Positions 1-49,016 of a stretch of 49,016 nt of DNA are shown piece by piece; position 1 is the first letter of the stretch; each line of letters starts with the position of its first letter. Below the pieces are notes generated by a model that was not told the origin of the DNA, searched no databases, and worked only from the letters and a program-made list of their open reading frames with translations. Source of the DNA: Solobacterium sp. (lineage in GTDB: Bacteria > Bacillota_I > Bacilli_A > Erysipelotrichales > Erysipelotrichaceae). Position numbers and translations under genes: made by a program. The DNA is taken from the NCBI GenBank assembly GCA_017433125.1, contig JAFRHT010000063.1:1-49016 (forward strand). The letters run 5' to 3'.

Positions 1-2623
1 ACATGTCCCCGCCGCCGCAGACCTGGACCTGACCCCAGAGGTCGGTGACATAGCCGTCAAACTGGCCTGTGTCACTGCCGAAGGCCCCCGCTTCATAACC
101 GTCAAGGTACAGGGTGCCCCAGAAGGAACCGCCGCCAATGCCGGTCAGCCATGACAGGTCGACCAGGCAGGTGCCCCATTCGTCGATATCGTTCCACTGA
201 TCATGCAGGGAAATATTGCGCTTGCCCCCGGCACAGAAGTCACCATTGGTGCCCCAGGTAACGTGCAGGGTGCCGTATTGATCATAAGTGGCTGTGATGC
301 CGAGCTTGTCATCGCCGCCCGTGTTCAGGCTGGCCCGGAATTCCTCCGAACTCATAAGCGGCTTGGCTTCCAGGCCGGCCTTGGATTCCTGGGAGGTGAT
401 CAGGTTGGCCGGATCCATCCAGTCTTCAGCTCTGACGTGCGGCCAGCTGCCGTATACATAGCGGACATCGACAACATCCTCCGGTTTTTTGACCGGTTCC
501 GGCAGTTCTTCAGACAGGCCTTCTTCCGCATTCAGCAGCAGCCGGTTGATATTGCCGGGGATGTTGAGCTGGCTCTTATAATTGGTGTAATAGGTCTGCT
601 TGCCGGCAACGGCCATGTCATAGCCGACCCAGACACAGTTGGTGTAGTGCGATGTGCTGGCTACCATCCATTTGTCCTTCATCTGGCCGACAGGAATACC
701 ATATGGGATACCGTCGCGGCCCCAGTCGGTGGTTCCGGTTTTTGCATAGACAGGATAATTGCGGCGCAGGATATCCATATAATTCCAGTAGGTTCCGCTG
801 ACGTTGTTTTCCATCAGCTGGCAGGTCAGCCAGGCACTGCCTGAGCTCAGAACCTGCCGGTTCTGGTTCTGCGGATAGTATTCCGTGCCGTCCTGCATGA
901 CAATCCTGGCAATGGTGTGCGGCTCGTTGTATACGCCGCCGTTGATCAGCATGGCGTGCGCTCCGGCCAGCTCCTTGACTGTAGTTTCAAACAGCGTGCC
1001 GCCGATGGCGAACGAGAGGTGGAAGTTGTCTTTGGTAACCCGGGTGAAACCGATCGAGTTCAGGTAGTTGACCACCTTGTCGCGGCCGACCGCATCAACC
1101 ACCCGCTGCAGGGTCAGGATGGCCGGGATATTCAATGAGGAACCGACCGCGTCCTTGATCGTGACATCGCCGGTATACTTGCCGGTGGCGTTGACCAGAA
1201 CCATGGATTCCTGCGGATAGGTAATCGGCTTGTCCAGCAGGATTTCATCCAGGGAATAACCCAGGTATTCGTACGCCAGGGCATAGGAGAGCACCGGCTT
1301 GATGGAGGAACCAGGCTGCTTGAAGTTCATGGTTGCCCGGTTCAGAAGCCGCGCACCGTCATAGTTGCGCCCGCCGCCGATGCCGACGATGGCACCGTTG
1401 CGGTTATCCAGGGAAATAATGGCCACCTGCATGAGTTCATCAGGGAAGGCAACGGCGGTCTCTTCATTCTGGATTGCTTCGATTTCCAGCTGGACAGCCG
1501 GCTGCATGTACGTATAGATTTCCATGCCGCGGATGGTCGGATCTTCGCCCGTCAGGCGTTCTGCCTCGTCCAGGGCAACATCGATGTAGGACTGATAACG
1601 GGAATTGCCCTCGGCAGCTCTGTTCTCACCGATCAGCAGGTCTTCCACTTTGATGTTTTTAGCCAGCTCGCATTCCTCGGCAGTAATGTAGCCGTGGTAA
1701 GCCATGGCATCAAGCACCTGGTTGCGCCGGTAGGCTGCGTCATCGAGGTGATAGTAGGGGTTGTAGCCGTTGGGCAGGTTGACGATGCCGGCCAGCATCG
1801 CACTTTCCGGCAGGCTCAGTTCATAGCAGTGTTTGCCGAAGTAGTAGGTGGAAGCCCGTTCCACACCACGGATCCGGCCGCCGAAGTTCAGCTTGTTCAG
1901 ATACAGCTGGAAGATTTCCTTCTTGCTGAGCTGCTGGTCAAGCTGGATGGCCAGGGCAATCTGCTGTACTTTGTATTCAATGGATTTTGTCCGTTCGGTA
2001 CCGGTGTTGCTGGCATCCATGGAATCGATGGAGAAGTAGGTATTCTTGACGAGCTGCATGGTGAAGGTCGAACCGCCCTGGCCGAAGTTGTGATTTTTCA
2101 GGTTTTCCAGGGCCGCCTTGGTAAACCGGGGAATATCAAAGCCGAAGTGGGTGAAATAACGGCTGTCCTCAATCGCGAGGAAGGCATCCACAAGGCTTTC
2201 CGGGCACATCTCATACGGCACGTTTTCCCGGTAATAGACACCGATTTCAGTGATGACATTGCCGTTGGCATCATAAATCAGGGAAGATTCCTGGCTGACA
2301 AAGTCATCAACATGCAGTTCCGGTGAATCCTTCAGCATGGAGTTGACAAGAATCAGGCCGGTGACACCGCCGATGATCTCGATCAGTACCAGGACAACCA
2401 GCAGGCATGTGAAAAAGACGAAGACTCCGTGCCGGCGCCGCTTTTTCTTCTGCTCGGTGTGCTTCTGCACGGTTTTCTCCGGTGCTTCATGGGGAACCTC
2501 ATAGATCTTTGTCGTGGCATCATCCGGTGTATGGACGGGAACTTCCACGGTACCTTCATCAAAGAAGTTTTTATTTTCGTTTTCCGGCTGCTCCGGATGT
2601 TCGTTATGCCAATTTTCACTCAT
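1..2623 (-). CDS. Class A penicillin-binding protein (PBP1A family), C-terminus cut by window edge
   Basis: Bifunctional peptidoglycan synthase: polymerises lipid II and cross-links stem peptides at the outer face of the membrane. At least 874 codons are present. A charged cytoplasmic N-terminus (residues 1-66) is followed by a membrane segment at about 67-95. The GT51 glycosyltransferase follows with catalytic Glu152 in EDSRYFTHFGFD and then GGSTFTMQL. The transpeptidase has SSIK (Ser439-Lys442), an SLN motif and KTGTT (Lys628-Gly630). After the transpeptidase there is an extension of about 150 residues rich in Gly, Asp and Trp, resembling the accessory C-termini of Gram-positive class A PBPs. 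The ATG at 2623 follows GAGG with 8-base spacing. It is divergent from dnaE. The stop lies left of the window. Which class A paralogue it is cannot be told. Confidence 0.95.
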   Translation of the reverse strand, partial: MSENWHNEHPEQPENENKNFFDEGTVEVPVHTPDDATTKIYEVPHEAPEKTVQKHTEQKKKRRRHGVFVFFTCLLVVLVLIEIIGGVTGLILVNSMLKDSPELHVDDFVSQESSLIYDANGNVITEIGVYYRENVPYEMCPESLVDAFLAIEDSRYFTHFGFDIPRFTKAALENLKNHNFGQGGSTFTMQLVKNTYFSIDSMDASNTGTERTKSIEYKVQQIALAIQLDQQLSKKEIFQLYLNKLNFGGRIRGVERASTYYFGKHCYELSLPESAMLAGIVNLPNGYNPYYHLDDAAYRRNQVLDAMAYHGYITAEECELAKNIKVEDLLIGENRAAEGNSRYQSYIDVALDEAERLTGEDPTIRGMEIYTYMQPAVQLEIEAIQNEETAVAFPDELMQVAIISLDNRNGAIVGIGGGRNYDGARLLNRATMNFKQPGSSIKPVLSYALAYEYLGYSLDEILLDKPITYPQESMVLVNATGKYTGDVTIKDAVGSSLNIPAILTLQRVVDAVGRDKVVNYLNSIGFTRVTKDNFHLSFAIGGTLFETTVKELAGAHAMLINGGVYNEPHTIARIVMQDGTEYYPQNQNRQVLSSGSAWLTCQLMENNVSGTYWNYMDILRRNYPVYAKTGTTDWGRDGIPYGIPVGQMKDKWMVASTSHYTNCVWVGYDMAVAGKQTYYTNYKSQLNIPGNINRLLLNAEEGLSEELPEPVKKPEDVVDVRYVYGSWPHVRAEDWMDPANLITSQESKAGLEAKPLMSSEEFRASLNTGGDDKLGITATYDQYGTLHVTWGTNGDFCAGGKRNISLHDQWNDIDEWGTCLVDLSWLTGIGGGSFWGTLYLDGYEAGAFGSDTGQFDGYVTDLWGQVQVCGGGDM

Positions 2624-2649
2624 CTTTTAATCCTCGGGATTTCCGTCCT

Positions 2650-2712
2650 ATTTTAGCATAAGTGATATTTATTTGGTACAGCCTGCCGTGCGAAGCGTCA
2701 ATGAGATATAAT
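2650..2712. promoter_or_regulatory. Divergent promoter region between the PBP gene and dnaE
   Basis: On the minus strand an extended -10 (TGC then TAAAAT, TAAAAT at 2655-2650) lies 26 bases before the PBP start and leaves room for its GAGG site. On the plus strand a perfect TATAAT at 2707-2712 ends six bases before the dnaE ATG at 2719. No good -35 is visible for either. Confidence 0.6.
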
Positions 2713-2718
2713 ACAGGT

Positions 2719-5700
2719 ATGTTTGCACACCTTTCAGTCCGCAGCAGTTTTTCGCTTCTGGACAGTACAATCCGGGTGGAAGCCCTGGCCGCGGCAGCGG
2801 CTTCCATGGGATATGGAGCAGTGGCCCTGACAGATCATAATGTCCTGCACGGCTGCGCTGCTTTTCAGCGGGCCTGCGGGAAATATCATATCAAGCCGTT
2901 ATTCGGCATGGAGGCGGACTGCCTGTATCACGAACAGGTGATCCCGTTCTATCTGCTGGCCAAGGACAATGCCGGATATGCGGCTTTGATGCGGCTCAGC
3001 ACTGTGATGAATACCGAACAAAGACCCTGCACTGCTGATGAACTGGCGGCCTGCACGCACTGTTTCCTGATTGCCTGCGGGGAAGGCGGCTATGCGGATT
3101 CGGCTCTGATTGCCGAAGACCGGGATGAACTCATGGAACGGCTGCGTGAGATGCAGCGGGAACTGCCGCCGTTTGATATGGCCATATCTTATCAGGACGC
3201 TTCCCTGTGGCGGATGAAGAACCAGCTGCTGAAACGGTGCTGCCGGGTTCTGAACATCCCGACAGTGGCCCTGAACAAAGTCTATTATCTGCAGAAGGAA
3301 GATGAGGAAATCTATCAGATTCTGACCGGAATCCGGACGCAGAAGACCCTGCAGGACCGTTCTCTGCTGCGGCTGAGCGGCCGGTATCTGCTTTCACCGG
3401 AGGAGATGCGGAATCTTTATGACGAAGACGATCTGGCCAGAACCGAAGAAATTGCGGCCCAGTGCAGTGCGGATCTGAAACTGCCGCTGACCAGTCTGCC
3501 GGCTTTTCCCGTACCCGGGGGCCTGACCAGTGAACAGTATCTGACCCAGCTGTGCCTGGCGGGTCTGCAGAAACGCAGAAAACACGGGGATGAGCAGGCA
3601 TACCTGCGGCGTCTGCAGTATGAACTGTCCGTCATCACAAAAATGCATTTCGAGGATTACTTCCTGATTGTCTGGGATTTCATCCGTGAGGCAAGGCACC
3701 GCGGCATCCATGTCGGCCCGGGAAGGGGCAGTGCGGCCGGTTCGCTGGTTTCCTACTGCCTTGGGATTACGCAGATTGACCCGCTGCAGTATAATCTGCT
3801 GTTTGAGCGTTTTCTGAATCCGGACCGCATCAGCATGCCGGATATCGATACGGATATTCCCGATAACCGGCGCCAGGAAGTCATCGACTATGTCGTGCAG
3901 AAGTACGGCCGGGATCATATTGCCAATATCATTACGTTCGGTACGCTGGGGGCAAAGCAGGTTATCCGTGATATCGGCCGGGTCATGAACATACCGGTCC
4001 GGGATACGGACATGCTGGCGAAGATGATTCCCAATACCCCGCGCATTACGCTGAACGAAGCCCTGCAGCGCAGTCCGCGGCTGACGCAGATTGTCGGTGC
4101 GGAAGAGCGCTACAGGAAACTCTTTCATTATGCCCTGCGGCTGGAGGGCCTGCCGCGCCATGCCAGTATTCACGCGGCCGGCATCATCATGAGTTTGCTG
4201 GCCCTGGATAAGGTCATCCCACTGACACAGCTGGACGAGGGCATGTATACCAGCCAGTTCACCATGGAATATCTTGAGGAACGGGGCCTGATCAAATTCG
4301 ACTTCCTCGGTCTGCGCAATCTTTCGATCATTGATGAGATCGTGCGCAAAATACAGGAAAACAACCTGTCGTTCCGGCTGGCGGATATCCCGCTGGATGA
4401 CACGAAGACCTATCAGCTGCTCAGCCATGTCGATACATTGGGTGTTTTCCAGCTTGATTCGGACGGCATGAAGAATCTGCTGCGGAAAGTACAGCCGCGG
4501 GAATTCAATGATATCGTCATTGTCCTGGCCCTGTTCCGGCCGGCTTCCATGAAGAGTATCCCGCTGTATCTGGAAAACCGGGCCCATCCGGAGAATATCA
4601 GTTATCCGTCTGATGAACTTGAACCGGTGCTGCAGGAGACCTGCGGGGTCATGATGTATCAGGAACAGGCCATGCTGACAGCCCGGATCGCGGCCGGCTT
4701 CTCATTGGCCCGGGCCGATATGCTGCGCAAGGCGATTTCCAAGAAAAAGGAAAGCGAGCTGGCCGGCATGCGGAATGATTTTATCCGCGGCTGCGTCAAA
4801 AACGGGTATACGGAAGAGAAGGCCGAAGAACTCTTCCGGCTCATTGATGAATTCGGCGGCTATGGCTTCAACAAGTCACATGCTGTGGCCTATGCCCTGA
4901 TTGCCTATCAGATGGCCTATTTGAAGAGCCGTTACCCGATGGAGTTCTATACATCGCTGCTGGACGGGGTGATTGGGGATGATACGAAGACCATGCAGTA
5001 TGTCACAGAGTGCCGCCGGCGCGGTATTGACGTGCTGTATCCGGATGTAACAAGAAGCACGGAGCACTATCTGGCGGAGGGCGGGGCAATCCGCATGCCG
5101 CTGACGGCAGTGAAGTCGATTGGTCTGCGCATGACCCGGGATCTGATTGCGGCCCGGGAAAAACAGCCGTTTGATGATTTCTTTGACTTTGTTGCCCGGG
5201 CTTTGACCATGAAGATAACCCGCAAGATGCTGGAAAACCTCATCTATGCCGGGGCGCTGGATGCATTCGGCTATAACCGTACGACCATGGCGGCGGCCCT
5301 GGATGACGCGGTCAGTTACGCCGAGCTGATCCGGATTGAACGCAACGGTGTCACGACAATTGATCTCGGCCTTGTTTCCCGGCCGGCTGTGGTGCGCCGC
5401 CAGGATGACCGGCTCCAGCTGGCAGAGATGGAAAAAGAGGCCCTTGGCTTTACCCTGGGACCGCATCCGATCATTGAGGTGCGCCGGCAGCTGCGGGTGG
5501 ATCTGCCCAGTCTGGCTGCTGTTCGGGCAATGGCAGGCCAGGTGGAAGGATTCGGACAGATTCTGAATGTCCATCAGCACCGGACCCGCAAAGGGGATAT
5601 GATGGCCTTTGTCAAACTGAGCGATGAAACCGGCGAACTTGATCTGGCAGTCATGCCGAAGCTGTATGATACGGCAGCCTCCGGCCTGATCAAAGGCAGG

Positions 5701-5796
5701 TTTATCCGCTTTCATGGTAGAATGGGAAATGATGCTTCGGTTCTGGCGGACCGGATCATCCCGGTGGAAGTCCGGCAGAAAGGCGGTGCCGCATGA
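2719..5796 (+). CDS. dnaE: DNA polymerase III subunit alpha (DnaE)
   Basis: Replicative DNA polymerase of the C family. The N-terminal PHP domain has HLSVRSSFSLLDST and LTDHN, as in Gram-positive DnaE rather than PolC. The palm has the catalytic pair Asp375 and Asp377 (PDIDTDIPD), and KFDFLGL supplies the third acidic residue. The C-terminus has an OB-fold ending near residue 1010. Length 1025 aa, shorter than the roughly 1100-1160 of many DnaE proteins. I start at 2719 because conserved sequence begins at MFAHLSV. An upstream in-frame start at 2662 would add 19 unconserved residues and would lie before the TATAAT box. There is no usable Shine-Dalgarno site, so the message is probably leaderless. 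The stop overlaps the next gene (ATGA). Confidence 0.96.
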   Translation: MFAHLSVRSSFSLLDSTIRVEALAAAAASMGYGAVALTDHNVLHGCAAFQRACGKYHIKPLFGMEADCLYHEQVIPFYLLAKDNAGYAALMRLSTVMNTEQRPCTADELAACTHCFLIACGEGGYADSALIAEDRDELMERLREMQRELPPFDMAISYQDASLWRMKNQLLKRCCRVLNIPTVALNKVYYLQKEDEEIYQILTGIRTQKTLQDRSLLRLSGRYLLSPEEMRNLYDEDDLARTEEIAAQCSADLKLPLTSLPAFPVPGGLTSEQYLTQLCLAGLQKRRKHGDEQAYLRRLQYELSVITKMHFEDYFLIVWDFIREARHRGIHVGPGRGSAAGSLVSYCLGITQIDPLQYNLLFERFLNPDRISMPDIDTDIPDNRRQEVIDYVVQKYGRDHIANIITFGTLGAKQVIRDIGRVMNIPVRDTDMLAKMIPNTPRITLNEALQRSPRLTQIVGAEERYRKLFHYALRLEGLPRHASIHAAGIIMSLLALDKVIPLTQLDEGMYTSQFTMEYLEERGLIKFDFLGLRNLSIIDEIVRKIQENNLSFRLADIPLDDTKTYQLLSHVDTLGVFQLDSDGMKNLLRKVQPREFNDIVIVLALFRPASMKSIPLYLENRAHPENISYPSDELEPVLQETCGVMMYQEQAMLTARIAAGFSLARADMLRKAISKKKESELAGMRNDFIRGCVKNGYTEEKAEELFRLIDEFGGYGFNKSHAVAYALIAYQMAYLKSRYPMEFYTSLLDGVIGDDTKTMQYVTECRRRGIDVLYPDVTRSTEHYLAEGGAIRMPLTAVKSIGLRMTRDLIAAREKQPFDDFFDFVARALTMKITRKMLENLIYAGALDAFGYNRTTMAAALDDAVSYAELIRIERNGVTTIDLGLVSRPAVVRRQDDRLQLAEMEKEALGFTLGPHPIIEVRRQLRVDLPSLAAVRAMAGQVEGFGQILNVHQHRTRKGDMMAFVKLSDETGELDLAVMPKLYDTAASGLIKGRFIRFHGRMGNDASVLADRIIPVEVRQKGGAA

Positions 5797-6455
5797 CCAG
5801 AGTGCTGATTGTCGATGATGAAAAGAATATCCGGGAAGTTGTCCGGGAATATGCCCATCTGAACGGTTACGAAACCGATGAGGCTGCGGATGGCTATGAA
5901 GCTTTGGAAAAAGTCAGGGACAATGACTATGATTGCATTATCCTGGATATCATGATGCCGAAACTGGATGGTTTTTCCGCCTGCAAACAGATAAAAAAGA
6001 TGAAGCCGGTGCCGGTGATCATGCTGAGTGCCCGGCAGGAGGAATACGATAAACTGTTCGGATTTGAACTCGGCGTGGACGATTATGTCGTCAAGCCGTT
6101 TTCGCCAAAGGAACTCATGGCCAGGGTAAAAGTTGTGCTGGACCGCTCACGGCGCTCGGAGCACCGGGTCTTTACCGTGGACGGTCTGGTGATCGATATC
6201 GAAGGCCGCAGTGTGACGGTGGACGGGAAAAAGGCCAATCTGACCCCGAAGGAAGTGGATCTGCTGCTGTTCATGGTGGAGCACCGCAACATTGCGCTTT
6301 CGCGTACAAGACTGCTTGAAGAAGTATGGAATTACGACTATTTCGGTGATGACCGGACTGTCGACACACATATCAAGATGCTGCGGCACAACCTGGGACC
6401 TTACCGGGATCACATTGTAACCGTCAGGGGAATGGGGTATAAGTTTGAAGCTTGA
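5793..6455 (+). CDS. OmpR/PhoB-family response regulator
   Basis: Two-component response regulator, 220 aa. The receiver domain carries the acidic pocket Asp8-Asp9, phosphoacceptor Asp52, Ser79 at the usual Thr/Ser switch position, and Lys101 (VVKPFS). The C-terminal winged helix (about 125-220) ends with the family pattern VDTHIKMLRHNLG and VRGMGYKFEA. It overlaps dnaE by four bases and the downstream kinase by eleven, so the pair is co-translated with dnaE. Pairing with the adjacent HAMP kinase is inferred from position. Target genes cannot be told from the sequence; a replication-linked role is not implied by the neighbourhood alone. Confidence 0.95.
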   Translation: MTRVLIVDDEKNIREVVREYAHLNGYETDEAADGYEALEKVRDNDYDCIILDIMMPKLDGFSACKQIKKMKPVPVIMLSARQEEYDKLFGFELGVDDYVVKPFSPKELMARVKVVLDRSRRSEHRVFTVDGLVIDIEGRSVTVDGKKANLTPKEVDLLLFMVEHRNIALSRTRLLEEVWNYDYFGDDRTVDTHIKMLRHNLGPYRDHIVTVRGMGYKFEA

Positions 6456-7917
6456 TCGACATGGCATCCGGTTCCGCATGCTGCTGTTCTATTTTGTCTT
6501 TGCCCTGGGCATTGTCGGTATGCTTGGTCTGCTGCAGTTCCTGCTGATCAAACCTTATTACCGGGAAAACAAAATCGATACAGTCCGGCAGGTATCGCAG
6601 GATATCCGGCAGTACCTGATTGACGGCATACCGGATTCAGAGACAGCCGCGAAGGCCCTGCAGGTCACGGTAGACAACAATGTCTGCGTGGTCATTTTCA
6701 ATGACGCCGGAAAAACCGTTTATGACGCCGACAGCCTGGGATCGGGCTGTGTTTTTCATGCCAACCGCAAGGATATTGCCACTTCACCGGTCAATCTGGA
6801 CAGCGGTACGGCCATGCGGGACTATCTGATTGCCGAGGGTGGGGAGGTCAGCCTGAATCTGGTCAATACCCGGACCAATCAGGATATGGTGGTCTACGGG
6901 CAGATCGTGCGGGCTACTTTAGGCAATTATTATCTGTTTGTCAATTCGCCGCTTGAGCCGGTTGACTCGATTGTCCGGTTCTTCTCCCGGCAGTATCTGA
7001 CCTATACCGTTGTGATCCTGTTCCTCTCGATTATCGTTTCGTGGCTGCTGTCCGATGGTCTGACCCGGCCGATCCTGTCCATGCGACGGGAGGCCGACAA
7101 ACTGGCCCATGCGGATTATTCAGCTGAATTTGACGGTGGATCCTATACCGAGACAAAGGAACTGGCCGCGACCCTGAACGGGGCGCGGGACCAGCTCAGC
7201 AAGATCGATGAGCTGCGCAAGGACCTGATTGCCAATGTCTCGCATGATATCAAAACCCCGCTGACCAGCATCCGGGCCTACGCGGAAATGATCAAGGATA
7301 TTTCCGGGGATGACCCGAAAAAGCGGGAGGAACATCTTGATGTCATCATTGATGAGGCCGGTTTCCTGGACCGGCTGGTCGTGGATATGAGTGAACTGTC
7401 CCGCATGCAGTCCGGAAACTATGTGCTGCATCAGTCAAATTTTGATATTTCCGAAATTATTCATGATGTTGTGCGCCGCTATGAACCCCTGCTGGAAGAA
7501 AGCGGCCTGACCATTCAGGAAGAGGTTCCGGAAGGAATTATTGTCTACGCGGATGAAGTCAAGATCGCCCAGGTCATCAACAACTATCTGAGCAATGCGA
7601 TCAAGCATACGCCGGCCGGCAGGAATATTTATGTCCGGCTGGTGCCGAAAGACGATTATACCGTCCGGGTGGAAGTCGAGGATGAAGGCGAAGGTATTGC
7701 CGAGAGCGAACTCCCGTACATCTGGGACCGTTACCAGAAATCCAGCCGTTCCTTCTCCCGCAGCATGACAAGCACCGGTCTTGGCCTGGCGATTGTCAAG
7801 GCAATCCTTGACACGCATAAGGCAAAGTACGGGGTCAGCAGCACCCTGGGCAGCGGCTCGCTGTTCTGGTTTGAACTGAGCCAGCCGGAAGTGGAGGAAA
7901 CCGATGAGCCGGATTGA
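6445..7917 (+). CDS. Membrane sensor histidine kinase
   Basis: Cognate kinase for the preceding regulator, 490 aa. A first membrane helix (about 10-36) is followed by an extracytoplasmic sensor domain of roughly 145 residues, a second helix (about 183-206), a HAMP linker, and a HisKA domain with phosphoacceptor His267 in NVSHDIKTPLTS. The ATPase domain has the N box NNYLSNAIKHTP, the G1 box DEGEGI and the G2 box TGLGLAIVKAI. I use the TTG at 6445, preceded by AGGGG and adding a positively charged N-terminus. The first ATG at 6478 would start directly at the helix and is the alternative. The end overlaps the next gene by 14 bases. The signal sensed is unknown. Confidence 0.92.
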   Translation: MKLDRHGIRFRMLLFYFVFALGIVGMLGLLQFLLIKPYYRENKIDTVRQVSQDIRQYLIDGIPDSETAAKALQVTVDNNVCVVIFNDAGKTVYDADSLGSGCVFHANRKDIATSPVNLDSGTAMRDYLIAEGGEVSLNLVNTRTNQDMVVYGQIVRATLGNYYLFVNSPLEPVDSIVRFFSRQYLTYTVVILFLSIIVSWLLSDGLTRPILSMRREADKLAHADYSAEFDGGSYTETKELAATLNGARDQLSKIDELRKDLIANVSHDIKTPLTSIRAYAEMIKDISGDDPKKREEHLDVIIDEAGFLDRLVVDMSELSRMQSGNYVLHQSNFDISEIIHDVVRRYEPLLEESGLTIQEEVPEGIIVYADEVKIAQVINNYLSNAIKHTPAGRNIYVRLVPKDDYTVRVEVEDEGEGIAESELPYIWDRYQKSSRSFSRSMTSTGLGLAIVKAILDTHKAKYGVSSTLGSGSLFWFELSQPEVEETDEPD

Positions 7918-9091
7918 TTACCTGCCCAGCACCCCGTATACAATCCGGCAGGCGGAAGGCATGTTCCATATGACAACGGATACGGTTCTGCTGGGCCGTT
8001 TCCTGCGCCTGAAGCACAGGGATACCGTCCTGGACATCGGCTGCAACCAGGGCGTGCTGATGCTGTATGCGGCCATGCATGAACCGGCATCTCTGACCGG
8101 GATTGATATTCTGAAAGAGGCTGTCAGTCTGGCGCAGGAAAACCTGCAGGCCAACGCAGTAAACGGGACGGTGGTATGTGCCGACGTGCGGGCATTCCGT
8201 GCTGATCCGTTTTCGGTCATTGTCTGCAATCCGCCGTATTTCGCGCCGGACGCACAGGACCTTCATACTGATGAAGAGAAAACCGCCCGAACGGAAAATA
8301 CCCTGACACCTGCCGAACTCTTTGCGGCCGTGAAGCGGCTGCTGAAAAGCAACGGGGCGCTGTATCTGTCGTACCGGGCCAACCGGCTGAGTGACCTGCT
8401 GCAGACAGCCGCAGAGTATGGTCTGCGGCCGGTGCGGATGAAATTCTTCCATCCGGATCAAAGAAGTCCGGCCAAGTCGGCAGTACTGGAAATGCGGTTC
8501 TCCGGCCGGGCGGAATGCATCATCGAAGCCCCGGCATATCCGGCGGACCTGCAGGATGAGCAGAAAGGGAATATTAAAATGAAAATAATCGAGGCATCCG
8601 GTCAGCATCTGGACGAGATTGCGGATATCTATGTGGCCAACTGGAAAACCACTTACGCAGGCCTGCTGTCAGCGGCCTTTCTGGACCGGCTGGACCATGC
8701 CTATGGAATGCGCAGGTGGACCGGGTATCAGAATGACAGGCAGCACATCCTGGCGGCGCTGGCGGCTGACGGGACGGTGGCCGGGTTTGCGGCGTTCAAA
8801 CCGGATGAACATCTGGAACAGTGCATTTACCTGGATTCCCTGCATGTGCGGGACGACTGCCGGGGACAGGGGATTGGTACAGCCCTGATCAAAGCGGCGG
8901 CGGCCCGGGCTTTCCAGGATGGCTATACGAGCATGAGCATCTCGATTGTCCGGGGCAATGATCATGCCGGGGATCTGTACCGGAAGCTCGGGGCCCGGCA
9001 TCTGCACTACTTTACAGACCATTTTGAGGAAGCGGAATCCCGGTCGGAGGAACTGCTGTGGGATGATATCCGCGTCCTGCTGGATGATTGA
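7904..9091 (+). CDS. Fusion: TrmN6-type N6-adenine methyltransferase and GNAT acetyltransferase
   Basis: One uninterrupted 395-codon frame holds two enzymes. Residues 1 to about 222 match tRNA1(Val) (adenine-N6) methyltransferase-like proteins: SAM motif VLDIGCNQGVL and the N6-MTase motif NPPY (109-112). From residue 226 on is a GNAT N-acetyltransferase with the acetyl-CoA loop CRGQGIGTAL (about 318-328) and a C-terminal YRKLGA. An internal ATG at 8579 is in frame and preceded by AAAGGGA nine bases upstream, so a free acetyltransferase could also be made. The methyltransferase start overlaps the kinase by 14 bases. Substrates are inferred only for the first half. I see no sign of a frameshift joining two genes. 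Confidence 0.88.
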   Translation: MSRIDYLPSTPYTIRQAEGMFHMTTDTVLLGRFLRLKHRDTVLDIGCNQGVLMLYAAMHEPASLTGIDILKEAVSLAQENLQANAVNGTVVCADVRAFRADPFSVIVCNPPYFAPDAQDLHTDEEKTARTENTLTPAELFAAVKRLLKSNGALYLSYRANRLSDLLQTAAEYGLRPVRMKFFHPDQRSPAKSAVLEMRFSGRAECIIEAPAYPADLQDEQKGNIKMKIIEASGQHLDEIADIYVANWKTTYAGLLSAAFLDRLDHAYGMRRWTGYQNDRQHILAALAADGTVAGFAAFKPDEHLEQCIYLDSLHVRDDCRGQGIGTALIKAAAARAFQDGYTSMSISIVRGNDHAGDLYRKLGARHLHYFTDHFEEAESRSEELLWDDIRVLLDD

Positions 9092-9111
9092 ATTTATATA
9101 TAAGAAACTGA

Positions 9112-9140
9112 TTGACTGGTATCTGTTTCCCTGCTAAAAT
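9112..9140 (+). promoter_or_regulatory. Sigma-A promoter of the rplU operon
   Basis: TTGACT at 9112-9117, a 17-base spacer, and TAAAAT at 9135-9140, also with an extended TGC before the -10. It is one of the strongest promoters in the window and fits a ribosomal protein operon. The start of transcription would be near 9147. Confidence 0.85.
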
Positions 9141-9146
9141 ACTGCT

Positions 9147-9253
9147 GTTATCAGCCCTCGTGATGAGGTCTGTAACCGCTCGAAAAAGGGTCCAAGCGCA
9201 GTAAATGCCCCCTCACCGGCGCGTCTTAAGATAAGAAGTCAGGAGGTGCGAGA
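9147..9253 (+). ncRNA. L21 ribosomal protein leader (probable)
   Basis: About 107 bases of transcribed leader separate the promoter from rplU. It holds a small hairpin (CCTC-GTGAT-GAGG near 9156-9168), a conserved-looking core CCGCTCGAAAAAGGG at about 9176-9190, and a GGAGG site just before the start. Position, size and the gene it precedes fit the Firmicutes L21 leader, which is thought to let L21 repress its own operon. The assignment is from memory and context; a covariance-model search would settle it. Confidence 0.6.
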
Positions 9254-9565
9254 ATGTACGCAATTATCGAAACAGGCGGAAAGCAGCTGAAAGTTGAACA
9301 GGGACAGGCAGTCTTCGTCGAAAAGCTCGACGTGGAAGCCGGTGACGAAGTCGTCATTGACAAGGTCTGTCTGCTGGGCGGCGAAACAACAAAGATCGGC
9401 ACACCGTATGTCGAAGGTGCCAAGGTTACCTGCAAGGTTGAAAAGCAGGGCAAGGAAAAGAAGATTCACATCTTCAAGTACAAGGCCAAGAAGGGCTCCA
9501 CAAGACGCCGTCAGGGTCATCGTCAGCCGTATACAAAGCTGATTGTTGAAGCCATCGAAGGCTAA
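9254..9565 (+). CDS. rplU: 50S ribosomal protein L21
   Basis: Large-subunit ribosomal protein that binds 23S rRNA, 103 aa, the normal length. It begins [18 protein letters not shown] and ends with the basic segment [18 protein letters not shown], both typical of L21. GGAGG lies eight bases before the ATG. The stop TAA shares a base with the start of prp (TAATG), so the two are translationally coupled. It is expressed from the TTGACT/TAAAAT promoter and probably autoregulated through its leader. Lysine codons are mostly AAG, as expected for a highly expressed gene. Confidence 0.98.
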
Positions 9566-9876
9566 TGATTCACATTGAAGTACGGAAGCACGACGGGAAG
9601 ATCGTCAGCCTGTCTGCCAGCGGGCATGCCGAAGCAGCAGACAAGGGCGAAGATTTGATCTGTGCAGCCGTCAGCGCGATTCTGTTCGGGCTCGGCAATG
9701 CGGCTGATGAAATGTCGGATATGATCGGCTTTGAAATCGCCGAGAACCAGTTCCGCATGTATGCCGATAAACCGGATGGTACCGCCGAAACCATTCTTCA
9801 GACAGGATACTATCAGTTGAAAACTGTCGAAGAAAGTTACAGCGATTTTGTAGAAATTAAAACATTGGAGGTGTAA
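9565..9876 (+). CDS. prp: Ribosomal-processing cysteine protease Prp
   Basis: Small cysteine protease (103 aa) that removes the N-terminal extension of ribosomal protein L27. The active-site region [20 protein letters not shown] contains the catalytic His and Cys, spaced as in the family. It sits between rplU and rpmA, the standard place in Firmicutes. Its substrate is encoded four bases downstream and carries the matching QFF-A cleavage site. It overlaps the rplU stop by one base. Confidence 0.95.
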
Positions 9877-9880
9877 TCTC

Positions 9881-10168
9881 ATGAAATTCACGCTTGATAT
9901 CCAGTTCTTCGCAAGTAAGAAGGGCGTTTCCAGCACCAAGAACGGCCGTGATTCCGCCGGCCGCAGACTCGGTGCCAAGAAGGCAGATGGTGAATTCGCT
10001 TCTGCCGGTTCCATCATCTACCGTCAGAGAGGCTCCCGCATCTACGCCGGCAAGAACGTCGGCAAGGGCGGCGATGACACCCTGTTCGCAACAGCCGACG
10101 GCATCGTCAAGTACGAGCGCCTCGGCAAGGACAAGAAACAGGTCTCTGTATATCCGGTCGAAGCATAA
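9881..10168 (+). CDS. rpmA: 50S ribosomal protein L27 with Prp-cleaved extension
   Basis: Large-subunit protein near the peptidyl-transferase centre, 95 aa. The N-terminus [20 protein letters not shown] has the extension found in Firmicutes and relatives; cleavage after the double Phe would expose ASKKG. The rest ([10 protein letters not shown], the [11 protein letters not shown] region, DDTLFA) is standard L27. GGAGG precedes the ATG by seven bases. It is the last gene of the rplU operon and is followed directly by a terminator. Confidence 0.98.
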
Positions 10169-10181
10169 CTCCGGAACCTTC

Positions 10182-10209
10182 GCTCCTGATGTGATTCAGG
10201 AGCTTTTTT
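10182..10209 (+). terminator. Rho-independent terminator after rpmA
   Basis: GCTCCTGA (10182-10189), six-base loop, TCAGGAGC (10196-10203), then six T. obgE starts only 18 bases after the T tract, so read-through or an unseen promoter must serve it. Confidence 0.9.
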
Positions 10210-10227
10210 CACAAAGGAGGAGTGCAG

Positions 10228-11499
10228 ATGATCGATTATATCAAAATCAAAGTCAGGGCCGGCAACGGCGGCAAGGGCTCCGTGGCGTTCCGGCATGAGA
10301 AATACTATCCCAACGGCGGTCCGTTCGGCGGGGACGGCGGGCGCGGCGGCAATGTCTATTTCGAGGTGGATACCAACGAAACGACGCTGTCCAAGCTGCG
10401 TTTTACCCGTTCCGTCAAGGCTGAGGACGGCGGCGACGGCATGACAAAGAAAATGCATGGTAAAGACGGTGAGGATGTCATCATCAAGGTTCCCCTGGGC
10501 ACCATGATCCGCAATGCGGCAAACGGTGACCTGATGGCTGACCTGACAAAGCCCCACCAGGTGGCCCTGATTGCCCGGGGCGGCAAAGGCGGCCTTGGCA
10601 ATGTGCATTTTGCGACCAGCCGCAATAGTGCGCCTGAATATGCCCAGCCAGGGGAAATCGGGGAAGCCTACGAACTGCAGATCGAACTGCGGCTGCTGGC
10701 GGATGCCGGCCTGATCGGATTTCCTTCGGTCGGCAAATCCACATTCCTTTCGGTCGTTTCCAATGCCCGGCCGGAGATTGCGGCTTATCCCTTTACAACC
10801 AAGGAACCGAATCTCGGTGTGGTAACCCTGCCGGACGAAAGAAGTTTTGTCCTGGCTGACATGCCGGGTCTGATCGAGGGGGCCGGGGAAGGCCGGGGCA
10901 TGGGCTTTGAATTCCTGCGGCATATCCGCCGCTGCCGGGTGCTCATCCACATCATTGACATGAGCGGTGAGGAACGGGATCCGGAAGAAGCCTACAATGC
11001 CATCAACGCCGAACTGCGCACCTATGATGAAGAACTGGCGTCGCGGCCGCAGATTGTCGTGGCCAACAAGATGGATGACGAAATCAGTGCCATGTATCTG
11101 GAGGAATTCCAGAAGAAGCATCCTGAACTGAATATCTTTCCGGCCAGCACGCTGCACCATGAAGGGATTGATGAAATCCTCTATGCGGCTATGGCAGAAA
11201 TCGAGAAGGCCCGTGAAGCGGAAAAGAATCTGCTGCCGGAAGAGGAAACCGTTGTCTACCGGTATGAACCGAAACGGCCGCCGTTTACGATCATCAACCT
11301 CGGCAATCACCGCTGGAAGGTGGAGAGTGACCGGGTGGACAGACTGGCGGAGCAGACCGATTTCGACAAGGAAGAAGATACCTATCAGTTTGCCCTGACA
11401 ATGGAAAAGATGGGCATTGACCGGGCCCTGCGCGAAGCCGGCTGCCAGGATGGTGACCAGGTCATTGTCGGCACCTATATCATGGATTTTACGGAATAG
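10228..11499 (+). CDS. obgE: GTPase Obg (CgtA)
   Basis: Essential ribosome-assembly and stress GTPase, 423 aa. The glycine-rich Obg fold (1 to about 158) is followed by the G domain with G1 GFPSVGKST (164-172), DMPGLIEGA (G3) and NKMD (G4). A C-terminal OCT domain follows (about 345-423), as in Bacillus Obg. AAAGGAGG at 10213-10220 lies seven bases before ATG 10228, so I prefer it to the GTG at 10222. It heads obgE-ruvA-ruvB, with gaps of 12 and 3 bases. Confidence 0.97.
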   Translation: MIDYIKIKVRAGNGGKGSVAFRHEKYYPNGGPFGGDGGRGGNVYFEVDTNETTLSKLRFTRSVKAEDGGDGMTKKMHGKDGEDVIIKVPLGTMIRNAANGDLMADLTKPHQVALIARGGKGGLGNVHFATSRNSAPEYAQPGEIGEAYELQIELRLLADAGLIGFPSVGKSTFLSVVSNARPEIAAYPFTTKEPNLGVVTLPDERSFVLADMPGLIEGAGEGRGMGFEFLRHIRRCRVLIHIIDMSGEERDPEEAYNAINAELRTYDEELASRPQIVVANKMDDEISAMYLEEFQKKHPELNIFPASTLHHEGIDEILYAAMAEIEKAREAEKNLLPEEETVVYRYEPKRPPFTIINLGNHRWKVESDRVDRLAEQTDFDKEEDTYQFALTMEKMGIDRALREAGCQDGDQVIVGTYIMDFTE

Positions 11500-11511
11500 G
11501 AGAAGATTGTT

Positions 11512-12093
11512 ATGATCGCATTTATCCGCGGAACAGTGGCTGCCTACGGCGCCGACTGGGTTATTGTTGAAAACAGCGGCATGGGCTGGCGGATCAGCTA
11601 TCCCCATACCGACACTGTCCGGCTCAACCAGAACATCAGCGTCTATACGTTCATGCATGTCAGCGAGAATGATGTCGGTCTCTACGGCTTTGAAAGCCAG
11701 GAAGAGGAAGAGTTTTTCCTGCGCCTGATCTCGGTCAAGGGACTGGGCCCGCGGACCGCCATGAACATGCTGAGCCGGACCAATTACCGCAATCTTATCG
11801 CTTCCATCGAGCAGGGAAATGTCGCCACGCTCAAAAGCATACCTGGAATCGGGGCCAAGACGGCCAGCCAGATCATCCTGGATCTTAAAGGCAAGCTTGT
11901 GCAGACCGCCCCGGAGGATCAGAAGTATACACCGGCCGTTGCCGAAGCCTGTGATGCCCTGAAAAATCTCGGCTACAAGCAGGGAGAAATCAATCTGGCT
12001 GCGAAAGTAATGAGTGAGCAGGCAGGTCTGAAAACGGAAGAATATCTGAAAATCGGCCTGCAGGCACTTATGAAAGCCAAAATGGGAGGATAA
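11512..12093 (+). CDS. ruvA: Holliday junction branch-migration protein RuvA
   Basis: DNA-binding subunit of the RuvAB branch-migration motor, 193 aa (family about 190-205). The OB-fold N-terminus (MIAFIRGTVAAYG, NSGMGWRISY) is followed by two helix-hairpin-helix motifs (LISVKGLGPRTAMNML and LKSIPGIGAKTASQIILDL), and by domain III (about 145-193), which contacts RuvB. It lies three bases upstream of ruvB. No ruvC is in the window, which is normal for Firmicutes, where RecU usually resolves junctions. Confidence 0.97.
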   Translation: MIAFIRGTVAAYGADWVIVENSGMGWRISYPHTDTVRLNQNISVYTFMHVSENDVGLYGFESQEEEEFFLRLISVKGLGPRTAMNMLSRTNYRNLIASIEQGNVATLKSIPGIGAKTASQIILDLKGKLVQTAPEDQKYTPAVAEACDALKNLGYKQGEINLAAKVMSEQAGLKTEEYLKIGLQALMKAKMGG

Positions 12094-12096
12094 ATT

Positions 12097-13104
12097 ATGG
12101 AAATGGATCAGCGTCTGATGTCCGCGGAAGCCGGACCGGCAGATGAAGATGAAACCCTGCGGCCGCAGTCTCTTGATGAGTACGTGGGCCAGGACGGTCT
12201 GAAGGAAAACCTGAAGATCTTCATTCAGGCAGCCCTGCAGCGCAACGAGTCCCTGGATCATGTGCTGCTGTACGGGCCGCCGGGCCTGGGCAAGACAACC
12301 CTGGCATATATCCTTGCGCATGAGATGCATTCCCGCATCCGCATCACGTCCGGTCCGAGCATTGAAAAAAGCGGTGATCTCGCCGCCATTCTGTCCGTCC
12401 TGGAACCGGGGGATGTACTGTTTATCGATGAGATCCACCGGCTCCCGAAAGTCGTGGAGGAAGTGCTGTATCCGGCCATGGAGGACTTTGTCATTGACGT
12501 TATGGTCGGCAAGGAGGCGGGCGCCCGCAGTGTACGGCTTGAACTGCCGCCGTTCACCCTGGTCGGGGCAACCACAAGGGCCGGGGATCTGTCCGCCCCG
12601 CTGCGGGACCGGTTCGGCATTGTGTCGAAACTGGAATATTACACCAATGAACAGCTGGCTGCGATTGTCCGGCGCACATCCCGGGTATTGGGCGTAACCA
12701 TTGAGGCCGATGCCGTTATGGAAATTGCCAGAAGATCGCGCGGCACGCCCCGGATTGCCAATCGGCTGCTGCGCCGGATCCGGGACTTCGCCCAGGTGCT
12801 CAACAACGGGGTCATATCAAAAGAAATCGCCGGGGAGTCACTCGACCGGCTGCATGTCGATTCCCTGGGACTGGATGAGGTGGATATCCGGTATCTGCGC
12901 GGTATTATTGACCGTTTCAAGGGCGGTCCGGTCGGCCTGGACGCGCTGGCCAATTCCATCAGCGAGGAAACGACCACCCTGGAGGATGTCTATGAGCCGT
13001 ATCTGATTCAGATCGGCTTTGTCAACCGTACGACCCGCGGCCGGGTGGTAACGGAAAAGGCGTATGAACATCTGGGCATCATCCGGAACAACACGCTGTT
13101 CTAA
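12097..13104 (+). CDS. ruvB: Holliday junction helicase motor RuvB
   Basis: AAA+ ATPase that drives branch migration with RuvA, 335 aa. Walker [10 protein letters not shown] (60-68), Walker B LFIDEIHR (108-115), sensor 1 [18 protein letters not shown] and the sensor 2 arginine in [16 protein letters not shown] are all present. The C-terminal winged helix ends HLGI. The stop codon overlaps the stop of the convergent SRAP gene by three bases, and no terminator hairpin separates them. Confidence 0.98.
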
Positions 13105-13667
13105 ACAGCCCGCATGGTCCGCAGGGTAATGCTTGCGGCCCGGGCCAGGTCCATATCATTGCGGCGGCAGGCTTCTGCCGCTTTTTCCTTTGTCAGCAGG
13201 ATTGGCTGCCGGTTGTGAATCATGGCCTGCGGCATGGTGGCCGCCTCGGTGGTGATGACAAACTGCAGCTTTCCTTCACTGCAGCGGTACAGCCCGCACA
13301 GCCAGACCGGTGGTTCCGGAGTGCTGAAATAGTATTTCTGACGGGGTTCCTTTGCCCATTCATAATAGCCGCAGGCAGGGATCAGGCAGATTTCCATATG
13401 CCGGAACATGTTTTTTTCCCTGACGGTTTCACTGCGGGCATTGATCAGCAGGGAACCGTCACGGCCGGGCAGGCCCCAGTCCATGGCCAGCAGCCGGAAC
13501 GCATTGTTCTTCCGGTCAAAAACATATGCCGGCACCCGCTGGCCGGGGAAAACCTCGAACAAAGACAGCTGGCCGAACTCGGCCGGGTCCATATGCCCCC
13601 GCAGCTGTTCGATCAGGGCTGCGATATCCGGGTTTTCATCATCAAAAAACTGGTAACGTCCGCACAT
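13101..13667 (-). CDS. SRAP-domain protein (YedK/HMCES family, abasic-site crosslinker)
   Basis: The family protects abasic sites in single-stranded DNA by a covalent link through Cys2. The 188-aa protein begins MCGRY (catalytic Cys2 exposed after Met removal). It has NARSETV, the active-site Glu region CGYYEW, and a His in [10 protein letters not shown]. Most relatives have HxRMP at the last place; here it is HNRQP, a mild variant. The neighbourhood (ruvAB) fits DNA repair. The ATG at 13667 has no Shine-Dalgarno site; TACAAT ends six bases before it, so the transcript is probably leaderless. Confidence 0.92.
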
Positions 13668-13673
13668 GAAATC

Positions 13674-13714
13674 ATTGTAACATGTTGTTCATGACGGCCC
13701 AAATGACATAAAAT
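13674..13714. promoter_or_regulatory. Overlapping divergent promoters for two short-leader genes
   Basis: Minus strand: TTGGGC (13702-13697), 17-base spacer, TACAAT (13679-13674), then six bases to the SRAP ATG. Plus strand: TTGTTC (13685-13690), 18-base spacer, TAAAAT (13709-13714), then eight bases to the ATG at 13723. The two spacers interlock within the 55 bases between the start codons. Confidence 0.7.
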
Positions 13715-13722
13715 AACGGTGC

Positions 13723-14013
13723 ATGAAAAAGAAGAAGAAAAAAGAAACCCGGAATAAGGATACCTGGCTCCGTCAGACCAAGCGGATGTACTTTCTGACC
13801 AGTGCCGGTGTCTATATCGGTATATATATTGCGGCCTACCTTGTGCTGAGCCTGCTGATGACCGTGCTGCAGACCCACCCGTATGTCAACCTGCTGCTGG
13901 CCGTGCTCCTGCTGCTGGCGGATATTTTCATCACTGACCGGGTCGTCAACCGCATGATGAACAGCCGCTGGATCCTGACGGCAGAGAAGAAAAATCCCCC
14001 TGCCGGACTGTAA
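13723..14013 (+). CDS. Small two-helix membrane protein, function unknown
   Basis: 96 aa. The N-terminus is strongly basic (MKKKKKKETRNK), followed by two hydrophobic segments (about 27-47 and 55-72) and a short basic tail. With the positive-inside rule, both termini would be cytoplasmic. I do not recognise the family. Support for a real gene comes from the TTGTTC-18-TAAAAT promoter directly upstream, membrane-protein composition and a clean end before the valS leader. There is no Shine-Dalgarno site; the ATG is eight bases from the -10, so initiation would be leaderless or nearly so. Confidence 0.65.
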   Translation: MKKKKKKETRNKDTWLRQTKRMYFLTSAGVYIGIYIAAYLVLSLLMTVLQTHPYVNLLLAVLLLLADIFITDRVVNRMMNSRWILTAEKKNPPAGL

Positions 14014-14029
14014 AAAATCGAGTTGAACA

Positions 14030-14059
14030 TTGAAAAATCAGCCCGGCTCTGTTTATAAT
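14030..14059 (+). promoter_or_regulatory. Promoter of valS
   Basis: TTGAAA (14030-14035), 18-base spacer and TATAAT (14054-14059). It lies directly upstream of the T-box leader. Confidence 0.8.
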
Positions 14060-14065
14060 CTATCT

Positions 14066-14277
14066 ACAGGCTGTGAACAGAACGAGTACGTATCCCCACG
14101 GTGCCACAAGAGAGTCCGGTCAGGTGCAAGCGGACGGCCCGCGGTACGGAAGTCCTCTGGGAGCTGCTTTCCCGAACTGACAGTAGGGAAAGACGGATAT
14201 GCCCGTTACGCATTCGAGAAGCAAGCAAGGTGGTACCACGTTATTTGAGCGTCCTTCGTCAGGGCGCTTTGTTTTTT
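14066..14277 (+). ncRNA. T-box riboswitch, valine specifier
   Basis: Leader RNA that senses uncharged tRNA-Val and controls read-through into valS. The T-box sequence AAGGTGGTACCACG is at 14227-14240. The terminator is AGCGTCCT-TCGTC-AGGGCGCT near 14248-14268, followed by a T-rich run. The specifier is best read as GTC (Val) at 14152-14154. It lies four bases before GGGAGC, the same spacing as ACC in the thrS leader of this window. Confidence 0.93.
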
Positions 14278-14292
14278 CCAGGAGGATAGAGT

Positions 14293-16905
14293 ATGAAGAA
14301 TCTGGCACCGAAGTATGATCATCATTCCGTTGAGGAAGGAAAGTACGACAGCTGGGTGGAGAAGGGCTACTTCACCGCCGGGGACCTGTCAAAGAAGCCG
14401 TACACCATTGTCATCCCGCCGCCGAACGTCACGGGCATGCTGCACATCGGCCATGCCTGGGACAATACGCTGCAGGATATCATTTCCCGTTACAAACGAA
14501 TGCAGGGATATGACATGCTCTATCTGCCGGGCACGGACCATGCCGGTATCGCCACCGAAGCCAAGGTCGATGCCAGACTGCGGGCCGAACAGGGTATTTC
14601 CAGAAGGGATCTCGGCCGTGAGGAATTCATTGAGAAAGCATACGAGTGGAAGGAAGAGTATGCCGGCATTATCCACCAGCAGTGGGCAAAGCTCGGCAAC
14701 AGCCTGGATTATACCCGTGAGCGCTTCACTATGGATGAAGGCTTCGTCAAGGCCGTCCGCCACGTTTTCGTTAAACTTTACAATGACGGCCTGATTTACC
14801 GCGGCAAGCGTATTATCAACTGGGATCCGGAGGCTAGGACCGCCCTGAGCAACCTGGAAGTCTACTATCAGGACGATCCGGGTCAGATGTTCTACTTCAA
14901 CTACCGGGTCAAGGAAACCGGTGATGACCTGATCATCGCGACCACGAGACCGGAAACCATGTTCACTGATGAGTGCATCATTGTGCATCCGGAGGATGAA
15001 CGCTACAAGCACCTGATCGGCATGCATGCCGTCAATCCGTCCAATCATGAGGAAATCCCGATTATCGCGGATGCGTATGTCGACATGGAATTCGGTACCG
15101 GTGCCATGAAGTGCACCCCGGCCCACGATCCCAATGACTTTGTGATCGGTGAACGTCACGGCCTGCCGATGCGTTCCTGCATGAACGACAATGCGACCAT
15201 GAACGAAAATGCCGGCATTTATGAAGGTATGGACCGGTTTGCCTGCCGTGACAAACTGGTTGAGGCAATCAAAGCTGAAGGCAACCTGATCAAGATCGAG
15301 GACATTGTCCACTCTGTCGGGCATTCCGAGCGGACCCACTGCGTTGTGGAACCGTATCTGTCCGAGCAGTGGTTTGTGCGCATGAAGCCGCTGGCTGAGG
15401 ATGTCCTGAAGCACCAGGATGATCCGGATCAGAAGATCGAGTTCTATCCGGAACGCTTCAGCAAGACGTTCGTGCAGTGGCTGGAGAACATCGAGGACTG
15501 GTGCATCTCCCGGCAGCTGTGGTGGGGACACCGCATCCCGGCCTGGTATCACAAGGAAACCGGCGAACTGTTTGTCAGTGAAGAGGATCCGGCCGATCCG
15601 GAGAACTGGATTCAGGACGAGGATGTCATGGACACCTGGTTCTCCAGCGCCCTGTGGCCGTTCGCAACCCTTGGATGGCCGGAAGATACAGCCGATTATG
15701 AACGGTATTATCCGAATGACACCATGGTCACCGGTTATGACATCATCTTCTTCTGGGTGGCCCGTATGGCGTTTGATGCCCGTTACTTCACCCACAACAG
15801 ACCGTTCCGCCATGTGCTGATTCACGGCTTGATCCGTGATGCCCAGGGCCGCAAGATGTCCAAATCGCTGGGCAACGGCGTTGACCCGATGAAGGTCATT
15901 GAAGAATACGGTGTTGACGCGCTGCGATTCTTCCTGACAACCAACTCCACCCCGGGCCAGGATATGCGCTATATCCCGGAGAAGGTGGAAGCGGCCTGGA
16001 ACTTCATCAACAAAATCTGGAACGCCAGCCGGTTTGTGCTGATGAATCTGCCGGATGATATGACCCTGGAAGACTGCTCGTTTGACAACCTGTCGGCAGC
16101 TGACCAGTGGATTCTCAAGCGGCTGAAGGAAACCCTGGACCATATCACTCCGAACATGGAGAAATACGAGTTCGCCCTGGTCGGCAACGAACTCTACAGT
16201 TTCATCTGGGATGATTTCTGCAGCTGGTACCTTGAAATGAGCAAGGCCAGCCTGAACGGCACAGATGAGACAGCGAAGAAAGCGGCCCAGTCCACGCTGC
16301 TGTATACGCTGAACGCGATAATCCGCATGCTGGAACCGTTCATGCCGTTTGTAACGGAAGAAATCTATCTGACGATGCCGCACCGCACGGATAGCCTGAA
16401 TCTCGAAACCTGGCCTGCCGTACCGGCAGATATCGCTGCTGACAAGACCGGGGAAATCGAACTGGTGATCGCCGCGATCAGAAGACTGCGGGAAATCCGG
16501 AACGAGAATGATATCAAGCCGGGTACAGTGCTTGATATCGCCCTGAATGATGAAAAAGGGAAGCCGGCATCCCTGCTGGAAAGCAGTATGTCCATGCTGG
16601 CAAGAATGGGCAAGGTCCAGCTGCACGATACTCTGGGTGAAGACCACGCGATCTATCCGCTTGTGGGTGGTTCCCTGGATGTTCTCTCCAGTCAGCTGCA
16701 GAACAAGGAAGAAGAACTGAAGAAGCTGGCCAGCGAAAAGAAGCGGCTCGAAGCCGAAGTTGCAAGAGGCACCGGCATGCTGAACAACCAGGGCTTCCTG
16801 GCCAAGGCCCCGGCCGCCAAGGTCGAGCAGGAAAAGAAGAAGCTGGAAGACTATCAGCGGCAGCTGGAAGTTGTTCTGGCCCGCCTGCATGAACTCGAAG
16901 GCTGA
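14293..16905 (+). CDS. valS: Valyl-tRNA synthetase
   Basis: Class I aminoacyl-tRNA synthetase charging tRNA-Val, 870 aa, with the usual domain order. The HIGH motif is HIGH at 51-54 (PPNVTGMLHIGHAW) and KMSKS is at 521-525. The CP1 editing insertion lies between (TTRPETMFTDE). The anticodon-binding domain and a C-terminal coiled-coil arm (about 800-870, rich in Lys/Glu) follow. AGGAGG precedes the ATG. Expression is gated by the T-box upstream, so it should rise when valyl-tRNA is scarce. Confidence 0.98.
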   Translation: MKNLAPKYDHHSVEEGKYDSWVEKGYFTAGDLSKKPYTIVIPPPNVTGMLHIGHAWDNTLQDIISRYKRMQGYDMLYLPGTDHAGIATEAKVDARLRAEQGISRRDLGREEFIEKAYEWKEEYAGIIHQQWAKLGNSLDYTRERFTMDEGFVKAVRHVFVKLYNDGLIYRGKRIINWDPEARTALSNLEVYYQDDPGQMFYFNYRVKETGDDLIIATTRPETMFTDECIIVHPEDERYKHLIGMHAVNPSNHEEIPIIADAYVDMEFGTGAMKCTPAHDPNDFVIGERHGLPMRSCMNDNATMNENAGIYEGMDRFACRDKLVEAIKAEGNLIKIEDIVHSVGHSERTHCVVEPYLSEQWFVRMKPLAEDVLKHQDDPDQKIEFYPERFSKTFVQWLENIEDWCISRQLWWGHRIPAWYHKETGELFVSEEDPADPENWIQDEDVMDTWFSSALWPFATLGWPEDTADYERYYPNDTMVTGYDIIFFWVARMAFDARYFTHNRPFRHVLIHGLIRDAQGRKMSKSLGNGVDPMKVIEEYGVDALRFFLTTNSTPGQDMRYIPEKVEAAWNFINKIWNASRFVLMNLPDDMTLEDCSFDNLSAADQWILKRLKETLDHITPNMEKYEFALVGNELYSFIWDDFCSWYLEMSKASLNGTDETAKKAAQSTLLYTLNAIIRMLEPFMPFVTEEIYLTMPHRTDSLNLETWPAVPADIAADKTGEIELVIAAIRRLREIRNENDIKPGTVLDIALNDEKGKPASLLESSMSMLARMGKVQLHDTLGEDHAIYPLVGGSLDVLSSQLQNKEEELKKLASEKKRLEAEVARGTGMLNNQGFLAKAPAAKVEQEKKKLEDYQRQLEVVLARLHELEG

Positions 16906-16910
16906 AACAG

Positions 16911-17002
16911 TGCTATAATGCAGACAGGAGATACCTGTTCTATGCATAATATCAGGCGCGCATCATCATCCGGAAAGAAGGCATGATTTTGCGCGCCTTT
17001 TT
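16911..17002 (+). promoter_or_regulatory. Leader with extended -10 promoter, 14-codon peptide frame and terminator
   Basis: TGC-TATAAT (16911-16919) lies just after the valS stop. Downstream, ACAGG-AGATA-CCTGT forms a small inverted repeat at 16924-16938. A short frame MHNIRRASSSGKKA runs 16942-16986. AGGCGCGCA (16954-16962) pairs with TGCGCGCCT (16990-16998), followed by five T. The peptide frame covers the 5' arm and stops just before the 3' arm, so translation could affect the terminator. The hairpin may instead simply end valS transcription; the promoter before it argues for attenuation. Confidence 0.55.
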
Positions 17003-17020
17003 CTATCGGGGGAATACACT

Positions 17021-17992
17021 ATGGCAAAAGAAAAGAAAAAACATCCGCTGCTGAAAGGCCTGCTCGGTACGGCCGCGGCCGGCACTGCGGCCTACGCCGC
17101 CGCTTCGTATTACGCATTCCGGGGGATCTTTGACCAGAATCACACCCTGCTGAAAGTCAACATGGAAAATATCACTGCCGGCCGGCAGAGATATGCCGAA
17201 TGGTTTGCCCTGACCGGTCATGACGAACTGTTCACCGAGGCCTATGACGGGCTGAAGCTGCACGCCCTGCTGCTGCGGCATTATCCGGAGGATCACCGGT
17301 GGTTCGTGCCGGTGCACGGCTATCTGAGCAGTTCCCTGGATATGCTTGGCTATATTTATGAGGCCCACCGGCGCGGTTATAACGTGTTGGCCCCGGATCT
17401 GCGGGCCTGTGGTCTGTCAGAAGGCAAATATACCGGCTTGGGCTGGCCGGAGCACTATGATCTGGTAACCTGGATCAGCAAGATTGTGCAGATTGACCCG
17501 CAGGCGGAAATTGTGCTGCTGGGCGCGTCACTGGGCGGAACGGTGGTCATGAATACCATCGGGGATTATCTGCCGGAGAACGTGAAGTGCGCTGTTGCCG
17601 ACAGCGGCTTCAGTGACCTGAAGGAAGAACTGCTGTATCATATCGAAAAGATAACCGGCCTGAACGGGGAATACATCATGCCGGGCCTGGACCTGCTGGT
17701 GCGGCAGAATCTGCACTACGCCATGACGGATGTCAGCACGAAACGGCAGCTGAAGCAGTCAAAGACACCGCTCATGATCATTCATGGTGAAGACGATACA
17801 ATCGTGCCTGTCCGCATGGGATATGACTGCTACTATGCTATGAATGCCCCGAAAGAGCTCTGGGTCGTACCGGCGTGCGGTCACGTGCAGGCCGGCAGTC
17901 AGCCGGATTACTATGAACGAATCTTCGCGTTTGCCGGTCAGTACATGACCCCGGAAAAAGCGTCGGAACCGGAAGCGCTGAAAACGGAATAG
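17021..17992 (+). CDS. Membrane-anchored alpha/beta hydrolase
   Basis: 323 aa. A basic start (MAKEKKKHPLLKG) leads into a small-residue-rich hydrophobic segment (about 13-35) that may be an anchor or uncleaved signal. The hydrolase fold has the nucleophile elbow GASLGG, a late Asp in HGEDDTIVPV and a His in ACGHVQAG, giving a plausible Ser-Asp-His triad. It resembles the cell-surface or YqkD-like hydrolases of Firmicutes. It lies 12 bases before glpK and probably shares its transcript. Release of glycerol from esters would fit glycerol kinase downstream, but that is only inference. Confidence 0.85.
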   Translation: MAKEKKKHPLLKGLLGTAAAGTAAYAAASYYAFRGIFDQNHTLLKVNMENITAGRQRYAEWFALTGHDELFTEAYDGLKLHALLLRHYPEDHRWFVPVHGYLSSSLDMLGYIYEAHRRGYNVLAPDLRACGLSEGKYTGLGWPEHYDLVTWISKIVQIDPQAEIVLLGASLGGTVVMNTIGDYLPENVKCAVADSGFSDLKEELLYHIEKITGLNGEYIMPGLDLLVRQNLHYAMTDVSTKRQLKQSKTPLMIIHGEDDTIVPVRMGYDCYYAMNAPKELWVVPACGHVQAGSQPDYYERIFAFAGQYMTPEKASEPEALKTE

Positions 17993-18004
17993 GGAGGACA
18001 GACA

Positions 18005-19495
18005 ATGGAAAAGTTCATACTCGCAATTGATCAGGGCACGACATCATGCCGCGCGATCCTGTTTGATCATGATTCGAAGATCCGCCAGGTTGCCCAGCGG
18101 GAGTTCACACAGATTTTCCGGCAGCCGGGCTGGGTCGAACACGATGCCAACGAAATCTTCCTGACCGTGGAAAGCGTCATGGCGTCCTGCCTGCAGAATG
18201 CCGGCGTCCAGCCGGACCAGGTTGCCGCTGTCGGTATCACCAACCAGCGGGAGACCACAGTTGTCTGGAACAGGGAAACCGGTTTGCCGATCGCCAACGC
18301 GATTGTCTGGCAGTCCCGGCAGACAGCCGAAATCTGTGATGACCTGCGCAGCCACGGCTATGAAGACCTCATCCGCAGCCGCACCGGGCTGCGCATTGAC
18401 CCGTACTTCTCAGCCAGCAAAATCCGCTGGATCCTGGATCATACGGAAGGCGGGCAGCAGATGGCGGAAGAGGGGAAACTGCTGGCCGGCACGATTGATA
18501 CATGGCTGATGTACAGACTCAGCGGCGGTACGGCACATGTGACAGACTATTCCAATGCCAGCCGCACGATGCTTTACAATATCTTTGAAAAGAAATGGGA
18601 TGAACGTATTCTGGCCTTGCTGAACATCCCGGCCTGCATGCTGCCGGAGGTAAAGGATTCGAGCGGCCATTTCGCGGATATTGACGCTACGCACTTCTTC
18701 GGCCACAGTGTGCCGATCATGGGTGTGGCCGGCGACCAGCAGGCCGCGCTGTTCGGTCAGAAGTGCTTCACCCCGGGCATGGCCAAGAATACATACGGCA
18801 CCGGGTGCTTCCTGCTCATGAACACCGGCAGCGAACCGAAGGTATCTGACAACGGCCTTGTTACCACGATTGCCTGGGGCTACAAAGGGGAGATCACCTA
18901 TGCCCTGGAAGGCAGTGTCTTTGTTGCCGGATCGGCCATTCAGTGGCTGCGGGATGAACTGAAGTTCTTTGCGGCTTCCCCGGAATCCGAAGAACTCGCG
19001 CTGGCTGCCAAGGATGACAGCATATACGTTGTTCCGGCATTCGTCGGCCTGGGGGCGCCTTACTGGGATGACCGGGCCAGAGGGGCCATCTTCGGCCTGA
19101 CCCGCGGCAGTGACCGGGCGGATCTCACCCGCGCAACCCTGCAGTCCCTGGCTTATCAGACAAAGGATGTGCTTGATGCCATGAAGGCGGATGCGAAAGA
19201 TGATATCTCGGTGCTGCGGGTGGACGGCGGTGCCAGTGCGAACAACTACCTGATGCAGTTCCAGAGTGATGTGCTTCAGTGCCAGGTGGTCAGGCCGCAG
19301 AATGTCGAGACAACCGCTTTAGGCGCGGCTTATCTGGCCGGGCTGGCAGCCGGGTACTGGCAGAGCATGGAAGAACTGAGCGCTGACCAGGGCGCTGACA
19401 AGATCTATGAACCTGTGATGTCTCCCCAGGAGGCGGAAGAGAAATACAAAGGCTGGCAGAAAGCCGTGGAAGCGGCCAGATTCTTCAGCCGGTAA
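18005..19495 (+). CDS. glpK: Glycerol kinase
   Basis: Phosphorylates glycerol to sn-glycerol 3-phosphate with ATP; 496 aa, the normal length. FGGY-family signatures include the N-terminal phosphate loop [15 protein letters not shown], the substrate region NQRET, the hinge [13 protein letters not shown] and the C-terminal [24 protein letters not shown] precedes the ATG. No glpF or glpD is next to it. It shares a likely operon with the upstream hydrolase and ends at a strong terminator. Confidence 0.98.
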
Positions 19496-19504
19496 TGAAT
19501 GAAG

Positions 19505-19537
19505 AAAAACAGATGAATGAAATCATCTGTTTTTTTT
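19505..19537 (+). terminator. Terminator after glpK
   Basis: ACAGATGA (19509-19516), loop ATGAAA, TCATCTGT (19523-19530), followed by eight T and preceded by an A run. Confidence 0.93.
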
Positions 19538-19582
19538 CACATTCCGCAAAGCATAACTTAATATCTCTATTATGTTTTTATT

Positions 19583-19646
19583 CAGCCGGGATTTCGAAAT
19601 GTTTTTTTTATGGCAGAGCATCTGCTGGTTCAAAAGATCCCGGCGG
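19583..19646. other. Intergenic inverted repeat enclosing a smaller hairpin
   Basis: GCCGGGAT (near 19583) pairs with ATCCCGGC (near 19638). Inside lies GCAGA-GCA-TCTGC. There is no T run after it, so it is not a terminator. It could be a folded 5' leader for the dihydrofolate reductase gene or part of a small RNA; no promoter is clear. Confidence 0.3.
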
Positions 19647-19718
19647 CCTGAAGTGACAGCGATATCCTGCTCAGGAAAGACATTTTTTCATGTATTGTAA
19701 TAGCAGGGGGAGAACAAA

Positions 19719-20207
19719 ATGATTGCCATTATCGCTGCCGTTGCCCGTAACCGGGTAATCGGCTGTAACGGCCGAATACCATGGGATCTGCCGGCCGACC
19801 GCAGGCACTTCCGGGAAACAACAATGGGGCAGGCTGTGATTATGGGCCGCCGTACTTATGAAGAGATCGGGCATCCGCTGCCGGGCCGGCTGACGATTGT
19901 TGTTTCTGCCGGCAGCACTTTTTCAGGCCCGGACCTGCTGACGGTCCGCTCGCTTGCCGAGGGGATCATGGCGGCCGGAGAACATGATGTTTTCATTGCC
20001 GGCGGGGCACGGCTGTACCGGGAAGCATTGCCGCTGGCGGAGGTGCTGTATCTGACGGAAATCGATGCCGATTATGCCGGGGATACGTTTTTTCCTGCTT
20101 TTGACGTGAGCAACTATATCCGGACGGTTGTTCGTGAAGTCGGCGGCAGGCCGGCATACCGCTTTGTCACATACCGCCGCCGTACCCGGGAAGTCAGTAT
20201 ACAGTGA
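19719..20207 (+). CDS. folA: Dihydrofolate reductase
   Basis: Reduces dihydrofolate to tetrahydrofolate with NADPH, 162 aa. The family signature is clear: IAAVARNRVIGCNGRIPWDLPAD (start region), the acidic Asp at the WDLPAD loop, MGRRTYEEIG for NADPH binding, and FIAGGARLYREALP. The C-terminal half has YLTEIDADYAGDTFFP. GCAGGGGGAG lies ahead of the ATG. No thymidylate synthase is adjacent. It appears to be a single-gene unit; the thrS promoter begins four bases after its stop. Confidence 0.96.
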   Translation: MIAIIAAVARNRVIGCNGRIPWDLPADRRHFRETTMGQAVIMGRRTYEEIGHPLPGRLTIVVSAGSTFSGPDLLTVRSLAEGIMAAGEHDVFIAGGARLYREALPLAEVLYLTEIDADYAGDTFFPAFDVSNYIRTVVREVGGRPAYRFVTYRRRTREVSIQ

Positions 20208-20210
20208 ACA

Positions 20211-20239
20211 TTGACACCGGGCCGGAACAGAGTTATAAC
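20211..20239 (+). promoter_or_regulatory. Promoter of thrS
   Basis: Consensus TTGACA (20211-20216), 17-base spacer, TATAAC (20234-20239). Confidence 0.88.
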
Positions 20240-20245
20240 TAGAAA

Positions 20246-20462
20246 CAGAAATGCGTTGAACAGGACACGATTTTCCTGACCTGATCAGAGAAGCTGCCGG
20301 GTGGTGCAAGGCAGCTGAGGGAAAAAGGAACGTTACCGCCTGGGAGCAGGGCCCTAATCGGCTGCCGTAAGTCTGCGTTAAAGACCAATGAGGTGTCCGT
20401 GCAAGTCACGGGAATTAAGGTGGTACCGCGCATACAGGCGTCCTTTTGCAGGACGCTTTTTT
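20246..20462 (+). ncRNA. T-box riboswitch, threonine specifier
   Basis: Senses uncharged tRNA-Thr and controls thrS. The T-box sequence AAGGTGGTACCGCG is at 20417-20430. The terminator GCGTCCT-TTTGC-AGGACGC (20438-20456) is followed by six T. The specifier is best read as ACC (Thr) at 20335-20337, four bases before GGGAGC, as in the valS leader. Confidence 0.93.
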
Positions 20463-20482
20463 GAACTCTGGAGGGAAAGATC

Positions 20483-22240
20483 ATGATCAATTTCAAAGAA
20501 GACGAAAAACTCAGTGTACTGAACCACAGCTGTGCCCATCTCATGGCGCAGGCCGTCAAGCATCTCTACCCGCAGGCCCGTTTCTGGGTCGGCCCGGTCG
20601 TGGATGAAGGCTTCTACTACGACATGGATCTCGGCGACGAAGTCATTCATGACGAAGATCTCGAGAAGATCGAGAAGGAAATGAAGAAGATCGCCAAGGA
20701 CGGCAAGAAGATCGTGCGGCACGAAATCAGCCGGGCGGAAGCGGAAGAAATGTTCAAGGATGATCCGTACAAGCTGGACCTGATTGCCAACATGCCGGAA
20801 GATGAAGCCATCACGATCTATACCCAGGGTGATTATACAGACCTGTGCCGCGGTCCGCACGTTGATTCCGTCAAGGACTGCCGTTTCTTCAAGCTGCTGA
20901 AGCATTCCGGCGCGTACTGGAAGGGCGACAAGAACAACAAGGTCCTGCAGAGAGTCTACGGTGTCTGCCTGCCGACCCAGGAAGAACTGGATGCGCACCT
21001 GGCTGATCTGGAAGACGCCAAGGCCAGAGACCACCGCAAGATCGGCAAGGACATGCAGATGTTCATGTTCTCCGACCTGGTCGGTTCCGGTCTGCCGATC
21101 TGGCTGCCGAACGGCTTCACGATGCGGCGTATTCTGGCTGACTACATGATGGACCGCGAACTCAACAGCGGTTACATCCATGTCAAGACACCGGTTGTTG
21201 CCAATGTCCGCCTGTACAAGACATCCGGTCACTGGGCCCACTACCGTGACGACATGTTCCCGGCCATGGACATGGACGAGGATGAAGCATATGTCCTGCG
21301 TCCGATGAACTGCCCGGAACACATGGTTATCTATAAGTCCCAGCTGCATTCCTACCGTGATCTGCCGATCCGGATCGCTGAAATCGCCGATGACTTCCGT
21401 TATGAAGCCAGCGGTGCCCTGACTGGTATGGAGCGTCTGCGCGGCTTTGCCCAGAATGACTCCCATATCTTTGTCACACCGGAGCAGCTCAAGGAAGAAT
21501 GCCAGCGGGTTCTTGACCTGATCATCAGCGTATACAATGACTTCAATATCAAGGATTACCGTTTCCGTCTGTCTCTGCGTGACATCAACAACAAGGAAAA
21601 GTACTTCGGCAATGACGAACTCTGGGAGATGAGTGAGACAGCCCTGCGGGAAGTACTGCAGGAAAGACATGTTGACTTCTATGAGGCTCCGGGTGAAGCT
21701 GCTTTCTATGGCCCGAAGATCGACGTGCAGATTCGTTCAGCTGTCGGTCATGACGTAACCATGTCCACTGTCCAGGTTGACTATCAGCTGCCGCGCCGGT
21801 TCGAACTGACCTATATCGATGAAAACGGCGAAAAGCAGACCCCGATTGTTGTCCACAGAGCCATCCTCGGTTCTCTGGACCGCTTCTTCGCACTCCTGCT
21901 GGAAGAGACAAAGGGTGTCCTGCCGCTGTGGCTGGCCCCGACCCAGATCGTTGTCATCCCGGTATCCCCGGATGCCCACCGCGAGTATGCCGATAAGGTC
22001 ATCGCCGAACTGAAGAAACATAAGATCCGGGTCAGGATGGATGACCGCAACGAGAAGCTTGGTTACAGAGTCCGTGAAGCCCAGACCCAGAAGATTCCGG
22101 TCGAAGTGGTTGTCGGTGACGGTGAAGCTAAGGAAAACAGCGTCACTGTCCGCCGGTATGGTTCGAAGGAAGAGACAAAGATGTCCCTGGATGACTTCGT
22201 CAAGGCCATGCTGGACGAGATTGACCGCAAGGGTAAATAA
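20483..22240 (+). CDS. thrS: Threonyl-tRNA synthetase lacking the TGS domain
   Basis: Class II synthetase charging tRNA-Thr, 585 aa against about 640 for most bacteria. The protein starts almost directly in the editing domain: the HxxxH zinc/editing motif HSCAHLMAQAVKH is at residues 14-26. Class II motifs (motif 2 region FRYEASGALTGMERLRGF, motif 3 HRAILGSLDRFFALL) and the C-terminal anticodon-binding domain are intact. The N-terminal TGS (N1) domain is absent, and there is no space for it, because the T-box terminator ends 20 bases upstream. GGAGG precedes the ATG. Loss of this domain is known in some reduced-genome relatives, as far as I recall. Confidence 0.96.
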   Translation: MINFKEDEKLSVLNHSCAHLMAQAVKHLYPQARFWVGPVVDEGFYYDMDLGDEVIHDEDLEKIEKEMKKIAKDGKKIVRHEISRAEAEEMFKDDPYKLDLIANMPEDEAITIYTQGDYTDLCRGPHVDSVKDCRFFKLLKHSGAYWKGDKNNKVLQRVYGVCLPTQEELDAHLADLEDAKARDHRKIGKDMQMFMFSDLVGSGLPIWLPNGFTMRRILADYMMDRELNSGYIHVKTPVVANVRLYKTSGHWAHYRDDMFPAMDMDEDEAYVLRPMNCPEHMVIYKSQLHSYRDLPIRIAEIADDFRYEASGALTGMERLRGFAQNDSHIFVTPEQLKEECQRVLDLIISVYNDFNIKDYRFRLSLRDINNKEKYFGNDELWEMSETALREVLQERHVDFYEAPGEAAFYGPKIDVQIRSAVGHDVTMSTVQVDYQLPRRFELTYIDENGEKQTPIVVHRAILGSLDRFFALLLEETKGVLPLWLAPTQIVVIPVSPDAHREYADKVIAELKKHKIRVRMDDRNEKLGYRVREAQTQKIPVEVVVGDGEAKENSVTVRRYGSKEETKMSLDDFVKAMLDEIDRKGK

Positions 22241-22250
22241 GCATCACACA

Positions 22251-22276
22251 AAAGGCGGCGGAAAGCCGCCTTTTTT
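22251..22276 (+). terminator. Terminator after thrS
   Basis: AAAGGCGGC (22251-22259), loop GGAAA, GCCGCCTTT (22265-22273), inside a run of six T. Confidence 0.95.
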
Positions 22277-22327
22277 GCTGTCCGCAGTTTCCTGAAAATA
22301 ACTGTGAAAATTATGTCAATTACCTCA

Positions 22328-22354
22328 CGTATATATACGATTTTATGGTAGAAT
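22328..22354 (+). promoter_or_regulatory. Hydrogenase operon promoter with palindromic operator candidate
   Basis: An extended -10, TGG-TAGAAT (TAGAAT at 22349-22354), has no recognisable -35. In the place of the -35 is a perfect 12-base palindrome, CGTATATATACG (22328-22339). This placement suits a repressor or activator site. The regulator is not known; the site does not match the Rex consensus. Confidence 0.55.
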
Positions 22355-22360
22355 ACTTTG

Positions 22361-22497
22361 GAAGTACGGGCTTTTTTCGTGCGTTGGAAAAAGTGTCTGC
22401 TTCTTGTCTCCGGAGTGATCCGGACGGAATCGAAATCTTGAAATGTCCTGATGTCGGCACGAGGTGCTGACTGTCATAGGGAAAAGGAGGATCAGGG
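22361..22497 (+). ncRNA. Long, possibly structured 5' leader of the hydrogenase operon
   Basis: About 137 transcribed bases precede hndA. Two helices can be drawn: TCCGGAG-TG-ATCCGGA-like pairing near 22410-22425, and GTCGGCA-CGAGG-TGCTGAC (22453-22471, with one G-U pair). AAAGGAGG follows at 22484-22491. I do not recognise a known riboswitch class. Confidence 0.35.
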
Positions 22498-22995
22498 ATG
22501 GAAAGACTGAACGAGGTATCCCTCAAGAAGATCGACGAAATCGTCAACAAGCATGCAGGTGAGCCGGGACCTGTCATCGTCATGCTGCACGAAGTCCAGG
22601 ATGAACTGGGTTATGTGCCGTATGAAGCAATGGAAGCTATTGCAAAGGCTACCGGCAAGAGCATAGCCGAAGTATTCGGTGTTGTTAATTTCTATGCGCA
22701 GTTTACAACTGAACCGAAGGGCAAGCACATCATCAATGTCTGCCTGGGCACAGCCTGTTATGTCAAGAACTCGCAGAAGCTGATTGACCTGGCGTCACAG
22801 CTGACCGGTGCCGGTGTCAACGCCACCAGCAAGGACGGCATTTTCTCGCTTGACGCAACAAGATGCCTGGGTGCCTGCGGTCTGGCTCCGGTAGTTGTTA
22901 TTGACGGCCGGGTTGTCGGCAGCTGCACACCGCAGAAGCTGGAAGCGGAAATCAAAGCACTGACAGAGGCTGAAAAGGCTGAACTGAGGGCCTGA
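22498..22995 (+). CDS. hndA: Hydrogenase [2Fe-2S] subunit, NuoE/HndA family
   Basis: Thioredoxin-like [2Fe-2S] electron carrier of NAD(P)-linked [FeFe]-hydrogenases, 165 aa. An N-terminal helical part (1 to about 75, ELGYVPYEAM) precedes the cluster-binding cysteines in CLGTACYVKN and RCLGACGLAPV, in the family spacing C-x4-C ... C-x3-C. It is the first gene of the operon. Its stop overlaps the next start by one base (TGATG). Lysine codons are mostly AAG, as in hndB, hndC and hndD. Partner subunits lie 3.5-8 kb downstream in the same operon. Confidence 0.95.
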   Translation: MERLNEVSLKKIDEIVNKHAGEPGPVIVMLHEVQDELGYVPYEAMEAIAKATGKSIAEVFGVVNFYAQFTTEPKGKHIINVCLGTACYVKNSQKLIDLASQLTGAGVNATSKDGIFSLDATRCLGACGLAPVVVIDGRVVGSCTPQKLEAEIKALTEAEKAELRA

Positions 22996-23357
22996 TGCAG
23001 GCGCGTGATATTGCCGCGGCACTGCATGCAGAACCGCTGCACATCTGGAATGAGCATCTGCTGACAAAAGACTATACGGCAGCGTTTGCGACAGACCTGA
23101 TGAGCGATGCGCTGGCAATGATTCAGACGTCACCGGAAGATACGGTACTGATTACCGGTCTGTGTAATTCCCAGGTTCTGCGGACGGCAGAGATGCTGGA
23201 TATCGAGCTGATCATCTTTGTCCGCGGAAAGATGCTGGGTGAGGAAGCCATGGAAATCGCCAGGGAGATGGGATTCAATATTTACCGGACCGATTATACG
23301 ATGTATACCGCCTGCGGTATTCTGTACAGTCTTGGCCTGCGGGGCATCAATGGCTAG
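22995..23357 (+). CDS. DRTGG-like domain protein (first of two)
   Basis: 120 aa, no signal or membrane segment. A helical N-terminus is followed by an alternating beta/alpha pattern typical of small DRTGG-like domains found beside clostridial hydrogenases: VLITGLCNSQVLRTAEML, then IIFVRGKMLGEEAMEIA and FNIYRTDYTMYTACGIL. The literal DRTGG motif is not present, so family membership rests on pattern and context. DRTGG domains elsewhere sit next to CBS pairs or phosphotransacetylases and probably bind small ligands. The role here is unknown. It overlaps hndA by one base and the next gene by eight. Confidence 0.75.
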   Translation: MQARDIAAALHAEPLHIWNEHLLTKDYTAAFATDLMSDALAMIQTSPEDTVLITGLCNSQVLRTAEMLDIELIIFVRGKMLGEEAMEIAREMGFNIYRTDYTMYTACGILYSLGLRGING

Positions 23358-23778
23358 CCTGCTGCACAAGGAATATGAAGTAGTCCGGGATGATTATTCC
23401 TTGGCCGGCAAGGTCAGCTCCGATATCAAGCGGACCCTGTCTGCTGTCGGCATCAGCCCGGCAGTGCTCAGAAGAATTGCTGTTGCAAGCTATGAATCTG
23501 AAATCAACATGATCATTCACGCCTGGGGCGGAGTGATCACGCTGGATGTCATGGAAGACGGTACGATCCAGATTGTCTTCAAGGATCCCGGCCCGGGCAT
23601 AGCCGACCTGGAAAAGGCACTGACCCCTGGATGGTCGACTGCCAGTGAGAAAGCCCGCAACATGGGCTTCGGAGCCGGCATGGGACTGCCGAATATCAAG
23701 CGGGTATCCGATGAATTCGACATTCAGTCATCCGAGGCGGGAACAACCCTGACACTGGGTTTCCGGGAACAGGCATGA
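23350..23778 (+). CDS. GHKL ATPase resembling anti-sigma kinase RsbW/SpoIIAB
   Basis: 142 aa. The fold is that of a single ATP-binding domain: the helix with Glu/Asn (ASYESEINMIIHA), G1 box KDPGPGIADLEKAL, and G2 box GFGAGMGLPNIKR. Length and lack of a dimerisation/phosphotransfer domain match RsbW-type serine kinases and not histidine kinases. I start at ATG 23350, where conserved sequence begins; an upstream in-frame start at 23218 would run through the previous gene. No sigma factor or anti-anti-sigma partner is nearby, so the substrate may be one of the neighbouring proteins. Confidence 0.85.
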   Translation: MASLLHKEYEVVRDDYSLAGKVSSDIKRTLSAVGISPAVLRRIAVASYESEINMIIHAWGGVITLDVMEDGTIQIVFKDPGPGIADLEKALTPGWSTASEKARNMGFGAGMGLPNIKRVSDEFDIQSSEAGTTLTLGFREQA

Positions 23779-24959
23779 ACGGCTCTGTTGTAACGTATAC
23801 ACTGGAGCGCTGTGTCAAGTGCATGCGCTGCGTGCAGGCCTGTCCGACCTCAGCCCTGCGCATGGAAGACAACCGGGTCATCATTGACGGCCACCACTGC
23901 CTCAACTGCGGCAAGTGCATGCGGGCCTGTCATTCCCAGGGCCTGCTGGCCAAGGGGAGCACTCTGGAAGACATCAAGAACTATGACTATACAGTCTGTA
24001 TCGTCCCGGGGGCACTGATCAGTTCGTGCCGTTCCCTGGATGAAGCTGAGAATCTCTTCTACGCGATCAGGGAACTGGGCTTTGATGAAGTTGTTGACTT
24101 TACCGATATCGAAGGCCAGATGATGCAGGAAACGCGGATTCTGGCTGAAGCGGATGAAGGGCTGGTCATTTCATCGATGTGCCCGGTTATCAACAAGCTG
24201 ATTGAAGAACGGTATCCGATGCTGGTCAATCATCTGGCCCCGCTGAACTATCCCAGTGAAATTGCCGCCCGGAAAATCCGGGAAAGGCTGAAAGACAAGG
24301 GCGATGTCGGTATCTTCCATCTCTGCGAGTGCGAAGCAAAACTGGCATTTGCCAAATATCCTTACCTCAATATGCAGTATGAAGTGGATCATGCTCTGGC
24401 TACAGTGGATATTTTCCCGCTGATCAGAGAGAACCTCGACAAGGGCAGACTGCCGGTCACATTGTGCCGGGAAGGGCTGCAGGCCTGCAACCCGACCATG
24501 ATGCTGCAGATGCCGGATGATCTGATTGCCGACGGGTTTGACAAGATCAACGACATACTGGATATGACGGAATTCGGACTGCTGGAACGTTTCCGGATTC
24601 TGCACCTGTTTCCCTGCTTCAACGGCTGCATCGGCGGCCACCTGCTGTGGGGCAACAGTTATCTGACCAAAAACAACATCGATGCGCTGACTTCCGAGCG
24701 GCGGAAACAGCCGAGCGAAATCAACATCGAAAAACTCTACAGCGGCAGGATCATATCCGGGGATGAAGATCCGCGGACACTGATGGAAAAACTGGCTTTC
24801 TTCCAGAAGGTCAATGAACAGCTGGAACTGCTGCCGGGTTACGACTGCAGCGCCTGCGGCATGCAGACATGCCGGATCATGGCTGAAGCAATCGTCAACG
24901 GCACCAAGAAGCTGGAGGACTGCCACATACTGCACAGCATGAAGGAGAAAGACGTATGA
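23775..24959 (+). CDS. Hydrogenase-like iron-sulfur protein with degenerate H-cluster motifs
   Basis: 394 aa. Two N-terminal [4Fe-4S] ferredoxin motifs (CVKCMRCVQACP and CLNCGKCMRACH) precede a region related to the catalytic domain of [FeFe]-hydrogenase. The expected TSCCPxW is SSMCP (133-137), the second motif is CECEAK (184-189), and the third is CFNGC (281-285) without the GGGQ that should follow. Four cysteines that could hold the cubane remain, but the pocket for the diiron site is altered. A C-terminal Fe-S domain (CSACGMQTCR...C) ends the protein. It is therefore more likely an electron carrier or sensor than a hydrogenase. ATGA overlaps occur at both ends. Confidence 0.85.
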   Translation: MNGSVVTYTLERCVKCMRCVQACPTSALRMEDNRVIIDGHHCLNCGKCMRACHSQGLLAKGSTLEDIKNYDYTVCIVPGALISSCRSLDEAENLFYAIRELGFDEVVDFTDIEGQMMQETRILAEADEGLVISSMCPVINKLIEERYPMLVNHLAPLNYPSEIAARKIRERLKDKGDVGIFHLCECEAKLAFAKYPYLNMQYEVDHALATVDIFPLIRENLDKGRLPVTLCREGLQACNPTMMLQMPDDLIADGFDKINDILDMTEFGLLERFRILHLFPCFNGCIGGHLLWGNSYLTKNNIDALTSERRKQPSEINIEKLYSGRIISGDEDPRTLMEKLAFFQKVNEQLELLPGYDCSACGMQTCRIMAEAIVNGTKKLEDCHILHSMKEKDV

Positions 24960-25288
24960 AAGTACAGGAACTGATTGAAAAGACCGGGTGGTCATGCGCC
25001 ACACAGAAAGCAGCGCTGGACCGCACCGTTAACGGGGCGTTCTGCGGCGATCTGCTCAGCTGGGTCATGGGCAACGGCGAACCGGAGCAGGCATGGATTA
25101 CCGTACAGGTGCACATGAATGTCATCGGGGTTGCCAGTCTGAGAGAATTCTCCTGCATTATCATTGCCGATCATGCCGTGCTGGCGGAGGATATCATCGC
25201 CAGAGCCGATGAGGAAGATATTCCGGTGATCGAGAGCGGCCTGCCGGTCTATGAAACCGCGAAGAAACTCGTTGAACTGGGGATCTGA
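24956..25288 (+). CDS. DRTGG-like domain protein (second of two)
   Basis: 110 aa, cytoplasmic. Resembles the second half of DRTGG-like proteins: VQVHMNVIGVASLREFSCIIIADHAVLAEDIIARADEE is an alternating strand-helix pattern, ending in IPVIESGLPVYETAKKLVELGI. Only loosely similar to the first copy (22995-23357), so the two are not a recent duplication. It starts inside the stop of the previous gene (ATGA) and shares one base with the PHP gene downstream. Ligand and role are unknown. Confidence 0.75.
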   Translation: MKVQELIEKTGWSCATQKAALDRTVNGAFCGDLLSWVMGNGEPEQAWITVQVHMNVIGVASLREFSCIIIADHAVLAEDIIARADEEDIPVIESGLPVYETAKKLVELGI

Positions 25289-25989
25289 TGTTCTACGATT
25301 TCCACATGCACAGCTGTCTCTCCCCGTGCGCTGAGGATGAGATGACCCCGAACAATATCTGCAATATGGCTATGATCAAAGGCCTCGATATCATCGCGGT
25401 AACTGATCATAATTCCACCCGCCAGCTGCGTTCCGTCAGCATCGCAGCCCGGAACATCGGCCTGAAAATGCTGTATGGGATGGAACTGGAAAGCAGTGAG
25501 GAAGTGCATGTGCTTGGCCTGTTCGGGGAACTGGAAAAAGCCGAGAGCATGCAGCCGTGGATTGATGCGCATATGCCGGTTATTCCGAACCGGCCGGACT
25601 ATTTCGGCAATGAACTGCTCATGGATGAAAATGATCAGGTCATTGGTACGGAAGACAGGCTGCTGCTGGTATCACTGAGTGCCGATCTGAACGCGTGTGT
25701 CGAGGCGATTCATGAACATGGCGGGAAAGCCGTTCTGGCTCATGTGCTGGACCGGTCGAACTCGGTGACCAACCAGCTCGGGTTTATTCCGATGGATCTG
25801 GCTTATGACGGCCTTGAGGTCAAGACGCAGGAACAGCGTCAGCGGGTTCTGAAAATGCATCCCTGGATCAAGGATGATCAGGTAATGTGGTTCGTGGATT
25901 CCGACGCGCACCGGCTGATTGACATCTCTGAACCGGAAAACGTCATTACCCATGGAGAAATCCGGAAGATGTGGGGTGATATTGTATGA
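25288..25989 (+). CDS. PHP-domain phosphoesterase
   Basis: 233 aa metal-dependent hydrolase of the PHP family. The metal ligands appear complete: HMH (His6, His8), TDHNS, GMELESSEEVHV (Glu), VLAH (His) and the terminal DSDAHR (Asp-x-His). This is the set seen in active PHP phosphatases or nucleases, unlike the degenerate PHP of polymerases. It lies in the middle of the hydrogenase operon with overlapping ends. The substrate is unknown; a nucleotide or a protein phosphate made by the GHKL neighbours are possibilities. Lysine codons are mixed AAA/AAG. Confidence 0.88.
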   Translation: MFYDFHMHSCLSPCAEDEMTPNNICNMAMIKGLDIIAVTDHNSTRQLRSVSIAARNIGLKMLYGMELESSEEVHVLGLFGELEKAESMQPWIDAHMPVIPNRPDYFGNELLMDENDQVIGTEDRLLLVSLSADLNACVEAIHEHGGKAVLAHVLDRSNSVTNQLGFIPMDLAYDGLEVKTQEQRQRVLKMHPWIKDDQVMWFVDSDAHRLIDISEPENVITHGEIRKMWGDIV

Positions 25990-26540
25990 TGGAAGATCTG
26001 GCCATGCATATCCTGGAAATCCTGATGAACAGCATCGGGGCAAAGGCAGGGCGTATCCTGCTGAAAATAAGGGAAAGCATGAAAGACAATATCATTGAAA
26101 TCACCGTCACGGACAATGGTTCCGGGATGAGCGAAGAAATGGTAAAAACCGTCGCCGATCCATTCACAACAACAAGAAAAACACGTAAAATTGGTATGGG
26201 CGTGGCCTTTATGAAAGGCCTGACAGAGCAGTGCGGAGGCACCTTTGGCATTACCAGCCGGCCCGGTGAAGGGACGGAGGTCAAGGCCAGCATTGTCAGG
26301 GATCATATTGATGCCCCGCCGACCGGAGATCTCGGACAGATGATGATGTATGCCATACAGGCAGACGAGACCATCGACTTCGAGATGATCTACGAGACAG
26401 ATTCAGATCAGTTTGTCTTTATATCCAGTGAAATCAGGGAAATGCTGGAAGGTGTAAGTCTTCTTGAGCCTGAGATTCTTCTCTGGATCAAAGAATATAT
26501 CAATGAAGGTATCATGCGGGCAAAGGAGGGCATGAGATGA
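25986..26540 (+). CDS. GHKL ATPase domain protein (second of two)
   Basis: 184 aa. A stand-alone ATPase fold: N-box helix ILEILMNSIGAKAG, G1 box VTDNGSGMSEE, and G2 region GMGVAFMKGL, where the usual GxGL is changed to GMGV. No HisKA domain, receiver or membrane segment is present. A C-terminal tail of about 70 residues (QADETIDFEMIYETDSDQF onward) is not part of the core fold. Lysine codons are mostly AAA, in contrast to hndC and hndD. ATGA overlaps join it to the PHP gene and to hndB. Tandem ATG codons at 25986 and 25989 make the exact start uncertain by one residue. Confidence 0.85.
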   Translation: MMEDLAMHILEILMNSIGAKAGRILLKIRESMKDNIIEITVTDNGSGMSEEMVKTVADPFTTTRKTRKIGMGVAFMKGLTEQCGGTFGITSRPGEGTEVKASIVRDHIDAPPTGDLGQMMMYAIQADETIDFEMIYETDSDQFVFISSEIREMLEGVSLLEPEILLWIKEYINEGIMRAKEGMR

Positions 26541-26911
26541 AGAGTTTGGAAGATTTGAAGAAGATGCGTGAGGCAGCACTCAAAAAGGTTGAGATGCGCG
26601 AAGGCGGCAAGGATTACCGTGTCGTTGTCGGCATGGCAACCTGCGGAATCGCTGCCGGCGCCAGACCGGTCCTGAACAAGCTGGTTGAAGAAACCGCTGA
26701 AAAGGACTACAACTGCGTTGTTACCCAGACCGGGTGCATCGGTATGTGTGTCTATGAGCCGATTGTCGAAGTTTACGGCAAGGACGGTTCCCACACAACA
26801 TATGTGCACGTGGACGCTGACAAGGCAACAAAGATCCTGGAAGAACACATCGGCAAGGGTCACATTGTTGAAGAGTACACGGTAGACGCAGTCAAGGCAC
26901 TGGAGGGCTGA
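26537..26911 (+). CDS. hndB: Hydrogenase [2Fe-2S] ferredoxin-like subunit, HndB family
   Basis: 124 aa thioredoxin-like [2Fe-2S] protein. Cysteines occur in MATCGIAAGARP and QTGCIGMCVYEPIVEVY, matching the HndB pattern C...C-x3-C, with the first half of the cluster motif somewhat reduced compared with HndA. It starts in the stop of the GHKL gene and lies four bases before hndC. HndB is the subunit that distinguishes four-part Hnd enzymes from three-part HydABC enzymes. The lysine codons are almost all AAG. Confidence 0.92.
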   Translation: MKSLEDLKKMREAALKKVEMREGGKDYRVVVGMATCGIAAGARPVLNKLVEETAEKDYNCVVTQTGCIGMCVYEPIVEVYGKDGSHTTYVHVDADKATKILEEHIGKGHIVEEYTVDAVKALEG

Positions 26912-26915
26912 GTTC

Positions 26916-28712
26916 ATGATTCGTACAAATGTATTATGCTGTGCCGGTACCGGCTGCACATCCAGCAGATCCGGTGAGATTTTCGACAATTTCAATAAGT
27001 ACCTGAAGGAATACGGCCTGGATGAGGAAGTCCGGGTTATCAAGACAGGCTGCTTCGGTCTCTGCCAGAGAGGTCCGATCGTTGCCATTTATCCGGACAA
27101 GGTATTCTACAACTATGTCAAGCCGGAAGATGTTGAGCACATCGTTGCCGAACATCTGCTGAAGGGCCGTGTCGTTACCGAACTCGAACTGAGTGAAGAA
27201 GACATGAAGACCGGCGAGAAGATTCTCGACATTGACAAGATCAAGTTCTATGAGAAGCAGGAAAGAATCGCGCTGCGCAACTGCGGCAAGATCAACCCGG
27301 AAGACATCAGCGAATATATCGCCATGGATGGCTACGCTGCTCTGGGTAAGGTTCTGACCTCCATGGAACCGCAGGAAGTCATTGATGTTGTCAAGGCTTC
27401 CGGTCTGCGCGGCCGCGGCGGTGCCGGTTTCCCGACCGGTGTCAAGTGGCAGTTCGAAAAGGATCAGCCGGGCAATGAAAAGTATGTCATCTGCAACGCC
27501 GATGAAGGCGACCCGGGTGCATTCATGGACCGTTCCATTCTGGAAGGTGACCCGCATGCAATCGTTGAAGGCATGGCTATCATGGCGTATGCTGTCGGCG
27601 CACATCAGGGTTACATTTACTGCCGTGCCGAATATCCGATTGCCGTTCACCGTCTGAATATCGCGATCAACCAGGCAAAGGAACTCGGCCTGATCGGCAA
27701 GAATATCTTTGATTCCGGTTTCGACTTTGATCTGGAAGTACGTCTTGGTGCCGGCGCTTTCGTCTGCGGTGAAGAAACTGCCCTGATCGCTTCCATTGAA
27801 GGCAAGCGCGGCATGCCGACGCCGAAGCCGCCGTTCCCGGCCGTTTCCGGTGTCTGGGGCAAGCCGACCAGCATCAACAACGTTGAAACACTGGCCAATG
27901 TTGCCCAGATCATCATGAACGGCGCTGACTGGTACTCCGCAATCGGTACAGAAAAGTCCAAGGGTACAAAGGTCTTCGCTTTGGGCGGCAAGATCAAGAA
28001 TACTGGTCTGGTTGAAATCCCGATGGGTACAACCCTGCGTGAAATCATTTATGAAATCGGCGGCGGCTGCCCGAACAACAAGGCATTCAAGGCTGTTCAG
28101 ACCGGCGGTCCGTCCGGCGGATGTCTGACAGAAAGAGAACTCGATACACCGATCGACTATGATAACCTGGTCGCAGCCGGTTCCATGATGGGTTCCGGCG
28201 GTATGATCGTCCTGGATGAAGATAACTGCATGGTTGACGTTGCCCGCTTCTACATGGAATTCATCACGGATGAATCCTGCGGCAAGTGCAGCCCGTGCCG
28301 GATCGGTACAAAGAGACTGCTCGAAATGCTGACAAAGATTACAAAGGGTGAAGGCACTCTGGAAATGCTGGATGAGATGGAAGAGCTCTGCCTTGAAATC
28401 AAGGATACCGCTCTGTGCGGCCTTGGCCAGACTGCTCCGAACCCGGTTCTGTCCACACTCTCTCACTTCCGTGATGAATATGTCGCACACATCGTCGACA
28501 AGAAGTGCCCGGCGGGCGTCTGCAAGGACCTGCTGACATACTCGATCGACCCGGATGTATGCAAGAAGTGCTCCATGTGTGCACGGGCCTGCCCGGTCGG
28601 CGCCATCACCGGCGTTCCCGGCAAGGAGCCGTATGTCATCGACACTGAAAAGTGCATCAAGTGCGGAAGCTGCATGGCTGCCTGCCGGTTCGGCGCAGTC
28701 GTGAGAAAGTAG
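26916..28712 (+). CDS. hndC: Hydrogenase flavin/NAD(P) subunit, NuoF/HndC family
   Basis: 598 aa diaphorase subunit. An N-terminal thioredoxin-like [2Fe-2S] domain (CCAGTGC..., CFGLCQRGP) precedes the NuoF core. FMN and NAD(P) sites show GRGGAGFPTGVKW and GAGAFVCGEETALIASIEG. The [4Fe-4S] site is SCGKCSPCRIGTKR followed by a later Cys (LCGLGQ). Two C-terminal [4Fe-4S] ferredoxin motifs (CKKCSMCARACP, CIKCGSCMAACR) end the protein. Electron bifurcation between NAD(P)H and ferredoxin is likely from the domain set, but is not provable from sequence. All lysine codons I read here are AAG. Confidence 0.96.
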   Translation: MIRTNVLCCAGTGCTSSRSGEIFDNFNKYLKEYGLDEEVRVIKTGCFGLCQRGPIVAIYPDKVFYNYVKPEDVEHIVAEHLLKGRVVTELELSEEDMKTGEKILDIDKIKFYEKQERIALRNCGKINPEDISEYIAMDGYAALGKVLTSMEPQEVIDVVKASGLRGRGGAGFPTGVKWQFEKDQPGNEKYVICNADEGDPGAFMDRSILEGDPHAIVEGMAIMAYAVGAHQGYIYCRAEYPIAVHRLNIAINQAKELGLIGKNIFDSGFDFDLEVRLGAGAFVCGEETALIASIEGKRGMPTPKPPFPAVSGVWGKPTSINNVETLANVAQIIMNGADWYSAIGTEKSKGTKVFALGGKIKNTGLVEIPMGTTLREIIYEIGGGCPNNKAFKAVQTGGPSGGCLTERELDTPIDYDNLVAAGSMMGSGGMIVLDEDNCMVDVARFYMEFITDESCGKCSPCRIGTKRLLEMLTKITKGEGTLEMLDEMEELCLEIKDTALCGLGQTAPNPVLSTLSHFRDEYVAHIVDKKCPAGVCKDLLTYSIDPDVCKKCSMCARACPVGAITGVPGKEPYVIDTEKCIKCGSCMAACRFGAVVRK

Positions 28713-28727
28713 TAGGAGGGAGAATTC

Positions 28728-30494
28728 ATGGCTATCGTCAATTTAAAGATTAATAACCGTGACGTTCAGGCTGAAGCCGGTATGACGGTTCTGCAGGCTG
28801 CACAGGCTGCCGGAATTCATATTCCGACCCTCTGCTATCTGAAGGACATCAACAAGTCCGGTGCCTGCCGTGTTTGCCTGGTAGAAGTCAAGCGGGCCAG
28901 AACCCTGCTGTCTGCCTGCACAACACCGGTGTCTGAAGGCATGGAAGTATTTACCAATTCCGAAAGAGCAATCAAGGGCAGACGGAATTCCGTTGAACTG
29001 ATTCTCTCGAACCACAACCGTGAATGCCTGTCCTGCAAGCGGAACCAGAACTGCGAACTGCAGCGCCTGACCGAAGAACTGGGCATTCGTGAAAACCGTT
29101 TCGAAGGCGAAAAGACTGCCGCAACATACGAGGACTTCAGCTACGGTATCGTCCGTGACACATCCAAGTGTGTGCTCTGCGAACGCTGTGTTGAAACCTG
29201 CAAGAAGGTCCAGGGCCTTGGTATTCTCGGTCTCGAGAACCGCGGCTTCAAGACCATCGTCGCACCGGTTTACAACCTGAGTTTCGCTGATGTCAATTGC
29301 ATGCAGTGCGGCCAGTGTGTCATTAACTGCCCGGTTGGTGCGCTGACAGAAAAAGAAGACACCATGAAGGTTGTTGAAGCGCTCAACGATCCGGAAAAGG
29401 TTGTCATTGTTCAGACTGCTCCGGCGGTCAGAGCTGCCCTTGGTGAAGAATTCGGTCTGCCGATCGGCACAAGAGTCACTGGCAAGATGGCTGCTGCTCT
29501 GCGCAGATGCGGTTTCGACCGTGTTTATGACGTCAACTGGGGTGCTGACCTGACCATCATGGAAGAAGGCAACGAACTGCTTGACAGAGTAACCAACGGC
29601 GGCTGCCTGCCGATGTTCACATCCTGCTCACCGGGCTGGATCCGCTACATTGAATACGAGTATCCGGAACTCCTGCCTCACCTGTCCACCTCCAAGAGCC
29701 CGCATATGATGATGGGTGCCATGATCAAGAGCTATTGGGCACAGAGAAAGGGTGTCGACCCGAAGAACATCTATGTCGTTTCCATCATGCCGTGCATTGC
29801 CAAGAAGTCCGAAATTCAGCGGCCGGAATGCAAGACAGCGGAATACGTCGATGTTGACGCGGTTCTGACAACCCGTGAGTGCGCAAGACTGATCAAGATG
29901 TTCGGTATCGACTTCAATGATCTGCCGGATGAGGACTTTGATCCTGATCTGCTCGGTGATTACACCGGTGCAGCTGTCATCTTCGGCGCTTCCGGCGGTG
30001 TTATGGAAGCCGCGCTGAGAACTGTCAAGCAGAAGCTTGACGGCGTCAAGCTCGACCCGGTAGACTTTACTGCCTGCCGTGGCATGGCCGGTGTCAAGGA
30101 AGCCGAAGTTGACCTCAACGGCGCAAAGATCTGGATTGCCATTACCTCCAGCATGACAGCTGCCAAGCCGCTGCTGGAAGAAGTTAAGGCCGGAACTTCC
30201 AAATATACCTTCATCGAAGTCATGGGCTGCCCGGGCGGATGCATCAACGGCGGCGGTCAGCCGATCGTATCCAGCCGCATCAAGAACGGCAAGATCGGCA
30301 TGGGCTACAAGGAACTCCGCATGAAGGCCCTGTACGATGAAGATATGATCAAGGATATCAGAGTTTCCTCTGACAATCCGCAGATTCAGGATCTTTACAA
30401 GGACTTCCTCGGCGAACCAGGCAGTGAACTGGCAGAAGAACTGCTGCACACTTCCTACAGCCCGAAGGAACGCTTCAAGATCTTCAACGACTGA
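28728..30494 (+). CDS. hndD: [FeFe]-hydrogenase catalytic subunit, HndD/HydA family
   Basis: 588 aa. Modules in order: plant-type [2Fe-2S] (CYLKDINKSGACRVC), a His-Cys [4Fe-4S] (HNRECLSCKRNQNC), two [4Fe-4S] motifs (CVLCERCVETCK, CMQCGQCVINCP), the H-cluster domain, and the C-terminal small-subunit-like segment (FLGEPGSELAEELLH). H-cluster motifs are TSCSPGW (298-304), MPCIAKKSE (354-362) and EVMGCPGGCINGGGQ (497-511). The first normally reads TSCCPxW, so position 301 is Ser. Motifs two and three are normal. The HydEFG maturation genes are not in the window. A terminator follows 20 bases after the stop. Confidence 0.97.
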   Translation: MAIVNLKINNRDVQAEAGMTVLQAAQAAGIHIPTLCYLKDINKSGACRVCLVEVKRARTLLSACTTPVSEGMEVFTNSERAIKGRRNSVELILSNHNRECLSCKRNQNCELQRLTEELGIRENRFEGEKTAATYEDFSYGIVRDTSKCVLCERCVETCKKVQGLGILGLENRGFKTIVAPVYNLSFADVNCMQCGQCVINCPVGALTEKEDTMKVVEALNDPEKVVIVQTAPAVRAALGEEFGLPIGTRVTGKMAAALRRCGFDRVYDVNWGADLTIMEEGNELLDRVTNGGCLPMFTSCSPGWIRYIEYEYPELLPHLSTSKSPHMMMGAMIKSYWAQRKGVDPKNIYVVSIMPCIAKKSEIQRPECKTAEYVDVDAVLTTRECARLIKMFGIDFNDLPDEDFDPDLLGDYTGAAVIFGASGGVMEAALRTVKQKLDGVKLDPVDFTACRGMAGVKEAEVDLNGAKIWIAITSSMTAAKPLLEEVKAGTSKYTFIEVMGCPGGCINGGGQPIVSSRIKNGKIGMGYKELRMKALYDEDMIKDIRVSSDNPQIQDLYKDFLGEPGSELAEELLHTSYSPKERFKIFND

Positions 30495-30514
30495 GAATAA
30501 CGCAGAAATGCACA

Positions 30515-30546
30515 AAAGAGAACGGCTCATATGCCGTTCTTTTTTC
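30515..30546 (+). terminator. Terminator of the hydrogenase operon
   Basis: AGAACGGC (30519-30526), loop TCATAT, GCCGTTCT (30533-30540), then six T. Confidence 0.93.
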
Positions 30547-30601
30547 GTCAGGTTGCAGGGTTAATTATCACTGGAAACCCACAGCCGGATTGACGGCAAA
30601 T

Positions 30602-30631
30602 GAAAAGAGCGGTCCGATAAACCGCTCTTTT
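30602..30631 (-). terminator. Terminator after proS, symmetric
   Basis: AAAAGAGCGGT and ACCGCTCTTTT (30603-30613 and 30621-30631) are perfect 11-base arms. It serves proS on the minus strand and could also act rightward as a backup for the hydrogenase operon. Confidence 0.85.
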
Positions 30632-30636
30632 GCATG

Positions 30637-32316
30637 TTACATCAGGATATCGAGTATTTTCTGGACGATTTCCCCGGCCGGTACATCTTCCTTCTCGCCG
30701 GTTCTCGGCTTGAATTCAACCATGCCGTCCTTGATGCCGCGGCCGACTGTAATCCGGTAAGGAATACCAATCAGATCCATGTCGTTGAACTTGACACCCG
30801 GGCGTTCATCCCGGTCATCCAGAATGACTTCAACGCCGGCTTTGGACAGGGCTTCATAGAGGTCTTCTGCTGCTTTGACCTGCTGTTCATCCTTCATGGA
30901 AATGATGACAATGGCAGCCTGATAGGGGGCGACTTCCTTCGGCCAGTTCAGACCATGTTCATCCGCTGTCTGTTCAGCCAGCGCGGCCATGGCCCGGGCC
31001 GGTCCGATGCCATAACTGCCCATCCAGACGTACTGAAGTTTGTTGTCCTGATCGAGATACTGCAGATCCAGAGCTTTGGAATATTTTGTGCCGAGCTTGA
31101 AGGTGTTGCCGACTTCGATGCCGTGGTTGAAATACAGCTTGCCGCCGCAGACAGGGCAGGTATCGCCTTCAATGACATTGACAATATCACCGCAGAAATC
31201 ATAGGTAAAATCCTTCGGGTTGGCATTGATGTAGTGATAGCCTTCCTTGTTGGCGCCGCAGCAGAAGTTGCGCATGTTCAGGACTTCCTTGTCAACGACG
31301 ATCCTGGCCTTCAGACCGATCGGCCCGGTGAAACCCGGAACGGCATTGCTGGCAGCGATCAGATCATCATTGGCGAAATTGATCTCGGAAGCGCCAAGCA
31401 GTTTCAGCGCTTTCGCTTCGTTCAGTTCACGGTCACCTCTGATGAAGAAGATTGTCAGCTCATCGTTGACATTCATCAGCAGGGCCTTGACACACTTTGT
31501 CTGCGGCAGGTCAAGGTACCTGGCAACATCTTCGATGGTGGAGCAGTGCGGTGTTTCCACCATCTGCAGTTCCTTTTCCGTTTCCGTGTCAGAAAGGCCT
31601 ACGCATGGGGCCACCTCGATATTGCTGGCAAAGTCGCAGGAATCACACAGAACCAGCACATCTTCACCGATTTCGGTGACAGCCTGGAACTCTTCACTCA
31701 GCAGGCCGCCCATGACACCGGTATCGGCCCGGACGATCTTGTAATTCAGATGCAGGCGGTCCATGACATTCTTATAGGCATTGAACTGCTTCTGGTACGC
31801 TTCGTCCAGCCCGGCCTCATCCTTGTCGAATGTATAGGCATCCTTCATCTGGAATTCACGCACCCGGATCAGGCCGTAACGCGGTCTTGGTTCGTCACGG
31901 AACTTGGTCTGGATCTGATACAGGGAGAAGGGCATATCCTTATAGGAACGGATCTTCATTTTGGCGGCAATGGCAAACAGTTCCTCATGCGTCGGGCCCA
32001 GGGAATACGGCATGCCTTTGCGGTCTTTCAGTGTGAACATGCTGTTGCCGAAACCTTCGCGGCGGCCGCTGGAAATGTAAACTTCCTCCGGGATCATGGC
32101 CGGCATCAGCAGTTCCTGGCAGCCGGTGGCATCCATCTCTTCGCGGATGATCTCATTGATCTTGTTGACGACCCGCCAGCCCATCGGCAGCATCATGTAT
32201 ATACCCGAAGAACTTTTCTTGATATAACCGGCCCGGACCAGCAGATTACTCGAACGGGAATCCTCATCCTTTACATCTTCCCGCAGAGTATAAAAGAAAC
32301 TGTTTTTCAATCTCAT
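30637..32316 (-). CDS. proS: Prolyl-tRNA synthetase (bacterial type with editing insertion)
   Basis: Class II synthetase charging tRNA-Pro, 559 aa. Motif 1 (LVRAGYIKKSSSGIY, PMGWRVVNKI), motif 2 (TKFRDEPRPRYGLIRVREFQMKDAYTF) and motif 3 (MGSYGIGPARAMAALAEQ) are present. An editing insertion of roughly 180 residues sits between motifs 2 and 3, and a C-terminal anticodon domain ends the protein. The family norm is about 565-580 aa. A leader of about 20 bases with GAGGA precedes the ATG. No T-box is present here, in contrast to valS and thrS. Confidence 0.97.
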   Translation of the reverse strand: MRLKNSFFYTLREDVKDEDSRSSNLLVRAGYIKKSSSGIYMMLPMGWRVVNKINEIIREEMDATGCQELLMPAMIPEEVYISSGRREGFGNSMFTLKDRKGMPYSLGPTHEELFAIAAKMKIRSYKDMPFSLYQIQTKFRDEPRPRYGLIRVREFQMKDAYTFDKDEAGLDEAYQKQFNAYKNVMDRLHLNYKIVRADTGVMGGLLSEEFQAVTEIGEDVLVLCDSCDFASNIEVAPCVGLSDTETEKELQMVETPHCSTIEDVARYLDLPQTKCVKALLMNVNDELTIFFIRGDRELNEAKALKLLGASEINFANDDLIAASNAVPGFTGPIGLKARIVVDKEVLNMRNFCCGANKEGYHYINANPKDFTYDFCGDIVNVIEGDTCPVCGGKLYFNHGIEVGNTFKLGTKYSKALDLQYLDQDNKLQYVWMGSYGIGPARAMAALAEQTADEHGLNWPKEVAPYQAAIVIISMKDEQQVKAAEDLYEALSKAGVEVILDDRDERPGVKFNDMDLIGIPYRITVGRGIKDGMVEFKPRTGEKEDVPAGEIVQKILDILM

Positions 32317-32340
32317 AGATATTTCCTCACATTCTGTTCG

Positions 32341-32386
32341 ATTATAGCATGTTTCAACTTTACTTTGATTTGATTTATATTATAAT
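32341..32386. promoter_or_regulatory. Divergent promoters of proS and guaB
   Basis: proS: extended -10 TGC-TATAAT on the minus strand (TATAAT at 32346-32341). guaB: TTTACT (32359-32364), 16-base spacer, TATAAT (32381-32386) on the plus strand. The region between is very AT-rich. Confidence 0.75.
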
Positions 32387-32417
32387 AAGCAAAACTATCA
32401 AGGAGGAGAGCACGGTA

Positions 32418-33929
32418 ATGGCCAAATATTACGAAGAACCATCCCATACTTTCAGTGAATATCTTCTGATTCCGGGTTTTACGGGGGAAGAAAACATTCC
32501 CGATAATGTTTCTCTGCGTACACCGCTGGTAAAATTTAAAAAGGGAGAAGAACCAGCCATTTCCCTGAATATTCCTATGGTTTCTGCTGTCATGCAGTCG
32601 GTATCCGGGCCGGATCTCGGCATTGCCCTGGCCAAGGAAGGCGGAATGGCTTTTATTTTCGGTTCGCAGTCGATTGCCAGCCAGGCGGAAATGGTAGCCA
32701 AGGTCAAGAATTACAAGGCCGGGTTTGTACCGAGTGATTCAAATGTGAAGCCGGACACAACCATCGGGGAAATGCTTGATCTGCTGCATGAGACGGGGCA
32801 TTCCACTATGGCGGTTACCGATGACGGCTCTGCCAACGGCAGGCTGCTGGGCATGCTGACAAGCCGTGACTATCGGATCGGTCATGTCAATATGGATGAC
32901 AAGGTTGAAAAGTACATGACCCCGCGGGAAAAACTGGTGGTCGGCAAGCTTGGCAGTAATCTCAGTGAATGCAATGACATGATCTGGGATCACAAACTGA
33001 ATCAGCTGCCGATTGTTGATGAGGAAGACCGCCTGCAGTACCTGGTTTTCCGCAAGGACTACGATTCCCACAAGGAAAACCCGAATGAAATACTGGATTC
33101 CGAGAAGCGGTTTATGGTCGGTGCCGGCATCAACAGCCGTGACTATGCCGAGCGGGTACCGGCACTGGTGGAGGCCGGCGTTGACTGCCTGGTCATTGAC
33201 TCCTCGGAAGGGTATACTATCTGGCAGAAAAAGACGATCGAGTGGATCCGTGACCATTACGGTGACACTGTCAAGGTCGGTGCCGGCAATGTCGTTGATG
33301 CGGACGGTTTCCGGTATCTGGCGGAAGCCGGGGCAGATTTCGTCAAGATCGGCATTGGCGGCGGCAGTATCTGCATTACCCGGGAGACCAAAGGCATTGG
33401 CCGTGGTCAGGCGACAGCCGTAATCGAGGTCGCCAAGGCCAGAGATGAATATTATAAGGAAACCGGTATTTATGTGCCGATCTGCAGTGACGGCGGCATT
33501 GTCTACGATTATCACATTACCCTGGCCCTGGCCATGGGCGCGGACTTTGTCATGCTGGGCCGTTACTTCTCGAGATTTGAAGAAGCTCCGGGTGAAAAGC
33601 TGGTAGTTAACGGTGCGTATGTAAAGGAATACTGGGGAGAAGGTTCCAACCGGGCCAGGAACTGGCAGCGGTATGATCTGGGCGGGTCAAAGACCAAACT
33701 GACATTTGAAGAGGGTGTTGATTCTTATGTCCCGTATGCCGGACTTCTGAAGGACAATGTGGCGGTGACAACCGCCAAGGTCAAGTCCACCATGTGCAAC
33801 TGCGGCGCCCTGTCCATTCCGGAACTGCAGGCCAAGGCAAAACTGACACTGGTATCGGCAACATCCATTGTTGAAGGCGGTGCCCACGACGTTATCGTCA
33901 AGGCGCACGACCGGGAATACAACAAGTAA
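32418..33929 (+). CDS. guaB: IMP dehydrogenase
   Basis: Converts IMP to XMP with NAD+, the committed step of guanine nucleotide synthesis; 503 aa. A TIM-barrel core is interrupted by two CBS domains (about 95-220). The catalytic loop reads [12 protein letters not shown] with Cys as nucleophile. The flap and mobile loop region is EGSNRARNW. This [10 protein letters not shown] variety resembles the roughly 500-aa IMPDH form of various gut Firmicutes. GGAGGAG lies upstream of ATG 32418. An in-frame start at 32349 is rejected because it begins before the -10 and adds non-conserved residues. A terminator follows. Confidence 0.96.
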
Positions 33930-33937
33930 AAACACAG

Positions 33938-33971
33938 AAAACGGCAGGCCGGCAGGCATTGCCGTTTTTTT
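33938..33971 (+). terminator. Terminator after guaB
   Basis: AAAACGGCA (33938-33946) and TGCCGTTTT (33960-33968), loop of 13, followed by T. It ends 14 bases before the -10 of the next gene. Confidence 0.9.
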
Positions 33972-33984
33972 ACGCACAATGCCG

Positions 33985-33990
33985 TATAAT
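33985..33990 (+). promoter_or_regulatory. -10 element of the CAP-domain gene
   Basis: TATAAT, six bases before the ATG at 33997. No convincing -35 is seen; the place where it should be is taken by the guaB terminator's T tract. Confidence 0.6.
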
Positions 33991-33996
33991 GGATTC

Positions 33997-34668
33997 ATGG
34001 AATCCGCTGTTGTCATTGGAAATAAGAATCTGCGGGATTTCTTTGTCTGCCGCGGGGCGGACGAAGCTGTCAGGATCCTTGATTTCGGCGCGGAAAAATG
34101 GCGGGTCAGCGCTGGAAAAAAGGCCGGGCGGACTGTGTACGGCGCGGATGGCGACGCAACCGCGGTGCCGAATGTAAAAAGGGCACTGGAGCTGATTATC
34201 GAAGGCAACCGGCAGCGGCAGAAGCACAATCTTCCCAGCCTTGCTGTCGCCGATGAACTGATGGCCATGGCCGCAGTGAATGCCAATATGTCAGCTGTAA
34301 CCAAAACGCACTGGCTGGGCCTGCGGGAAGCATACGGCCTGCAGTATACCGGTGAGAATCTTGCCTGGGGTTATGAGAATCCCTTTGCGGGCTGGTACGA
34401 TGAAGAGGGCGGGTTATACGCAGCCGGCAGCCGTGCCGGGATCGGCCATTACCTGAATCTGGTCAATCCGGAAAATGAAGCAGCCAGACGCTATACTGCC
34501 TGCGGTTTTGCCGTAACATGCCGGCCTGGGGAAATGCTTACTGCGTGCCAAGAATTTGCGACAGATTTCGGTCCCGGCAATACGCCTGCCGGAACACGGA
34601 TTACACTTGAAAGGGCTGTATCAGCGGAAGAGTATCTGAATGATTTTCTGCGGTATGCGGCCGGATAA
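33997..34668 (+). CDS. CAP (SCP/PR-1-like) domain protein without signal peptide
   Basis: 223 aa. The C-terminal part (about 65-195) has the CAP pattern: NRQRQKHNLPSLAVADEL, A-x6-H near THWLGL, GENLAWGYENPFAGWYDEEG, GIGHYLNLVNP. The His and Glu residues of the CAP cavity seem present. The family is normally secreted, but no signal peptide or membrane anchor is visible. The N-terminal 60 residues are not recognised. I choose ATG 33997 from the TATAAT six bases upstream; a longer frame would begin inside guaB. No Shine-Dalgarno site, so leaderless initiation is likely. The membrane protein 27 bases downstream may be co-transcribed. Confidence 0.78.
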   Translation: MESAVVIGNKNLRDFFVCRGADEAVRILDFGAEKWRVSAGKKAGRTVYGADGDATAVPNVKRALELIIEGNRQRQKHNLPSLAVADELMAMAAVNANMSAVTKTHWLGLREAYGLQYTGENLAWGYENPFAGWYDEEGGLYAAGSRAGIGHYLNLVNPENEAARRYTACGFAVTCRPGEMLTACQEFATDFGPGNTPAGTRITLERAVSAEEYLNDFLRYAAG

Positions 34669-34695
34669 CATCATACAGACGGAAGGAAAAACAAC

Positions 34696-36183
34696 ATGAT
34701 AGTGGATGCATTTTTGACAGAATTATTCGCACCGGGCTCTTTTTTAGGCCTGCCTTCCGCGTATGTCTTTGCCGGTCTGGCAATGCTGCAGATACTGGGC
34801 TGTATCGGCTCATGGAAGGTTTTCGCAGCCGCCGGCAGGACAACCTGGCATGCATTTGTGCCGGGTCTGTATCACTATGATCTGTACGATATTGCCTGGA
34901 CCGGGAAAGCCGGTATCATGGCGGCGCTCATGCGCCTGCTGCTCTGTCTGACGGCCCCGTACGGAGGGGAAGTCCGCCACGGAGGTCTGGCCCTGCAGTT
35001 CTTTATCATTCTGTCAGTTGCGCATTTTGTTTTCTCGGTCATCATGAAACTGAAACTGTCACGGTCATTTGACCGGAATCTGACCTTTGCGTTCGGGCTG
35101 TTCTTCATGAATGAAATCTGCCTGTTCCTGCTGGGGCGGAAACCGGGTGAATACTTAGGCCGGACCCGCTACAGAAAAGCACCGAAAAAGGGCATATCCA
35201 GGGCACAGAGAAACCGAGACTTCATCATTACGCTTTATCAGCGGCGCAGCATCATAGCGCTGGCTGCCAGTTCCCTGGTATGTGTTCTGACCTTCCGGGC
35301 GATCGCCGGCGGCCTGATCCAGAATCCCAGCGAGATCACACCGGAGCGGGGTGAGAATCTGTATAAACTGTTTACCGTGAATTCCAATACACTGTCGATG
35401 CTCGCGGCTTCGTTCATGATTCCCTATGCCATTGAGGGTGTCCGCCGGAAAAGACTGTCCTTTCCGAAATGGGTGATCCTGCTGCAGTACAGCGGTGCGA
35501 TCTGTACAACGCTGACCATGATCTTTGCCCTGACGCTGATCTGGCCGACGCTCGGGACTGTGGCTGTGACCGGCATGAACTTCTGGCTGCATATCATATG
35601 TCCCATTCTGGCCCTGATACTGCTGTTCAGCGTGGAGACGGATGACATGACTATCAGTGTTACTGACAGCCTGATCTGTCTGATCCCGTTCTTTGTCTAT
35701 GCGGTGGTCTATATTGCCAATGTGTATCTGATCGGTGAGACATTCGGCGGCTGGCGGGATATCTACCGGCTGATCACATATCTGCCGGCAGTGGTTTCGG
35801 CGCCGCTGATGTTCATGCTGGGCTTCGGGGTGGCCAGCCTGCTGCGCTTTGTATACAACCGGCTGTCCGTATACCGCCACAGGAAACTGGTGGGGCAGTG
35901 GGCGGATGATATAGACCCGGTGGAAGTGAAGGTCGGCATTCTCGGTATCGGCCGCTACAACGGCCTGCATTCCGAGCCGTACAATATTACACTGCCGCTG
36001 GACATGTTTCAGGCGATTACGGAGAAATACGATATTCCGGCCCATGATCTGAACCGGGCGTATCTCGTCGGTGTGGAAGGAGGCGTCGAAGACAGAAAAG
36101 TGCGGCTCGAGGACCGCATGGAATGGCTTGGTTCGCTGATCGGCATACCGGAAAAGAAATACCGGGAGGAAAAAGAAAGATAG
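34696..36183 (+). CDS. Polytopic membrane protein, function unknown
   Basis: 495 aa. The N-terminal block (about 1-150) has four hydrophobic segments and the pattern SWKVFAAAGRTTWHAFVPG with a following YDLYDIAW. The same kind of block opens the ABC ATPase encoded at 37129-38493 (IWKILEKCHQKGFWGLIPG). A second block of about six helices (about 180-400) resembles Pr6Pr/FAR-17a-like membrane domains. The hydrophilic C-terminus (about 410-495, HRKLVGQWADD onward) is cytoplasmic by composition. GGAAGGA precedes the ATG. The function is unknown; the shared block suggests work together with the ABC pair. Confidence 0.7.
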   Translation: MIVDAFLTELFAPGSFLGLPSAYVFAGLAMLQILGCIGSWKVFAAAGRTTWHAFVPGLYHYDLYDIAWTGKAGIMAALMRLLLCLTAPYGGEVRHGGLALQFFIILSVAHFVFSVIMKLKLSRSFDRNLTFAFGLFFMNEICLFLLGRKPGEYLGRTRYRKAPKKGISRAQRNRDFIITLYQRRSIIALAASSLVCVLTFRAIAGGLIQNPSEITPERGENLYKLFTVNSNTLSMLAASFMIPYAIEGVRRKRLSFPKWVILLQYSGAICTTLTMIFALTLIWPTLGTVAVTGMNFWLHIICPILALILLFSVETDDMTISVTDSLICLIPFFVYAVVYIANVYLIGETFGGWRDIYRLITYLPAVVSAPLMFMLGFGVASLLRFVYNRLSVYRHRKLVGQWADDIDPVEVKVGILGIGRYNGLHSEPYNITLPLDMFQAITEKYDIPAHDLNRAYLVGVEGGVEDRKVRLEDRMEWLGSLIGIPEKKYREEKER

Positions 36184-36203
36184 CAGATGATCTGCTATCT
36201 TTT
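36176..36203. terminator. Bidirectional terminator containing both stop codons
   Basis: AAAGATAGCAGA (36176-36187), loop TGA, TCTGCTATCTTT (36191-36202). The TAG of the rightward gene (36181-36183) and the TAG of the leftward permease (36195-36197) lie at mirror positions in the two arms. Pyrimidine-rich runs follow on both sides. Confidence 0.88.
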
Positions 36204-37136
36204 ATCTCTGTCGATGAACTGCAGCAGCATGATGGATGCTGCGGACGATACCACAATGACTACCAGGAGGATGGCCCAGCATTTCCAGATCGTACCGGGG
36301 AGATAATTGTAAGCCGGGTTGGTGTTGTATAATCCGGATTCCTGCAGGACCTGGTCCAGTTTTCCTTCCTGCAGGATGGAATCGGTCAGTATTTCGATCG
36401 GCTTGTATCCGTCAATTTCCATGGCCCGGAATTTGAATACCGTATTCCACAGGGTTACCATCGGCTGGGAATTGTAATCTGCCAGCGTACAGAGATCCTC
36501 CAGACCCCAGCGGGCAATGGTCAGGCTGGTCAGTTTTTCTGCCGGTCCTTCCAGATAGATCAGACCGCCTGAAAAGACAAGCTGGAAAATCAGCATGAAC
36601 GGCATGACAGTCATGGCGGTTGTGGTGTTTTTGACCAGGCAGGACAGGGCCAGTGACAGCATGTCGGCCGCATAGGTTATCAGGAACAGGGAGATGCCGA
36701 AGTCGGCCATGAAGCTTCCGGTAATCAGGGATTTGTCCGGAAAATCCATGCCGGCAATGTTGCAGATGACGATCAGGATAACAGTCTGGGCCATGCACAG
36801 CATCATCTGGTAAAGCATATGGGCAACGATATACGAACTGATATACATGCCGGAGCGGTGTTCCCGCTTGATGATCGGGCGTTCACGGCAGACCGACTGG
36901 ATTGAGTTGAAGAAACCGTTCCAGATGCATACGCAGACGAGGGAGAAACATCCTGACAGCGTTCCTTCCTGGGTCTTGAAGATGTTGTTTCCGACCGCAA
37001 AGGTGACCAGGCCGGCAATAATGGCAGCCATCGGCAGGACTTTCCAGTCATTCTGATAGATAAACATCCGCAGCAGTTTGCCGAGATAGATGAATGTCTG
37101 CCTGAAGCGGCCGTTATAACGTATTTTCTTAGTCAT
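36195..37136 (-). CDS. ABC-2 type permease (ABCG-like)
   Basis: 313 aa. After a short cytoplasmic start there are about six hydrophobic segments, arranged as in ABC-2 permeases of the ABCG/WHITE group: FNSIQSVCRERPIIKREHRSGM is the conserved coupling region, and MTVMPFMLIFQLVFSGG matches the central helix region. A soluble loop lies before the last helix. I use ATG 37136 with GAGG six bases upstream; the GTG at 37148 is the alternative. It overlaps the ATPase gene by eight bases. It probably forms a transporter with that protein. The substrate is unknown. Confidence 0.85.
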   Translation of the reverse strand: MTKKIRYNGRFRQTFIYLGKLLRMFIYQNDWKVLPMAAIIAGLVTFAVGNNIFKTQEGTLSGCFSLVCVCIWNGFFNSIQSVCRERPIIKREHRSGMYISSYIVAHMLYQMMLCMAQTVILIVICNIAGMDFPDKSLITGSFMADFGISLFLITYAADMLSLALSCLVKNTTTAMTVMPFMLIFQLVFSGGLIYLEGPAEKLTSLTIARWGLEDLCTLADYNSQPMVTLWNTVFKFRAMEIDGYKPIEILTDSILQEGKLDQVLQESGLYNTNPAYNYLPGTIWKCWAILLVVIVVSSAASIMLLQFIDRDKR

Positions 37137-38493
37137 TTCCGGCCTCACTTTCCATGGTCATACGGGCATACTTTTCAATAAATTCATCAGCCCGGCCTTC
37201 GCCGCCTTCATCCTTGCGGTTGACACACATAACAACACGTTCCATCGTCGGCTGCCCGAAGAAATTTCTTGCCTGATCCGGTGTTCCGAAAAAAGCGAGA
37301 CGGCCAACCCGGCCCGAATCCCTGGCCAGGACAATCACATAATCGAAAAGATCAGCAACCCGGTCCGGAATATGTGTAATGGTAATGACAATCTTGCCGG
37401 TATCGGCAATTTCCTTCAGCTTTTCAAACAGTTCACGGGCGATGACACCGTCCAGGCCGGAGTCCGGCTCATCCAGAATAAACAGTTCCGGATCAGAAAT
37501 CAGTTCCATGCCGATGGAAATTCTTTTCTTCTGCCCGCCGGATTTCTTGGCAACCAGGCCGGAACGGCCGCTGGTCATCCCGAGGGAATCCATAACTTCG
37601 GTAACCCGGTTGTGAATCTCGGAACTATTCGTGCCGGCCGGAAGCCGCAGTTTTGCTGCGTCCTGAAGGGTGCTGTTGACGGTATCGTTCTGCCGCAGGA
37701 GGTCCTGCTGGGGCACATAGCCGATCCGATACTTCATCTGTTCATAATTCTCATAGACATCAACGCCGTTGAGCAGGATGGTGGCATCAGCTTTTTCATA
37801 GCCGTTGATGGCATTGACCAGGGTAGTCTTGCCGGAACCGGAACCGCCAAGCAGCAATACCAGAGAACCGTTGGGGATCGTCAGGTTGATATCCTTGAGC
37901 AGGTAACGCCGGCGCAGGAAATCCCAGGCTGTCCGCTGCCGGATGTGGATCACCAGGCCATCATCGGAAGCATTATGGTCAAGGGCAGCGGGCAGCACAG
38001 CCGGAGCTGTGCCGGCCAACAGTTCGTTTTCTGCGACCTTGCCGAGATTCACCGGCTGATAGCGTCTGGAATACCCCCACAGGAGGGCAGGGAAGTACGG
38101 GATGGCAGCCCACAGGATGGACCACAGGACAGTAGCGCCGAATGTCCTTGCCAGACCGGCTGTAACCCGGATCTTATATATGATCATAATCAGACCGCAG
38201 GCAATGACCGCAAGCGAAATGAAACGCTGGCAGGGATCATCTGCCGGTATGAAAAGCGATACCGCAAGCAGGAAATACATCGGTATTTCAAATACCAGGG
38301 CCATGACGCCCTCGGATTCACGGCCGGCAGCCTGAGCAAGCTTATAATACCGGAATCCCGGGATCAGACCCCAGAAACCTTTCTGATGGCATTTTTCCAG
38401 AATCTTCCAGATGCCAAGCGCAGTCAAAAACCACGCAGCTGCCTGGTATAAGAGTGAGTATTCATGCATGAGATATTGCATATGGTCTGTCAT
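37129..38493 (-). CDS. ABC transporter ATPase with N-terminal membrane domain
   Basis: 454 aa. The first 150 residues contain four hydrophobic segments with IWKILEKCHQKGFWGLIPG, like the neighbour at 34696. The ATPase follows (about 190-430): Walker A GGSGSGKTT, Q loop YVPQQD, signature KSGGQKKRISIG (an LSGGQ variant with Lys), and Walker B LFILDEPDSGLD, then H-loop THIPD. ABCG-like half transporters usually have the ATPase first and the channel in the same chain; here the channel is a separate gene and the extra membrane block is in front. No clear Shine-Dalgarno site precedes the ATG, and TATAAT lies about 30 bases upstream. Confidence 0.9.
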   Translation of the reverse strand: MTDHMQYLMHEYSLLYQAAAWFLTALGIWKILEKCHQKGFWGLIPGFRYYKLAQAAGRESEGVMALVFEIPMYFLLAVSLFIPADDPCQRFISLAVIACGLIMIIYKIRVTAGLARTFGATVLWSILWAAIPYFPALLWGYSRRYQPVNLGKVAENELLAGTAPAVLPAALDHNASDDGLVIHIRQRTAWDFLRRRYLLKDINLTIPNGSLVLLLGGSGSGKTTLVNAINGYEKADATILLNGVDVYENYEQMKYRIGYVPQQDLLRQNDTVNSTLQDAAKLRLPAGTNSSEIHNRVTEVMDSLGMTSGRSGLVAKKSGGQKKRISIGMELISDPELFILDEPDSGLDGVIARELFEKLKEIADTGKIVITITHIPDRVADLFDYVIVLARDSGRVGRLAFFGTPDQARNFFGQPTMERVVMCVNRKDEGGEGRADEFIEKYARMTMESEAGND

Positions 38494-38712
38494 GGCGGAT
38501 ATTTATTTCGTTCGATATTCATTATAGAGTCTGCCAGCCGGAAAGAGAATGAAAAACTGAAGTTAAAATATGATAAATAGCCTGATTTCTGTCCCGGAAG
38601 GTTCATCCGGCCGTGTATGCGGGTTCTATCGTACCGTCAGTAAAGGATTACGCATTTTTACGGAAGCCATCCAGTCGGGGGTATTTCATGAACCCTTTTT
38701 AAAATGTGATAT

Positions 38713-38741
38713 TTGCCGTAGATTACTTGAAATGGTATTAT
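38713..38741 (+). promoter_or_regulatory. Promoter of the FMN/FAD reductase gene
   Basis: TTGCCG (38713-38718), 17-base spacer, TATTAT (38736-38741) with extended TGG. The stretch 38494-38712 upstream holds the leftward ABC promoter near 38525 and otherwise nothing I can name. Confidence 0.7.
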
Positions 38742-38768
38742 TTGAAAAGAACTATCAGGAGGATAAAT

Positions 38769-40565
38769 ATGAAAGACAGTAAACAATCATTGCTGTTTGT
38801 TGCTGCCACGCTTGTTCTGTCACTGATTCTGAACCTTGTAATCGGTCAGATGAACAAACCTGCGCAGGCAGTCGTACCGGAAGGGGCACTGTTTGCCGCC
38901 GGAACGTATGAGGCGGAAGCAAATGGTTATGGGGGCGCCGGCGTCCCGCTTAAACTGAAAGTAACTGTTTCTGACAACGCAATTGAAAGTATTGAATACG
39001 TTGCTGACGGAGAAACACCGACGGTCGGCGGAGCAGCACTGCCGAGACTGGTCGCGGATGCGATGGAAGCACAGTCGCCGAATATTGACAGCATCAGCGG
39101 TGCCACAGTTACATCAAATGCATTCTTTGCCGCGCTGAACAACTGCCTGACCCAGGCCGGTGCGGATCCCGCCGCGCTCGAACCCAAGGTAATCAAGGGC
39201 CCGGCAGAAGATATTGAAAAGACTGCTGACATTGTCATTGCCGGAGCCGGCGGTGCCGGAATGACCGCAGCCATTACTGCCGCACAGAACGGCCGCAATG
39301 TCATTATTCTTGAGAAAGGCTCAGTTACCGGCGGTAATTCCAGTTATGCCACCGGCGGCATGAACGCAGCTGAAACGCATTATCAGGCAGAGCAGGGGAT
39401 TGAAGACTCTCGTGATCTCTACTATGCGGATACGATGAAGGGCGGTCATGACATCAACAATCCGGAACTGGTAAGGACACTGGCTGACAATTCATCGGCT
39501 GCCATCGACTGGCTTGATTCCATCGGCGCCCCGCTGAGCAACGTCGGGCAGGCCGGAGGTGCATCTGCCATGCGTCAGCACCGGCCGGTCAATGCCGAGA
39601 ACAAGATCCTTTCCGTTGGTACATATCTGGTTGAGCACCTGACCCAGACCTGCAATGATCTCGGTATTGAAATCATCTATGAAGCCAAGGTTGACGAGAT
39701 TCTCATGGAAGACGGCAAAGCAGCCGGACTGCATGCGACCGGGCCTGACGGCAACAACATTACCATTTACGCTGACAATGTCATTATTGCCACCGGCGGT
39801 TTCGGCTCCAATCCGGATCTGATTGTCAAGTACAGACCTGATCTGAAAGGCTATGTTTCCACAAATGCCCCGACAGTCACCGGTGATGCGATTGCATTCC
39901 TGGAAGCGATCGGCGCAGATTTCGTTGATCTTGACCAGATCCAGATCCATCCGACTGTTGTCCAGGCTGACGGATCACTGATTTCCGAATCACTGCGCGG
40001 TGACGGTGCCATCCTGATCAACGCGGAAGGGAAGCGCTTCTGCAATGAAATCCTGACCCGTGATGTCGTTTCGGCCAACGTAAATGCCCAGACAGACAGC
40101 TATGCATGGCTGATTGCGGATGAGAACATGGCCAAGGAATCCACTGTTATTGAGAAGTATGTCAACAAGGGACTGATGACCAAGTGTGACACAGTTTCCG
40201 ACCTGGCTGCCCTGATGGGGGTTGATGAAGCAACGCTCAAGGAAACGTTGGAAACCTGGCAGGCTGCCTGTGCGGCAAAGAACGATGCAGAATTCGGCCG
40301 GGAGGCATTTGATGCCCTGCTGACAGATATGTCCAATCCTCCGTATTATGCTGTCAAGATCGCTCCTGGCATCCATCACTGCATGGGAGGTGTCCGCATT
40401 AACAAGGAAGCTGAAGTCATCGGGACCGACGGCAATGTTATCCCGGGCCTGTATGCCTGCGGTGAAGTGACCGGCGGCGTACACGGCGGCAACCGTCTGG
40501 GTGGAAATGCCGTAACCGACTTTGTCGTCTTCGGCCGCATTGCCGGTGAAAATGCGTCAAAATAA
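38769..40565 (+). CDS. Exported FMN/FAD reductase (fumarate reductase flavoprotein family)
   Basis: 598 aa. Lys-rich start, one hydrophobic anchor (about 8-27), then an FMN-binding domain with the covalent attachment motif DSISGATVT (Thr113 the likely FMN-phosphate site, added by ApbE). Next is the FAD domain (DIVIAGAGGAGMTAA, TGGNSSYATGGMNAAET). Late signatures are RGDGAILINAEGKRF, GIHHCMGGVRI and GGNRLGGNA, which carry the His and Arg positions used in fumarate reductases. Such extracellular enzymes pass electrons from membrane flavoproteins to fumarate, urocanate, enones or similar acceptors. The substrate cannot be named. AGGAGG lies before ATG 38769. An upstream start at 38706 is rejected. 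Confidence 0.9.
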   Translation: MKDSKQSLLFVAATLVLSLILNLVIGQMNKPAQAVVPEGALFAAGTYEAEANGYGGAGVPLKLKVTVSDNAIESIEYVADGETPTVGGAALPRLVADAMEAQSPNIDSISGATVTSNAFFAALNNCLTQAGADPAALEPKVIKGPAEDIEKTADIVIAGAGGAGMTAAITAAQNGRNVIILEKGSVTGGNSSYATGGMNAAETHYQAEQGIEDSRDLYYADTMKGGHDINNPELVRTLADNSSAAIDWLDSIGAPLSNVGQAGGASAMRQHRPVNAENKILSVGTYLVEHLTQTCNDLGIEIIYEAKVDEILMEDGKAAGLHATGPDGNNITIYADNVIIATGGFGSNPDLIVKYRPDLKGYVSTNAPTVTGDAIAFLEAIGADFVDLDQIQIHPTVVQADGSLISESLRGDGAILINAEGKRFCNEILTRDVVSANVNAQTDSYAWLIADENMAKESTVIEKYVNKGLMTKCDTVSDLAALMGVDEATLKETLETWQAACAAKNDAEFGREAFDALLTDMSNPPYYAVKIAPGIHHCMGGVRINKEAEVIGTDGNVIPGLYACGEVTGGVHGGNRLGGNAVTDFVVFGRIAGENASK

Positions 40566-40587
40566 ACAAACACATATGTTCTGAATG

Positions 40588-40620
40588 AAAGAATCAGCCA
40601 GCCGGGCTGATTCTTTTCTT
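40588..40620 (+). terminator. Terminator after the reductase gene
   Basis: AAGAATCAGCC and GGCTGATTCTT around a short loop (about 40588-40614), followed by a T/C-rich run. Confidence 0.88.
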
Positions 40621-40626
40621 TTCGTC

Positions 40627-40635
40627 TGATAAAAT
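40627..40635 (+). promoter_or_regulatory. Extended -10 of the SGNH gene
   Basis: TGA-TAAAAT (TAAAAT at 40630-40635), eleven bases before ATG 40647. The -35 is weak. Confidence 0.6.
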
Positions 40636-40646
40636 GATAATTGCGT

Positions 40647-41426
40647 ATGTTCAGAAAAAGGGGCATTGTCTGGCTGATTTACCGTATATTTACCGTTTTC
40701 ATGGCCTGTGTGTTCGCACTGGGTGTTTTCAGTTTTGCCACGGTGCCGCAGAAAGCCCGGGCAGAAGCGGAAGAAATCGAGGAAATGCTCCGTAAGAAAC
40801 AGGAAGAGGAAGCAGAGCGGATCCGCCGGGCTCAGGAAGAACTGCTGCGGCAGCAGAAAGAAGAATATGAAGCACACAAGGCGATATATGACCTGCAGGA
40901 TGCTTATACGGATGCGTCCGAAATGCATGTAACAGGCATTGGTGATTCCGTCATGCTGGCAGCCCTGACAGAACTGTATGAGGTTTTCCCAAACGGATAT
41001 TTTGATGCTGTCTTCGGGCGGACGATCTACGAGGGGATGAATACGCTGTATTACCTGGAGGAAAACAATGCCCTGGGTGATGTGATCGTCTTTTCCCTCG
41101 GCGCAAATTCCTATATCAATGAAGAGGATGTGGAAGAACTCATCCAGCACAGCGGCGGTAGGCCGACATTCTGGCTGACGACCGTCGGTGTCACCAATGA
41201 TTCCAATGAAAAAACACGCAATGTTGTGGCCCGCCATGATGACGCATATATGGTTGAATGGGAGGATCTGGCACTGAAGCATGTCAGTGAGTATATCCTC
41301 GCCGACGGCCTGCATCCCAATACGGCAGGCTCGAAGGCCTATGCCGAACTGATCCGGGAAACGATCAACCGGGAGATACTGGAGAACTGGAAACGGAGTT
41401 ATGACCCGCGGCAGGAAGAGAATTAA
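40647..41426 (+). CDS. SGNH-domain cell-surface esterase/transferase (half of a split OatA-like pair)
   Basis: 259 aa. A membrane anchor (about 7-30) is followed by a Glu/Arg-rich coiled coil (about 38-78) and an extracellular SGNH domain: block I GIGDSVM with nucleophile Ser101, block III SLGANSYI, and block V DGLHPNTAGSKAYAELI with the Asp and His. In OatA this domain transfers acetyl to peptidoglycan MurNAc and follows the acyltransferase in the same chain. Here it is a separate gene placed first. It overlaps the acyltransferase gene by 26 bases. A TTG at 40641 is an alternative start. There is no Shine-Dalgarno site, so initiation may be leaderless. Confidence 0.87.
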   Translation: MFRKRGIVWLIYRIFTVFMACVFALGVFSFATVPQKARAEAEEIEEMLRKKQEEEAERIRRAQEELLRQQKEEYEAHKAIYDLQDAYTDASEMHVTGIGDSVMLAALTELYEVFPNGYFDAVFGRTIYEGMNTLYYLEENNALGDVIVFSLGANSYINEEDVEELIQHSGGRPTFWLTTVGVTNDSNEKTRNVVARHDDAYMVEWEDLALKHVSEYILADGLHPNTAGSKAYAELIRETINREILENWKRSYDPRQEEN

Positions 41427-42429
41427 CGGCCTGGACGGTCTGCGGACACTGGCCCTGGCCGGTGTGCTGCTGTACCATGCGTTCCCGCGGCTGATGCCCG
41501 GCGGGTTTTTCGGTGTTGTCATTTTCTTTGTCATCAGCGGGTTTCTGACTGCTTATGCTGCAGTCAGCCGGGGCCGGATCGGGGTTCTTACGTACTATCG
41601 GAAACGGTTCGTTCGGCTGTATCCTACACTTGTCATTGTTTTATTTGTTACGGTGGAAGCCCTGGCTCTGACCGACCGGTTCCGCCTGATCAACGCGCAC
41701 GAAGAAGTAGCCAGTATTCTGTTCGGATACAACAATTACTGGCAGATTGCCAAACAGGCGGATTATTTCGCCAACCTCAGCAATACGTCGGCCTTCACGC
41801 ATCTCTGGTATATCGCGGTGCTGGTCCAGTTTGAACTGATCTGGCCATGGCTGTATCTGGTCTGCCGCAGAAGCGGAAAAGGCCTTAAAATGATAGGGAT
41901 TCTGACCCTGATCTCATTGTTTATCATGCCGGTCCGGGCACTGTTGACAGATGCTTCACAGACCGTTCTTTACTACAGTACGGATACCCGCATCCATGCG
42001 TTGCTGCTCGGGGCTCTGCTGGGCTGGCATGCGGCTGTCCGAAAACAGAAGAAAAAGCGGATGAAGCCGCTGCTGTCACTTATGATCGGACTGGTCTACA
42101 TTGTCATATCAGTGTACCTGTTCCTGAAGGTTTCCGGTACGGATCCGGCTGTCTGCCGATACGGCCTGGTGCTGTACGCGCTGTTTACGGCGCTGATGCT
42201 GTGGTGCTGTGTCAGCAGCAGAAACCTCGGCCGGCTGCTTGATCTGCCGCCTGTGAAGAAAGTCAGCGCGTATAGTTATGAAATCTATCTCTGGCAGTAT
42301 CCGGTGCTGTTCCTCTTCAGCATGAAGGGATGGACAGCCGGGTGGCAGTATTCCCTTCAGCTGGTTCTGATTGCTGTGCTGAGCGTCTGGACGCACACAT
42401 TTGTAAACAGTCTGGCAAAACGGTTCTGA
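41401..42429 (+). CDS. Acyltransferase-3 family membrane protein (other half of the OatA-like pair)
   Basis: 342 aa, about ten hydrophobic segments. The family signatures are at the start: RINGLDGLRTLALAGVLLYHAF with the conserved His, the motif VIFFVISGFLTAY, and RKRFVRLYP. It moves acetyl groups across the membrane to the extracellular SGNH partner. It ends after the last helix without an SGNH domain, which fits the gene split. The ATG at 41401 lies inside the previous gene and has only a close-set GGAG, so translation is probably coupled. Confidence 0.9.
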   Translation: MTRGRKRINGLDGLRTLALAGVLLYHAFPRLMPGGFFGVVIFFVISGFLTAYAAVSRGRIGVLTYYRKRFVRLYPTLVIVLFVTVEALALTDRFRLINAHEEVASILFGYNNYWQIAKQADYFANLSNTSAFTHLWYIAVLVQFELIWPWLYLVCRRSGKGLKMIGILTLISLFIMPVRALLTDASQTVLYYSTDTRIHALLLGALLGWHAAVRKQKKKRMKPLLSLMIGLVYIVISVYLFLKVSGTDPAVCRYGLVLYALFTALMLWCCVSSRNLGRLLDLPPVKKVSAYSYEIYLWQYPVLFLFSMKGWTAGWQYSLQLVLIAVLSVWTHTFVNSLAKRF

Positions 42430-42436
42430 TGAAGCC

Positions 42437-42480
42437 TTGACTTAAATAAACGACGGATTATAATTAAGCCATTACTTAAT
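42437..42480 (+). promoter_or_regulatory. Promoter and operator of arsR-chrA
   Basis: TTGACT (42437-42442), 16-base spacer, TATAAT (42459-42464). A perfect inverted repeat ATTAAG-N6-CTTAAT (42463-42480) overlaps the -10 and the predicted start, as expected for a site bound by the ArsR-family repressor encoded 15 bases downstream. Confidence 0.75.
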
Positions 42481-42494
42481 CAAAGGAGTGGCTT

Positions 42495-42821
42495 ATGGAT
42501 CTTGCAATCATGCTGAAAGCCCTGGGAGAACCAACCAGGTTTTCTGTTTTTCAGAACTTATTGATACGGAAGCACTGCGTCCGGTCTCTGGCCAGGAAAC
42601 TCGGGATTACCGAATCGGCTGTTTCCCAGCACATGAAAGTGCTGAAGGAAGCCGGGCTGGTCTATGGGGAACGATACGGATATCACATTCATTATCTGCC
42701 GAAGCAGGAAGCTCTGGATGAACTGAGCCAGGCGTTTGCGTCCATGAAGGTGCAGTCGGAAGTGCTGTGCCGGGATCCGCTGGTCTGCCAGTGTGTATTC
42801 CGCAGGGAGGAAGAGATATGA
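42495..42821 (+). CDS. ArsR-family winged-helix repressor
   Basis: 108 aa. The HTH region reads VRSLARKLGITESAVSQHMKVLKEAGLV, the recognition helix and wing of the ArsR/SmtB family. Three cysteines close the protein (CRDPLVCQC), a likely metal- or redox-sensing site not in the usual alpha-3 CxC position. AAAGGAG precedes the ATG by seven bases. It probably represses itself and the two transporter genes. The inducer is unknown; chromate is a guess from the transporter family, not from the protein. Confidence 0.92.
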   Translation: MDLAIMLKALGEPTRFSVFQNLLIRKHCVRSLARKLGITESAVSQHMKVLKEAGLVYGERYGYHIHYLPKQEALDELSQAFASMKVQSEVLCRDPLVCQCVFRREEEI

Positions 42822-43381
42822 ATCTGCTTGCGGATCTGTTTCTGACGTTTGCCCGCATCGGCCTGTTTACGTTCGGCGGCGGCTATGCCATGATCGCGCT
42901 GATTGAAAATGCCTGTGTGGAGAACAAACAGTGGATTACCCATGATGAAATGATGGATATCACGGTCATTGCTGAATCCACACCAGGCCCGATTGCGATC
43001 AACTGCGCAACCTATGTGGGCTATATGCGAAAAGGCTTTGCCGGGGCCCTGGCCGCTACTGCCGGGATTGTCCTGCCGTCCTTTGTCATTATCTATGCCA
43101 TATCCATGTTTCTGGATGACTTTCTCGCGATCACGGCAATTGCCCATGCTTTTCAGGGGATCAAGATCGCCGTCGGTATCCTGATTCTTGACGCGGCTGT
43201 CAAAATGCTGAAGAAGATGCCGCAGAAAACCATGCCGCGGATGATTATGGCAGCGGCAGCCGCGGCCATGCTGGCAATCAATATCTTTTCACTGGGGATA
43301 TCTTCGATCCTGGTGATGCTGACAGCCGGTCTGGTCAGCTTGATCCTCTATCTGACAAAGAAGGGAGGACAGGCAAAATGA
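42818..43381 (+). CDS. chrA: Chromate transporter family (CHR), short subunit 1
   Basis: 187 aa with about five hydrophobic segments. The CHR motifs are FTFGGGYAMIALIE and ESTPGPIAINCATYVGY. Short CHR proteins have half the length of full ChrA and work as a pair with a second short subunit. It begins inside the arsR stop (ATGA) at ATG 42818 with GGGAGGAAG upstream; a longer frame from 42767 would overlap arsR much more. The substrate could be chromate or another oxyanion or divalent anion. Confidence 0.93.
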   Translation: MNLLADLFLTFARIGLFTFGGGYAMIALIENACVENKQWITHDEMMDITVIAESTPGPIAINCATYVGYMRKGFAGALAATAGIVLPSFVIIYAISMFLDDFLAITAIAHAFQGIKIAVGILILDAAVKMLKKMPQKTMPRMIMAAAAAAMLAINIFSLGISSILVMLTAGLVSLILYLTKKGGQAK

Positions 43382-43935
43382 TTCTGCTGGAACTACTGAT
43401 CGGTTTCCTGAAAGTCGGCTGTTTTGCCTTCGGCGGAGCATATGCCGCAATCCCGCTGATCCGGGATATCGTGCTTTCCTACGGCTGGCTGGATGAAGAA
43501 ATGCTGACGTATATGATTGCCGTCAGTGAAAGCACGCCGGGTCCGATTATGGTGAATCTGGCAACGTATGTAGGCAGCTCGCAGGCCGGCCTGGCCGGGG
43601 CGCTGACAGCCACACTGGCGGTTGTGCTGCCGTCATTCATCATTATCCTGCTGGTGACGGCGCTGCTGAAAACCGTACTGAAAAACCAGTATGTGCAGGC
43701 AGTGCTGCGCGGCCTGAAGCCGGGTATGATCGGCATTATCCTGGCAACGGGTATTGCGATGATCTGCCGGAACGGAATTGTTATAAAAGAAACTGTACAG
43801 ATCCGGCCGCTGCTTCTGACAAGCATGCTCAGTGCCGTTTATTTTGGTTCAAGAAAAATCAGAAAAGGCGGACTCTCACCGATTCAGCTGATCTGCCTGG
43901 CTGCGGCCGCCGGCATTGCCGTATACGGTCTATAA
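43378..43935 (+). CDS. chrA: Chromate transporter family (CHR), short subunit 2
   Basis: 185 aa, the partner of the preceding protein. It has the parallel motifs CFAFGGAYAAIPLIRD and ESTPGPIMVNLATYVG, and the same order of helices. It starts in the stop of subunit 1 (ATGA) and ends before a bidirectional terminator. In known short pairs the two proteins lie in opposite membrane orientation; the sequence alone does not show this. Confidence 0.93.
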   Translation: MILLELLIGFLKVGCFAFGGAYAAIPLIRDIVLSYGWLDEEMLTYMIAVSESTPGPIMVNLATYVGSSQAGLAGALTATLAVVLPSFIIILLVTALLKTVLKNQYVQAVLRGLKPGMIGIILATGIAMICRNGIVIKETVQIRPLLLTSMLSAVYFGSRKIRKGGLSPIQLICLAAAAGIAVYGL

Positions 43936-43940
43936 AAAAA

Positions 43941-43967
43941 CAGAACTGCGTGGCAGTTCTGCTTTTT
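43941..43967. terminator. Bidirectional terminator between chrA and the glycerate kinase gene
   Basis: CAGAACTGC (43941-43949), loop GTG, GCAGTTCTG (43953-43961). CTTTTT follows on the plus strand and seven T follow on the minus strand. Confidence 0.92.
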
Positions 43968-43970
43968 CAG

Positions 43971-45203
43971 TCAGGGCCGGATCAGCAGGACGGTCAGATC
44001 ATTGACATTGGTGCCGGTTGGCCCGGTCATGATCAGTCCTTTGACTTTCTGCAGGGCATGATAGGCATCGTTGTCGGCCAATATATCCGGTATTGATACA
44101 CCCATGTCATGCAGGGCGCCGGCAGTGCTTCCGTCCACGATTCCGCCGGCAGCGTCGGTCGGCCCGTCGGTGCCGTCACTGCCCAGCGAGAACAGCAATA
44201 CGCTGTCCAGGCCGGCAATGCCTTCGGCCGCGGCCAGGGCAAGTTCCTGATTACGGCCGCCAAGTCCTTTGCCGTGTACGTGCACGATTGTTTCGCCGCC
44301 GCAGATATATGCCAGGGCTTTGCTGTCATGACAATGGTCCTGTCCGATGGCTGCCAGGAACCGGCCGGCATCCCGGGCTTCACAGTTCAGGGAGGCGGTC
44401 AGGAAATGCGGCTCATAGCCAAGCCGGCGGCTCGTCTCTTCTGCCGCCGCGCAGAGCTGGCGGACACTGCCGGTAATCCTGGTTTCGACGTTGTCCAGTT
44501 CTTTCGGGGTTTCTGCCTGCAGGCAGGCCAGGGCCTGTTCGGAAAGCTGCAGACGGTATTTTCTGACAATGGCGAGGGCGTCAGCGCAGGTTGTATGATC
44601 TGCGCAGGCCGGGCCGGAGGCGATCATATCGAGCGGATCACCTATGATATCCGAAAGTATCACTGCAAATACCCGGGCCGGGGAAGCCAGTTTGGCATAT
44701 TTGCCGCCTTTGACCAGGGAAAGACGCTTGCGGATTGTATTCATTTCAACGATATCAGCCCCGCAGGCCAGCAGCTGTCTGGTGATATCCTGCAGTTCCC
44801 CCAATGGGATTGCCGGGGCTTCAAACAGGGCCGAACCGCCGCCGGACACCAGGAAGACAAGCAGGTCATCTGCCTGCAGGTTTTCGGCCAGCCGGATGGC
44901 TGCGGCAGTGGCCTGTACGGAGTTGTCGTCTGTAACCGGATGTCCGGCTTCAAAACAGGTCACTTTCGGGATGGTTCCCATCACATGTCCGTATTTGGTT
45001 ATACAGATGCCTTCGTCCAGCCGGCTGCCGAGATATCCGGCGGCTGCGGCACTCATCTGCCAGGCAGCTTTGCCGATCGCCGTAAGGAAAATCCGGCCTT
45101 TGACTTCCGGCAGATCCTGCAGAGCTTTGCGGACGGCGGTGTCGGGGTTTGCGGCGTTCAGGGCCGCGGCAATAATGGTATTTGCATCTTCACGCATGTT
45201 CAT
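43971..45203 (-). CDS. Glycerate 2-kinase (GckA/TtuD, MOFRL family)
   Basis: Phosphorylates D-glycerate, feeding serine, glyoxylate or sugar-acid carbon into glycolysis; 410 aa. The N-terminal DUF4147 part shows GKAAWQMSAAAAGYLG, GHPVTDDNS and SGGGSALFEAP. The C-terminal MOFRL part shows GGRNQELALAAAEG and GSDGTDGPTDAAGGIVDG. Both are complete. GGAGG lies eight bases before ATG 45203. It is three bases downstream of the Nudix gene, so they share a transcript. Confidence 0.94.
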   Translation of the reverse strand: MNMREDANTIIAAALNAANPDTAVRKALQDLPEVKGRIFLTAIGKAAWQMSAAAAGYLGSRLDEGICITKYGHVMGTIPKVTCFEAGHPVTDDNSVQATAAAIRLAENLQADDLLVFLVSGGGSALFEAPAIPLGELQDITRQLLACGADIVEMNTIRKRLSLVKGGKYAKLASPARVFAVILSDIIGDPLDMIASGPACADHTTCADALAIVRKYRLQLSEQALACLQAETPKELDNVETRITGSVRQLCAAAEETSRRLGYEPHFLTASLNCEARDAGRFLAAIGQDHCHDSKALAYICGGETIVHVHGKGLGGRNQELALAAAEGIAGLDSVLLFSLGSDGTDGPTDAAGGIVDGSTAGALHDMGVSIPDILADNDAYHALQKVKGLIMTGPTGTNVNDLTVLLIRP

Positions 45204-45206
45204 GAT

Positions 45207-45842
45207 TCAATCCTCCGGGTGATCTGTCTTTTCATCTGCGGCGGTTCGGCGGGCTTTGAGGGTTTCCAGAAAGTGGTGAAGGATTCCTGCCGTCAGGCCC
45301 CAGATGACTGCTTCTTCCGTTTCATAAAACCACAGGGTTTCCCGCCGGCTGCGGAACTGATACGTCTGGCCGCCGGGCAGAAGCGAAAAGGGGAAGGTGT
45401 CATCAAACTGCCGTTTCAGCTGATAGGTGCCGGCAACCGGTTCCATCCGCAGCAGCCGTTCGACCGGCAGCAGAAAGACGCGTTCAGTCTCGGCTTTGCT
45501 GTAGGTATTGCGGTAATCGTGCAGGAGGCCGATAAAACAGTGAATCTGCGCCGCTCTTGAGGAATATGCATCAGGCATCGGTTTCAGGATTTCAAGCTGG
45601 GAAGGGGCTATAAGAAGCTCCTCGCAGGCTTCCCGTACAGCCGCCTGCCAGGCGGTTTCATCCGGTTCGATTTTTCCCCCGGGAAAGCAGACTTCGCCGC
45701 CCTGCGAAATGGCCGCGCTGCGGACCTCAAACAGGATGCACAGTTCATCATTCTGCTCTACCAGCGGCAAAACGACCGAAAAGCCGGTCGGGGCGGTAAA
45801 ATCCGTGCTGCTGAGAAGGGGATAGATATCTTTCAGATTCAT
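45207..45842 (-). CDS. Nudix hydrolase, CoA-pyrophosphatase type
   Basis: 211 aa. The Nudix box is complete: GGKIEPDETAWQAAVREACEELLI fits G-x5-E-x7-R-E-x2-E-E-x-G/L-U. The upstream segment SAAISQGGEVCFPGGK resembles the CoA-specific LLTxRSxxMRxHxGxVxFPGG extension, so coenzyme A or its thioesters are likely substrates. There is no Shine-Dalgarno site before the ATG at 45842; an eight-base A run takes its place. It is 17 bases after the DUF5662 gene and three before glycerate kinase. Confidence 0.9.
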   Translation of the reverse strand: MNLKDIYPLLSSTDFTAPTGFSVVLPLVEQNDELCILFEVRSAAISQGGEVCFPGGKIEPDETAWQAAVREACEELLIAPSQLEILKPMPDAYSSRAAQIHCFIGLLHDYRNTYSKAETERVFLLPVERLLRMEPVAGTYQLKRQFDDTFPFSLLPGGQTYQFRSRRETLWFYETEEAVIWGLTAGILHHFLETLKARRTAADEKTDHPED

Positions 45843-45859
45843 ATTTTTTTTTGCGCTGT

Positions 45860-46420
45860 TTAACGTCTGGAATGATTTTTCATGGTTTCCCTGATCCGGG
45901 CAAAGGCGGCATCTTCACCGTTTTCAGCCACATCCCGCAGGATCGCTTCCATTTCTGCCGCGGTTTCCGGATGCATATAGTTCCTGGCCGGCCGGGAGAG
46001 GAAATATTCCAGCGGGCTGGCCTGTGTATAGTTTTCTTTCAGGTAGACCCGGCTGGCGGCGATCCGGTCACAGACGCTTTCCACCAGATAACGGTAGGGC
46101 ATCTTCACCGGCTTATAAGCACCTTTCTGCATGTCATACCAGTATTCCCAGTGATGCCGGTTCAGGCCTTTGTGATGGAGCCATCCGGGCGCATAGCCGT
46201 AAAGCTCCCGCTCCGCGTCATAGGGTGAGCGCCAGCCCTGGAAATACTTCACGCTTTCCGCGAGTTCTGCTGGACTGTATTTGGAAAGATCATGTGTCAG
46301 GCCCTGATAATACAGGCCGCAGGCAAAACAGTACCGGCGGACTTCACGGCGGTGATCATGTACGGTTTTCAGATGTCCGGCCAGCTTCTGCATGACAGAA
46401 AGCTTTTTATTCCGAGTCAT
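45860..46420 (-). CDS. DUF5662-like protein, possible HD-type metal enzyme
   Basis: 186 aa, no membrane segment. Conserved-looking features are HLKTVHDHRREV, GLTHDLSKYSPAE and HHKGLNRHHWEYW, a set of His-Asp pairs that looks like a metal-binding HD-like helical fold. The family is of unknown function. The ATG at 46420 has TACAAT six bases upstream and an extended TGA before it, and no Shine-Dalgarno site, so leaderless initiation is likely. It heads a three-gene unit with the Nudix and glycerate kinase genes. Confidence 0.78.
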   Translation of the reverse strand: MTRNKKLSVMQKLAGHLKTVHDHRREVRRYCFACGLYYQGLTHDLSKYSPAELAESVKYFQGWRSPYDAERELYGYAPGWLHHKGLNRHHWEYWYDMQKGAYKPVKMPYRYLVESVCDRIAASRVYLKENYTQASPLEYFLSRPARNYMHPETAAEMEAILRDVAENGEDAAFARIRETMKNHSRR

Positions 46421-46426
46421 ATCCTG

Positions 46427-46435
46427 ATTGTATCA
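46427..46435 (-). promoter_or_regulatory. Extended -10 of the DUF5662 operon
   Basis: On the minus strand TGA-TACAAT (TACAAT at 46432-46427), then six bases to the ATG. Confidence 0.65.
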
Positions 46436-46486
46436 TTCCTGTTCCGAAATCATCATAAGAATGAATGATACTCTCTGGAAAAATCA

Positions 46487-46515
46487 TTGTTTTCTATTCC
46501 CGGGAAGTATATTAT
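46487..46515 (+). promoter_or_regulatory. Promoter of pyk
   Basis: TTGTTT (46487-46492), 17-base spacer, TATTAT (46510-46515). A leader of about 50 bases follows. Confidence 0.75.
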
Positions 46516-46573
46516 GATCAAGTTGTGATCGGGTTTCAGGATACGGTCACTTTACAGAAAAGAGATTTTATTT

Positions 46574-47989
46574 ATGAGAAAAACAAAAATCATATGCACA
46601 ATCGGACCGGCCAGTGATTCCGAGGAAATGCTCACGAAGCTCTGCCTTGCCGGGATGAATGTCGCCCGTCTGAATTTTTCCCACGGGACGCACGAGGAAC
46701 ATCTGAAGCGTATCAATACAATCAAGAAAGTCCGTAATCAGCTGCACCTGCCGGTAGCCATCATGCTGGATACCAAGGGACCGGAATTCCGGATCGGGAC
46801 GTTCAAGGACGGGAAGATCGAACTGGCGGAAGGAAGCCGCTTTACCTTTACCACCGAGAAGGTGGAAGGTGATGACTCGATGGTTTCAGTCAGTTACGGG
46901 AATCTCGCCAACGAAATGAATCCGGGTGATACGATTCTGGTCAATAACGGCCTGCTGGCGTTCCGGGTACTCAGTACAGACGGCACGAGGATCGAGACGG
47001 AAGTCGTCAGCGGCGGGGTGATGTCCGACCGCAAGAGCATGGCTTTCCCGGGCAAGCACATCAAACAGAAATATCTTTCCGAACAGGATGCGAAGGACAT
47101 TCTATTTGGCGTGGAAAATGATGTTGATTTCATTGCGTGCTCATTCGTATCGGTCAAGCAGGATCTGCTCGATATTCAGGAACTCCTCGAAAGCCACGGT
47201 TACGGCCATACCGCGGAACTGATTGCCAAGATCGAAAACCAGTCCGGGGTGGATCAGATCGAGGATATCTGTGAAGCCTGTGACGGCATCATGGTGGCCC
47301 GCGGCGACATGGGCGTCGAAGTCCCGCTGGAGCAGTTGCCTTCCATCCAGAAGAATCTGATTGAAATATGCCGGAAGCTCGGCAAGCGGGCAATCGTTGC
47401 CACGGAAATGCTGGAGTCCATGATTCATAATCCGCGCCCGACCCGGGCAGAGGCTTCCGATGTGGCCAACGCGGTATACGACGGGGCCAGCGCGGTGATG
47501 CTGTCAGGTGAGACTGCCGCCGGACTGTATCCGGAACAGGCGGTGCTGACCATGGCAAAAATCGTCACCGAAACCGAAAAGAACATCCATTACAGCAAGC
47601 GGTTCTATAACTATGAATTCCAGATTAAAAATGATGTGGACGCGATATCCCACGCCACCTGCGGCATGGCCATTGACCTGCACGCCAAAGCCATCGTGGC
47701 CTGCACGCTGAGCGGCCGTACGGCTCGCATGGTTTCCCGGTTCCGCTCACCGGTTGATATCATCGGCCTGACCACTGATGAGAAAACCTGGCGGGGCCTG
47801 GCCCTGTCCTGGGGTGTGACGCCGTGCATGTGTGAAATGTTCAATTCCACCGATGTGCTGTTCTACACCGCCAAGAATGTGGCCCGCGATGTGTTCGCGC
47901 TGCAGCCGGGTGACAATATCATCATTACCGGCGGCGTCACCAACGGTCAGTCAGGCAATACGAATCTGATCAAGATCGAAACCCTGTAA
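46574..47989 (+). CDS. pyk: Pyruvate kinase
   Basis: Converts phosphoenolpyruvate and ADP to pyruvate and ATP; 471 aa. The start RKTKIICTIGPAS, ARLNFSHG, LDTKGPE, the catalytic-Lys region AKIENQSGVDQI, and MVARGDMGVE, ATEMLESM and SGETAAG are all family hallmarks. The C-terminal allosteric domain is present, but the extra PEP-utiliser domain of Bacillus-type pyruvate kinase is absent. The site before the ATG is only GAAAAGAG. It is a single-gene unit. Confidence 0.98.
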   Translation: MRKTKIICTIGPASDSEEMLTKLCLAGMNVARLNFSHGTHEEHLKRINTIKKVRNQLHLPVAIMLDTKGPEFRIGTFKDGKIELAEGSRFTFTTEKVEGDDSMVSVSYGNLANEMNPGDTILVNNGLLAFRVLSTDGTRIETEVVSGGVMSDRKSMAFPGKHIKQKYLSEQDAKDILFGVENDVDFIACSFVSVKQDLLDIQELLESHGYGHTAELIAKIENQSGVDQIEDICEACDGIMVARGDMGVEVPLEQLPSIQKNLIEICRKLGKRAIVATEMLESMIHNPRPTRAEASDVANAVYDGASAVMLSGETAAGLYPEQAVLTMAKIVTETEKNIHYSKRFYNYEFQIKNDVDAISHATCGMAIDLHAKAIVACTLSGRTARMVSRFRSPVDIIGLTTDEKTWRGLALSWGVTPCMCEMFNSTDVLFYTAKNVARDVFALQPGDNIIITGGVTNGQSGNTNLIKIETL

Positions 47990-47993
47990 AAAC

Positions 47994-48023
47994 AGCAGAG
48001 CAGATTGACTGCTCTGTTTTTCT
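47994..48023 (+). terminator. Terminator after pyk
   Basis: CAGAGCA (47996-48002), loop of 7, TGCTCTG (48010-48016), then five T. Confidence 0.9.
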
Positions 48024-48098
48024 CTTGAAAAGGGTACTTACTGCAGCTGCCGGGAGGGTTTGTGAATGCCTATTTCATGAACAAATAGCATGGCAGTA

Positions 48099-48107
48099 TG
48101 ATAGAAT
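48099..48107 (+). promoter_or_regulatory. Extended -10 of nusB-xseA
   Basis: TGA-TAGAAT (TAGAAT at 48102-48107). No good -35 is seen. The leader is short, with GGAGG at 48116-48120. Confidence 0.6.
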
Positions 48108-48125
48108 ATTTCATTGGAGGAAGTT

Positions 48126-48524
48126 ATGACCATCCAGAATGAAAAAGAACTGAACCGTCATGTCAGCCGGACAGCTGCAGTCATCTGTGTCTATCAGTAT
48201 CTCATCTGGCCGCGGGATGCGGAAATCCTTCTTGAAGATGCTGAGGAAGCTGATATCCGCAGTGATGAGTACATGGGCAGGGTCGTGGACACGGCGGTCC
48301 GGGAGAAAGACCGTTATATCGGTTATATCAATCAGGTGCTTGAACACTGGTCTTTTGACCGTCTCGGCATTATTGAACAGGCCATACTGCTGTGCGGCTG
48401 CGCGGAATTTGACCTGAAGACCGTGGAAGCGCCGGTTATCATTGATGAGTATATCCGGATCGCCCGCAAATACGGCGATAAGGATTCCCATAAACTGATC
48501 AACGGGGTTCTTGACAGAATATGA
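48126..48524 (+). CDS. nusB: Transcription antitermination factor NusB
   Basis: Binds boxA RNA with S10 in rRNA antitermination; 132 aa. All-helical composition with the family pattern RTAAVICVYQYL, VLEHWSFDRLGIIEQAILLCGCAEF and PVIIDEYIRIARKYGDKDSHKLINGVLDRI. The ATG at 48126 has GGAGG five bases upstream; a TTG at 48114 would use the ribosome-binding site as coding sequence and is rejected. xseA starts in its stop. Confidence 0.95.
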   Translation: MTIQNEKELNRHVSRTAAVICVYQYLIWPRDAEILLEDAEEADIRSDEYMGRVVDTAVREKDRYIGYINQVLEHWSFDRLGIIEQAILLCGCAEFDLKTVEAPVIIDEYIRIARKYGDKDSHKLINGVLDRI

Positions 48525-49016
48525 GCCAGCGGGCTGTTTCGGTATCCGCCCTGGTTCACTATGTGAAGCAGAAGCTGGAAGGGGACCCGCTGATTCAGAG
48601 AGTGCTGGTGGAAGGAGAAATCAGCAATTTTTCGAATTACCGTTCCGGCCACTGGTATTTCAGCCTGAAGGACGGCGGCGCCCAGATTCGCTGCGTCATG
48701 TTTGCTTCGGCCAACAGCCGTGTGAAGTTCCTGCCGAAGGATGGTGACAAGGTGCTGGTCCAGGCGGACCTGAATGTCTACGAAGCCCGCGGTGAGATGC
48801 AGCTGATCGTCACGGCCATGCAGGCTGCCGGGCTGGGTGAATTGTACCGGCAGTACGAGGAGTTGAAGAAAAAGCTGGAGACGGAAGGGCTCTTTGCCCC
48901 GGAGCACAAGAAACCGCTGCCGCCTTATCCGTTCAGTATCGGGCTGATCACCGGCAAAAATACCGCGGCCCGCTCGGATGTCCTGACAACCCTGCAGAGA
49001 CGCTGGCCGGTGGCTG
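48521..49016 (+). CDS. xseA: Exodeoxyribonuclease VII large subunit, 3' end cut by window edge
   Basis: First 165 codons of XseA. The N-terminal OB-fold has VSVSALVHYVKQKLEGD, VEGEISNF, SGHWYFSLKDGGAQIRCVMF, and GLGELYRQYEELKKKLETEG. The nuclease domain starts at LPPYPFSIGLITGKNTAARSDVL. ATG 48521 overlaps the nusB stop by four bases (ATGA). The usual order nusB-xseA-xseB is expected to continue to the right. Confidence 0.95.
   Translation, partial: MSQRAVSVSALVHYVKQKLEGDPLIQRVLVEGEISNFSNYRSGHWYFSLKDGGAQIRCVMFASANSRVKFLPKDGDKVLVQADLNVYEARGEMQLIVTAMQAAGLGELYRQYEELKKKLETEGLFAPEHKKPLPPYPFSIGLITGKNTAARSDVLTTLQRRWPVA

Follow-up and report, generated by a model that had tools for sequence, protein, structure and literature searches.

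A DUF5684-type membrane block carried by an ABC exporter ATPase and a separate lipid-enzyme-like protein in Solobacterium

Do three genes that face one another in a Solobacterium sp. contig encode one machine, or do two of their products simply carry the same part? The window analysed here (the whole stretch of 49,016 nucleotides) holds a 495-aa membrane protein, an ABC ATPase and a permease that an earlier note had read as a joint, undescribed export or sensing complex, built on a membrane block at the head of the first two. The ORF list and Pfam place all three genes where that note had put them, in convergent arrangement (Table 1), with the permease likely starting at the ATG at 37136 and overlapping the ATPase stop. 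The single terminator proposed for them is plausible because a hairpin, found as a pattern match only, spans the stop codons on both sides.

Table 1. Features of the locus, with positions counted from the first letter of the window.
Feature	Position	Strand	Remarks
495-aa membrane protein ORF	34696..36183	+	DUF5684-type block, six-helix Pr6Pr/TMEM164-like domain and helical tail
DUF5684-type block of 495-aa protein	34756..35145	+	~residues 21-150
Six-helix lipid-enzyme-like domain of 495-aa protein	35203..35895	+	~residues 170-400
Invariant T227 of 495-aa protein	35374-35376	+	
Invariant H299 of 495-aa protein	35590-35592	+	
Palindromic hairpin	36176..36202	.	likely bidirectional terminator; pattern match only
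ABC2-type permease	36195..37148	-	PF01061, 51.5 bits
454-aa ABC ATPase with N-terminal DUF5684-type block	37129..38493	-	PF00005, 91.2 bits
Nucleotide-binding domain (NBD) of ATPase	37249..37926	-	~residues 190-415
DUF5684-type block of ATPase	38053..38454	-	~residues 14-147

We found the likeness between the two blocks to lie far beyond chance. Profile-profile comparison aligned them over 139 columns (probability 98.2, E 3e-14 for that single comparison), reversed profiles as controls, and the other membrane domain as a comparison, gave probabilities <1, and an HMM built from 21 ATPase blocks (alignment A3, near-copies, L023 and L024 left out) picked out of the window's whole genome, at E 0.001, the ATPase and the 495-aa gene (5.5e-10 for the latter) and nothing else. 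A chance motif was rejected on the profile comparison, the genome search and the controls. The literal W-K-x8-G-x2-(x)W-x3-(I/V)PG pattern by which the block had been recognised is matched by neither protein as a regular expression; WK-x9/10-[WF]-x2/3-[IV]PG matches both, and a W-x-x-L-I-P core is preserved in the blocks of both. The four helices ascribed to the block appear in the AlphaFold model of the 495-aa protein (pLDDT 87), while the ATPase block gives three hydropathy peaks above threshold and no fourth. Searches of PDB sequences with the 495-aa profile and the block profile returned no match up to E 1.

By profile homology, both blocks are members of the DUF5684 superfamily (PF18936). 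The 495-aa protein scores 25.4 bits (E 2.3e-5) by hmmscan and 29.7 in the genome search, the gathering score being 27.4, and 20 of the 46 rows of its family alignment match as well. The window's ATPase block stays below the gathering score and has no Pfam DUF5684 match of its own; matches at E up to 0.1 occur in 8 of the 21 ATPase blocks (best 0.00017). With hhalign, the two blocks reached 99.3 and 99.5 against 13 stand-alone DUF5684-like proteins, with reversed controls <1 (L172, L175 or L178 being omitted from the stand-alone sets here and in the block tree). The block is a building block carried by two otherwise unrelated proteins, and it occurs alone and on other proteins too: of 115 family genomes searched with its profile 23 have a match, 26 of the 32 matches sit in open frames of 109-201 aa, and one block lies on a C11 peptidase (L229; E 3.3e-6).

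The export part of the earlier interpretation, an ATPase with its permease as a separate gene, is supported. Walker A, signature, Walker B and H-loop were all found (motifs Walker A, SGGQ, DEP and ITH) together with an ABC2_membrane permease, as in ABC exporters with an ABC2-type permease. The best NCBIfam match of the ATPase is TIGR00955, at 165.9 bits against the 736-bit cut-off of that one-chain model, and a PDB sequence search with the NBD ranked ABCA3 and ABCA4 first, followed by the ABCG-type CDR1. In all 34 loci compared, <=200 bp separate the permease from the ATPase; these loci were block-type or genus FHA-type (second divergent copies in G004, G005, G025 and G035 and the single-chain proteins G024 and G095 left out). 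These observations support a two-gene ABC exporter, and by analogy with mycobacterial Rv1747 one might guess at an envelope lipid or glycolipid as its substrate.

In a tree of 39 NBD rows, 25 block rows fall on one side of a branch with support 97/87, beside 12 FHA-labelled rows and with two single-chain FHA-ABC-permease proteins outside. FHA was confirmed by Pfam in 5 of these 12 rows and in both single chains, the remaining rows being labelled by eye; the rooting depends on two very long branches, L215 is an uncertain case among the FHA-labelled rows, L214 failed the P-loop filter, several near-copies were not included, and Rv1747 is not among the rows. The window ATPase itself has no FHA match among the matches listed (best 25 of 27 families). 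Judged from this tree, the ATPase lies among FHA-ABC ATPases, and a DUF5684-type domain appears to have replaced their FHA domains once. A small single-TM protein is encoded just upstream of 7 of the 8 genus FHA loci having upstream DNA (the G018 locus has such DNA without the protein) and was not found beside block ATPases. Among 70 genus genomes its copies at E below 1e-20 are confined to those seven FHA-locus genomes; weaker relatives exist in block genomes, one of them directly after the permease in G020.

The second carrier of the block has a different body. Comparison of its six-helix domain with the Pr6Pr profile (NF038065) gave probability 97.7 and E 2.4e-12, with the FT-x-x-SN and H-x-x-x-P cores aligned; the window protein has no NCBIfam match and falls short of the NF038065 cut-off of 30 bits. 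T227 and H299 are invariant in 46 and 41 alignment rows of the family (alignments A2 and A4, with 45 and 40 from 80 loci hand-picked for completeness and spread), although for T227 this is partly by construction, since the residue lies within the peptide pattern used to find relatives (34 of the 46 rows contain it). The Thr, the His and further residues are just as invariant among 21 Pr6Pr proteins retrieved with an HMM (21 of 30 loci used, those omitted being mainly ones with an in-frame TGA). A model of residues 166-400 (pLDDT 95) has as its best solved-structure match TMEM164 (9lw1; Z 9.8, rmsd 4.1, 178 of 235 residues aligned, 8 percent identity), against Z 7.4 for the next row and 7.2-7.4 for designed bundles; scores below ~13 can arise from the mere arrangement of helices in a bundle. 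When the domain alone was compared with the PDB by Foldseek, nothing reached E 1e-3 and the matches listed (best 50) did not include TMEM164; baculovirus proteins reached probability 1.00 but a best E of 1.8e-3. With the full-length 495-aa model a fold search returned unspecific rows (best Z 6.2), a PDB sequence search with the domain profile yielded a lone match at E 1.6 that we regard as noise, and the L108 N-terminus gave no result against NCBIfam. The gathering score of the AIG1/ADTRP family (PF04750, Far-17a_AIG1) was not reached, one of 46 rows, not the window protein, matching at E 0.091; scores below the cut-off occur also in Pr6Pr proteins (4 of 10 with a match). AIG1 requires a Thr and a His according to the available part of its description (PMC8394805). 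Taken together, sequence and model make it likely that the six-helix domain, with its invariant Thr/His pair, hydrolyses or transfers lipid acyl groups. Our literature search, with most subscription papers outside its scope, found no paper on Pr6Pr, none on an FHA with an N-terminal transmembrane domain and none naming DUF5684, which for none of the three proves absence from print.

We favour, with moderate confidence, the reading that a DUF5684 block sits on two unrelated proteins, the ATPase of a two-gene exporter, where it apparently replaced FHA domains, and a separate lipid-enzyme-like protein. Among the FHA-bearing relatives, recruitment or gating of the ATPase would depend on a phospho-dependent contact, possibly with the upstream single-TM protein; in the window exporter the block may instead keep the ATPase at the membrane, close to the permease or to some partner, in the manner of the TMD0 domains of other ABC transporters. 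The 495-aa protein would be a unit of its own, its block anchoring or docking a six-helix enzyme whose homology and fold suggest a lipid acyl hydrolase or acyltransferase working through its Thr/His pair. A plainer account, possible but on balance doubtful, is that the block merely anchors or stabilises proteins in the membrane, with no partner or sensing role, and that the neighbourhood is chance. Its presence alone and on proteins as unrelated as an ABC ATPase, a lipid-enzyme-like domain and a C11 peptidase fits such a role, as does the clustering of 21 loci, in which, beyond the ATPase, the permease and the 495-aa family, no further family recurs in >3; the preserved W-x-x-L-I-P core argues against it, and the 495-aa protein would need no anchor because it already has a six-helix membrane domain.

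We consider it quite unlikely that the three proteins form one complex in which contact between the two blocks would carry a lipid-modifying enzyme to a lipid exporter. The common block speaks for such a complex, as does the co-occurrence of its parts: every one of the 13 genus genomes that carry the 495-aa gene has the group ATPase, against 41 of 70 overall (hypergeometric 0.0004, uncorrected for kinship or MAG gaps). The two genes, however, adjoin in only 4 of these 13 genomes (G000, G111, G006 and, across a contig break, G019), all close relatives, and are non-adjacent in the other 9; three of the 13 carry an FHA-type ATPase without the block, so that the block type is present in 10 of 13 against 32 of 70 (0.014, likewise uncorrected). 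Moreover, 28 of the 41 ATPase-bearing genus genomes are without a full-length 495-aa gene (a raw count, MAG gaps included), and in genera g37 and g63 there are 16 genomes that carry the 495-aa gene with no ATPase at E 1e-50. A conserved three-gene cassette was rejected on these counts of adjacency and absence. In the block tree the two kinds of block form separate clades, the ATPase blocks joining two stand-alone proteins (99/96), although an AU test does not reject a single clade for both (p 0.078); an exchange of blocks specific to the pair, as a candidate origin, was rejected on the separate clades. Adjacency, absences and the block tree leave the earlier note's joint complex unsupported as far as it includes the 495-aa protein. 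Convergence between unrelated four-helix proteins, with which a pairwise BLASTP match of just 43 aa at E 0.001 would agree, is extremely unlikely given the near full-length profile match, its genome-wide specificity and the negative reversed controls.

A broader speculation, which we think unlikely, is that DUF5684 may be a membrane docking module of these gut Erysipelotrichaceae that brings effectors to a common platform and, in one exporter lineage, supplants phosphothreonine-dependent FHA recruitment. The effectors would be the exporter ATPase, the TMEM164/AIG1-like lipid enzyme and the C11 peptidase. If so, a phosphorylation-controlled transporter would have become directly membrane-controlled. 

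The two exporter types offer a natural domain swap, closely related exporters with similar NBDs bearing either FHA domains (usually with the small TM protein) or a membrane block, and comparing them would test the role of FHA domains in Rv1747-like exporters. DUF5684 also gains defined fusion partners, and the finding points to bacterial TMEM164/AIG1-like lipid enzymes.

Set beside known systems, DUF5684 (PF18936) proteins have the same block, which in the window is fused to an ABC ATPase or to a Pr6Pr-like domain. The Pr6Pr family shares conserved cores and invariant residues with the 495-aa protein, which differs in its extra block, its helical tail and its lack of an NF038065 match. To the TMEM164, AIG1 and ADTRP lipid acyl enzymes the 495-aa domain is tentatively likened by the TMEM164 fold match, at 8 percent identity, and by the invariant Thr and His, candidate counterparts of active-site residues. 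TMD0 of TAPL, which in the available part of its description serves localisation and partner binding (PMC6199259), is likewise an N-terminal four-helix membrane domain beside a transporter core, though on the permease chain, whereas the window block is attached to the ATPase. Rv1747 of Mycobacterium tuberculosis, a member of the ABCG subfamily with two FHA domains, ABC and permease in the parts of its published description available (PMC3908365, PMC5549992), resembles the window pair in joining an ABC ATPase to an ABC2-type permease, and in the 39-NBD tree the window NBD groups with FHA-ABC ATPases of its bacterial family, whose architecture is Rv1747-like. No kinase gene was noticed beside the window ATPase in the ORF list, a further difference from Rv1747. 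As far as that description goes, Rv1747 has FHA domains where the window ATPase has a membrane block, and it holds in one chain the NBD and permease that the window encodes in two genes.

When 25 ATPase N-termini (reduced to 22 by the program's filter) were compared as a profile with 10 from the 495-aa family, the two proved to share a DUF5684-type membrane block (probability 98.2, E 3e-14, 139 columns). The earlier note's observation of a common block is correct in substance, as are its facing gene arrangement and separate permease gene; its literal W-K-x8-G motif matches neither protein, while a looser version matches both. A profile of 13 stand-alone proteins matched the two blocks at probabilities of 99.3 and 99.5, with reversed profiles and an unrelated membrane domain as controls scoring below 1, and the Pfam DUF5684 match in the 495-aa protein scored 25.4 bits (cut-off 27.4). 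Searching 115 family genomes with a profile of 21 ATPase blocks, we found matches in 23 genomes and 13 of 59 genera, 26 of the 32 lying in open frames that, at 109-201 aa, are as long as stand-alone DUF5684 proteins; in the window's own genome nothing but the ATPase (3.5e-60) and the 495-aa gene (5.5e-10) matched at E 0.001. One 886-aa protein (locus L229) carries the block (E 3.3e-6) ahead of a Peptidase_C11 domain (E 6.8e-34), and locus L175 appears by eye to be organized likewise.

Coordinates and assignments of the principal features
Feature	Position	Strand	Remark
495-aa membrane protein gene	34696-36183	+	faces permease and ATPase
ABC permease	36195-37148	-	Pfam ABC2_membrane
ABC ATPase	37129-38493	-	Pfam ABC_tran
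DUF5684-like block + Peptidase_C11 (clostripain family)	L229:2916-5573		Pfam run on L229 only
Small single-TM protein	L073:6835-7206		relatives in L028, L031, L074, L222, L223, L224

Placement of the two kinds of block in a single clade is disfavoured, though not rejected, by an AU test (p 0.078). In the 51-block tree, the 18 blocks of the 495-aa family formed one clade (98/98), and the 17 ATPase blocks grouped with two stand-alone proteins that belong to a different genus (99/96).

The ATPase, which retains Walker A, signature, Walker B and H motifs, has relatives with FHA domains before the nucleotide-binding domain (NBD). Nine genomes of the genus match the NBD only (57-61 percent identity, from residue 161 or later); Pfam identified two FHA stretches each at L028 and L029, the remaining proteins being called FHA from their sequence. 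FHA-ABC proteins were also confirmed in genomes G025 and G259 (two loci), as were single-chain FHA-ABC-permease proteins, with one FHA stretch in G104 and two in G024. When 39 NBDs were placed in a tree, the 25 block rows fell on one side of a branch (97/87), with 12 FHA-labelled rows (5 Pfam-confirmed) beside them and the single-chain proteins outside, its root depending on long branches; on the simplest reading, the block would have replaced the FHA domains once. Five genomes (G004, G005, G025, G035, G114) carry a second, divergent ATPase match (42-50 percent) in addition to the block type, with FHA Pfam-confirmed only in G025.

Directly upstream of 7 of the 8 FHA loci of the genus with upstream DNA (G018 being the exception, and G001 having no upstream DNA) lies a gene whose product, about 115-130 aa long, has one membrane helix followed by a conserved tail. 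Copies at E <1e-20 were only those 7 among 70 genus genomes, and tblastn across the other collected loci did not find it; G050, with no ATPase match, has an interrupted copy, and weaker relatives occur elsewhere, including in the window's genome and directly after the G020 permease. The joint absence of small protein and FHA domains is consistent with the latter having bound it or a partner phosphoprotein, as we infer.

We then evaluated the proposal that the 495-aa protein, ATPase and permease form a joint complex. Among named records, the closest belong to Solobacterium sp. and to further Erysipelotrichaceae MAGs, many of them obtained from the gut of ruminants. ATPase and permease are no more than 200 bp apart in all 34 loci compared (in the window, the likely permease ATG overlaps the ATPase stop, ATGACTAA), and a hairpin of 12 bp spans the stop codons of the two convergent genes; apart from the three families, none recurs in over 3 of the 21 loci that were clustered. 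The ATPase occurs at E 1e-50 in 44 of 272 family genomes, and 45 match the 495-aa protein at E 1e-20, several of these only through its second domain, in frames about 300-370 aa long. The full-length 495-aa gene, if copies truncated at contig ends in G006 and G016 are counted, was found in 13 genomes of the genus and 16 of two other genera (g37 and g63). All 13 of these genus genomes have some group ATPase (41/70 overall; hypergeometric 0.0004, uncorrected) and 10 the block type (32/70 overall; 0.014, uncorrected). The gene adjoins the ATPase-permease pair in 4 of the 13, the ATPase is absent at E 1e-50 from all 16 g37/g63 genomes, and of the 41 genomes of the genus that have the ATPase, 28 are without a full-length 495-aa gene. 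Generally such a complex is unlikely, its best case being limited to four closely related species. Interest now lies in the apparent FHA-to-DUF5684 swap and in a lipid-enzyme-like domain.

A CAP-domain (PF00188) gene of uncertain start codon (33868-34668) precedes the 495-aa gene on the same strand, with 27 bp between its end and that gene. Overlapping genes at 40641-42429, which by eye, from their motifs, we take to encode an SGNH-type hydrolase-like protein (no NCBIfam match) and an acyltransferase-3-like membrane protein, are possibly a split O-acetyltransferase.

After its block, the 495-aa protein has a six-helix domain with stand-alone relatives in many Firmicutes and some spirochaetes. 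Pr6Pr (NF038065, best 2e-7) matches 12 of 46 relatives and MAGa3780 11 of 46, neither matching the window's protein; a profile-level comparison against 21 HMM-identified Pr6Pr proteins gave probability 97.7, aligning FT-x-x-SN and H-x-x-x-P. T227, T274, H299, P303 and Y335 are kept in 46/46 rows of the 495-aa family and P331 in at least 90 percent; in the 21 Pr6Pr proteins, invariant T, T, H, P, P and Y occur in matching order at similar spacing. T227 belongs to a pattern used to find the 495-aa relatives, so its invariance among them is partly by construction; 11 rows without that pattern but with the second one also keep it. Ahead of the structure search, we took the T-x-x-SN and H-x-x-x-P pattern to suggest an AIG1-like fold; the Far-17a_AIG1 model scores below cut-off. 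The model of residues 166-400 (pLDDT 95) best matches TMEM164 (9lw1) among solved structures (Z 9.8 over 178 residues, with the following row at 7.4). TMEM164 is described as moving acyl chains between phospholipids (PMC10474074), and AIG1 activity as requiring a Thr and a His (PMC8394805). Conserved residues, modelled fold and these activities of TMEM164 and AIG1 point to a putative lipid acyl hydrolase or transferase as the likeliest function. Several nucleopolyhedrovirus proteins (BFVD) resemble the same model (Foldseek probability 1.00, TM about 0.5-0.65, best E 1.8e-3), and a 610-aa frame of Butyrivibrio sp. Su6 (L108:5065-6894) has a different hydrophobic N-terminal region, with no NCBIfam match, before a Pr6Pr/TMEM164-like domain.

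Together, ATPase and permease make up an ABC2-type ABC exporter. Its nearest NCBIfam model is the ABCG-type TIGR00955, with a score far under cut-off, while a PDB search ranks ABCA3 and ABCA4 ahead of ABCG-type chains. Among known systems, Rv1747 is described as a transporter of the ABCG subfamily that carries two FHA domains and shares its operon with the kinase PknF; its FHA I domain is described as binding a regulator through phosphothreonine (PMC3908365; PMC5549992). The window's ATPase has the membrane block in place of FHA domains, and this block may resemble a TMD0 domain in serving as a hub for localisation and interaction (PMC6199259).
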